NCBI GenBank assembly: GCA_015657535.1
Contig: JADHZB010000963.1
Span: 10,317-74,316 of the forward strand
Direction: 5' to 3'
Origin: Nephromyces sp. MM_2019
Taxonomy: Eukaryota > Apicomplexa > Aconoidasida > Nephromycida
Length of the DNA: 64,000 nucleotides
The stretch's first letter is position 1, and each line of letters opens with the position of its first letter. The notes under the pieces are model-generated. The model was not told the origin of the DNA, made no database searches, and saw only the letters and a program-made list of their open reading frames with translations. Position numbers and translations under genes: made by a program. This document shows, piece after piece, positions 1-64,000 of this stretch.

Positions 1-1838
1 TACAGAGATGAGGATGAGGGATGATAAAGAGCCTATAGTATCTTGAAATGAGGGATATACTTGTGTTTATATAGATGTGTGTGTGCGGGTTTACTTGTGT
101 GCGTGGATGCCTTTGTATGCATGTGTATGCTGCGTGTATGCATGTGGGCTTATGGGTGTGCACATGTTTGTAATGCATGTGTGGATGCGTGTCGGTGTGC
201 CTGCGTGTGTTTATGCGTATAGGTGTATTGCGAGTGTCTATATGCTTCACCAGTCTATCCATACAGGTGTGTGTTTGCATAGTTTTTTCCAGTCTATGCA
301 CACGTACGTGTATCTCTCTAGCATGCCTATGCATATGTATCTAGTGTGTGCCCTCCTTCACCAAATCTGTCCATAAATGTGTGTGTGTGTGCGCGTATCT
401 CTTACCAGCAAGAATGCCACACTGATACTATTGCTACTAACGGTGCTATATTGTCTACTATTGCTATGACTATCATCTGCTGCTATAGATATGCATTTCA
501 TATATATAATTAGGTGAATTTGTATGGACACTATACATTCTCTCTGGAGACACACGCACCTGTGTGTGTGTGTGTCATAGCATTAGATTACGAGCAAAGG
601 TTGAACTCTGCTCTATAGAATACACTTTTCTAGTAGATTCCATCATTTTTCAAATTCTCTTCTTCATAAGGTACGATTGACGATGATCTAAGCCAGAGAA
701 TCGCTAATTTTATGCCCTAAGCAATAATACGTCAGCAGCAGCTACCTCTTATGTATTGTGTGTGCTGGAAGTTTGGGCTTAACAATCAGCGGTTAATGCT
801 TATCTAGGAAGTCTTGAGACTTAAGGATTAGGGTTTGTGCTGCAACTCTCAGGAGAGGGAAACGCGTGTTCATCAAGCATAAAGTGGTGGGCTTTATAAT
901 ATGCAAATGCACTTCTTTAAGCTTTGTAACAATACGCGCACACGCACAGCTGTGGTACAAGGAACCAGAAAGGCACACATAGGTACCCATAAGAAACGCA
1001 CCACCCTCCTGGTAGCACCTATTAGATGCTCTGAATTCCCTCCTTTACTGTTTCTAATTTCCCCCGTATCGCTACGAATTCCCCCCTTCCCCCCTCTCCA
1101 AATGCCCCCCTATCTCCCCTCTAAATCCTAGCTTTAATCCCTTCTAGTACCCCCCTTTCTCCCCCTCTCAGTATACCCCCCTATATCCCCCTCCACCGTC
1201 TGGCACCGCCATTCATCCTACTGCTTCATAAGCGGATTCTACATATTAAGAAATCATAAGGAATACTGGTAGAGTCGTCATTTACACCTATCAGTGCACC
1301 AGAGACATTCATAGGCAACCTTTTTTACTCACGTACACCACACCAGCATGTTTACAAGCTTCATTTCACATACACACATGCATGCCACCCTCATAGTATT
1401 TCAAACCTCTCTTGTGCTACGCACTTGGGGCTCTCCCTGCAGGCTTTGGAAGCTTCTGGCAACTGTCATAATATCAGTCCTCTCCCTTCACTGCTGCTTC
1501 TCTCTACCCACCCTCCTTCTCATCATTACGGATATTTCGTGTCTTCAACCCCCCAATACAACACAGTATTATGAAGGGGCTTATGCTTGTTGCACTATCG
1601 CTATGGAGACTTGCAGATAACTTTCAGATGTGGGCATAATAAACATTAGGAGTAGAGCAACACAATGTGTGTGAGGTACAACGCAAAGCACAATAGCACA
1701 CAGTAACATACAAACACAGGAACACACATAATGCATACCAGCACACATAATCCACCCTAACACACAATAACTCACACCAACACACGCAATGCACCCCAAC
1801 ACACATAGTGTACGCCAACACGCGTACACCAAAGGACC

Positions 1839-1933
1839 CACATCAACAGTTTCAGACCAGCAGTTCCAGACTAGCAGTTCCACATCAACAGTTTCAGACC
1901 AGCAGTTCCAGACTAGCAGTTCCACATCAACAG
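1839..1933. repeat. 42-nt tandem repeat, 2.3 copies
   Basis: Two perfect copies of a 42-nt unit lie at 1839-1880 and 1881-1922. The first 11 bases of a third copy follow at 1923-1933. The unit starts CACATCAACAG and contains internal near-repeats of the form CAGTT(C/T)CAGAC(C/T)AG. It sits inside CA-rich intergenic DNA and creates a repetitive minus-strand frame that is unlikely to be coding. Confidence 0.9.
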
Positions 1934-3534
1934 ACCCACACTAACACACACCGGCACACACATTGCACGCCAATACACACACCAACACACCCGTAATGCA
2001 CGCTAACCCTCCCACCATCCCTCGTACCAAACCAACCCTCCCACAAACGCAGTGCGCACAACACCTTCCCTTACTGGTAATGACTTGAAGTGCTCTTGAT
2101 ACACCTGCTCTACTACCACCCTCGGCCCCACCATACTTTTAGCCATGCAAATTCCACCGCTCCACACAGCCTAGCGCCTTCTCTGCTTCCTCCTCTCTCT
2201 TCCTCCCCCCTCTATGTATCGTGTATCTTTCAAGAATCAAATAGTAAATACATCCATCCACCCTTCTTCCTGGTGAGCACACGTTTATCACACACACTTC
2301 CTTCCTCAGCGCGCTGCTCTTTTTTCCTCCTTTCGACCGTAAAGCACTCTTCTCCTCCCTTTGTCATATACATCGCACTTAAACCCCCTATAGTGTGTAT
2401 TTTCAAAATAACACACATACACACACGCACACACACACACATACATATTGCTGCTGATAAAACACCGTCAAATCAAGGAAGAATAGAGGAATATTCTATA
2501 TCCCTTTTTTTGTGACTTTCGGACTGCCAGTGGAAACTTTTTTCCAGTGTAAGTCGTATTTCGATGAGGATGGGTGTGTGCGAATGCTCTACGCTGAGTA
2601 AATGTGTGCGTGTTTGGGGGTGTGTGTGTGTTTGTGGGGGGGGGTTTGTGTGTGTGGAGGGGCAGATGTGGGGGAAATGTGTGTTGGTTAATTTTGGGGC
2701 TTTTACCGTTTTTTCTGTTTTGGAAGTGATTTACGTGCGAGAGATGTGTGTTTTGGGGGAAGGGGATCTGAAGTCGCGTTTGAGGTGGTGTATTTGAGTG
2801 TGTGACGGTGGGTGTTTGTGTGTGGAGGGCGGGTTTGTTTGTGTGTTGGGGGGAGGCTTTGGGGGCAGTATGAGGATGTATCTGTGTGCTTGTTACGCAC
2901 TTTGCATATGCCTATGTTTTTTTTGTTGGACTTTGTGTGTTCTTCGTGTGTATTAGGTTATGTGAGTGTGTTTGGGAGACTATGCGTGTGCTTATGTGGC
3001 TATGTGTATCTCCCTGACTGTGTTTAAGGTCCCTACTTTTGGTATTTTTGATGCTTTTTCATTGCTTATTGTGATGTAGGAGGTTGTGTGTGTGATGGGC
3101 TGAATTTACTGAATGTGTGTAAAAAAAAATTTGCTGACATTTTATGCTCTTTTTATACTGAAGAGAGTGAATTCTGCTTGCATTTAGTAAAATCGTAAGA
3201 TTTTGTGTGTAGATGGAAGATTGCTGATATTCGTTATAGTTAGATCACACGACGAAGTGAAAGAGCACTTTTTTCTTACGCATAGTTACGGTATTTTTGG
3301 GATAGCTGAGTACCAGTTTCAGTGTGTGCTTGTGTCTGTGTGTGTTTTTCTGGATACCTAGTCTTTTCGATTGATTAGTTGGTGTTTCTATCGATTTTTC
3401 CGATATTTTTAAGGGGAAGTGTAGTATCTTTCATGAGCCTAGTGTGTTGGGGATTTATTTTGTTTTTTGTGAAGGAGGTAATGTAACTCAATGAAGCTCT
3501 TCAGGGAGACTTTGGATGAATTTGTGGTGTTTTT

Positions 3535-3835
3535 TATATTTTATTCTTATAACTCTGTTCTTGTTGCTCTTCTTCTAAATCATCCTCTTCTTCATCTTTT
3601 TCTCCTTCCTCTTCATATTTCTCGCTCTACTACTCCCTCTTCTCCCTACCCCCTCCCCCCCTCTCCCTCCCAGGCCTCCCCCCCCTCTCTTTCTAACCTC
3701 CTCCAAACTGGCGATCTCCAATCCCGCTTTTGGAACCACTCCCCTTCCTCCCCCTCACTATCAGCTTCCTGTCTTCCCATCCCCCCCTCAAACCCCCCTC
3801 TCTTTCCCACCTCCCTCCTCATCACCCCTAGATAA
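3535..3835 (+). promoter_or_regulatory. CT-rich tract just upstream of the KH start codon
   Basis: About 300 bases of almost pure pyrimidine on the + strand, moving from TTCTTC-type to CCCCTC-type sequence, end about 30 bases before the ATG at 3864. It is probably core promoter or 5' UTR, or the branch/pyrimidine tract of a 5' UTR intron whose acceptor could be the TAG at 3856-3858. The exact role is not visible in the sequence. Confidence 0.35.
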
Positions 3836-3863
3836 CACATCAGAGCAACCCCTTGTAGGCAAA

Positions 3864-6503
3864 ATGTCCGGAGAACGTGGAGTTGCACACAGATTATCTC
3901 AAGGGCCTTGCTATCTTAAGCTCTTAGTTAACAACTCTGTTGCTGGTTCTATTATCGGTAGGAATGGCTCTAACCTTGAAAGTATACAGAAGCAGACTCA
4001 GTGTGCGATAAAGGTGTTTTCTCAGAATATTCACTTCCCTGGTACTCAAGAGCGAGTAGTTGTGCTTGGAGGAGAGCAAGATCAACTCATTGATGCTTTG
4101 AATATCATTCTCAGTAAAGTTGAAGAGTTTCAGAGTAGTCAGGTAAGAGGGGTGGTGGGGGGTGAGGATGGTGGTGGGCTGGTGGGTGAGGGGTGAGGGG
4201 TTGTAGGGGGTAATATTTGTTTATGTATGATAGATTTAGAGGTTCAAGGGTGTGCCAGTGTGTGAAGACAATCCTTCAGGAGGGTTGAGTGATAAAACTG
4301 AAGGGGAGGGTTATAGTTACCCCTTTTCCTGATACTTTAAAGCATGAAAGCATGCATCTCCTTGTGTGTTGGATATCTTTGACAAGGTTTCGATTGATGC
4401 TTAGCTTCTTCTCTCCCTCGATGTGTGTGTTATAAGGGGATATATACTTGTGTGCTATCCGTGTGTTTTTTCTGTGCATGTTCTCTGTGTATGCATTCTG
4501 TGTGTATTCTCTGTTTTTTCTTTATGCTTTCTGTGCCTTTTTACTCTGTGTGCTGTCTCTGTATTCTCTCTCTACATTCTCTCTTCGCTCCTGTCTCCGC
4601 CCACCCTTCCCTCTCCACCCACTACTGTCTCAACCTCATAATTATCATTGTGTGTGTGTAGGCATCGAGCTACCAGAATGGTGGCCAGCCTGCCGTTGAG
4701 CCGCTGATGTGCGCGAAACTAGTTTTGCCCAGGCCAGTGGCTGCTGCATTGATTGGTAAGGGAGGGCAGCAGATCAGGCATTTGCAGGTTAGAAGCTCCA
4801 TTTTTTGCTAGAATATTGGATAGTATACTTCTAAGCTTGAGATTGTGTTGGAGAGAGGCTTTGAGGATAGCGTTGTTGTGTGTGCCAGCTTCTGTTGGTA
4901 GCTTGATGGTTTGTGTGCATGCCGTTGTGTGAGTGCTCAAGTGAAGGCGTTAGCTGAGCATATTATCTTTGCTGTGGAGCTTAAAGTTTTGGTGGAAAGA
5001 GGCATCAGAGCTACTTTAGGTTGTAAGTTATTCGGCTTCTGAATGTCTCTGTGCATATGCTAGTGTGTGCCCATGTTTTGGTATTTTTGCAGCAATGTTT
5101 GTGTGTTTATTTAACACATTTATGGGCAGCTTACTTGGATGTGTATTGGTAGAACTTGAATGTGTGTTTGCATCGCCTTTAGATGTGTTTTTTGCCGTCT
5201 ACTTGAATGTATGGATGCGTGTTGGTAGAGCTGATTTGAGTGTTGTGTAGTGTATGTGTGTTTTTTTGCAGCCTACTTCAGCCTGTGTGCAGAATATTTG
5301 TATATACATGAATGTGTGCATATCTCTAGTTTTTTCAGTGGCTTCTTGATGGATAAGTATATGATGTGCTTTCCAAAGATCTAAGTCGTTTCAATGCATC
5401 ATTCGTGCTTTTGATGTAACACAAAGCTACTCTCTGAGCTTCCCTCGTTATTAGCTCACATTCCACTCATAACCCCTTTTGATCTTACTCTGTATCCCAC
5501 CCCCCACGATTCCCATCCTCTCAGCCCCCGCCACCTCCACCGCTACTTCAATCCTCTCAACCCATCGCCACCCACCACTATATCAATCCTGTCAACTCCC
5601 CCACCACTACCCCCATCCTTCCCTGTTCACTCCCCCAGCACCCCCATCCTCTCAACCCCCCCAACACCCCGACCACTGCTTAAATCCTGGCAGCCCATCC
5701 CCATCACCCACCGCTACCCCCATCCTCTCATCCCTTCCACCCCCACCCCTTCCTTCCAGGCTGAGTCTCGCGCTAGCATCCAAGTCTCCAACCGTGACGA
5801 TGTTTATGCAGAGAGAATAGTAACTATAACTGGTTCTCCTGAATCAGTAAGAACGGCTTCTGAAGGCATAGCCGTTTCCATACAAAACGACGTTATACTG
5901 AAGGAATTCATCCTCTTCAATTACAACACTAAAGCAGCTGGCCAAGTCTCTCCCTCCTACAATAGCGCCCCCCTCGCTCATCCATTGGCTTCTGGGCAGT
6001 ATATGCCTCAGTTTAACAGTGGAGTCCCCAGCGCACACACATCGTATATGATGCCTGCAATGAGTGGGAACCTTCCTGCAGGTACTGGAGCTCCTGGGGG
6101 AGCTCCTGGATCTACTCAGATGATGATGCAAGGGCAAGGTCCGGCTGGTAGGTTCAATCCCGACATCTTCACACACCCTTGTGAGATCTTCATCCAAATC
6201 CCCGATGAGAATGTTGGGTGGATTATAGGAAAGGGGGGTATCTTCTTGAGTGAGATCATGTCTTCTTCTGGTGCGAGAGTGAAGATCAGCCAGAAAGGGG
6301 AGCTGATTCCTGGAACTAATGATAGGCGATGCAGCATTAGTGGTGCTGTGAGTGCCGCACACAACGCTCATGTTATGCTGCTGCAGAGGCTTGAGCAGGC
6401 AAGGCTGAACTCTCAGAAGACGAATTATCATGGGAATGTTGAAGAGGGGGATGAGAACTTTCGTATGGGGGGAGGATATGAGTTTAATAGTGGGTTTGAA
6501 TGA
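3864..6503 (+). CDS. Three-KH-domain RNA-binding protein (PCBP/NOVA-like)
   Basis: Predicted 382-residue protein from three exons: 3864-4142, 4662-4787 and 5760-6503, all joined in phase 0 with GT-AG introns. KH proteins bind single-stranded pyrimidine-rich RNA and act in splicing, mRNA stability or translation. KH1 has GRNG at residues 32-35 (IIGRNGSNLESIQ). KH2 has GKGG at 125-128 and is split by intron 2 right after its GxxG helix. KH3 has GKGG near 292-295 (WIIGKGG). A Met/Pro/Gly/Gln-rich linker of roughly 80 residues separates KH2 from KH3, and the tail is short and acidic to Gly-rich. The KH1-KH2-linker-KH3 layout and length match the PCBP/NOVA family. The ATG at 3864 is the first in frame. 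Intron 1 is GT-rich (519 nt) and intron 2 (972 nt) ends in a C-rich repeat. Function beyond RNA binding is inferred. Confidence 0.9.
5500..5759 (+). repeat. C-rich degenerate repeat forming the pyrimidine tract of KH intron 2
   Basis: About 260 bases of C-rich DNA carry repeated CCATCCTCTCA(A)CCC-like words with CACC(A/G)CTA spacers. It runs directly into the acceptor TTCCTTCCAG at 5750-5759. It is intronic and makes an exceptionally long polypyrimidine tract for exon 3 of a gene whose product should itself bind pyrimidine-rich RNA. Confidence 0.7.
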
Positions 6504-9500
6504 GAAGGTGGGAGGGGTTGGAGGGGGGTGTGGTAAGGGGGGAGTAAGGGGTGGTGGGTAGTGTGTTCGTCTGTGTGACTAGTGTAGTGTGTGGCGAGTG
6601 TAATTTGTGCATGGTGTCTCCATGGTGTGGTGTATCTCCGTGGTGCATGTTTGGTAGTACTTTTTTGTGTTTGGGTACACATCTGTGTGTACGTCTGTGT
6701 TATAGGGGCTTCTTTTCAGTGGATGCGATGGTATCGGGAGCTTTGTGTGTGTAGTATATCTCTATCTATATATGTATCGTTTATATGTATGGCAAGAGGA
6801 ATAGAATTAATGCGAAGATTGATATGAGTTGGTATAAAGAGAGATGCATAGCAGTGCCAATCTGCACTCGTAGATGTGATGCCCACATGAGGTGCATGCC
6901 TGTAGTTATTTGTGTGTACGTACAAAGACTGGTGTGTGCAGCTAACCTTCAGAGAGCGACTAGCATGTGCATCTAACCTCCCCAAAGAGCCTAGTTTATG
7001 CATATGTTCTGTGCAGAGAACCTAATGTGTGTATCTATCCCATCCGGAGAGCGAATAGTGTGTGAATCTATCCTCTTCAGAGAACGACTAGTGTGTGCAG
7101 ATATCCTATGCAGAGAGCCTAGTGTATATTCAGCTCTACTCTTCACTGAGATTTCTTTCCGGATTATAATTTAGAAGCTTTCTAAGTTATTTCATGTTTT
7201 TTCTTTGAGTGGGTATACGTATAATGTGAATATATGAGAGTGTAACTTTCTTGTATATATACATCATGAATGTGGCTGTGTGTGGGAGCTGATAGTTGAA
7301 TATGGAAGTATATACTGCATCATATATATACATGTATATATATCTCTCTCGTGTGTATATACTCTCCTTCCCTCTGGCAATCTTGAGGGCTAGTTGCTGT
7401 AATTACTTAATGAGAATATCAGTATTGCTCCTTAATTTTTGAATGACATGTAATGCACCTAAAAAGTGGGAAGAATATTTGACTTGGGTGTGTGGGGAAG
7501 ATGAGCTCTACTTTGAATTAAAGCAACCGTTTTAATCTGCTGTGGCAAACGAGTGTACTTACACTCTTTCATGCATATGTATGTACGTATATGTACACCT
7601 TTAGTTTCAGTGATTCGAGAATGTTTGCATATCCCCACAAAGTGAATAATGGGAATTTTCTGATGATGTAAAAAGAAGGCATATAAAATCGACTACGAAA
7701 ATCTGTTATATATGAACGAGGAGGGAAAAAACGCAAAGCTTGGGGGTGCTGTTTGTTTGGGTGTGGATGTCTGTTGGAGCTGCTTGGGTGTGTGTGTTGG
7801 TGTATGTTGGTGCTGTGTCTGGGTGCTGCGTGTTGGTGCTGTGTGTAGGTATGTGTTGTAGTATGTGTTCGTTGTGGGTGTGCAAATCTGTGTATGGGTA
7901 TGTAGTTATTTTTTGGGTTTACATGTGCAGGTACTCTCTTGGTGTATTGATTTGTATGTGTTTGCATGGGCGTTAGCTTCTGTGTGTATATTGGTGTGTT
8001 GTCTGTTGTCTTTGCTTGTATGCTTATTGGCTTTCATGTGTACCCTCTGTGTGTTGTGTATGAGAGTACCATCCGCACAATAATTCTTTGGACCCACAAG
8101 ATTTTCTCTTCGCGCTTGACAGCCGTTTAGCCAGCCACTTAGCTAACCTGTAGTTCGCCGTTATACCAGTTTCACATCATCTAGTACGTCTGGCATCGAG
8201 AGAATTTGGGCTATTTATGTGTATTTAATGGCCGCTGATCTTCGTCGCTTCCACACCCTCAATTGTAATCCCGATTCTTCGGCAGTCTGTGTGCGCATCT
8301 CATTATACCCATTTTTTGTATCTTTGTTTGTTTTTCCCGTTTTCCAAACTAAAATTTTTAGTAGATAGCAACGCACGTTAATGAGCATGTTGCCAACACT
8401 ATTGCTATTGTTATTGCTACCTTGCTATTGCTTTTCCTGTTATGTGCGCAAGATATGCACTTTCTTGCTGCCAGGGCATACACTACCTTCCCGCTCGTTA
8501 TTTTCGCTGGAAGTTATAGTTACACGTACTGAAAAGATGATTCCTTAAAGTGTGGACACTTCGCCGTAGAACACAGTTCCTGTGCTCGTATTTTCCACCA
8601 ACCTGTACAATGGGGAACTCCCTTTTTTTAACGGTTTCACGCTCTGTTTACAGCATCCTATCCAGCCGAATGACTGTTGCTGCGATTCCTCCTTTTGTAT
8701 GGATATAACAAATTTAGGTGATGAATCTAGTGCTGAGATTCTTCGGAAGTTTATGCCCCTGCTTCCGTCAGAACATGAAACATTTAAGTAGTTGGTCACC
8801 CTCCTGATCGAGCAAATAGGCTTCCAAATCCCGTTTATTGCTGTGGTTTAGCTCCCCCCATCTTGTGTTATATTCAGCATTCAAGGCTAAAATAAGACAG
8901 AATATCGGTTATTATATTGGGTAGAGTACAGGAAACGAAATAGGTGTGACTACCACGTACTAATGCCATTGCCTTCGTCTCTCAGTCTCACTATTCTGAT
9001 GCTTTGCTAAACATTTGCCCGCATTCATTCACGTAGAGTGGCTTCCCTTGTTTTTCTGTAATCTATCGGCTTCAGTCATCTAGGATGAATCTAAATTTGT
9101 AAACTCAAGAACTATTGACATAGGTCCAGGATTAGGAAATTTTACTGAAAATATATTTATGAAAAAATCTTCTAAAGCATAGAAACTGATAAAAATACAC
9201 GTAGATACCTTTGTAATAATTATCCCCTTTTAAGATGTGATATTTCAAACGAATCTGTCTTGCGGTTTGCAAGAAATTTCCTGAATGTCACTATCCTAAT
9301 TGAGAGACGGTTCACCTTTTTCTTACTGCCACTGGCCTATTGCGTGTTCTTGGTACGGTAACTCTTGCACGATATCAGTGTGTTGGCATGCTGTGCACTG
9401 AACACTGAACTGCAGTGCATCCACCCCAATACAATAGTTGCAGTCGTGAAAAAAGTTAAATGGTATTTTGAGTTATGACCCCAAGTACCAATGTGACATG

Positions 9501-11092
9501 TCTACGTGCGGCCGACGGTTCACACTACCTAATAACAAAAATAGTTAGGACATCTTCATCTTTCCGCATAGTTTTCACTAGTATAAAATTGGGATATTTG
9601 CTGCAGTTGTGATAAGGTAAATGCTTGCACCGATAGGATGCATGTACTACCTGATTTTAAAGGTGGTATCATCCGGACATGCGTGCCATACCAAAGAACC
9701 CTCGATGAAATTACTATACTTTGATTATGAGTGGAGACCCATCTTAAGCAATTTTGCCGTCTATCCTCAGAATACCCCTCGGGTGTGCCCACAGCCGAAA
9801 TTCGTGGACGTAATCGCATAAACACGTGGACTCAGATTTGCAAGCGGCAGCGGGGGATACAAGAGCCAGCCAACGATAAAGCTGTGTTTTTGCACCAACG
9901 GCGAAAGCAAAGCAAACAGGATTACGCATAGGTAGTATAACTTTCTAGGAAGCTGGAATATCATTCCACTGTGGCGTTTTGGTTTCGTTTCAATTTGTCA
10001 TGTAAGGACCACTTCTTAATGTCAATACAGCAGATTGCGCTAGGTCTTGGCAATATTGCTGGGAGATTCTTTGAAGATACGCAGATATCCCTTCTACCCC
10101 TAGTTTATCTTGCGAATCTCCGGAGATTTGCTTTGCAAATATGCTGCTACGCCTAGGCAAAGCACCTCCTACCCCTATTTCTGATGTAAAACGAATATCG
10201 CCATGCACGCGGTCTCATTTCGCCATTGATGGTAATCCTTTCTATCTTTTTTGATATAATCTTCTCGCCTTACGGTTGCGAGAAAGCCGCGGTTAAAATG
10301 CTACACCTGCTCACAAATATGAAAAATTCTGCTCGCATGAGTATCTCTTAGACAGGTGATAGTACTAAAGCACCGAATACATCATCCTACATGAGGCAAA
10401 TCATTGCAAGTTAAGGTTCTAGTGCAATGAGCAACCCATCTGGATCCGCTCATTTTTAGGTGTTTCATGGAAATGTGTAAATACCTTGTGTCACCCCTGC
10501 TAAACTCACGTGGAACCGCAATAAATTTTTTACATTTGGAAGTGAAAACTATAAGTTCATTAACTTTTTTTCTCAAAAAAAGTAAAATAAAGACTGTTGT
10601 TAGAAGCACTTTGGAATTTCCCCTCCCCCTCCTCCATGGCATAGAACCCAAAGCACAGAGTGTCCCTAGTGATCCTGCCACTATACAGGAAAGGCAATAT
10701 ATAAAACAAGCTTATTTATTTTTGCGGTTTGCCTTACATAAACTGATTTACATCACCCTAGCGTGAGGGTGCTGGTAGCATTTTTAGGAGCTTGCAAGCC
10801 TGAAATTGGCGTCTGATTCACTTATTTATGTATGAACTTTCAGTTGAGAAACGGCAGTATTCGACGATGACGCAGATGGAATCGGTACTGGTAGCGTTCT
10901 GTCCGGGTATAGTGGGTATGGGGATCGCACGATGGTAATTTTTTTTTATTCAGCAGTAAAGTTAACGATCAAACACATCTTAGAAGGATTCATCACTTTG
11001 TATGTTTGTGCATGTACGAGAATATATAGAAGTATTCAGGGCTGAATCCGTTTAAGTTCTTTCCAGCATACAAAATCTTCTGTTACAGGCTC
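6504..11092. other. Convergent intergenic region without a supported gene
   Basis: This lies between the end of the KH gene and the end of the minus-strand FKBP gene. 6510-7570 is GT-rich, probably KH 3' UTR and downstream DNA, and includes the 31-33-nt repeat listed separately. 7740-8060 is GT-rich with repeated TTGGTGCTGTGT-like words. 8545-8799 is open on both strands; the + strand stretch ending near 8791 and the minus-strand stretch both look mildly protein-like, but neither could be joined to other exons. 9556-9931 and 10382-10766 are also open on both strands without recognisable content. Confidence 0.5.
6932..7121. repeat. Degenerate 31-33-nt tandem repeat, about 6 copies
   Basis: Successive units follow the pattern GTGTGTGCATCTA-CCT-(N)-CAGAGAGC-GACTA, with 31 to 33 bases between unit starts and roughly 65-80 percent agreement by eye. 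The array lies about 430 bases past the KH stop codon, in or just beyond its 3' UTR. Each unit carries TGTGTGYA and AGAG words on the sense strand. Confidence 0.75.
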
Positions 11093-13612
11093 TCAGTTTG
11101 CACCAAACTTCCTTAGAAGCCTTTTTATGATCCCTGGAGGTAGTTCATCACTGCCGCTTTTCACAATCTGCACTAAATCTACCTCATATATTAAAACCTG
11201 AAGTTACATTATCAGCATCAAAAAATTGCAAAAGAATGTGTATAGTTAAATTATCGCACTTTTTCATTGAGAAAATTTTTTTTTGAAATTCTTAATCGCC
11301 AATATTTTGATTAGTGCTTACCTCATCAACTATTCCTTCATAGGCTAAATTTGGAGGGACAATAAGCTGTCGTTTACCTGTAAAAATAGCAGCAATAGCA
11401 CAATTACGCTTCAACGTGCAGATAATATTAGATTGAAGATAACCCAGCCTATTATCGTGGGAAGTGGGAAGAATATGGGCAATAGCTAAAATAAAGTACT
11501 AGTGACATTCGCACATGATGAGAGCTCCAAGGTACGCGAATGTCTAAAAGAAACTTAAAAGTGCTACAGCATCTTCATAAATGATAATAGATAAGACCAT
11601 GCCAGCTAGAAAAGTGAGGCCTTTAAAATTATCGCTATACACCAAAGCTAATGTAAAAGCAGGTAAAACTCGAATGCAAAGAGTAATAAAAAACACAGCA
11701 AGGTGGCCACAAAGAGGGTGAATACAATAATATATTGCAGCAGAATGAGCGACCATCTAAGAAGATAAGGAAAAAGTAAAGCATAGGACCAGGTACAGAA
11801 ACCAACAAATAAAAAACTTCAGTACATGCCAAGAAACTACATAATGCAATAAAGGCTAGACTTTATATTATCTCACCTCCTTTCTTCATCCCTCTAACAC
11901 CATAATCTATCGCCTCGATGATACAACTGCAAGATTTTAGTATAAAGACATATTTTGCCGTGATATCGATGGTACTGAAAAAACACGAGAACAGTAAGCA
12001 ACACGCAAACGGTTGCCTTCAATTCTTTTGTGCACGCAGAGGGCGGCAATGTTAATTCGTTGCAAAAATATTGCAGATTCAAGGCGACTATTGTGTGAAT
12101 TAAAATCACTAACGATGCAAGGATTTTGAGCATGGCGTAACCACCAGGCAGTTTCCCAGCAAGATCATATACTTTTTTAGCGTTTAGTCTGTGCGTGCAT
12201 GCTGAATTGGTAAATTTTTTTCGAGCATTGCTGTTTTTTCCGCTCATTTTACACGAGTCATTAAGTAAACACGCTTTATCCAGTTTATTTTTGATTCTTC
12301 TGGCTTAGTTCTTCATCTCTTCTAAAAAATTACGCACTGAAATCTAGCTGAACATCGCATTGATCCTCCTGCTATTCTTGCAAGTAACCTCGCCTTATTG
12401 AATATACTGCGTTCCCCCTAGCGAAATGCATAATGGCTTTCAAGTGTTTAAAAAGCCAGATGTAAACATATATGCTACTGAACTCTGAGTGTAAGGCTAA
12501 GCATAAACCAACTCAACACTAGCACCACTCCCTGAAAAATCATAAACATACTCAAACAGTTTTTTCAAAAAACTGAACTTGCTCCAAGGTCTCAAGTTGA
12601 AATTAAAATGAAATTGAAGAAGATTGAAAATTGGAACAAATTAAAGGAATCTTACAAGCCATAAAAGATCAGATGCTCACCTTTCTTTCCTTCCCACCAC
12701 AAACTCCACAGGAAAAATCCTTCCTTGCAGAGTATTCTCCACTACACGCCCGCTTTTCGAAGAAAGTCCCTCGTAATGCACTGAAACAGTATCCCCTTCC
12801 TCAACAACTTCTTCACCTAGTCCAACAACAAGATCTCTATATTGCATTCCGCTGAACAGGGAAAGACAAACCTTTTCACGCAAGCAGCATAATAAAATTT
12901 TTATAATTGACTGCTACCCAGTTATGGAAAATTCGCCCGCTATCACTATCATGCCCCTAAAAACATAGACACTGACAAGAAAACCGGTGGCCATAAGCTG
13001 TGTTGTCAACCATGGGTGACAGAATCCCTAATAAAAGCTACCAATAATATCGCACATCGGTTTTTTTCGCTAAAAGCATCATAAAGTATCTATAGCACGG
13101 GGTTGTTTCTTACATACTATACTACATATCCTCCACGTATACGTGCAGAAAGCGAACCATTCGTGCTTGATGTACGGTACAAAATGGGGGGCCATCTTCT
13201 TTGATTGAAAGCTCTCACGATCAACAAACTCACAGCGGGCAGAACGTCGTTCATAGCCGGGATAAAGGAGGAAGATAATGGGAATTACTAACGTAGCCAG
13301 GGTGCGACTCCCAAAGCGGAAAATGTAAGCTTCCAAAGAGGATTCATCTGCATTACCTCCAGTCACAAAGCCATGGAAAGAGGGGGAAAAATTACTCGCA
13401 CGAAAAGGAAGGTATTCCGGATATAATGAGCGGAGTGAAGATGGAGTTGACTTGAAAGGGAGGGAGAGGGAAGAGTATGCACACCCAGAATGAAAATTAC
13501 CCTTTGCCGAGCAAAAGTCTCCAAGGGCTTGAAAATTCATGTTGTGACCCTTCAGGAACCGGATACACGGAAAAATCGTGCCATGGTAGAGTCTTGAGGT
13601 AGAACTAGCCAT
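11093..13612 (-). CDS. Divergent FKBP-type peptidyl-prolyl isomerase with N-terminal extension
   Basis: Minus-strand exons: 13612-13234 (alternative donor at 13114), 13069-13042, 12851-12681, 11926-11877, 11377-11322 and 11197-11093. Phases agree throughout, giving about 262 residues. The C-terminal half is an FKBP domain: GMQYRDLVVG, then GDTVSVHYEG, FVVGRKE, IIEAIDYGVRGMKKGG, KRQLIVPPNLAYEG and VLIYEVDLVQIV. FKBPs are prolyl isomerases or folding chaperones. Several active-site positions known in FKBP12 are changed: the Phe36-Asp37 pair reads Val-Glu, Trp59 aligns with Ile, and the loop after Tyr82 is about 10 residues shorter, so catalysis may be weak. The roughly 126-residue N-terminal part starts at ATG 13612, is Ser/Arg/Lys-rich and has a hydrophobic run (TLATLVIPIIFLLYPG), which suggests targeting or membrane anchoring. 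The 28-nt second exon and the first-exon donor are the least certain parts. Confidence 0.78.
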
Positions 13613-16600
13613 TTTTAGCGTCAACAAAAGATGCAAAATGCTTTAAATTGATAACTCGGAAGTGGTTCACCATGCAGGAAGCCGAAAAAAGCAGGGTTAC
13701 TGCTTCGTTTTATGCTTGAAGATGTTCCTAGCGTGGTACTGTCAAAGCATACTGACAAGGGTTACGAGTGAGAATGCCAACTTTTCACGATATCTTACGT
13801 CAAGGCGAAAATGGTATACATGCAGTTGGGAAATCAGAGATTCCCTCTGACTGATATTCCCAAGTAAGAGCTTTTGTTGATCAGCAAAGAAACGTAATTT
13901 ACACGGCACAGATGAGCCATAAAAGTAGGACAGAGTTCCGAAGGTGTATATGCGTACCTATGGAACCATTACATCAACTTCAAACTTAGTATTATGCTGA
14001 GATTCTTCCGTTTAAATGAAATGAGCTCAGAGGGAGTTTCGTGAAGAGGCAAGCTTATCTTCAAGGCGATGTAGGGTAGAAACTACATGTATCTCCGCAA
14101 CTTGTATAAGCAAAACTCTTTCCATTAGGGGGCTATAAGGTATGGCTATATAATTCTCGAAACCTACTCTCTGGCTATGCTATTTAAGAACTTGGTATTT
14201 ATTATGAAGAAGAATAGGCCTCATTTAATGTTCCAACTAGAGGATCACCTCGTCTGATTCATCCTCTCCTCGTTGCATGTTGGCTATTGCAGTTATTATG
14301 CGGAAGCAGCAACGCCGCATCATCAAATCACGATTTTACTAGTGCCATAACCTCTCATGATATGCAAGACTATCTGTTACTGCAGCACCTTCGAGTATGC
14401 TTGAGTTCTAGAAGATCACTTTGCATCCCTCAGAGAAAGGCAAGCCTTCAAGTTATACACGGGAGCGGGTTGCAAAATCACTCCTTCATCACGGGATACA
14501 AAGCTACCTGCCATAGGATTGACTAGCAGCTTATCAAAATAGTCGATTATGTACAAAGAAATTTTTTCATACCAAGCAAATATCTGCTACGTGTCAAGCT
14601 CTAGTAACGAAGCAGCCACTAAAATCTACACCTGGATTACCGTGTTATTTTGAATTTGACCGAACTCTTTAGCAAGAAGACAAGCAGAAAAGCCTCAATA
14701 AGCACCCCTGTCTCTTCAGACGAACCAAAAAAAAGGTATAATGGCAGGTTAAAGCGGCAAAAGGGTAGTACATAGGTAAACTCATAAATAAAAATAGCTA
14801 ACAGCCTAAGGATAAACGAGGGCTAGACCCAGCGTAGAAAGGTAAAACGGTGAGGTACAGGAATGAAAATTGGCAAAAAAACCGGTACCCAATGAAGAAG
14901 TGAAGGAGGAAAAGTGAATGCATTTAGCACAGAGCAGGCATGCAACAGGAAAGCGAGTCGTCACGATCATGCCCAAATCGAAGTCTAGATCCTAAATATT
15001 GCAAGAGGGGTAATAGAATTGCAATTGCCTGCAACTACTATAAGTAGAAAAAACTACAGAGCGAGTGCTCTGGACAAACATTGCCTCAGCAGAGCTCTGA
15101 AATACTGTAGTTTTCCTATAACCAGTGAACTTCTTAGAAAAGATCCCTATAGGAATAAATGTCATGGCTCCTTTCCTGGCCATTACAAATCTTTTTTTTG
15201 GGTTTCATTACATAAGAAACCACAAGTCTGTCATCCTTGTATTCCTACCCACTAAACGCATTCCCAGAATGCAGTGGACAAGATTCCGGACTTGGGCTGA
15301 AGCGGCATGATTCATCAGCCTCGAGTATTACGGCTAGAAAAAAAGTTATAAAGACAGTACGATTTGACCTACATCACTACAGTCCTACAGTTTTGAAAGG
15401 GCAGAAGAGGTCTAAAAGGGAGAAATGGTGGTACATGTGCAGGCGCACTGGACTGATTTCAAAAGCAGTACAAATTTTTATGCTTGAAGCCGCTTATACT
15501 TCAGGGGTGTAGAAACCCACTTAAATTCTCCGGTGGTAATTTCACCAGAGTTTGAAAAGCTTTTTCATCCTCGCGAGGTAACTCAAAAAGCAATGAGCTT
15601 GTCTCTCCTTAAATAGCCACGATAAACAAAATCCTAATATGATATGAAGCAAGGTCAAATTTTTCATTCTCCGCAATAAGTCATATTCCTTTCAGAAGGC
15701 TCCATATAAAAACTATCGCCTCCGATTTAGGCACTCACAGAGCAATGCAAGATATCTTAAGCTCGTTAAGGAGTGCCATACAGATAATAAGACATTTACA
15801 TCGTACTGGAATAGCAAAGGGTTAAACGAGAAGACTAGCGTAAGCAAAATAATAATCCACAAGTTTCACCCTGTAAGGTAATTTCAAAAGAATACGCATT
15901 CCCTGATCTATGAAGAGCAGGGCTTCTTCCAAGAGGGTTAGTCGCACTTTTAACACCTGGTTGATAATGCTACACCACCTTAACACGAGAGACAAAATTA
16001 GCCGGGGAAGCCCAAGGGTTTATTACAAAAAAATCAAAAGTATTAAAAAAAACCTCTGCTGCTACTGCTGCAGCGCCACAAACTCGCTTCACAGTTATGA
16101 AGGTGTCTAAACCAATCCATTCAAAAGGGAATATACAGAAAATTGCGCTAAAAAATGAAATTAAAAATACTGCCCTAGCATCGCGAAGGAGAGGACTGTG
16201 AATAAGCCAAGCAATATTCGAAAAACACGGGTAAACGGCAACAAGCCCTAAAGTTGAAGTCAAACACTTTAGAAGCAAAAATGAGCCCGAGATGACTACG
16301 TCATACTCGTCGCAAAAAGGTGCAATCTGTACCTAATCTCAAGCACCTGATCATATTCCTTATTCTTTTTGCGTAGCTAAAAAAGCAGGTCGAAGTAAGT
16401 CAGTCTAAAGAACCAATTGGTATGTGAAAAGTACAAGACAACCGGACAGACGACGTATTTACCCTTAATATTTTCAAAAAAACCAGAGTACTGTGATTAA
16501 CAGCAGGTAGCTTCTACAAAAGATTCCAGAAAATACTTATTTAAAACAAGATTAGAAAGATTATCTGGCATTTGTAGACACACTAAATCCCTGGTGGAAA

Positions 16601-17642
16601 AATTCCCGCCCCCTTTCGTGAACTCGTAAAATTTAAAGCGTTCTAATGAATCCTCAGGAAATATATGATTTTCCAAAACTTTAAAAAGTACTTTCTAAAA
16701 CAATAAATACACAGTATTTTTTAAAGCAAAGTAAATGCGCCCCAGCCTTCTTGGCGCTTTATTCACGTGTATATGAATGAATAAGACACTTGGAGATGAA
16801 ATAGAGAGGGTTCGAGTTCGTCTAAAACATGCAGTTCAGAATAATTCTGAGCTGCATATCCTCTATAAGTTCATTTTTTATCACTATCCCTAGATCAACA
16901 TTATAAATTTTAGATAACACATATAAACCAACCAATGACACAGTAGACCTGGATAGAACATCGGTTCCCTGTGTGCGCCTACGCTCCTGGACTAGCTGCT
17001 TTATAGCAACTAACGCAGCAAAATGTGCGCCGCACACTTTCTTCAAAATGCGTGCCGCACACCTTTTTCCTACTAATGTGAACGCGTGAAAAATCGCACT
17101 GGACGTTTCAACAATTACCAAAGCATATATTGCATGCCACACACAGCCCCATTGTTACCAATCCAGTATTAAAAAGACCGTAAGCAGAGATTTCTGTTTT
17201 TCATTTTTTATATGTGCATTAGATATTTTCCCGCACAAATCTATGTATATGAAGCCATAAAATCACTTTCCCACTATATAGAACATGAAAATTTTTATGC
17301 GAATTGATGGCTATTACCCTATATAGTCTTGAAAACAGCTATTCGAAAGAAACAGGCGTTACGCTTCCTTCTCATTCACTTGAAAAACATCAAACACACA
17401 CACACGTTAGCGTCGAAAACTAGCAAATATGAACAAAAAAGGGTGGACTCGAATTACAACATTTTTTTCCAGACTAATATCTCAGTAACTACCACTACAG
17501 ACACTGTCATAGAAAAGCGGAGCAACACGTGACATATACTTTTTTGCTCTATAAGACGTTACATTTAACAAGTCTTCACACACAATTCAAACACTGCTGC
17601 ATGTGCATATCTACGAAGCAACAGAATACAAGATATATTGCC
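13613..17642. other. Intergenic region, no supported gene
   Basis: About 4 kb lie between two minus-strand genes. Two minus-strand frames are longer and more protein-like than the rest. 17142-16822 is about 100 codons with runs such as AALVAIKQLVQERRR. 16278-15970 is hydrophobic, about 100 codons. Neither has a clear acceptor, start codon or partner exon, so they are not called as genes. The remainder shows no repeats or motifs that I can support. Confidence 0.4.
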
Positions 17643-20600
17643 CTAAAACCTAGAGAGCAATACTTCAATATACTTTAGTGCGCATGATAAAATAAAACCG
17701 TCTGGAGGAGGCGTTATCTCAAGGAAGTCTCCATCTGACATACACGGAAGGTCAGAGAGATTAACATTTCCCATTGCATCCTATAGAGTAAACCAACATG
17801 CAGTACTTACACGAGGGGGGGCACTCTTGGATTTATAAAGGCAAGAGGAGGCACTTTACTATTGATTTTTATACAAGTATAGACCTACCAAAGTGAGCAC
17901 ACACACCTATACGTTCTAGTACGATAAAAACGGACACACACTCTAAAACTTGCTACCTTTCCTAGTTGGTAAGGCATACTAATTTAAATACACCCCATGG
18001 AATGAGAGCCTTCCTATTAGTGGGTAACTGGTAGAAGTATCGAGTATATTAGCAGTTCAAACAATAAGATATCCGAGAAAACCACATCCTCTGAAGTATT
18101 TTGCTGCATTAAAAATCTCAGAGTAAGATCTTCGATAGCAACGAAAAAGATAACTTTACAAGCTCAGCAGCCTTAGCATACATTGAAAAAAATATCGGTG
18201 CATCTGCAATTAAATTCATGAGCGTATTACTATAGGTGTGTGCTCTTAGGCTCCATCATATCTGGACTTACTTGCTTATAACGCAATTGAATGGTATTTA
18301 TAATAAAAACATCAAATCAAAAAGTATAATGAAGTTTCGCTGCCGCCTTGTGTCAAACAATAATCATAAAATTCGTTAGACAACTTACATTAGCGTATAT
18401 ACACATATTCTCACATCTGCATGAACTTCTAATAAACAATCAGCAAACTAAATTCGCCATAACTGATTTCTACAAAATTCAAGGACTTAAGCATGTGCTT
18501 TTCCTAATTAATCGTCGCAAAAATGAAGAAAGATAAAATTTGAGAAAAAAGTCGAGAAATCTGCCATAAAAAAAAGATTTTTCTCAAGAAAAAAGTTCAC
18601 AAAAACTACCTTCATTCTCCAGAAAACCAACGGCGTTGAGGAGAGCTATAGTTCCCTCGAAACTGGCAACCTTTGTTTTGAAAGTTTCGTTCTCTTTCCT
18701 GCATATTCAGTTAAGAACCCCATAAAAACTCAATCTTTAACACACAACCAAAAACAAGTGAAAAAAACCTCCTTAACCTAAAACAACTCTCAAATACTGC
18801 ATATTTTCATGTAGCAAAGAGTGCTTTTGTCGGGATAATATGGCACTGCCAAACACAAAGACTTATTGAACTACAAAAAACGTGATAGATTAAGCTGCAG
18901 GCCTCTTTAGCCCATTTCGCTTAATTTACTCCGCAGCAAACACTACCAGAAACCGCTTTTTTCAACATATATATTAGTCGAAACAAAAAAAGTACTTTCA
19001 CACCAATACGCAAACACATGGGTGTCTAAACCAAGGAAAAAACAGTAAAATCGCGAAAAATACGCACTTTATGCGCATAAATTTGCCTTCATTCGGGTTG
19101 TTGTAGGCATTTCCAATGTATAGCTTTAATGTCGTCAAACATTTCTTCAAAGAAGCATCATCCTTTACATCTTTGTTGAGCGAGTAAACCTTATTGCAGC
19201 AAGCTGCAACAGCTTCTCGTTTACTCTTTACTGGTTTCTTCTTTTTTTCTCCATCTTTCTCTGCACCCGAAGAAGCATCCCCAGATTCTGCTCCAGGATA
19301 CTCTGCCCCAAACCTCTCCCTCCAATCATTCCTTATCAACTCAAGCTGTCTCTGCCTCTCCTTCTCATGCTCCTGAGAAAGATTGAAATAAAAAAGATAA
19401 ATGAACACAACAACGCCCTGGAAACCTCTTCATTCGAAAAAACTCGGTGTTTTATATGGGGAACAAGTGTGTGTGGGCCCATTCATTCATAGCAACCTAC
19501 AAGGAGACACAAAACTTGAGCAGCACACACACCGGAAGCCACAAAGAAGCTTCAAAATGTTCTTGCTCTGTGTTTGCAGCCACTCATAAAAACGGACTCG
19601 ATTTCAAGGTGAATGTAAAGTTCACCAGGAGGTCTTCTCTATGATTTGAAAAAATTGCATTGGCAAATGAGTGTGATCTTCTCATATAGGTGACGCCTGT
19701 CGTATGCATACTGTATTAGGTGCTTCGACATGTGCGTACTAAATGCACGTAGTGTATACAGTGTATCATGTATGTATAATGTGTAGAGCGTACTCTCTCT
19801 GCTCCATACCTCCCCCTCCTTCTCTCTCCCTCTTCTGCTAAGCTCTGTGATACAAAATACTCCCTCTATACTCTCAGAAGAGCTTTTACCTTTTTAATTT
19901 TCCAGTTTTTTCATAATCTTCATCTTCTTGACAAGCTTGTTCTTCATAAATTAAATTAAAGCATTTTACGCTGCTTAATCCTAAAAATCCATCTCACTAT
20001 TCTTTTATAGCAGACATTAGCATTTATTCTCCTACTTTACTTTTTCCCGTTGTTTCTACATTTTTTTCAAGAAAATCCCTGCTTCCACGCATTACCAAAC
20101 CCCAAATTTTGCTAATCATCATTCTTATAGTCAAATGGTTCCTTACCCATCGAAAAAGCGCCAAAACATCAACACACCAGAGAAAATTTTTATGAAGAAA
20201 TAGCAGCAAGATAATGCGATATGAGAGAAGAAAACTAGATATCTCCGTAAGCTGCTTAGAATTTATGAATTCACAGTCGCGAAAGCTCTCATATACAACG
20301 TCTTGCGCTTCATACTACAATGTTATTTTCACGCCATTGCACACACCATCCATTCATATATGCAGAGAAAACCCCCAACCTCTTTCTCTTTCTGCATCTG
20401 CTTGATTGCTCGGTGCCGAGTCTGCTCTTCCAATTTTGAAACTTGCTCTTGCATCAGCTTTGAAGAGGCGATGCGATTTCTCTCACGCTCTATAGCCTCC
20501 TTCTTCTCCCTCTCAAGCCGTTCCTACAGAGCAAAACTCTTTAGATATTTTGTGATTGTGTACGTGTGTGGGTGTGTTTGTGTTTATTTGCATATAGAGT

Positions 20601-22998
20601 TTTATCCTACATATATGTACACCCACAGATATATGCACCATATTATATACATTATACATACAAATTCATCGTCAAAACTCCTACTGTAGAGCCACAGGAG
20701 GAAGAAAATAGAAACAAAAATAGAGAGCGACAAGCAATCAATCCCAAGAATAATAAGAAAACCAAGCTAAAGTGGGAAAGTGCGGGTGAGTGAAGCAAAA
20801 TTTAGAGACACACCAAACAAAATGTGTAGGCAAAGTCTATACACTGAAACACAAACCAACGCAGATAAACACACAACAGTGAATGTGTAAACTTAAGCAA
20901 TAGATGTAGCAAAAAAAGTCAAAAAGAAGCAAAGAAAAAGCACACGCACACACAAGATAAATCATCTTTTACCACTACAGCCACACACTTTCTCAAAACT
21001 ACATAAAAGAAATCTGCAGCACACAAACTCAAAATGCACTTAAAATATATTAAAACTTTAGTCACATCTTCAATGCACCGAATCATTGCGAGAAAAAAGG
21101 ACTGAGAGGTGGGGCGACACAAGCTTACAGATAATTCATTTATCTAGCTATATAAATGCATATATGTAAGTAAAACATACACATACTAAGCAGTTCAGTC
21201 CCATACACGCTAAACAGCAGTCCCCAACACACATACTAAACAGCTCAGTTCCACATAAATGACATTTGCCGAATTACATATATGCAAAGCGATGTACCCA
21301 CACCAATGCCGGCATAGAAGTGACTACCTTCCGGATCTTCTTTTGCAGCTCATACGCCAAGTGTTCTGCCTCTTCTTTCGTCAACTTGGACTTTTCAGCA
21401 GATTCTCCAGCATGTTCTGCATATTTCATTATAAAAACAGGGAATTCACAGAATATTAGTCAAAGAAAAAACGTGGGCATATAATCTACAGCGCTTACAA
21501 GAGCCTTATCATGAAAAAGCATCATCTTCTTCCCTTACGGGCTTACCGAAGGCGAAATTATATATCATCTAATACTGCCTTTTCTGTCTTCACCTATTTA
21601 GAGCTGCCACGAATTTCCCTATAAATCTATCTACAACTAGCTTCATCTTATTCCTCAGAAAAAAACTACTACAGAAGTAGCAAGTCTCAAAATGCTTACG
21701 TGTGTGTGTATCTTATACATTAAAAAGTCTGTTCTAGCAAATTCGATCAATTAGGAATATATAAGATGCACACTAGAAAACTCGGCAAAAAGAAGGGGAA
21801 AATTAGGGTTTTTAGAGTTCAGTATCGCACACGCATAGAGGTGTAGTAGGGTTTATCTAAAAATATACACCACAGGCACACACATGCGTGCAGTGTGGTT
21901 TGTTTACACACATATATCAAAGACACACAAACACGCAGACACACAGGCTTATTGAGCTTCATCTACTTAACTATCCAAGAGACACATACACATCTAATGA
22001 GCTTCACAAACTTTTTTTATCGCAGACACACACACGCTCACAAATATCTTCATCTATATATCTGTTTCTCTTTCTCTCTTGCAACAACACGCACACAGAT
22101 ATATAATAAACCCACGAAAATCACACCGAAAGACAAATTCAAACATATAGCTGCACAGAACATTCGGTAACATGATTATAATGAAGCCTCGATTCTGTAA
22201 CCACATAATCTACTAGTGTACATACTCATGAACTCATCTTTCTTCTGAGCAAGTTCCTCATTCTTTAAGAAAGTGCAAACACGGTCAAAATCAACTTTAT
22301 TCCATAAAGCAACGCTCAACTTCGAGATATCCCCGCAGACCCCGCTATGTCTATAAGCCAACTATAAGAAAAAACTCGTCAATTATATAAGCTCTTCCCT
22401 ACCTCCTCATACTAAAATAATGGAATAATAACCTACTAACCCCAAAGCCTTCATCATTATAAAGAAGATATCCGCAACTCACCCTCTTACCTTCCTTTTC
22501 TCCAGAGCTTGAAAAACTCAACCCTGCCTCTCCCCCAAATTCCTCACGCTGAAGGACTTCGGCAAGCTTCGCATCATCTTGTAGCCCATCCTCTACCGCA
22601 TCTTCACCGACTTTTTCCACACCCTCTGAGATTTGGGGATCTCTGGAACTGCTTTCTTCAACTTTCGCAGTATTATCCAAAGAGAGATCTTCTGCTCCAT
22701 CCTTGTTCGAGTCATCAGCAGAACGAGAGAAAATTGATCTTGAAGAAGATATTTCTGCCTCAGAAACGTAGGGGGGGAGTGCCGATCCTCCTTCCTCCAT
22801 AGCCTCACTAGTGTCGGTAGCTTCTTCCAGGCGACAGTATACTTTCTGAAGCATAAACTATATAAAAATTAGCATCTTTACGCATTTCACATGGCAGAAT
22901 GAACAAGTACAAGCATCTAGAAAGGAACTCAAAAAAGAGGGATCTCTGGTAGGTGTCTACCCGCATTTCGTTGCAAGCCAAGCAACACATAAGTGCTC
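17643..22998 (-). CDS. Coiled-coil protein with C-terminal PUB domain (p97-adaptor type)
   Basis: Exons on the minus strand: 22998-22961 (uncertain), 22845-22483, 22361-22226, 21416-21328, 20523-20380, 19372-19068, 18698-18610, 18203-18160 and 17780-17643. All joins from 22845 onward agree in phase, giving at least 435 residues; the 5' end is unresolved. Order: an acidic Ser/Glu-rich region with a LAEVLQREE element resembling ubiquitin-interacting helices; a short region of unknown fold; a long Lys/Glu/Arg coiled coil (for example LEREKKEAIERERNRI); a linker with RNDWRERFG; then a PUB domain recognisable from KCLTTLKLYIGNAYNNPNE, KFMRIKKENETFKTKV and IALLNAVGF; and a C-terminal segment with PPPDGFIL. 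PUB domains bind the tail of the AAA ATPase p97/Cdc48. The coiled coil plus PUB layout recalls UBA/PUB proteins of plants and protists. A role in ubiquitin-dependent degradation is inferred. Introns hold GT, CA and minisatellite repeats. Confidence 0.72.
21179..21256. repeat. Imperfect tandem repeat in a PUB-gene intron
   Basis: Three imperfect copies of a CACATACTAA(A/G)CAG(C/T)TCAGTCCC-like unit of about 25 nt lie within the intron between the exons at 21328 and 20523. They look like intronic minisatellite DNA. Confidence 0.6.
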
Positions 22999-23160
22999 CT
23001 GTGAGGGCATCAAAAAAGCATGAAGAAGAGAGTTCGAAAGGTAAAAGCTGAAGAAGTGTGAGATCGCAGAAGCATACAGCTACGCATTCGTGTGTGAGAA
23101 GCTGCAGTGACTGCAATGCAAGTGTTGCGGTAGAGGATGAGCATTGAATCAGGAGGAAGA

Positions 23161-23272
23161 GCCCATTACCCCACAAAAAGCCTACTTCCTCACAAAAAAA
23201 ACCAATTATCTCACCAAAAAAACCTATTTCCCCAAAAAAGCCTATTTCCTCACAAAAAAACCAATTTCCCCC
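23161..23272. repeat. Degenerate 17-22-nt A/C-rich repeat, about 6 copies
   Basis: Units of the form CC(T/A)A(T/C)TTCCTCACAAAAAAA are repeated about six times, each ending in a run of 5-8 A. On the minus strand it stays open as a Gly-Phe-Phe-Glu repeat, but this is a property of the repeat and not evidence of a protein. It lies just upstream of the first supported PUB-gene exon. Confidence 0.75.
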
Positions 23273-23931
23273 GGTGATGGCCAGCAACACACAAAGATGC
23301 GGTGGCAAAGGCTCTTTGAACTACAACAAAGAGTAGTGTATTTTTCATAAAAAAAAAGTTTTTACCTTTTTTCTAGGAAAACAGACTTGAAGTGCAAAGT
23401 TTTGCTAAAATGAACAACAAAACACCGAGATTTTCAAGCCCCAGAAAAATACACAAAAAAAAATAAAAAAACTTCATCGTACCTTGCTAGATATATTATC
23501 ACATCAACTTTTTTTTGCGTGTTATTCTTTCAAGAGGGATGCAATTGACGAGATAATCTGCTAGAGAGCGAAAAAGGAGAAAAAACAAGGTGTCAGTTTT
23601 TGTTCTGGGAGGAAGGGGGGAGAGTTCTCAAAGAAAAGCAAGGAAAAGAGAGGGAGGTAAGCAAGTGATCCCAAGAAAAAAAATGGACATTTTTCTTTTC
23701 GGTTAATACTTGCTTAATATACTGCTTTATATCGTTTGGAGCTAAGATTAGGAAGTGTCAGACAAGTGAGCCGATGTAAGCATTCGCAGAGAGCTACTAG
23801 GAAGCAGGGAGTTGCTAGTGAGTGAAGAGCCTTCACGCACGCGCACGAGAATGTGGTGCAAAACTGTCTGGTGAACTGAGGAAATGACAGATTCACAGTT
23901 GATCGATAGATTGGCATCAATTTTATTAATA

Positions 23932-24050
23932 GATTCACACACACTCGGATGAGCACAGATTCGCATACACTTGATGGCTAGATTCACACACACTTGCATG
24001 AACGCAGATTCGCACGCACACTCACGTGATCGCTAAATTCGCACACACCC
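23932..24050. repeat. About 50-nt imperfect repeat of AGATTCACACACACT units
   Basis: Two long imperfect units (about 49 and 56 nt) begin AGATTCACACACACT and contain GCAGATTCGCA. A partial third unit follows. A looser version precedes the array at about 23888. It is intergenic, between divergent genes. Confidence 0.6.
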
Positions 24051-25999
24051 ACTGACCAAGCTTAACACACGCACACACATTTACCAAACCTAGTACACAC
24101 ACTAGCAAGCTCTAGAAATTCCACTCTTTTGAACTACTAACGAAGCTTCGACAAATTGCCTTTCCATTTACCGACTCGACAAGCACACAAACAAACCCCA
24201 ACAAAAGCTCCACAGCCATAAAACAGAGGTAGAAGCTTTCTCCTTGAGCAATTCTAAATGGTAGTGTCTGTGTATGTATATCACCAACTCACACACACGC
24301 ACAAACAAGATTACCTCCACTACATATATCTCTTCCGTATACCAATTTTTTACAAAGAAGCACCTAAAGCCAATAATTCATCTCAAACCACAGAAACCAA
24401 CCTCCCCCTTCTCTTCGTGTGTGTATCACTGAGCTTCTTTAGAGTACACACATTTCCCTAGAGCGTATGTGTGTGTGTGCGTGCGTGTGTGTCCGCCGCG
24501 AGTGTGCTTCTGCGCGTGTGTGTGTGATTTCCACCCAGATGCGAAAAAAACAGCGAGTCGGCAACAGGAAAGGTTTGTTTGAAATTTCACCAAATTGAAT
24601 AATAAACCGCTAAGCACGCACCAAAAACAATCGGAATAAAACCTCATCTACAAAGAATTAGAACGCTTAAAGCTTTGAGTAGCAACTTATTTTGGGGAAA
24701 GTATAGTTTGTATAACAAAACTAGAAGCTAAGAGCCACACACGGTAGCTGCAGAAAATACCTTACAAATGAATGACTTTCTCTCGTTCTCTGTGTATACT
24801 AGCTAAGAGATACAGCTTCAAGAGATGAAAAATAGCTTTTTGTTGTGGAAAATGCAGAGGATGGGGAGTAATTCTATAAACTCACAAGTTTGCTTGCAAT
24901 TTTATGAGCTGAATTTATTGATTTTTCAGTGCGTACAGATGATGCAATGCCATCCTCATCATAATCATCTTCCCGAAAAGTGTAGGAAGATTTGCAGCTT
25001 TGTTGAGAGTGTTGGGATGGGGTGCCTTTTGGTGTGTGTGTTTTTTGATTGTTTGATGGGTTGGCTTTAACGTGTTCAGCCCAACCCTCATTTTTTTGGT
25101 GGGAAAAGCGATATTCTTCTGGGGTTTTGTGCGAGAAAGATTTTTTTTGAGGTTTTTGTGTAGGAAACAGCTTTTTTTGCTTTCATACCCAAAAAAGATG
25201 TTTCCTGCTCAATTGTCTAACCGATAAATGTGTTTTTCCAGCTTTCTAACCGACAAATCTGAACTTTTGCAAGAATCCCTAGTATGCGTAAATTTTTCTT
25301 GGCATGTTTGCAATATAATATGTATTAAGTTTATACTCGGTGTATGCGCTCTAAAAACACGCTTTTTCACGTTTGTTAAGCGCTTTTTTTGCGTGATCAA
25401 TTTTCCAAGGCAATCTTGATGAAACTTTTAGGTTAAGCTTTTTCCAACTAATAAAGAAGTAATGAGATTATTCAGGGTAATCACATCCATTGCCGGCTAA
25501 TGCACTACATTTTTGCAATAGCTGAAGCTGGTTTCTCTTCTTTTCAAGGGAAATTTCAGTGTTTTTAAAGCTGCTTTCACGGATATTTTTATTTGTGGAG
25601 TATAAAATTGCAGGGAGTAGTGCCCAGCAGAATTACACATTTTACTGCAAAGAGTATGCTTTATTTGCTCACGCTGTATTTCGAGATTTGAAGCTCTTTT
25701 TTAAAGGGCGAATATGCGTTTTCTTCTTTTTGTAGGATACTTCCTCTTTTCTATAATAGGAAGAGAGAGAGCTATTGTTTGGGCTTCATAAAGGCAAAAG
25801 AAGATTCCGCGGCAAACCCAATTGGCACTTGTTCATATTTTTGAGAGAAAAATAACTTCACTGCAATTTTTTTGGGGGTTTTACGTTTATAGCCTCAGCT
25901 TTTGCAGCACACACTGTTTCACAAGGCTGTTTGTAGTGCTCTTGTTATTATCGCTCTTATTAAAACTCCCACCTTTTGAACGACTTTCCACCTGTGAAG

Positions 26000-28900
26000 A
26001 TGTCTTCTGCTCGAATTGAAGAATTCCGGAACTTTCGGGACCCGGAAAGAAGTCGAGCTTCTCAGCCTTTGATAGGTGCGAATCCTGTAGATAGTACATT
26101 TGGTCAAACTATCAACTCATTGTTCCAATATACTGATTTGAGACCAATGTGGCCAAATAAACCAACTTTCTACGGTCTGGTCTCCCATCCGCTTAAGATA
26201 CCTTCATGCCTCTTCTTCCTCACAATATTTGAGCTTGTAGTCTTTATGATTACGGCAGCGATTTGGCCCCTCAAAAACTCTCCTGTCATATTACAGATCA
26301 GCAAGTGAGTGAGATGCAGTTTTTTTCCAATTTTTGCGAGTTGTGTGTTTATTTTTCGTTATTTTCTTACTCAGGGTGTGTGTGAAGTGGACAGAATGGG
26401 GAATTTTAACTTTTTTTTGCACACTCTAGTTTTTTGGATAGAGAGATCGTGTGAGGCTGCTTGCTTGGAAGCACTGCATGCAGGGCCAATTGCTGTACTC
26501 AAGTGCGACTTTTAGATATTTTTGTTTTTTTATGCACGATTTGCTTAGATTTTGCTTTACCAAATAGTACTTTGAAGATTTTGTGTATGTTACTTTTGGT
26601 AGAGTTTATGATTTCATTTACCATTGAAGCTTGGATTCTTCGATTAAATGTGTGTATATCTCTTGGTATGCACGCATCTACCCAGATCTTCATAAAAACT
26701 GCCTTGTGTGTGCTACAATACCCCCTTTCAACACATTTTCCCCCCTCCCATTTCTTTGTGATTTTTCTGATGTTTTTCTAGTATTCTATTCACTTTTTCA
26801 ACTTAAAAAATTGTGTGTTAGCGAGGGAATTATCACTGCTGGAGCATATGATGGTGGGTTGGTTGCTTCTGGACAAGTATGGCGTTCGCTCACTGCAAAC
26901 TTCCTACACTTCACGACTTCGCACTTGTTGGTGAGTCCTATGATGATGTTTTTGTGCTCCAAATTCTACTATTTTTTTGTTTTCTTATATCAGCCAAGTT
27001 TATGCTTCTAACTTAAGTGGTCTTCTATATATTCTTGTTGTAGTCACTAGTCTTTTCAGGGATAAGACACGCAGTTTACCACTTTTTTTTTTTTTCCTAC
27101 TCGCAGAAATATTTGTGTTTTACTTTTCGTGTGCATTTTAATCCTTATATGTGTGGCCTCTATGCACATACTATTAGTCAATCAAACTTATAGATTGCCT
27201 GTAAACGTGCTACATTTTTACTACTTTTCCAACCTTAGATATTAGCTCCCTCTTCTTTCTCCTATAACCTGTAAAATTCTATTCAATTTTTGCTGGTTTT
27301 CTCGTGTTTAGGGTAACTGCCTGTTCCAGGTAATCTTAGGAGTCCCATGCGAGTCATAGTAAGTTCTTTTTCGTGTTTTGGCTTTGCAGCATCTCTTTAA
27401 AAGATGTGTGTGCGTTGTGAAAAAGCTCCCGCTTTTACATCATTTCTTTCAAGTAGTTCTTTGTGCTTTTTTCCGTTTTTTGTGCTAAACGAAAGCTTAT
27501 TCGCTGAGTTTCTCAGATGAGGAGGGGTTCTTCCTTTAGCGAGTTTTTTCATTGAAGTTGCGCACGTACTCACTTTGCCAATTCACTGTATTTTTCACTT
27601 TTTTTCGAAAATATGCTTTTTTTGTTTGGATTTTGCAACTTGCAGCTCTATACTTGTGTAGGACATTTACTTTTATAATATATAGCATTTTAACCAAAGA
27701 GAATCGCAGAATTGGAAGGAGAGAAGGAATCTCTGCTTCATAAGTGGAACTGATTACTTTTTTCAAACTGCCCTGAGCTATGATCCTGCAATTGAAGTCG
27801 TAAATTGTGTGCTAAATCCATGCATTGCGGAGAGATTGAGATTTCATCTTGATTCATTAGAAGTAGCTATCCTAAAAAATGTGAATTTACTCCAAAAAAG
27901 TTTTACAAGGGGATATTTTTTTAATTTTAGTCTTTTTTTCTAGGAAATCACTCAGTAGAGATCAGTTTATCGCTGTTTTCTACTGTTTCATGCCTATTGA
28001 AATCCGGAAGTTTATCGCTTTTTTATGCGTAGTAAAGATGAGAAATAAACAATTCCAAACCCCTCACAACCAGCTGCTACTAGATTTCCCTGCCAAAATA
28101 ATCATTTGAAGAAGTTTTTGACTGCAGCCATTGTTATCTTTCGCTGCAGTCTTGGGCCGTACCGGTTCCTCTTCTTGTACGTAATGAGTGGAGTCACTGG
28201 AAACATATTCTCAGGCGCCATAGAGGCATATTCAGTGGTGAGTTGTATAGCATAAAGTTACAGCAATTCTTCCGGGTGCCACACAAGTGTTGTTCGCTAC
28301 GGTTGTTTATTTTTGGGTGTGTTGTGCATGTTTTTGTTGGATTTAATGTGTATTTCTGTGTGTTTCTGTGTGTTTTTATGGGGTTATATTCGTGTTTATT
28401 CCTTTAGAAATTTGTGTTTGTTTCTCTTTGCATTCGAATTTGTCTGTATTTCACTCTATAGATGGGGTTTTTTGTGTGTGTTCCCCCTGTATATATGTGT
28501 GCTGGTGTCTCTTTCTACGTCAATATAAGCAGATGAAGGAAATTGATGGCACTTAGCAATCGCTGGGAATGGTACCATCGATGAGTTTACTGTGCATAAA
28601 CTAGCTCTCAAGTTTTAGAGTGAAGAAACGAGCTCGAATTAAGCCACTCTCTCATGTGACGTTACTTTATTCCCCATAATATATATACTTATGACATACA
28701 CTCTCCGACCCGCAGTATTTTATGATGTATACCCGCACATGCACAACATCACAGTAAAGTCAGTGTTTCCTATGGAGATGTATGTACAGGAAGTCTAATT
28801 TTGTGTGTGTTATCTGCGGTCCTCTGTCAATCTTTTAAAGTAGCCCAAACACCGGTGTGTCGGCTTTAAGCTTATGCTTTGTTACGGTAGGCGCAAGTGT

Positions 28901-31900
28901 GTGTTTTGTTTCGTCACCCAGCTTGTATCTGTGTGTGGGATTCCTTCCTTCTTTGCACTTCACACAAAGTATTTTCTGAAGTGGCTGAATGCACCCCAAA
29001 GTCTCTGTTAGTCGATTTATCTCCCTCTCATACCCTTTCTTTTCTGATTTTCTGTAGAGAGCTGGAGCGTCAGCTGCCTGTTGTGGGATCTTTGGCATCA
29101 TAGTAAGTTATAAAGCGTAGTGTAAACGATTTCTACTTCTCCAATCCTCTCTTTGATTCTGCTGCTTGAAGCTACTTTTTTTCGCCTTCTAAACTTTGTA
29201 TTCTGGTTTATGATTGAGGGATTCCTCCTCAGCCAATCGAAATTTTCTACTTTCCTAATCTTTGAGAGGGTATATAGAGAAAATTGACTGCTAATAGCTA
29301 TCTATGAAATTTCCAAAAAAAAAAAGTTTATTAATCATTAGTATATACATTTAGTTAATACTCCGCTGGCTTATTCATTTTTTCCTTCATCTGCTCCTCT
29401 TTATTCCGCTATTTTTGATGCTGTTGCTTCCTTTCTACTCTGTTTTGTTACTTCTTCTTCCCAAGGTGTTTGTTTCTTATTCATCCTCCCGGATTTACCA
29501 CTTCTTCCTCTACTCGAGTTTGCTTCTTCAGCTAGAAACTCACATTCCAATGTATTATGCGTTTGGTTAAGTTTTATATATACTGTGAACGGCCCTTAAC
29601 TTATCAATTTGCGTGTGTATATGCAGGTAGCCCAACTTTTCATGACCTGGAATAGGATACTAACAAAAGCTCGTATCCTTTGTGAAGTTGGGTAAGAAAA
29701 GTTATGCCTTTCGTAGCTTTTTGATTGGTGTGTGTGTGTGCGTTTTTTTCCCCCTCTTTTTGTATAAATTTAGCTCCTGATATTTATTTTTTTCTCTTAC
29801 AGAGCTTCCTCATGTTTAGTATCGCTTTCCTTCATATGTTTGCTTTATTTTCGGTATATTTCCATGCCAAGGCCTCCCATTTTTGATGTGTTTTCTAAGA
29901 AGCTGGCAAGCTCAGTTTAATTGCCGTTGATCCATGTATAATTGAACTCCGTGGAGGCAATTGCTTATAAGCTGACAACACCGGGTTTCCCCGCCTGCTT
30001 TTTCGTGGTGTTTTTGTGTAGTTTCATCGACGAGACTAGGTTTGTTACGTCTTCATTATATATATGTGTGTGTGAGTCCGTTTTCATCCCTAGATAGGTT
30101 CCACCTGCGTCTTCAAGCTTTTTTCCACGTGTGTGCGTATATTTTGTGGTGCTTAAATGAAACTTTTTGCTCCTTTTACCTTTCTCCGTGTGTGCGTTTT
30201 CTCTTGAATGCTTTCTATTGAGTAATGATAATAAGCATGTATGTGTGCACAACTCCATTTAATCTAATTTTCATCGTGCATTTAGCTTCCTGGCTGTTTG
30301 GATACTTCTGTTTTCCTTACTTCCTAGTCTCGTCGGTAAGTCTAAAGTTCAGAGAAGAGCCTGCCAAATATCTTCAAAGTATCTTTCCCATCCGCACACA
30401 CACATCATCACATGTTTAATTACTCCTAAAGAAGCCTTTTTTAGAGCATTACGAAATGCTTCTGTTTAAACTATTCACCAACATGTGTGCAACGAATGCG
30501 GATTTCTCTTTAAAAATGTAGTATATCGCAAAGTTTAGAATCTTTTACAAAACAAAGCTGTTATCGGGCATTAGCCAAATTGCCTGGAAAGTACTATTCT
30601 CTTTTTTAATATGTGTTTATAGCTCGTAGATACCAAGTTTTTCATAAATACTATTCATATTTGAAAAAATCATTCATCTGTTCAAAGAATGGAAGCTCGC
30701 GAAAAAAGATTTTTTCTATGGGAAAGAAAATTCTGACAGGAAGCTGCTTTCAGGTTGATTAAGTATGGGGTGCAAATACCCCGATTTATCTAGAAAATCA
30801 CACATTTTAAGGTAATATGGATAATATTCTCCAGAGCAGAATTGAGCTAGCAATATCTCTAGAAGATATTGTAAAATATTCTACAAAAATTCTTTGGTAG
30901 CCGATTAGTTACCAAACAGCTTTTGGAAGATGATGCTATTCACTTTAGAGCGAAGACTACGTATTATGCAAAGTTTAATCTCTCAAGGCTCCCGCATTTA
31001 AAGTCCAAATACACCTTATTTTGTATCTCTTTTTCTACATCTGCGTAGCTAGAATTCCCGTCTTGCTTTCATCTAAAGTAGACGACAAGAAACAGGTTAT
31101 TGAGCAAATAAGAGCAAGAGGTGAATAGTGAGGTTTGTGTAGAAGTCTCTGATTTGACGCTCACTCAAGGAGTTGTATACTAGTGCGTTTTACGTGAAGA
31201 GACACGAGCTTCAGAAATATGAGCATTGAAATATCAGGTCTACCAAATATAACTATTTTTGATGTCTGTGGTGGTACTAACGCAAATTCCCCAGAAAATG
31301 AGTTATTGTAGATGACATGACGTAGTAGTAGCTCCTGCTTCGCCGTTTGAAAGAGGATATTAGTTGATATCTAATGATTATCTTCAAACAGATTTTTACT
31401 TCATATTTGCACTGCCCTGAAAAGAGCCTCCAGTCTTTCTGTCTTCACTTACCCCTTTGTAGCCACGAAGACGGAGATGTGTGTGCACACACACAGTGAA
31501 ACATGCAGCATACCCACGTATTTCGATATCATTAAAACAACCATGTCGATTCACTCTCTTGCCGTTGGCCTTCTTGCTTCCTCCTATTGAACATTGCACT
31601 TCAGACTGGCGTGGCCATTTAGGCGGGTTTATCGCAGGATTTTTACTTGCTTTCCCAGTTTCCTACAAGAAACCCCTTACACCAAGGTAGAAAGCATTTT
31701 TTATGCTGCGCAGTTTTTGTGTGTGCGAGAGACGCTATAGCTGCCAGGTATTGGCATCCTGCAGTGCGTGCTTGATCCTTTTTTGATTCTATTTTATATG
31801 AATTTCTGCAACAATTTCAGTTTTTGTCGATTTCTATCTTCATTTTGACTGCATTTAATGCTTATGCCTGAATTGCTTGTATTTTGTGCAGTTTGAAATA

Positions 31901-32309
31901 ATTGAAAATGGTTTTTGCACCTTTTTAAGTAGACTATCGCAGCTCTGAGTGTGCAAAGATATATCTTAGGAGAGGATTGGTCTATGCAAACTTGCTCGCA
32001 CTTTTCCATTGAAGAAACTTTTTTTTTGGATTTTTTGGTTTGCGTTTTTGTGTAATTTGTGTGATTTTGCACTATCCCTCCTTGTCGCATACTGTCTTTA
32101 TGTATTACACTGTTCAAACCAAAAGAATAATTGGCTGACGTGAAACCACCATAACTCAGTATTTCTCTTGACTCTTTGATGTTGAGAGTAGTCTTTAATG
32201 TGTTTCCATTCATAATTGCAGGTATTGGATATATTCTGCCATGATAAATACCGCGCTTTGGATTACCATGGTAGCTGTCTCGATGCTGAGGATCTTTCGT
32301 ATCATTTAA
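26000..32309 (+). CDS. Rhomboid intramembrane serine protease (ROM-like)
   Basis: Nine exons: 26000-26304, 26822-26930, 27312-27358, 28150-28237, 29058-29102, 29627-29691, 30286-30335, 31605-31686 and 32222-32309. All are joined in phase by GT-AG introns, giving 292 residues, a normal length for a small rhomboid. Rhomboids cleave transmembrane substrates; in apicomplexans ROM proteases process adhesins and other surface proteins. Seen in order: a cytosolic N-terminus of about 70 residues; TM1 (CLFFLTIFELVVFMITAAIW); loop L1 with the conserved Trp-Arg (GQVWRSLTANFLH); the HxxxN pair His136/Asn140 (HLLGN); TM3 (FLFLYVMSGVTGN); the nucleophile motif GASAA with Ser188; the catalytic His241 in GHLGGFIAGFL; and a seventh TM at the C-terminus. 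The seventh TM after the core of six is typical of eukaryotic secretory-pathway rhomboids. Ser is followed by Ala-Ala where Gly is more usual at the second position. Introns are long (up to 1.3 kb) against exons of 45-109 nt. Confidence 0.92.
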
Positions 32310-32335
32310 CTGCTGATTCAGTTTGTAGCATCTTG

Positions 32336-32393
32336 TGTGTGTGTGGTGTGTTTGCGTCGGAGTGAGCTGGTAGGTGTGTGTGTGTGTGTGTGT

Positions 32394-32442
<49 letters not shown>

Positions 32443-32492
32443 NNNNNNNNNNNNNNNNNNNNNNNNNNNNNNNNNNNNNNNNNNNNNNNNNN

Positions 32493-32585
<93 letters not shown>
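32336..32585. repeat. Compound GT then CT microsatellite
   Basis: A (GT)n run at about 32374-32397 passes directly into (TC)n that continues to about 32585, interrupted only by unknown bases. It begins 27 bases after the rhomboid stop codon, so it is probably transcribed in the 3' UTR. Its true length is unknown because of the gap. Confidence 0.95.
32443..32492. other. Assembly gap of 50 N inside the CT microsatellite
   Basis: Fifty undetermined bases are flanked on both sides by pure TC repeat. The size is probably a placeholder, so coordinates to the right may not reflect true distance. Translations across it are meaningless. Confidence 0.97.
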
Positions 32586-32587
<2 letters not shown>

Positions 32588-35500
32588 GTGTATCTCTGCT
32601 CTTGTGGTTGCTTTCATTTCAAGATTAGAAACAATCAGCTTGTTTCTCAGTCAATAGTTTAACTAGTAGCTTTTCACCACTCACTTGCAAAATCTACAAT
32701 AATGCTGGCGCTCTTCACTTTATCTCTGCATATTCGTTCATCTCCTTATATCTCAATCTTCATTTTTTCTTCAAATTGAGCTTTTCCCTGTCACGATACT
32801 ATCGATCTTATCAGCCATAAAAGGGTTCTTCGATTAGTCTTGCAATTATTACATTTAAAGCCAGTTTTTGGCTCGCACATTTTTGAAAATTCTTCTCAGA
32901 TGCCCATCTTCTACAAAAAATTTCACTAAAGTGGGGATTTTCTTCTCTGCTTTCTCAGAAATGAGGCTCTGTTTCACTTTTTCCTGAATTTGTATCGTTT
33001 CTTCAGCACCCTTCTCCCCATTTTGCATACCGCATTCATTTACCATTACCACAAACCGCATTTCCGCGCTAGCTATATAAATTTAATAGTTTACATTTCG
33101 ATAGTTGCAAATTGTTTTAGCGCCTCTCGTTGGTCAAGTATCGCTCATCTTTTTATTTTTTTGTTAGCAGAAATATATATTTTTCAAGGTAGCTTGGCAA
33201 TGTTTTTCTAGTGTTTTGCTGAACACTATCAGTGACCCTCAAAAAACTTACGTGCTGGTAAAAATTGGTTGTATATATCACAGTAGTAAAGAGTTTGGAT
33301 TACTAGTATGATAAACATCAGACTTGAGGCATTCTTTATTAACTTTTGCGTATAGTTCTCAATATGTTCAAGATTTCACCGCTTTCTGTGTTTCGTTTAG
33401 AGTAGTTGACTATGAAAGCCGTATCTGCAGAAGCTGAGTTAGGCACCCAGCAGACTAATGTAGTCATAAAAGGAGTAATGTTTCTTGCTCCTCATGGACT
33501 ACTATTTGCTTGCGAGCACTTTTAGTATAAATTGAAGTGAGGAAGATGTATTATGGTGGGAAATAGTACTGACCTGTTCAGCCGTGCGTGCTTGTTTGAA
33601 GTGTTTTACCCATAAGCATTGGCTATTATTCCTATAGGGAATATCTGATGCTTGGTCTATACGTTGTGGTTCCAGATAACGGCCGTGGAGAGGTTGCAGA
33701 TATTACGCAAGCAGTTTAGTATCTCGATAGCATGTGCAAAGCTGGTTCCCTAATGCTATTTATGCATGACCTTGGGATGTTGTAAAAGTGTAAATAATAG
33801 CAAAAAAGTTGACTGAGCTAAATTTGAGGGGGGGAAATGGTATTTCTTAAGCTGCGTTGAGGTTTCTATTTTTTCCCTGGAAGCTGTTGCTAGAGATTTA
33901 TTCTATACGAGTTTTCAAAGTTCAGGAAAGGTCATCTCCTCACACGCCAAGCTCGTGGTATAGATGTTTTTTGGTGTATTAACGACGTTGGTATGTGCCC
34001 CGGTATGGCAGGCTAGGAATGTATTATTGTTGCAAATCAAGATGGGCACGGACAGCTAGTGCCGTTAAATGATCTGGCGTGAAGTGGTATTCTGCTTTAT
34101 TCTTCGCAGTAGAGTATGGTGGCCAATGCTAATAAACTACCTTCCTTGAGTGCTTCCCTGTGTGCTGCTGAGTGGCGTACGCGTCTTCTTTGGCTCTGAA
34201 AGCTCCGGTTTTCGTCACAAAGTAAAGCAATGCGTTTTTGTGGCTGGAAAGTACTTTCTTCTACGAAGGTCTTATTGCATCTATCTGTTCAGATATACTT
34301 TTGCGTAGGATTTTTTAGCACACCGCATTGTTTGTGTGTGTTTTGCAGGTTTCCTCGTAGTAAAATTTGCTCTTAACTTTTTCGCGCGGAAAATGTCGTA
34401 ATTTATAATTTATGCCGCCCGACGTCATGTGTTTTGTAGTCATGGCTTCATGCATGGAGATGTCTTTGACTAGGGTCATCTTCATCGCAAGTGAAGAAGA
34501 CTCTGATCACTTACATAACTCTACTTAATGAGAGGAGTACTGATTGGCTTATTTTGCTGTTCCCTGAAGGGGATATGATTGTGTGGTGGGTTACCATGGG
34601 GTTCCTGAAATCAATTGGATTACTTTACGCGTGTACTCATGTGTTTCACGTGGGACCGACCTGACTAAGCGCTTGAAAGTACTGCCATGAGTGGGAAGAA
34701 TACTCATATTAGTGCTGCTTTTTTTGGGGAAAATTGTTGCGATACAGCCTGAGCCAGCTGGCTACTACTGGGTGAGAAAACGCCTTCAAATCTTGAGGGT
34801 GTTATTTCGAATGTACTCTTACCTGGGACTCTGACATGAGTCATTCCCTGGTGGTCTGGGTTTTTACATTTTGTGGATGGACTGCATGATCAATGACTAA
34901 TAGAGTTTTGGGCTGCAATATGCACATCTTGCATGAAGTGTAGCACCTGTTGTGAAGTCTTGTTTATAAGCAGTTCAATCGCTTAGCGCAAGGATTTTAT
35001 GTGTACCCTTGCGCGGAAAAAAAGCAGAATACATTTTTACTATTACTGGAGTGGGTGATCTTGCAAAAAAAAGCTTAGCAGCTTGTTTATCCCAACATAC
35101 AAGGAATCACGGTAACAAATTAAAAACGATGCGCTGTTACCAGCATATCATTACCGTAGTTCAGCAAAGTTCTCATGATGTTGCAGCAGCATTTGAGACT
35201 CGCTAGCTTCCAAAGCAGAAATGATAATCAGCGCGATGCACGAAAACTTTTAACGTACAATTTATAGTGAATCTTCTGGGTTATTTGAGATGCCTTTGTT
35301 CCACTCCTGAATTACCGTTGTGTAACTTACTCTAGGAACCAGCCCCACATTCATCAGAAGTTTCGAGGTCTTTCACACCTCGTGGCTGCGCGCTAGTACG
35401 CTGAACCAGGATGCTTATTTATTGGGCATGTAAATTTGTCGCCACCTTGAAAACACATAAAGAATAACGCTGCGAAGCTATTGCTCTCTCTGCATCGAAC

Positions 35501-36651
35501 GGAAATCAAGCAGCGAGCAGGCTACTTTCTCTTCCAAGTAAGTATGTTTTTGCGAAGCTATAGACACGTGTGCAGGCAAGGAAAAGAGGTTTAACTTTAA
35601 CTGCTTGAATGGGTTGGTCGGAACACATCTAGCAATACAGAATAGCTTCTCTCTTTTCATCTAAAACTTTAGCCCGCACGATGTTTGCTTCCCTGCTATC
35701 AAAGCGATTCTGGGAGTTTTGCTGTAACACTCGCAAGCTTGGAACATGGAAAGCCGCTTAAAAAGATTTCTAGCGTACTAGTTGCCCCAAGTTTTCTACC
35801 TTTACCATGCTTGCCATTTTTTTGACATTGGGAAAATTTTATCCTACCATACGATAAGGCTCATTGTCGAGCCATTCCCTAATATGCTTAGAGGGTTGAA
35901 CGGAGCATGAAATGCATGCTGACTCGGTAGCGAATTATATGCATTCCCGATGGCTCCTTTCCTCCGCGACTTATCAATCAGCAGCATTTCCCACTATGAG
36001 GACTAAGTAGCTCGTCCCAGGAATGTGCAATCACTGGGAGGAAGAACATGTACATTACTTTTTGGATGCCTCTTAGTACAAGTTTGTCAAAACAAACCAC
36101 ATGACGACAAGTTTAGATAAATTCAGACACGAAGTCCCTAAATAAGTGCTGTATTTTTTTATCTTAGCTGCTTTGTTTGTATATACATAGTATCGTTACT
36201 TTTAATTTTACATTGAAATTTTTTTTTAAAATGTTCCTAAAAACTCATCCACTGCGCAAAGTGACAGCAATCAGGACTCGGCAATCAAGATTCCGCAGCT
36301 ATTGCACCCCCGCTGAAACGGGTAATCCAGCATATATATAACTCACTTATACTAGACTCACATCAGCAGGTTTATAACATGCATTCAGTAACTTTCAATG
36401 ATGAAATGACGCGTATACTACCGCCCCTTCAAAGCGAAAATCGAAACATTTTTACATATAGTCAAACACAAATTCTCAAATGAATGTGCCTGGTAAGCAA
36501 AAACGGGTTCATGACTCCTAGGAAACGAGATATTCGCTCCTAGTACACTGCTAATGCTGTACGTGATTCAGAACAAGCATCGAAGTACATTTATAACTTT
36601 TTTATCTGTCTTGAGGTCACCAGTTATTCAACGCACGGGTCACAGTAAAAT

Positions 36652-39309
36652 TTACGACTTGTATCGGTATTTCACACTGAATTTCTTGCCGATGTTGATA
36701 CCCAAACCCTGATTGTCTACGGGGCCCTCTACTTCAAATTTATCTTTCTCACTCAGCATCTTCAATTCTGGAATATTATTATGAAAATCTAGCAGCGAAT
36801 CGTAAAGCCTCTTATCCCTTTCTTCCGGGTCTTCGTACACCATCATTGTTGTACAATTACTTTTCAAGGACTTATCACCCTCACCCCCTACTGAAGATTC
36901 CTCACCCACCTCTGACGATCCCCCACCACCTTCACTGGATGTGGAAAGAACGCCCACAGTGCTTCCTAAAGCCATGCCTTTCAGCTTAGATAATAGCAAT
37001 AGCGGGTAGTAGAGCCTCTTGACAAGCAAGCCTTTCTTGTTGGCATATGGTGGCGGTGTGCTTTGCTTCCTATTTCCTGTGCTTGAACTAGGAGATTCCA
37101 CCTTTTCCGCTTCAACTTTCAAAGAGGAAACTCCCATACTAGTTTCAACTTCGCCATCATGATCGAGTACTATCGTGGGGGTGACACCTGCTTTTCGACC
37201 AGCTTGAGAGAGAGAATCCGCCAACGTCGCATCACCGGAATCCACACATTGCGAGAAATGAGATGAATGGGCAGTTGCATTTCGTAGGTTTTTCGTATCA
37301 GAAACATTTTGCTCCTTCATCCCTGCAAAATTTTTAGGCAAAGTAGAATTCGAACTGGAGCGTTGAACCAGCGGATCAGCGGCTAAACAGTCCGTTTGCG
37401 ATCCGACCGTATCAGCATAGCCAGTTTCTGACAAAATAATTCCTCCAGCATGCGGCCAACCGGATTCATTCAATACCCCCTCCAGCGTAGGCAAGCTTTC
37501 CAAATTCAACAACGCCTCGCATGCCTTATCAAAATCTTCACCCTTAACAAGCAAATTGGAAGTAATATCTTTAGATTCTACATCTCCGACATTTAAGCCT
37601 GATGAAACTTGTGAACCTGGCGCCTCTAAATCTTCCAGGTAAAAACCCTGGCAGTCCTGAGCTGTTGGGAGATCATTGGAGCCTGGTGTACATTCAAACA
37701 TCTGGAGAGAAGCGCTACTGCTATTTCCAACTATAAGCACTCCTCCTGCGACAGTTCCCTTCTTCAGCCCAACTGAATCGGCATTTTCTGCATGCTCCTC
37801 ATTGGATAAAATCGATTTTGAAAAAGGTACCTTTTTTCCCCTGAAGTCAGCATTTGGTTTCCCGTGAAGATGCAATTAACGGGGATGACACAGAGCAAGT
37901 GGGACTGAAATGGATAAATTTGAAGTAAGGAAAACCACTGCATAAGCATGGGAGGAATTGCGCAGAGTGTGGGCAAAAATGCATTATAAAGCACTTGAAA
38001 ATATGGGTGGACTCCGTAAGTTGCAGCACAAGAGAGCAACGAGGTTATAAAATAAAAGGTAGAGTAGGAAAAGGATAAACGTGGGATTAAACGTAAAAGA
38101 AATATTTACAGGCTGGTGTGTTAGAGAAATGAGAACCAGAGATTTCGTACCCACAAGAAGGTAAATGCCCTGATTTTATTAGTCTAGAAATATCAACTTG
38201 CCTCCATATCCTGATTAGAGGGCCCCAGTCCCATCTCCAGAAAAATAGCTTTGAACCAAAAGGGGATGAATCTTGCTTTGCTCTGCACCAAATTAGTACC
38301 AGGAAGCTTCAGAAACTTTAAGTAAGAATAATGATCTCTATTGAAATCCTTTTTCAAGGAAAGCTATAGATGTGTATATCCAAGCAAAAAAATGCGAATT
38401 TTTGCAGTGTAGCATTCCATCCCAAGATAACTAGACAAATTACACTAAAATATCAGCCAGAAAAAAATACAATTTTCTCATACCGTGGCGGAATCTCTAT
38501 CGCTAAACTCTTAAAAGAATGTTTTTGAAAAAACTCTATATTTAAAGCATTAACCACGAAAACTAAACAGCATACCCCATCGACTAATACACTTCACAAA
38601 CTGGCATGAAAAAAGTAATTTTTAATCGAGTTATATGTTAACTTAAAATCTGCCCATCATGAAGCAAAAAAACCGAGAAAAAATAAAAGTTCACATCTAC
38701 CACATCTAAGATTACAAAGCGGGTAATAAAAGTACAAAAACACAAACTAATCCTCAAAAAAATCAGAGAATTACCGCATAACTTATACCTATAAATAACG
38801 TTAGAATATACGTCACTAATATACCCATATATCTCCCCTTGCAGTTTACACTATACATTCCCTCTTCCTACATATTATGCTACAACTTGCTCCGATTATT
38901 CAAAAGGAACTATTTCTTCCTCAAGCGATATTGAGTGTAGAATTTCCTCTTCCGCTTTAGTTTATCGAACTTTTGAGACGGCTAACCCCATAATATCCGC
39001 AAAAACGTGAGAAAATTTTCATTGAAAAAAGAGAGAAAACAAAAAAAGGAAAATCATCCGCAAAGCGCCAATTATTTAGCACCAAAAGCACAAAACTCAC
39101 CGAAAAATTGCAAGTCCAATCTGTATAATGAAAACAGCTAACGTAGCCCCTAAAGAGACATAAATAGGGACACCTCCAAAGTCCCCTGTGGCATGTTCAA
39201 GCAGCTTATACTTGCTAATTATTGATTTGAGGCTCTCATTTTCCTCGTCATCATCTTCAAGCGAAAACTCTTCAGACAACCCAGCATTATCATCTCGCGT
39301 GCTCTCCAT
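36652..39309 (-). CDS. Unrecognised single-pass membrane protein
   Basis: Two-exon model on the minus strand: 39309-39101, with ATG at 39309 and donor CG|GTGAGT, and 37840-36652, with acceptor TTCAG. The join is in phase (CG|G) and gives 465 residues. The first exon encodes an acidic head (FSLEDDDEENESLK) and one membrane segment (VPIYVSLGATLAVFIIQIG). A basic stretch (RGKKVPFSK) follows, so by the positive-inside rule the acidic head is outside or lumenal and the large C-terminal part is cytosolic. The second exon is mostly Ser/Gly/Glu-rich, with a short hydrophobic patch (LYYPLLLLSKLKGMALG) and a more ordered end (ERDKRLYDSLLDFHNNIPEL, then KKFSVKYRYKS). I recognise no family. The 1.26-kb intron contains another exon-like stretch at 38209-38331, so the transcript may have more exons. 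Confidence 0.6.
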
Positions 39310-42300
39310 AATGACAATAATCGCCGGAACGTAGCGAAATTAAGACAATAAACGTCTTCGTTTGGATGCCAGCAATCAACTGTAGTAATAATGCAATTTG
39401 TAGCGCTTTAGCCTAGATACTGCGAAGGAACTACTTTTCGATGAAAGGCTAACAAAAGGCTCAGTATTTTTCAAGGGGGAAGTGCTGCCTTTTTTCTGCC
39501 ACTGTTGGAAGAACGGGGTAATATTATGGTTAGTAGTCTGGCATCACACGAACATTATCTTGCTTGTTTGCAAGAACAACAAAAATGAAGAAAAAAAAAT
39601 ACGGAGACAAAAAAAACAGTTTATTCGAAGTTGATTTAAGCGATATATACAAGCTGGTAAATCGCACTCACATTACGCCCACTCGTACGGCACTCCAGCT
39701 GGGCTGCTTGATGAGCAGGCAATGTTCGGCCTTAGCATATACATGTAATTATTGATAGAGAAATTACAGGAGCATAAGTGGACATGGCTGTACTTATTCT
39801 TTGCCCAAATTAACCATGACTCCACTATGATGAAAAAGTTACAAAAAATACTGTTTTACCCACCTTAAGGAAGTATATGGTAGAACACTGGAAGATATTA
39901 AGAGCCAATCAGGAGGCACCTTCTGTATCAAGTCAGGGCATACACACAATGAGACATAAGAAAAAATCAGGGAAGCCCCAAATTTTCTATCAAAGTGTAA
40001 TCATTTCTCTTGGATTACAAATCATATAAAAAAGCTTACTGAAGTGATAATCTAGTAAATGCTAAAACTTTAATAATAGCTTGAAAAATACTGCAGAAGA
40101 GTTTTCAATTATCTAAGCAAAATTTTTAGCAAAAGCTTTGTTTTTTCAGCTTGCAGAGGCTCCGGAGTAATAGGATTCCATATAGCTTAATGGCGTCAAC
40201 TTTTATTTCTACAAAGATATACGCAAATATGAATATGCAGCTTTCCTTCATGAAGGATTCTTTAACCACGACACTTTCCCCTTCCGTCAAGCCTTCAATA
40301 ACACGTGAGTATCACATTGGCAGCATACACATTTCTTTCCCATATGCTTCACCTAGCAAAAAAAAATACGGTATATTTCGTTAGGCTAGGGATTACAAAA
40401 GGAGTTAAGCTATGAAAACAACATCATCTAAATAAGCATCAACTTCATTTATAATACAGTCTTATCACACCCGCTGAAGACGCTATAATTTTATGAAATC
40501 AGCATTACTAGCATAGTTTTATGTGCAGATACGACTTTCTCATCGATGCGAGCTTAATATACATCCTTGCCAAGTTTAGCATACACAAAAAAAAATCTGC
40601 ACAAGCACTTTTCCTGGACAACTAGTATACGAGCAATGCATCTGCCTCATTTCTTCATGAGCGCTGCGGAGGAAATTGTCATCAAATCACATAGAGGCAT
40701 TTAAAATCGCCTTGTCCACTCTTTTCCTCTAATTTAATAGGTGCTTTTCTAGAATAGGATGAGGCAATAAAGAAAACGTAAATCATGACAGTTCCATTTA
40801 AAAAATGCTCAGGTGCAACGGTGAAGCACAGTACGAAAAGCTGAAGCTACAACGGAAGACAACTGCCCATATACACCGAACTACCCTTACAAGGCTGTAT
40901 CCCTCCGATTCCACCCTCTTTTGCTTCGACTATATCCTTTGCGCTTGCCTCTTTCTCATTTCACCTTGAATCTTTACATTATTCCCTCATTTTAGATATC
41001 AAACCTTGAATATATGTAAGTCCCAGCCTAAGGCGATAAGCGCTAGTCCAGCTTTTTCTCAAACGTCCTATTGCTACTCAAAAAACACTATTCGTTATCT
41101 ACGCTATCCGAACGGCTTTATATAACGATATCACGGGGCTTCCTCATTTCTATTATTTAAAGCATAAATCCTGTCAGTTATATGCATTTGATTCTTGCCA
41201 CTCTTACACATCTTCATGCCAAAATTTTCTAATTCGCCCTATTTTCAAGGTACCCGTGCAAGCCGTGCCTCACCTTGGATTAACTACTTTCAAGGTCCAC
41301 ATTTCGCCTTTTGATCAAACCGATCTAAAAACTACATGTAGCACTGAGATTTCAAGTTCATCAACGAGTTTTGATTATACCATTGAAGCCTCAGCTAAAC
41401 TTCGTTCATGGCATCCCGGTATGGCATGTCAAGGCATCCTGAGTTGCGTGGGTACGACACCGACTACTACTACACGCATAGTTTGCACTAGCAATTGCGA
41501 GCTCAAATGATGAGGCTTCTATTTACGAACACAGCACAACAAGGAAAGGAAGCATTTTTGAAATTTTTTCTTGTCAACACAAGGTGGAGACATCCCTGGG
41601 GAATGTTCCAGACGCTATTCGGAGCAGGCTTTTTTTAGTGTCTTGCATTCGGTACGTGTGGTGCTCTCCTATCCCAGCGTTGAGACTCAGGTTTCTGTTA
41701 GGTTCATCTGCAGACTACCCGGTGCCTACCGGAAAGGCACATAATCAGAGCAGTAATGGTCACAGCACGGCCGGAAGTGCGCTTGCGCCACTCTCAGCAG
41801 CGAAGTCATCACTCGTAGATGAGGAGCCGTGCGTGTCACCGTGGAAGCCAGCAGTCGCACATTCGGTTCAGTCACTATTTTTTTCTTGTAAAGCAGGTTT
41901 CTGGCGGTATAAAAATGGCAGAGAATCTGCCAGCATAGACTGCATGACAAAAAATGTAAAGTTAAGCAAATGCCAGTCCATAGCAAAGCAAAGAAACCGT
42001 GCAGCAGCTTTACAAGTTAAAGCAGTACTTGTGGCCTGATTTCGAGCTTCAAGCTAGCTTTGAGGATAAAAATTAGTGCATGACTTTGGGTTGCACTAGA
42101 GCAATATGACTACATTCGTCTTTATCACTTGTGCATTACTCATCGCTTTCTGTTTTCCAGGACAAGTGTACAGCTAGTCATGGAGTTCTCATGCAGTTCC
42201 CAGTGTGGCATAAACAAGTGAAATAGCCATATATTATCGCATATAGTTGAATAAATTAAGGCAGGATTGTTCAGTTAGTTCTAAAGTAAAAAAAAAGGAA

Positions 42301-43271
42301 CTCTAAATCTGTTAAGCCGTCGACAGCAGAGTGAGTTCACACCCATCTTTTCTCACGCCGTAACCGTACCTAATTACTGTATTGTACAGTCTGGATTTAT
42401 CATTAGTCAGACTAGAATTGCCACCACGGAAACTCTGATGAAATACATAGCATAGCGCATCATCTCAGCACTAACCGACGCATAGCATCAGGCCCTCTCA
42501 CATTGCCGCCCACAATACCATGACAAGAGCCCCATAATATCGTAAAAGCGCATTCACAACGCAGCAGCTCTCTCAAAGCATAAGCACCCTAACATCATAA
42601 GCTCTCACTGCGTATGTACTCTACCAGCATCAGCACTCCCAAAGCATCAGCACCCACATAGCGTCAGCACCCAAACAACATCAGCACCCATATTAGCTCA
42701 CGCTCACCGCGCATCAGCACCCTCGTAGCTTCAGCTCACGCTCATAGCATTAACACCCCTCAAGCCACCCTCTAAGGATCTGCCCTCTCGTCATGAGCGT
42801 AACCTACAGCAGCCTACGCAGCATCAGCACACCATCAAACAACCCTCCCAGCATCAACCCTCAGACGAGCATCCTGCTCAGCATCAACGCGAGATCGCAG
42901 CTTTGCGCGCGTGAAGATCACAGCGTGCTCACCATTCGACGCAGCACCGTATGGTAGCCTACAACTTGATACGATTATTATGTTCACGTGACGCTCCTCA
43001 AAGCACAGTGGTGCTGCTACTTGTTATTGTCCAACTGATGTTCCAGCGGAACATCTGAGCGTTGACCCGCGAGTTTACTCTTCTTGATCCAACTGGTACT
43101 ACAGTCACTAACAAGCCGTTAATTGTCATCACTAATAATTCCATTCTGAAAACTCTATTAATCGCATTTCTTTGTGTGGTCACAAGGCGTGAACTTCCCG
43201 CTGGGCGTTTTCCTCAAAAAAAAGCACCAAATCAGCCTGTGCTCAATTGTACCAGTAATTTATTTAGCAAA
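39310..43271. other. Divergent intergenic region with uncertain ORFs
   Basis: This lies between the minus-strand membrane-protein gene and the allantoinase. On the + strand, 41256-41510 and 41584-42039 are open; the second has a Ser/Ala/Pro-rich, protein-like middle part (GSSADYPVPTGKAHN) and slightly higher GC than its surroundings. No start, splice partner or family was found. 40151-40384 is open but unconvincing. The right part holds the repeat array described separately. Confidence 0.4.
42459..42892. repeat. Degenerate GCATCAGCACCC repeat array upstream of the allantoinase
   Basis: The word GCATCAGCAC or a close variant recurs many times over about 430 bases. The densest part is 42624-42723, where copies follow at about 16-18-nt spacing with CCCA(T/A)A-type spacers. 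The array ends about 380 bases before the allantoinase ATG, within the likely promoter or 5' UTR. Confidence 0.75.
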
Positions 43272-46200
43272 ATGGCCCTGAGTTCGTCATTCCCTCCCAG
43301 AGATTATGTTGGATACGGTGAGAATCCGCCTAATCCCAATTGGCCCAATGGAGCGAAAGTTGCTGTATCCTTTGTGTTTAATTATGAAGAGGGTAAGTGC
43401 TCCGTTTCCTAAAAGTTCTTTTTAGTTGCTTTCTGTAGCGCTTGTACCTGGATGTAAATTTACGCAGATTTTAACAAATGTTTGGGTTAGGTAATGCAAG
43501 GTAGTTAAAGGGATGGGCATGTTGTTCATTGCCTTCACAAATTGGAAATGTGTTTGTGGTCCTTTACTATTTTGTCAGTTGCTATTTTTGTAACTGCCAC
43601 GAGTCGTTATAAGCCCCTCAACTAGCAACAAAAAACATGCATTTCGTACAAGTTTAAGTGGTAAATTTATGAGAACTTAAGGTCTCAAAACTAAGAAATA
43701 TAGTTACTCAGGTTCTTGAGAAGTCGTGATCCAGAGGTAGTAAGGAGGTGGTGGCATACTTGCATATATGAGATGGGTTGTTTGGAATATATGCCTGATT
43801 TGACTTGGTTCCGTGGAGGAAGAAGAGGGGTACAATGAAAGTACAAGGTAGCTTCGTTTTTCCTGAGGGCATTGCGATTCATGACAGCGAACTCTGGTAG
43901 AAATAATGGCGGAACTTCTGAGGACTATTAGGTGTGGCAAGTTGTATGTGTAGGATTGATTTTTCCAAAGTATTTATTAGGAGTTGCACCCCACTACAGC
44001 CCCATGTGTTTGGCATCCATAAATTGATAATACGTATGATTGAGAGGACCGCAAGTTCTAGTAGAAATTCAACGTTGCTTCATTCAATTTTTCTTCGTAT
44101 TATTTGGCATAAGGTTAAGTGCTGCAATACTCTTGGGGTCTGCTATAAAGGTAGACGATTGCTGGTAATTTGCTTTACGGTATGGGCCGTTAGTATTCGT
44201 TGCAATGGCGAAGGTGGTGCAGATTGGTTACAATTTGGCTAAGCATAATCAGTTTTTTTTTGTTGAAACACGGTTATCCCCTGGCACCGGAGGCATTCTC
44301 TTCGTTATCTAATGCGAATGTGAAAATCTTATGTGTATCCTATGAAGTTGGTAAACTAGAGTTCTTTGATGCTTTGGAAAAGTATAAGAAAACTCCGTAG
44401 CTATGCTTCCTTTGTGCTTTGGAGAAGTATAAGAGAATGCCGTACTTCAGAACTGAAAATATTGCTAATTAGGTCGTTGTGGAAGTGGTTTTTTCTGAAC
44501 AAATTCGTTAACCTTTCAAATCTATGCTCCGATGATCTACTTCTTGAAACATATAAGAGGATACTACATCTTACTTTGCTGTTGGATACCAAAATTCCAG
44601 CTATTCGCCACGACCACTGATTTTTTTAGCGTACTTTGCTTAATTTTATACTTTATAAACCTAAGCTTCCTCGTAAAGAACTTATCTTTGCTGCATTCCT
44701 CTGCTGATTATTTTGTTTGCGTTTTTAATTATTCAAGTTCCATATCTTTACCATACTGCGGTATTTTTCCTGCAAAATGCTGAAAACCTCATTAGGATTT
44801 ATTTGCATATATTTTGGGAGCCCTGCTCAGTGTTATCTTCTTTTGTATGTACACTTATGGTCTGCTAGTAGTTTTGTACATCTTTTACATCTGGCTTACA
44901 TGTATCTTGCCATTTAAACTTGGCTCACAGTATGAATACTCTTGTTCTTTTTATATATGTATCGAGTTATGTATATAAATTACCCAATATTTTGTGGTTG
45001 AAGTGTAGCTTTAGCTTGGCATATCTTCACCGCATTCTCCCAGCTTCTACCTACTTCGTTATGATATCTTTGGGTACTAGTATCACTACGTAGGTGCCGA
45101 GATGTCCATTACCGAAGGAGATAAAGGTGCAGAATTTCTTCTCAATGAGATCCCTGGAACTGCTCCCCTGTTAAATAAAAGAAACCCTAATGTTGAATCG
45201 CTTTATGAATATGGATCAAGGGCTGGATGCTGGAGGGTGATTCGTGCCTTTGCGGATAAGAAATTAGCTCTTACTGTATATGCCTGCGGACAGGCATTGG
45301 AAAGAAATCCCGAGGCTGCTCATGCTATGGTAGGGTATATATGTTTCCCATTATTATTGTGCCCCACTCTGCTTCTGGCGTCTGTATCGCGTATTCTATA
45401 TGGCATTGAAAATAGGTATTTTTTGTGTGAACCAATGATAAATTTTGAGCGTATATACATCAAGTATTTGATAATATCTTGGTAGATGAATGGCTATGCA
45501 AACAACCACTCCCACATACACCACAGAGAGTCCGCCTAACACAAGGAGTGTACGTACACTACCGTTTTCCAAGCCTCTTGGCTGTAACCAAGGAGTTTGC
45601 GTAGTTTACAAAGAAGCAGAATTAATATATTGCCCTTTTTTCTGTTTTCGAGCTATAAATATTATAATGGTTGCTGAAATTAACTCTTTCAATTGGGTTC
45701 ATGACAAGAGTTGACATGTCACACACACAAGCAAACGAGCCCAACATACATTGTGTTAGAGTAAGCATATGAGCACATCTCAACTTTTGGGTGAATGGAG
45801 CTTAACCCTCCTACGCCGTTTTTATGGCTTAAAATTTCTATAATACACACGTGATGTAGCGAATCTTTGAGGTGCTTTGAGGAGCTAGTGCACGCTAATG
45901 ATTTACCTTGTATACATTATTAACGTAGCTACCCTTGATATCATTTTTTTTCCAATTTTTCCTAATATCTTGCATAACCTTTTCGATGCTTGCTGCTACC
46001 GGTATAGTTCTTATGAAATTTAGTAAACATGCGCTTTTCATTTATACTTCTTTTTAGCTTTTTCTTTGAATAAAATGCTCATTTAGTTTTAAAGTTCTTT
46101 AAGAGTTTCCCATTATGTTCATCCCACTTTTTGATTCCTTTTTGGCCTAAATGCTCACTTTGCCACCGGAACTTGTGTGTTTCTTTTTCTATTTATCCTT

Positions 46201-49200
46201 CAATCGAGCTGATTCCACACCTCCAGTGTCTTCCCATGCTCAATCCAGTAAATTTCACATGTTTAAGCCCCTACAACGGCATATTTTGTAAATTCCTCGT
46301 ATTCCTAAGAATTTTTAATGCTTTTCATGGTGGCATCAAGATTTTCTTCGTTCTGCAATATACTTCTAATCTTCGCCTTCGTCTTTGATTTTCCTACTGT
46401 TAAACTTGAATCAATCTTCGACATATGAAGTAAAATACTTGCTTTTCTTACTGCTAACCATAATATATTATGCAGCATAAAGCTGGCTTTGAGATGGCTT
46501 CGCATGGGTATCGTTGGCTTGACTATGCTGAAGTACCTATCGAAGTAGAAAGGACGCATATCAGGAAGACCATAGAAGTACATCAAAATTTATTTGGAGC
46601 CCCACCCAGAGGTACTTTTAACGAATTGATACTATACTGCTTACTTATTGTGAAGGAAGGAATCGCTTTCAGTTGTATTTCCATTTTAGTTCCTTGTTTT
46701 TACCTTTTTTGGGTGTAGAACACCAAGCATGCAATGTATGTGTGAAATCTAGTTTTATAACTTGTATTTTCACGCTGTTTATGTTTTTTATATATTTTCA
46801 CCACTTTTAGTTGAGGTGCTGATGCGTTTTACAGCGGCGGTGATTGCCTCGTCTTCAATTTGGTGTTATGCGGTTTTTTGCTAAACGATTCGAATAGTGC
46901 ATTGTGAGTTTTCTTTGGATGTATACTTTAGGATTCTCTGAGTTGTGTAGAAGGTAAAACTTTTGCTCTGAAGGGTGAAGATTTGCTCTTTTTTTATCCG
47001 AGTTTTTGTTGGGGGCAGGTTAGACGTGTGAGATCATGTTTGATAATCATTAATTAGTATGTGTTCTTTCGTCTGATTCTCTCTTATTATATTGTGCTGC
47101 TTTGCTGCCATGCTATCTCCTCGGCGATCTAATCATGAGGAATTTCGCACTAGACTTGTCTCTCACGGGAGCTCTCAGTTACGGCATGATTATTAATCGT
47201 TAGCAACCGTTATATTTCACGCTTGCCTACGATGAGATGATAGTTCATGTTGAATTGGTCTATTACCCGCGATGTTAGGATGTCCTGCAAGTGTTTATGA
47301 TGTGAGGGATCCCCCTTACAAAAAATCTGTTCTCTACTGAATATCTTACTCATTCGCTAGGCATTTTGCGTACAGCCATATCATTAATGAAATGCTTCAA
47401 CTGGAACTTTACTATCCACCTGCTATACCAGCTTACCATTATAGGCAACTTCCATCGCATGTGTTCTCCTGAAGCTCTAGTTTTCCCCTCTGAATTTCTT
47501 TGCAGGTTTCTATCAGGGAAAACCTAGCGCCAAAACAAGAGAGCTTGTTCTCGAGTTTCCTAACTTTGAATATGACAATGATGTCTATAATGATGACCTT
47601 CCATACTGGAACTACTTTTACAGTAGGCCCCTGCTTATGATACCGTACTCTTTGGACTGCAATGACATGAAGTTTGTTGCCCCAAATGTAAGAAATTGGG
47701 AGAAACTGTGGTGCAAGGGGTTTTCCATGGAAATAGTGGATGTAATATCTCGTTGCTCGTAGCCTTGTTATTTTGACCTTTGTATGTATACCTGATTAGC
47801 GCTAAAAGTATCTTTTGAGATATCCTCTTTTTTTTTGTAAGTCAGCTTAACCAAGTGATTTCGAGACTCGCACTTTATTTTTACCAACGCCAAGGAATTA
47901 GCAGCTCTTACCCTTTACTCTCTTTAATCTTCTATCACCCCCGGTTCTTTGATTACCTGTGACGCACACACCCTATACCTACACACACCTTATATGCAAT
48001 CACCTAGACATCACCCACATAGTAACAATCACACAAACCAACACCCCCCTTTTAAGTTTAAATACTGCTATACCACGAGCAAATGGGAACGTGGGTTTAT
48101 CGATAGAGTTTAATCTAAAGAATAAACCTAATATTGGTGCCTATCTGTTATCCCTTCGTTAAGTTTTGACTCAGGAGGCTAATTTTTGGTAGAGTGTGTT
48201 GATGCTAAGACTTGCTGCAGGGTATTGTAGCAGCCCTGGTAGTTTGCATGCATTTTTGGACATGCGCTTGCAAGTTTCTATTGCTCTAATAAATGACGGC
48301 TCTCTAACCCATTATTAGTTGGTGATAAAATAGCTTTTAGCTTGCATCGAAAGTAGCTGCAGAGCAAATTATGCAGTTGATTAATATCGGATGTGTGTGA
48401 GCATACCATGACTTGCTGCCGATGCTGCTCAACTTATTACTTGCCCTTGTACCATCCGCAAACCTCCAATGATGTGTGCAGGGATCTCCTTATTCTTCGG
48501 AAAATTTCTTCAATTACATGAAAGATACTTACCAATGCTTATTAGAAGAATCCACAAATTCTCCAAAGATGATGTCTATTGGGCTTCATGCTCGAATAGT
48601 TGGTAAGAATTGGTGCTTTATTAGCTCTGTACTGGAATTTATAGAGGCATATATCACATACACAGCCATCAATACTACATACAAGGAATGTTGTGTGTGT
48701 GGTGCATGCAGCTGCGCCCACTATTCGGTACTACATTGTCATGTACCGTTTGAGTGCGTTCGTGTTAAGGTGCGATCACTTTTTTTTACAACTATTTGCT
48801 GCTTTGTTAAGCGCTTCACGTATACATTGGAACGTGGTGGTAGGAAAGGTGAATCACTCTTACTGTGCTATGAAATAGGAAATAGTTTATAAAAATTAGA
48901 ATAATTCGGAAGACAGGGGGCGTCAGCTTTCAATATCTTCAATAAACTCTAAACGCTTATGCTCTGCTAAGCACACGCATTTAAGCCTTTTGGCTTCTTG
49001 TAGAGCTAATCTGCCACCAGTTTTAAGCCTGTCTTATTGATTGGGCGCTGGTATGTCCGATTAATATGAATTTGGAAGGATTTTATATCTTTGAAATAAT
49101 GCATTTGAGTGCTTCATGCCTCATTTGGTGTAGTTTACATGCTTTGCTTTTAATTTTTCATAGCTCCAAATCCCGTGTGGCAAACTCATTGAAGAGGACT

Positions 49201-50100
49201 TTTTTTCTACATGATTTATTCTGGAAAAATACTTTTTTTGCAATTTGTCTAGGTTTTTTCACAGCATAGAAGAGTGATAATTTCATTGGGTTTATTACGT
49301 ATTTTGATTATAGTTGTAATGAGACCGCTATATACGCAGTTTTCATCTGTATTCATAAGATAATTCCTATTCCAGCACAAGAGTAAATTTTGCACTCCTG
49401 TTGAAATTTTTAGTTCGCCTATTTGATACAGGCTGAAAGTGTATCCCCAATGTGTCTTGTTATCTCATCGCGATACTACTTTATTATCATCTTTATGGCG
49501 TGATGCTGAACTGCTGCTTAGTTATAGTCTCTCGGTCCTCTATATGAAAGCTGCAGCATATTTCTTAGCGCCTGTGTTGGTAGATACCTGTAACTTTATT
49601 AGTGGCTGATTCCGTTTAGTATTTCATCTGTAGTTATGCTACATCTTTTGATCCCTGCGCTACTTTAGCATCTTGAAAGAGCTTTACTTATTCACTGTTC
49701 AAAATTTAACTCTCCTAATGAATGGGGTGTCTTGAAGGCGTTTAAACTGCACATTTCACGCCTTTACCAGTGTAGCAAAAGGTGCTGAGCCCTCTCTTTC
49801 ATATATGTCCAAGATATTGTTTTAGCCCGGCACCAACTTTTTTTTTGAAAGCCTGCATCCCTTTACAATGCTGAGTTTTTTATTTTCTCTGGGCCATGCA
49901 TTATTTGTTTACACTTTCATGTTATCAATAATTCTTGATTTCTTTTTTTGACAAAATTTTACTTAGGCCGCCCTGGCAGGATTATGGGTCTTAAAAGATT
50001 TTTAGATTATATTGCAGATCAGCAAGAAAAAGGAAACGCTTGGGTGTGCACTCGCGGCAGCATTGCAGATCATTGGATTAAAAATTTCCCTGCAAAGTAA
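43272..50100 (+). CDS. puuE-like: Allantoinase, PuuE-type (polysaccharide-deacetylase fold)
   Basis: Six exons: 43272-43392, 45094-45329, 46476-46611, 47506-47687, 48482-48602 and 49967-50100. All phases agree and the product is 309 residues, the usual PuuE length. PuuE enzymes hydrolyse allantoin to allantoate (EC 3.5.2.5), the step after urate oxidation in purine breakdown. They are unrelated to the amidohydrolase-type allantoinase. The family landmarks appear in order: PPRDYVGYGENPPNPNWPNG, AVSFVFNYEEGAE, ESLYEYGSRAGCWR, ALERNPEAAHAM, EMASHGYRWLDYAEV, YNDDLPYW, IPYSLDCNDMKF, PKMMSIGLHARIVGRPGRI and a C-terminal WVCTRGSIADHW. The ATG is the first in frame after upstream stops and gives the standard N-terminus. 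No signal peptide or SKL-type peroxisomal end is seen, so a cytosolic enzyme is inferred. Introns are 866-1701 nt. In the usual AGHE(I/M)ASHG motif the first His is Phe124. Confidence 0.93.
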
Positions 50101-53100
50101 TCCCCATGCATTATCTGCATTGTTTAGAAAATATCGGCGAATTGCCGTTATGCAAGATATCTTTATTAGGGTAGAAATTCTTGCCTTGCAACATTTTTGA
50201 TGGCTAACACTTCTAGGGGGTGTGATGTTGATCTTGCCAATCCCCAACGTCTTGATAAAGATTAAGCATCTTTTATTTTTTTGGTGCAGTTACGACTTTG
50301 CTTTTATTACAACTCAGTCATGGGAAAAGTAATATGCAGTGGAATACTCCTTTAGCTTAATATTTGAGCTAGCGTATACTCTGCGGCTGCAATTCAGCGT
50401 TTATATCGATTTTTCATGCCACGTAAATACTGTTAGAAACAAAGATAAATACTTCTCTGCCATGACCTATTAAATTTTTTTTTGGGTTGTTTTAGTACGA
50501 ACTTCTGAATTTTTTCTTTTATATAGCGACCCGTTGCCTCATGCTTCTTGACTACTTTTGGGTTGTATTCAATGCCTTAATAGCATTCTTGTACCTTGCA
50601 CTTGTTGTGGTCTCTAAATGAAGCCTGGCTTCATGAACGTACTGAACGTCTTGTTTTTCCTCTAGGGGCTTCCATTACTATTTTGCTTCTTATGCCTATG
50701 TGGTTCATATCTAATTGTGCAATGAAATTACAGCTGAATGGGCACCCAGCCTTGCGTGTTTGACTATAGGCTAGTAACTATAATATGATTTTACCTGCCC
50801 TCGTTACTTATTGTATACCAATGGTAACTGATGTTATTAAATTACTGTGCTGTGAACTTGCCCCGCTAGCGCATATATGCCTTTCCTGTTTACAAGGATC
50901 TTCAGAAGTGATCCCCAATGTTCTAAAATCCTTTTTTTCTCGTTTAGGCAAGCCTAACTACTTTACGAGGTGTGCCATACATGGTAGTAATGGAGCTTCC
51001 ATGTCGTAAACTAAGCAGCTTTGTTACATATATGAGGATTCTCTAGCGGACTAGTGTAACCACTGCTTTATTATCAAATTGTGATTGAAACGTTCATCGC
51101 CGTGCTTAGTGCCTCCATTTTAACCTTACCGCCTCAGAATTGCGACATTTGGTAGTGTTTATAATTTTTTTGTAGACCCGAATGTGCAGCAGTGTTACTT
51201 TCGTGACTATAGCCTCGCTTGACAACTTGAATTCGCTTGCCTGAAGCTGCTACAAGTCTGGATGGTACTCTTGCTTCCGTTGCTTAGTTTACTTTTTTTC
51301 ATTAATTTTTAGGTATAAATGTGTCGGAGCTTGTTTTTCGATGACTGCGAAGGTTGTGTGATATTTAGTTCCATTGTGGATGTTGAGCAGTTTAGTATTA
51401 TCATACCGCATATCTGTGCGGCTGCAGAGGGTAACTGAGGACTTTATGATAATATCGCGTGATGCTCACCATTTACCACTAGCTAATTATTAGTGAATGT
51501 TTGGAGACCAGTTCGAAGTTGCCTGTATTGTGCTTGTGCGCTTTAGTGAAGCCTCCGTGATAAGCACTTATGTGTCATCAACTTGCTTCGTTGAATGCGC
51601 AACCTTCATGGCCTTCAACGTGTGGTACATTCCGAGCATACTTGCCGTATAGTATGTGTACTCCCTGCACTCCCGATGGCTTTATGATTTGTGTGGCGAA
51701 ATAACCCACCCATACAAATATGTGTCCCTAAGGCATGAATCTAGCTTAAGGCCTTTATGGGTGCGCATCAAGTAGGAGCTGCAGGTATTGTGTATACTTC
51801 GTGTCATGTTCTTTTCCTAGCCAGAAAATAATGCATTGCCCTTATGGGTGTTGCTAGCCCTCATCTTAGCACTTATACTGCATTGTGATGTGCTTAAATC
51901 ATTGAGTTGACACCAGCATTCGATAATTAAAGAGACTTGCCTAGATTCCCCGAACTATCCCAACTTGCGCATAATTTTCAGGGGAGGCCTATGGGCCAAC
52001 TGCGTTGTTGGCCCAGCCCTACCTTACTGTGCTGACCTAGGTTCGCCGTACTAGACAGTAAATAACTGAACCAGCCTTTTGCATTCTAAAAGTATTCGAG
52101 TATTATACAAGTTCTCTTCTACGAAAGAGTGTGCTGAACTTCCTAATTGGCAAACGTTTCTCGCAAGTAACACGGTACTCAGGCTTGTTAATTTCTATGC
52201 CATTGGAATTTTTGAGAGTTGACACTGATAAGCGCTACCGCGGATTTGCTTAGAAAGCCTGTTGTGTTCAGTGAACGGCCGCAAAGTTTATTTTCAATGA
52301 AGTCTTGCGCGGTTCTACGCGCAAAGTTGCCATCTCGGACTTCCGGTACCACCACTTCTCTGCGATGTGAACGTGTTTCTGGTGAAGTCTTGGGCCTGTT
52401 TTGGTGGCGGCACCCTTAGTATGACACTCCCTTACTGCATGCCAGAAGCAGGAAACTGTAATGTGCTTTATGCGATAATCACCGTGAAGAGAAAAATTTA
52501 CGTGCTAGCAAAAGAAAAACGCCTACGCAATGACCAGCCGCGGTACTGCCTGGTAAAACATATTGCCATACTGAATTACCAAACTATGGAGTCACTAAAG
52601 TCACTTTGAGCCTTTTTCTGTGCATATGAGGCTACCTCATAATTCTGCACAGCTGATGCTTGGCATTTCAAAAAGGATCGGCCACAAGCATGTGTGAGGG
52701 CCGCATCTACATACTGACTAATTTTTCTATTGCGACCCCTGCATCCCTGCGCAACAAAAGATATGCCTACCTACATAGAGACATTTTTCGAAAGTAGCAG
52801 CGCTGCTTAATACGAGGAAATGTCCTGGATACGAAGGTAGAAACTTGTTCGGAATAGTGCAAAAAGAAATCACAGGAAGGCAGGGCAAATTTTAAGAAGT
52901 AAAGCTTGATGCTCGTTGCTTGCGAATGCCTTATTTGTGATATATGTTACACCTAGAATTTTAAGCGTAAGATGGTTATCTGAAGGGACAATACTGCTAA
53001 AAGGGTGATCTTTGTTACTTCCTGAATGTATCAGGGTATCCCAACGGCTAGCGTATATAAAAAACTGTGAAGATCAAGAATATTTTCCACTAAACCGCGT

Positions 53101-53563
53101 ATTAATAGATTAGAAAAACGAGAAGAGCGAACATGCTTTATCTCCTTTTTGTTAGTGGGAGCTAGAAAGTCCACGGGCAAAATCACTGGATGCGAAAGCA
53201 CTACACTTTTTAAGCGCTATGAAATTTAGTTTAAGGTAAATACTTGCAAACGCTATATGGCGGTAGGCATCATCATTTTAGCGATTACGATAAGCTCATG
53301 CGGGTTTACGGCTTAAGTGAAAAGCATGGAGGCCACCAAGAGGAAAGCTAATACCTTATCGACCCAACAACGCTGAATTTCGATTATTAATCCGCAAGGC
53401 AGAAACTCAAGACGCAATATTCGTTTTATTTGGCAGCCCTCATATAGTTTTTTTTATGGGATTTCGCAGCAGAAGAAAAAGTAATGTATTGTGCGCTATC
53501 CCAAGTTTTTAACTCATTTCTTTTCCTTCCTAGCAAAAATTTCAAAAAGTCAGCATTCGTTCA
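50101..53563. other. Region between allantoinase and AP2 genes, no supported gene
   Basis: No recognisable exon. 50785-51009 and 52219-52419 on the + strand are open for 65-75 codons without family resemblance. A strong pyrimidine-rich acceptor (TTTCTTTTCCTTCCTAG, ending at 53533) leads into an open frame continuous with the AP2 exon, so upstream exons of the AP2 gene may lie in this interval. A short ATG frame starts near 53325 but soon stops. Confidence 0.45.
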
Positions 53564-54898
53564 ATGAACGCATCCAATAGCGACTCTGCTACACGGAAAA
53601 CCCTTTTTGGGAAGTGTGAAAGCTCCTCAGGGTTTCCAGGAGTCAGCTGGAACAAGAGAATGAAGGCTTGGCTCGCCTTTTTCTATAGTGGAAATCGGCG
53701 AAGAAACAAGACCTTTAACCCACGTAACTATTCTAACAGCAAAGAGGTGAGTTTCTTGCCCTCGAAGGAGAAAAAAAAAATTTACATAAAACTAAATGGT
53801 AGCAGGTATTTTTTTAAGTACTTTCAGGATATTTTAAAGACCGCGTACGCACCTTATCAAAATTAGAAGCTCCATGGGGTTATACTGAACTTTAAAATTA
53901 AACTATTTCTTCACAGGCTGCAAGACTTGCTGCTATAGAATTTATGAAGTCTTTACCTTCGCAGATCAATAATCAATCTGCCAAAAGCCAACGAGAATTT
54001 CCAAGTGGTAAAATGATGTGCTATTTTTTACAAGAGAGAAATTTTATTTGGCAGTATACCTATTTTATTTCAAGCTCTTGTGCAGTCAAGTTAGACTTAA
54101 TACACGTACTGCCTGGTACGCACCGAATTGCTAAAAACGGCTTCCATACCGATAGTATGACCAGCGCAGAACATATGCCTCTACAAAAGTTGTATGGAGC
54201 TCCCAATCAGCAAGTATACGATATTTTACGTCTTTACCAACATTTAATGTGCAGCCATTTACTAAAAGTTCACCACAGTAATCCTCGAAATTGCAGAAAG
54301 GGTGTGATGTGATATCATTACAGATTAATATTTGTTTTGCTGATTGCATCTTACTAAGTACTGATATAATATGATATAGCCTATGTTATTGTCTTACTCA
54401 GGGAATATGACAAAGATACAACCCACTTCTCCCGCCAAAACTGCCATCGCAAGACTTCCATATAATGCTGCAGCCTCAGCAATAAAGCAAACAGATAGTA
54501 AGACTAACAAGAGAGTTCAACCCGAACTTTCAGAAGCCTCAGACAGATCAGGAGATTGCGTAAATAGCGACAAAATTGCGGATACTGTCTTCGTTTCTCC
54601 TGCATTGTGTCATCGCCTTATGTTTTCCACTTCTAATAGCTTTTCTTCTAATCCTGACGTTGAATCAACCATTTACGAGTATTTGATCAGCAATGACGAC
54701 CAAAATTTGCCAGGATTTGAGCTTCCTGCATTATTCCACGACCAACAAAACTTTAAAAACCGAAAAGAAGCTTATAGCGCTGTTGTGAATGTACGGTACG
54801 AACAGAATGACATCTTGACGCATACCTTTGATCACGATAATCATTTACAACAAAAATACGAAAAAGCAGAAACCAATAGCCAGTATGCTATTGCGTAA
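53564..54898 (+). CDS. AP2-domain DNA-binding protein (ApiAP2 type)
   Basis: Exons 53564-53746, 53917-54007 and 54402-54898 (joins in phase 0 and phase 1) give 256 residues. AP2 domains are the main DNA-binding modules of apicomplexan transcription factors. The domain spans about residues 21-76: [18 protein letters not shown], three predicted strands, then after the first intron the helix [13 protein letters not shown], as in ApiAP2 proteins. The rest is Ser/Asn/Gln-rich with no further domain seen. The ATG at 53564 is the first in frame, but the frame is open back to an acceptor ending at 53533, so 5' exons are possible. If the second intron is retained, translation would end at 54312. The +1 frame stays open and protein-like beyond the stop to 54986, so the 3' end may also differ. 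Confidence 0.82.
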
Positions 54899-54986
54899 AA
54901 AGCTTCCTCCGCAGATCTCCGTAGAAAACAAGCCTCATGAGAGAAGAGTTTCTGCCTCTGGGCCGCCTAGTTCTTGGGACTTGTAA

Positions 54987-57900
54987 GATAGGTAACCTCA
55001 TTTGCTGTGAAGTATAAGTAAAAGTGCTTCAATGATTACATACGCTTCGCGGCAAGATGTTAACTTATGCTTATGTATGGGAAATAGCAGTTAATGAAGC
55101 AAACATTAATTATTAATGTATAACCAGTGGCATTTGATGCGAAAGGTTTCATTGGAGCGGCACTCCTCATTTTACTTAGTCCAAGTTTTTCCTAGTTTTA
55201 TTACTTGGGTGGTCAGCCTCGCAGCTCCGTTGGGCTAGGCCTACATACCGTTATCTCAAAAAATTGATGGTGAATTGAAAATGATCACATGCAAGGGAAA
55301 GAGACGTCAGAAGTAACTTGTAAAGAAAAATAAGCCTTCAAAGGCAGTTAAGTTGATGTGCTATCGTTTCCTCTATTTGAAGTATCACAAGTTTGCCACA
55401 CTACGTAAGCTTGAGACGATTAAAACGAAAAGCCACCTATCGGATAGCCGCAGTAACCTTCACAGCGATTATATAATTCATTTATCTTGCAGCAAAATAA
55501 CCATATCTCTACCCTGGAATAGCACCATTACAAATGGGTTCCCAGAGTAAGCGGCGATCTTGTATGTTTGCTTTTCTGGCAATAAGCATAATCCGTGTTC
55601 CGATTACCAATTATTAATAATGGGGATTTGTAGGAAACTTCGCGGCATCCCATAGCCTCTGATTAAAATTTTTTAAACTACCTTTCAATAATCCATGGGT
55701 GTGAATCATCCAGCTTTTCGGTTAAGTGCATGCTATGCATTGAAGTTCGCACACAGGGACAGAAAAATCGAGTTACCCATCTCCTTAAAATTTGTTCCCT
55801 TACAGAGGATGCCGGCCTTACCACTAGAGTAACAGTGATATTCTGGAGGACTGAACCAACGAATAGCATGGTTGAATCAATCTTACGATGCTTGTTGTTG
55901 ACTATTAAAATATCTACGCACTATTCGTTAGATAATGACTTCTGAGTTTCCATGATTTACACCAGTGGACACCATTGCCATTAAAAACTCATAAACTACG
56001 AGAAGGTGTCAATTTTTAAATATTAGCACGGAAGTGGTAAAGTCTATCAGAGGCTTTTCAATTGAGAGAATGCATGCGATCTCCGAATAATTGTAGTCTG
56101 TTAACGTAAGTTATACGAAGGGAGCTCTTGATGAATACAATTTCACTTCTCTGCAGCCTGCGCTTGTAAAACTTTTAAGCCGCATTGTAATAAGGCTTGA
56201 AAAGTTTTTACATTGACCATTTCGAATCGACGCCTTTTTCCAATTTTTATTTAAGGATACAAGCAAAGAACTTAATGAACGTCTGCTGCGATGATAAACT
56301 TCCCGTGTAATCCAGTAAAGCCATTTCATGATAACATCATTTTGTTTCGAGATTATTAGGTGGCTTTTTACCCTTGGCTAATAATCCCGCCACAAACGCA
56401 AATGTAGTGCTCAGCCCTAAATTCCCCCAAAAAATCTTGGGATAACCGCTCTGTGCCTAGTAGGGCATTTCTTCTAGTTATAAAACTTGAGTGTCTACTT
56501 CGCTTTGTAGTAGATATTAGCAGCTGAGACCTTATTTTGGGGGCACAAAGCGTCATAGAGCCATAAAACACCCGGTTAGCATGTTTCCGGGTATATGGCA
56601 TGATTTTCTGCTGAGGCGGAATAGAATTGCCACTTATCACAGGCTGACAGTCATAACTATTTGGATCGGTAGTGCGGCTTCAAAAAAAGAAGAGCTCCTA
56701 TGCCACACTAAGCATTCTTCGTTCCTTCTGGTAAGTTACTTACATTTTTTTGTAGCGAGTCCTTGAAAGCATGCAAAATTGTCTATAGCTTGGGAACCTG
56801 GCTATTCCGTAGCTTTTCGCCGTCATATATCTTCCTATATTTGCACACATACCTTCAAAGCCTTTAGGGGGACATGAATGGAAACTGTGCTGCACTTTTC
56901 GACAATATAGGAACGCTTCTGCATGAAATTTTCTGAGCTCTAGAATGTAGAACTACGACTATTTTTTACAGCCAAGGCCTCCCTTCTAAAGTATGCTCTG
57001 CTTATGCACATTAAAAGGCAAGCAAAATCAATGAATGGATAGAAATACCGTAATTTAACTTGAGCCATTAGCAGTATATTGCGAGACCACAGACCCCTAT
57101 TGTGGTAAACCGCGGTTGTATTATTGTAGTTTAACTGCGCTACAACTTTATTTTGGCCTTAAGAATCTACTACTACGCTGATTTAACACTATACATGCAC
57201 ATTCGCGTGCACTGAAAGTGATCGACCACTTGAGAATGTTAACCTTTAGTTACCTTGCCGATGCTCTGATTTGCCTCACATGTAAACAAGGAGCTCGCCC
57301 TGTGAGTACTGCTACTAGATATACTTTCTATATTCAGCTCCAGATATCTGCAAGAATCACATTGTCAAATGTGATGAAGCACAAGCTACTTTTCCATGGA
57401 TGACAGGCTCCATTTTGGCCGTCTGTGGCTAGCCATTCCTGCTCCATACTGTGGTACTGCTCGGTATTTCCGCATGCTTTCAATGAAACTTTGAAGAAAA
57501 GAGAAAATGGGGTCTGCGTGGCATACCCATCATGCCGATATCATGAGTATTATCGATATACCTTTTTTTGTGTAAATTTCCTAGCTGTACGATGAAATAA
57601 AGCCACAAAGCTTTGGGCTAGCTGCGGAGTGTAAGCGGCATGACCACAAGACGCAACCCTACACTCAAGGTCCAATTTTTTTACGTAGTTCTATATATTT
57701 TTTAAATAAGTTACTAAGAGCGGCTTGATAACACAACTGTCGTGTGTAGAAGCTCGCAACATAAAAACTGTAAATTTGCCCGAGACAGTACAGTATCTTT
57801 ATTCCAACAAAAGTTCGATTTTACGTGAGTGCATAGAGGGCCTTTTCTTTCACTAAATCCTGTGCCTTTGAGGCAATACTACACGGTGAGGTAATCTGCC

Positions 57901-58017
57901 AGACGATATATATGCGCATTCAATTGGCAGTATAGCTATACTATTTCCTGAAATGAACCGAATTATTATTTCCTGCTGCCTGGTGCGACTGGAATTTTTG
58001 ATCCTTTTTCTGTATTA
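54987..58017. other. Intergenic region, no supported gene
   Basis: Between the AP2 gene and the convergent RRM gene. Frames of 60-90 codons at 55353-55550 (+), 55730-55945 (+) and 56640-56368 (-) are open but match nothing I recognise and lack splice context. No repeats stand out. Confidence 0.4.
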
Positions 58018-59215
58018 TTAATTATTTTGTGATCTTTGGGCTGCAATAATATCATGAGCTGTTGTGAGTGGCTTTCGAGAATAAAAATCTAACCAGAATA
58101 TTCTCTGGCTCTCTTGTATTGCCTCAGATTGTGAAGAATTTATGTTATCTGATGTCGATTTAAGCGATCCGACCTGCTGTGTATCCCACGTTGGGCGTCT
58201 TGGAATCATTTGTTTGGCAAAATGCTCCGCGAAAACCTGAGCAGCAGAAGTAATGCGTAGCTATACAAGCTCACCCAATGAACTCTTGAAATGTGCTTTT
58301 AAGCAGTAGGTGCTCATATATTATGTGAAGCAAGCTTGAGGTTAGCAGCAGTTGCACAAGGAAAAATATGTACCACTCCCCTTGGATATTGAGACTATCT
58401 ATACAATACTCTTAAGCAATTACACTCTCAGAGTTGATGCTTGAGTATAGTCGCAAGTACAAGAGAAAACCTGGAGCGACTGATGTGCTAGTACTTTTCG
58501 ATGCTAACTATGGCCTGAACTGATGAATAGCACAATAAGAGCATTAGAAATGCAAAACAAAAATACCACGCAGTTTTGCGCTTGCCTGGTCTTCTTCGTC
58601 GTCCAATTTGCTGCCATCATGACAACCTCCAGTTGAGCAAGGAGTCTCGTATCCCCAAGAACACTTTATTTTCTGTGTGGAAATTGAAGGTTGTAGCAGT
58701 AAGGCAAGAGTGAGTTTATGTCAACTTGCCTTCCAAAGATAATAAAAATTAGATTTCTTACTTGGTCATCAACCGGATATCCGTTCATATGGCTCAACGC
58801 GGCATAGGCTGCCTCCAGCTCCTTGTATTTTATTAGGCAATATTGCTGAAAGCAGAATATTCTAGTTCAAAATTTACCGTATTGTAATCTTTTAAATAAC
58901 CGGCCGAGCAGCACAGAGAATTTTAACTTTTCGCTTTCAGCCGTGGCGTAAAATCACTGCAGTTCATTATGCTTTATAACTTCATACTTTTCCTCTTTAA
59001 TGCCGCCCCGTAGCGGCTTATAAAAGTTTGCGATTACCTTTTGAGAATTTAAATTGAACGAAGTAATGGCTCCAAATGATACAAACATCTGAAGGAGCTT
59101 TTGCTGAAAAGATATCGGAAGTGAATTTATGTAAAGCAAGATTAATGTTACATTACCACTTTTTGCATGACAGTGGCAGCTATGCAAAACTTGATTTTCC
59201 TATATAATTCAGGCG
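58018..59215 (-). CDS. RRM protein, TIA-1/PUB1-like third RRM (5' incomplete)
   Basis: Minus-strand exons: 59215-59157, 59103-59038, 58845-58762, 58672-58586 and 58236-58018. All are phase compatible after the first. Joined, the first four encode one RNA-recognition motif: FCIAATV as strand 1, LLQMFVSFGAIT as helix 1/strand 2, QYCLIKYKELEAAYAALSHM covering the RNP1 strand and helix 2, NGYPVDDQ, and KIKCSWGYET as strand 4. The Lys-Cys-x-Trp-Gly ending is characteristic of RRM3 in TIA-1/PUB1 proteins, which bind U-rich RNA in splicing and stress-granule biology. The tail is Asp/Gln/Ser-rich with RRPTWD. The intron before the last exon starts GCAAGC, a GC donor. Upstream exons for other RRMs are expected; possible ones lie near 60497-60538 and at 61152-61104, but these could not be joined. 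Confidence 0.65.
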
Positions 59216-62200
59216 CTAAGACATAACCGTACGCGTATTACATACAGCTTTCCTGCTTTCAGTCATTCTATTGTACTACAACCGGCATAGAATAAAAAAT
59301 CTTCTAGCAGCCAACCTATTAAATATTTAGCATGGTAAACGAGAGTTGTATGCACGATTACAGAAGCAGATCTGGCTAGGTTCCTTGCTTTATTCGGCAG
59401 AAGCTATACTTGCTTCAGAGCTTGTGCGCAAAACATCGATAGCGAGCTACAGGGACCAGCCAGCTCTTTCGCCCAATTTTTTTGCACCATTTATTAATGT
59501 TAATCGGCATTAACAATGCTTCCTCAACTTTGTTTTCATAGGGTTAAGATACAACTTTAACGAACAGAAATTGCGCTGTAATAATTTTAGCCATTAAAAT
59601 TGAAATCTGTTGATTTCATGCAGTAACTTCACTATGAACAGCTATATATCATATTCATGCGTTACGCTTATATTAATTTACAATGGGAGTCATAATAGTT
59701 GAAGCTTTAAAATTGGCTGAGCTGTAAAAATATGTAAGATAAAGTATTGAAATCTACACTGCATTATGGAGTAAGAAGTATTATGGGTATCAAAGTTTTT
59801 TTGTCCGTGTATCGAGCATAAATTAAAAGGATTCACCAGAAAAGGTTCGACTGCTGACGCTTGTGTTGATAACTAAACAGTAAAAATTACCGCCTATGCT
59901 AGCGAATATTAACGTGCTACATAAATTCTGGAAAATTAAAAAAAAACCTTTCCATGCCTATTTCTTCACATATTTTCTATTGGAGATGGGCGCATTTTGG
60001 TATTCTACTCGATAGGCCAAGTATTTAGTCCTGTTACATTCGATAAAATGGAGAATTTAAAAAAAAGTATGACAGGCTTGAACGTAGGATAATCTGCGAG
60101 ACATTGTTATACATATTATTCTACTACTTGAGGAAAGCAGAAGAAATAGTGATACCTGTGTTACCCGTGGGCTGAGGTTAGAAATGAAAATAAGGTTACT
60201 GGGACGTTGCCTGCTGGTATCCCTGAGGGAGGTATTAAATAGTCAAATATGTCTTTCCAATCAGTATCAATTTCGAGTTATCATTTTTCTCTTATAAAAA
60301 AAAACCTATGTAGCACCTGTTTTCTATGCAGAAAGCCGGTTTTATAGCTATATTTAACTCTAGTTTGCTGAATAGTTTCTGAAAGCAAAAGCAATTATTC
60401 ACTTCCGTAGAAAAATTGAATTGGCTGCGATTGAGTTTCACAGCTGTGTCCATTCAGCTGGCATGCGCAGGCAAGGTTAGACGCTTGAAATTACCTTTCG
60501 ATTGTAAGCAGCATGCAATTTTTACTTTAGGTATACCTGAAGCAGTAAACAAGTTTTTCTAATATCCAAGTTACTTCCGGCTTTTAAGAAAGCACACATA
60601 TTACATAATTCGTCTTCTCTATTCCTTCGTACCTGAGAGACATTAAACAGAAGCGAAAACCATTTGCCATATTCAATGCTCAGCATGGTTGTGGTAAATT
60701 ACTAACGAATGAAGTGGGATTCCTACATAAACGCTACAAGCATTGGAAATTGCCATAGTATTATATGGCGCTCGTTTGCTAATGCACTCTCGAAGTTTAG
60801 CAGTCACAGCGCATTAATGTAAAACTTCAGAAATGAATTGAATAAACTTGTTCTAGCTATATAAACCACAAATAGACAGGAATATACCTAATCCCATGTT
60901 GAATTAAGCGCCATGGGCGCTTATTATGACAATACGCAAGTCAAGCCTCTTAGGGGGAGTATCCCGCAACCATAACATCCCACAACATCCCATCAGCTTT
61001 TCAAAAGTGTCACTGATTGAATAAAAGTTATCAAAAGTCCCAGAAGGCGATAGTTTATCGGGTTTGTACTATTAAAAAAACTGTAAAAAAACAGCAGACT
61101 TACTTTGCAAGCAATGACTTGAGGGCAGATGGACTTAACCAAGCCTAATATCCTTTTAGCGTCATAGTCTAGATAATTTTAAAAAGATATATATCCATTT
61201 GCACATCAATTTCATGTAAGCAAAAAGTTATTAAGATACACATGCTGGTGAACTATTGATTTTTTTGCTATTATATTGAGCTTCGGATTAGCCAATATTA
61301 TTCGAATCTGAAAGCTAGGATAATTGGCTCTAATAATAATTTTGTAGTTATATAGCTACTTTCCGCAGCGCACCTTGAGGAAGTGACGTTAGGTAGAGTT
61401 GAAACTCAGTTATAGAAACTGGAGAATCCATGGCCGATTTAGTATGCTTCAGCTTCATTAGAAAAAAAGCAAAAATCTCGTAAAGAGCTCCGCAACAAAT
61501 ATCCCTATAAAATAAACCAGTAATTAATTTGTTTTAAAATTGTTAAGGTGCTTAACTTAAAGTGGAAAAGGATGCGCTTATGAATTTGCGAATAAGAATG
61601 CTTTTCTTAGAATTTCTTTGCGCGAAGAAAGCGACTCCATGAACTGCCAGAACATGTAAGCCTAAATTCGATCTAAACGGAGTACCAAAAATTTACTGAT
61701 GCTTTTGATGTATTAAAACTTTAAGCTTAAGTACTTTAATCCTTGATTCGTTTCTCAAGGAAATTATTGAAGTGCTCCAGGCTAGTGAAAAGTGGAACTT
61801 TGGCGTTAATTTATGGTGAAATATTCGGCATGTAAAAGCCTATAAATATAGTATTTTTTGGGTTACAGTATTACACCAAGTCCACAATTAAAATTCTGAG
61901 CTCTTGTTTACCAAAAGCAGGTGTATGGAACGACAGCTTGTATTTTTCCGACTTTACTGTTAGTGCATCAACTAAAAATTAACCGGCGGTTTCCTTCATA
62001 ATTCTCCCGCCATAACTTTAAGACATGCTGTGCTCGAATGTCCTACCATAGATGTACAGGAGGCCACATCACGCATGTAAAAATCAAATTATATAATCCT
62101 TTTGCGAAGATACTGAGACATTACAGCCTTTTTTCCTCTTATATTTTAAATCAATATAAAAATCACATTATGTACTCGCATGGTCTTGGCTCTGAGATAT

Positions 62201-62492
62201 ATCAGCTTACCAAGCACACCTGAAATGCAAGTTTATCTCATTTCACACCAATGTGTCTGTTTCTTCGTTTTTCTGTTGACTATGTACAGCATCCAGCACC
62301 TATTTAGCTGTATTAGTTCTGCATAGAAAATTAAAAGATTTTTTTGAGAAAATTGCAGGATTTTCTTGCGGTGGCTCCGGTGTAGCGCGGAGCATTATTT
62401 TTAATAACCTACTTTGAATCGCTTTTATTCCCAATTTATTTAATTCATTTGCTGAGTGGCGAGGCTACGCGGAGGTATCGAATTCGCCCCAG
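59216..62492. other. Region probably holding unresolved 5' exons of the RRM gene
   Basis: AT-rich with many stops. Two minus-strand exon-like stretches stand out. 61152-61104 encodes ILGLVKSICPQVIACK with a perfect GTAAGT donor and resembles helix 1/strand 2 of an RRM. About 60538-60497 encodes IPKVKIACCLQSK after a CTTCAG acceptor. No phase-consistent chain to the exon at 59215 was found. Otherwise nothing is supported. Confidence 0.3.
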
Positions 62493-63977
62493 CTAATTTC
62501 TGCCTGGCCTATGCAACAGCACAGCCTGCAAGCTTTTATCAGCGAGGTCAGCGAAACAAAATAGTATGCCAGCAGCAACAAAACTTCCTGCCAAAGCTGC
62601 ACGTCGGAAATCTAGGCAAGATCGTAACGCCCTTAATTCAGCTTCTTGTCCTATTGCTGCTGTCTAATCAAATGCTTAGATCACCAGCATAGCACTACGC
62701 TTTGGTAACAGCCCAGAAGATGATTCAGCATTTATGTCCTTGAAAATTTCGCTTGGAATTTTCCGTAGCTCATTGCTTCCGTCTAGAAGCAGATACGCTT
62801 TAAGACACTCAATAGCAGAAATAAAAAGCAATGACCACACAATTCAAGCGATGGGCTATCGGGCAGCGCGCTCTTTCACACATTTTACATCATTGAGCTT
62901 TTTATTATGTTACATATATTAGCTTCATGTGAATTAGCGAACTGGTTATCAATTCCTCAGTCACTTAAAGTCGTGTTTAAATACCTATATATGCACTTCA
63001 ATGGCAGACAAGTAGCACTTTCCACTCAGGTGGAATTCCCAGTGTTTTGAGCATGCAGTAAAGCGTTGCTCCAAGGGTTTCAGTAGTGGGGCAAACAGTG
63101 CGACATGGGTATGCTTCTTGATATCATATGCTCGAACTATAGATGACCGAACATTGAGCTTTAGTAATTTTTTTTTTGTATCATCTACTTACTAAAAAAC
63201 GTATCCTATAAAGTCAACTTGCAAAAAAAATAATTTAAGCGCGCCTTTTCAGAAGGCTCCTACGTGAATAGCGTGCGCTTCTTCAGATTTTTAGCATATT
63301 ATGGTGAGCAAGTATGCTATTTTATCTCAATAACTTATAAGCATATTTAGTATCATTGTATAAGCGAGAAACTAGAACTGTAAATTCTCATAGCATCTTT
63401 ATTGTTACTCGATGAAAAATACTAGTAGGCTGAACTACGCTATTTCAAAAATATTTCCCTTGTAATGAAACTGCTTTATCAAAAGAGGGATATGCTGTTT
63501 TTTATTCTGGTTTTCGTGATACTACAGAGGAAAAATATTCTTCCTTCTTGATCTGCACATTTGAACATACCAGCAGAACATGCTCTGGCTTTTCCGCTGT
63601 CCAAGCTTGTGCTCTTACATAAGCTGGACAATATGAATATCCAAGCAACGAAAAAATGTAGGAAATCTGTTTTATCTTATATATTTGTGCGTAAACAAAT
63701 TGCTGCGCTACCAGCGGAGATTATCATATTTTTAACTAAATAATGTATCTGATACAGAGGGGCTAAGATTTACAAAATAGGACAACCTTCAATGTACTGG
63801 TGCATTTTCAGCAAATTCTCAAGTCATCAAATAACGTGGTGTGTAAGTCCACTCGCATGATTGGCCCGAAGAATTCATATTCAGTTTCCGTGTTGCAATG
63901 GAGGATGCAGATTTAACCCATGCATCATTGGATGTGGTGCATCTCACAAGTATTTTATGCAAAGACTCCCAGATATC
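62493..63977 (-). CDS. Unidentified multi-exon gene, 5' part beyond the window (tentative)
   Basis: Minus-strand exon-like pieces share protein-like composition and plausible splice sites. 63977-63853 starts after ATTTCAG with DIWESLHKILVRCTTSNDAW. 63623-63571 encodes YVRAQAWTAEKPEHVLL. About 63118-63020 includes TLGATLYCMLKTLGIPPEW. 62807-62699 includes AYLLLDGSNELRKIPSEIF. 62650-62493 includes EAELRALRSCLDFRRAALAG and ends at a stop. The last two join in phase across a 47-nt intron with GTAGTG and CAATAG ends. The final exon has a hydrophobic segment (GSFVAAGILFCFADL). Other joins were not phase-consistent by eye, so exons are missing or misplaced. I do not recognise the protein. Confidence 0.4.
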
Positions 63978-64000
63978 CTGAAATATGATGCGTCATGCTG

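Follow-up and report, generated by a model that had tools for sequence, protein, structure and literature searches.

A six-exon gene and its neighbours

The window, by which we mean the whole 64,000-nt stretch analyzed here, spans positions 10317-74316 of contig C513 in a Nephromyces assembly of 48.28 Mb and 1127 contigs. On its forward strand, between positions 43272 and 50100, six exons join in phase to encode 309 residues followed by a stop codon, and all five introns have GT-AG boundaries. The preliminary description had given six in-phase exons, 309 residues and the same end coordinate, all of which match exactly, and the gene is confirmed in the 64-kb window. A second gene of the same type lies on contig C345, and the lines below record how its introns compare.

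43272..43392, + strand: PuuE exon 1; ATG, residues 1-40 and the first base of codon 41; donor GTAAGT
43393..45093, + strand: PuuE intron 1; 1701 bp, phase 1; same position and phase in C345
45094..45329, + strand: PuuE exon 2; acceptor GTAG, donor GTAGGG; 85.9 bits against TIGR03212 (134-aa open frame)
45330..46475, + strand: PuuE intron 2; 1146 bp, phase 0; same position and phase in C345
46476..46611, + strand: PuuE exon 3; contains SHGYRW; acceptor GCAG, donor GTACTT
46612..47505, + strand: PuuE intron 3; 894 bp, phase 1; same position and phase in C345
47506..47687, + strand: PuuE exon 4; acceptor GCAG, donor GTAAGA; end set by profile score and the C345 gene
47688..48481, + strand: PuuE intron 4; 794 bp, phase 0; same position and phase in C345
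48482..48602, + strand: PuuE exon 5; contains SIGLH; acceptor GCAG, donor GTAAGA
48603..49966, + strand: PuuE intron 5; 1364 bp, phase 1; same position and phase in C345
49967..50100, + strand: PuuE exon 6; acceptor TTAG; stop codon TAA at 50098-50100

Donor and acceptor combinations were searched mechanically, and the first result was a 327-residue model with the exon-4 donor placed 54 bases later. We rejected this longer model: it scores 384.2 bits against the PuuE profile, compared to 399.1 bits for the 309-residue model, it inserts a stretch that is absent from the PuuE structure 3CL6 in the alignment, and the exon-4 end of the C345 gene agrees with the 309-residue model.

Three neighbouring features lie on the same strand.

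3864..6503, + strand: KH-domain RNA-binding protein, at least two coding exons; PF00013 in both pieces; PDB match to Nova-1, E 3.6e-18
26000..29700 (ends approximate), + strand: rhomboid protease gene, several exons, junctions provisional; PF01694, E 2.3e-22
53534..53863, + strand: AP2 domain, a stop-to-stop fragment and not a gene model; PF00847 at 25.9 bits, below the cut-off of 33.3

By name, the matches of the KH protein are animal proteins. The rhomboid match came from pieces read together, with none in single open-frame fragments, and the sole PDB match of the AP2 fragment is 3igm (PF14_0633, which we take to be a Plasmodium protein; E 7.2e-16). AP2 and rhomboid genes had been placed near the allantoinase gene beforehand, and both are there. 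All three neighbours fit an apicomplexan contig, and only the rhomboid and AP2 features speak for one.

Assignment to the PuuE family

PuuE allantoinases are homotetramers that hydrolyze (S)-allantoin without a metal, and deacetylases of the NodB kind carry metal-binding motifs where PuuE has NYEEG and SHGYRW. The AllB-type allantoinase, a cyclic amidohydrolase (TIGR03178), performs the same reaction with a different fold.

Against NCBIfam, the window protein matches the allantoinase PuuE profile TIGR03212 with 399.1 bits (E 9.5e-120) over residues 9-307, an alignment that spans profile positions 2-296 of 297. The runner-up family reaches only 28.0 bits, and the AllB-type profile is not among the NCBIfam matches of the window protein. 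Both Nephromyces proteins (399.1 bits for the window, 405.2 bits for C345) score below the NCBIfam cut-off of 424.6 bits, which is a threshold for annotating prokaryote genomes rather than a biological trait of the family; the homologs from Rhytidocystis (472.7 bits) and Vitrella (509.8 bits) reach it.

The Pfam and PDB comparisons used the 327-residue version of the protein. Pfam returned PF01522 alone (E 0.001), and five PDB chains were matched. Three of them, 1z7a, 3cl6 (PuuE allantoinase; E 4.7e-85) and 3s6o, lie between E 1.2e-86 and 4.4e-82, and the remaining two are other deacetylases (E 4e-10 and 8e-10). By these PDB matches, on which the comparison rests (the rows of the tree presented below are PuuE homologs only), the window protein is closer to PuuE proteins than to deacetylases that act on chitin or peptidoglycan. 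The earlier assignment to PuuE is borne out by the profile scores and by the PuuE-like chains being the best matches.

The NYEEG and SHGYRW stretches have identical letters at the same places in 3CL6, and the SIGLH stretch is also kept. Among 199 other homologs, 90 strict columns show at least 98% conservation. The window protein agrees with 85 of them and the C345 protein with 82, and four of the five columns that differ in the window protein fall within residues 227-249. The statement that the protein carries every PuuE landmark therefore stands for NYEEG, SHGYRW and 85 of the 90 columns, but was slightly too strong, as five columns differ.

The 3CL6 structure is the PuuE of Pseudomonas fluorescens (Ramazzina et al. 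2008, as cited in PMC3084791 and PMC10967932), and the texts of these two articles describe PuuE as a NodB-fold protein that neither binds nor depends on metal. It resembles the window protein in its near full-length alignment, its NYEEG and SHGYRW stretches and its similar length. It differs in being bacterial and intronless, whereas five introns interrupt the Nephromyces gene, which encodes a putative allantoinase.

A second PuuE gene, the urate pathway and two GC classes

Protein and TIGR03212 searches of the assembly found PuuE matches on two contigs only, the window's C513 and C345, with six pieces on each. Across 304 codons the two proteins show 55% identity, and the genes share all five introns at homologous positions and in the same phases (1, 0, 1, 0, 1), which indicates descent from one already intron-bearing gene. 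Identity at codon positions 1, 2 and 3 is 0.58, 0.71 and 0.42, respectively, the genes agree at 21 of 55 comparable fourfold sites, and no similarity is detectable between the introns of the two genes. Based on these comparisons, both genes look to be under selection for their protein.

The preliminary description proposed searching the same assembly for four other enzymes of urate degradation, and all are present: urate oxidase on three contigs (C548, C1090 and C1018), HIU hydrolase on one (C900), OHCU decarboxylase on two (C841 and C456) and allantoicase on two (C1087 and C328). The C548 uricase occupies a single frame, and its 303 aligned residues all match A0A3S5HLX1 of Nephromyces sp. MMRI (100% identity). 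Another deposited Nephromyces urate oxidase, P0126, aligns to C1018 in eight pieces with identities of 79.6 to 100%.

The pathway stretches fall into two classes of GC content. The C345 PuuE gene, the C1018 uricase, the C328 allantoicase and the C456 OHCU decarboxylase have 28-30% GC, and the C548 and C1090 uricases, the C1087 allantoicase, the C841 OHCU decarboxylase and the C900 HIU hydrolase have 40-46%; the window is at about 40%. Each class has PuuE, urate oxidase, OHCU decarboxylase and allantoicase, and HIU hydrolase was found in the richer class only. We infer that the two classes represent two co-infecting Nephromyces species. No sequence repeat ties C513 to the other pathway contigs at E 1e-10, when the window is compared with those contigs.

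A mixed assembly could also harbour foreign contigs. The starts of 20 sampled contigs do split in GC content (7 at 25-31%, 10 at 36-45%, of which 3 are partly masked, and 3 wholly masked), and the contig might then be a contaminant from the tunicate host, a bacterium or another eukaryote. However, the window shares its GC class with C548, the bearer of the deposited Nephromyces uricase, it has AP2 and rhomboid neighbours, and its PuuE protein groups with that of Rhytidocystis, while five introns exclude a bacterial contig. We consider contamination extremely unlikely; the introns, the neighbours and the GC class uphold what had already been argued against a bacterial contaminant.

We searched for another allantoinase in the assembly. 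Neither the TIGR03178 profile nor an E. coli AllB query matched the assembly; the former is a weak negative, and the empty result of the latter shows nothing by itself. A PF01979 search gave two matches, one in each GC class, and these were rejected as AllB candidates when three pieces scored best as TRZ/ATZ hydrolase or 5'-deoxyadenosine deaminase. For the match on C927 the judgement used 70 residues from a single reverse frame, and the 1023-aa open frame of the search table was not recovered within 3186 bases. A split gene of PuuE size is detectable by such searches, since the PuuE profile, taken from the same library, picks up two genes as 12 pieces. Nevertheless, the AllB-type negatives are weak, because a PF01522 domain search of the assembly found no match despite the two PuuE genes there, and a search for the xanthine dehydrogenase domain PF02738 found none, although the text of PMC6320678 reports that gene in Nephromyces.

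Together, these enzymes would form a continuous route. Urate oxidase, HIU hydrolase and OHCU decarboxylase would convert host urate to (S)-allantoin, PuuE, with no bound metal, would open the (S)-allantoin ring to yield allantoate, and allantoicase would split allantoate into urea and ureidoglycolate. With PuuE placed between OHCU decarboxylase and allantoicase, the symbiont could take host urate through to ureidoglycolate. An SKL-like C-terminal ending is a location signal. The window protein ends in FPAK and the C345 protein in PPKK; neither is SKL-like, and PuuE is for this reason probably cytosolic.

The protein might instead keep the PuuE fold and have drifted to a substrate other than allantoin, some related cyclic amide or imide. 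Its long branch in the tree, the five differing strict columns with four of them at residues 227-249, and its TIGR03212 score below the NCBIfam cut-off are all compatible with such a drift. But the assembly also encodes urate oxidase, HIU hydrolase, OHCU decarboxylase and allantoicase, our searches of it found no other allantoinase, and the NYEEG, SHGYRW and SIGLH stretches are kept. A changed substrate therefore seems to us very unlikely. The data instead support, with high confidence, a nuclear Nephromyces gene for a PuuE-type allantoinase, the activity being predicted from sequence. The earlier interpretation, a spliced gene of PuuE type on an apicomplexan-type contig, is likewise supported.

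Relatives, descent and the published pathway

We found that the best match of the window protein, among 120 listed of 7994, is P0002 from the transcriptome GHVQ (58% identity over 98%), which belongs to Rhytidocystis pertsovi (PMC7522995). By taxonomy, this species is an apicomplexan of the class Marosporida, and it also has a uricase. Its PuuE-like protein is known as a transcript only, and reaches the NCBIfam cut-off that the window protein does not. Among the matches listed, it is followed by rows without a name, Vitrella (55%), oomycetes, an ochrophyte and cyanobacteria, with named bacterial homologs at 52-55% identity to the window protein. A profile built from the two Nephromyces proteins and P0002 ranks P0002 and Vitrella first. 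Neither the 120 matches listed nor the profile search had a Nephromyces or Cardiosporidium entry among their named rows.

We built a tree of 67 rows, comprising 65 chosen from 201 homologs (42 without a name used) and the two Nephromyces proteins. The window, C345 and Rhytidocystis proteins form a group with support 100/90, and these three with Vitrella make up one side of a branch supported at 94/89, which is not starred. The 11 named bacteria sit in another group of 37 rows (97/99). The branches of the Nephromyces rows are long, 2.21 for the window and 1.62 for C345. When one Nephromyces row was omitted in trees of 43 rows, the remaining row still grouped with Rhytidocystis and Vitrella, at 98/92 when it was the window row and at 98/95 when it was C345.

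These trees bear on whether the gene was retained or acquired, two origins that the preliminary description had offered side by side. Acquisition would mean that PuuE moved from a bacterium, cyanobacterium-like or an endosymbiont, into the Nephromyces line and gained its introns later. The named bacterial homologs are as near to the window protein, at 52-55% identity among the matches listed, as Vitrella is at 55%. Moreover, a constraint placing the window row inside the bacterial group has a cost of 18.53 log units (AU p 0.177), and one placing both Nephromyces rows there a cost of 29.75 log units (AU p 0.075). Neither placement is rejected at 0.05. Against transfer, the five introns are common to two lineages that are only 55% identical, the grouping with Rhytidocystis and Vitrella survives the omission of either Nephromyces row, and the group of 37 that holds the 11 named bacterial rows is without Nephromyces, Rhytidocystis and Vitrella. 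We regard transfer as very unlikely. An inherited gene is favoured because the Nephromyces, Rhytidocystis and Vitrella proteins, the latter two being the nearest named relatives, group together; retention by vertical descent from an apicomplexan-chromerid ancestor is accordingly the origin that we favour.

The presence of the pathway was to be expected, because Nephromyces is one of the two apicomplexan exceptions that had been named, the other being Cardiosporidium. The 100% match of the C548 uricase identifies the source as Nephromyces, and the urate pathway of this organism has already been published (PMC6320678), so the naming of Nephromyces as an exception was well founded. In its main text, PMC6320678 places urate oxidase, uraH, URAD and ALLC on genomic contigs, describes a urate oxidase contig with seven introns, and presents Nephromycida as the only apicomplexans with urate degradation among those sequenced by then (2019). 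The pathway is published for Cardiosporidium as well, and the genome paper of that organism (PMC7737231) reports support for it.

For the allantoin step, the main text of PMC6320678 uses 'allantoinase' in its introduction and Table 3 with no type given, and ALLC or allantoicase in Table 1 and Figure 1; 'PuuE' has 0 occurrences there. Three Nephromyces samples of that study have 'Allantoinase' transcripts, which may or may not come from the gene described here, at percentiles between 98.23 and 99.09, and the 'allantoinase' of Table 3 may be allantoicase. Our literature search, in sources mostly outside subscription journals, gave no paper with both PuuE and apicomplexa, and a search that included Rhytidocystis showed no paper with that name among the matches listed, a weak negative. 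Our analysis concerns the same organism group as PMC6320678 and adds to the published pathway the PuuE type of the enzyme at the allantoin step, the presence of PuuE in each of two GC classes and the kinship with Rhytidocystis.

Taken together, we find it reasonably probable that the last common ancestor of Apicomplexa kept the whole pathway from urate to ureidoglycolate with a PuuE received from a chromerid-like ancestor, that Nephromycida and Marosporida (Rhytidocystis) are at least two separate apicomplexan lineages in which the pathway persists, with several losses elsewhere, and that PuuE, not AllB, is the allantoinase of the group. The allantoin step of a urate-degrading tunicate symbiont thereby gains a sequence, a gene structure, an enzyme type and a target for assay. 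The PuuE and uricase of Rhytidocystis suggest that urate degradation extends beyond Nephromycida, and through them the order in which Apicomplexa lost the urate pathway becomes testable.

Uricase genes of the Nephromyces assembly

Sequences matching both deposited Nephromyces uricases are present in the assembly, and their layouts differ, with A0A3S5HLX1 matching one open frame on contig C548 whereas the match to P0126 on contig C1018 is split into eight pieces. A third uricase was observed on contig C1090 (46% GC), and its individual pieces have 39–56% identity to each of the two deposited proteins.

C548:4000-13999, positions 4666-5577 of that stretch: uricase A0A3S5HLX1, single open frame
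C1090:20001-30000, positions 3452-5938 of that stretch: third uricase, in several pieces

GC classes and amidohydrolase-type genes

Twenty contig starts of the assembly were sampled and, among the 17 that were readable, GC content was 25–31% in 7 and 36–45% in 10, with the gap between them empty. Both classes occur within this single assembly. Within the window, a long CT/GA dinucleotide run at 32366-32600 is interrupted internally by a stretch of N.

Each GC class carries a gene for a TRZ/ATZ-type hydrolase or deaminase (contigs C1034 and C927). PMC6320678 proposes a highly expressed amidohydrolase for ureidoglycolate, and one of the two genes may encode this putative enzyme.

Possible urate degradation in Rhytidocystis

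The Rhytidocystis transcriptome GHVS encodes a uricase (P0124) that is 46% identical to a Nephromyces uricase and terminates in SKL, a peroxisome-type signal. PMC7522995 assigns GHVS to Rhytidocystis sp. ex Travisia forbesii. Together with the PuuE-like protein P0002 from R. pertsovi, this uricase suggests that a second apicomplexan lineage degrades urate.
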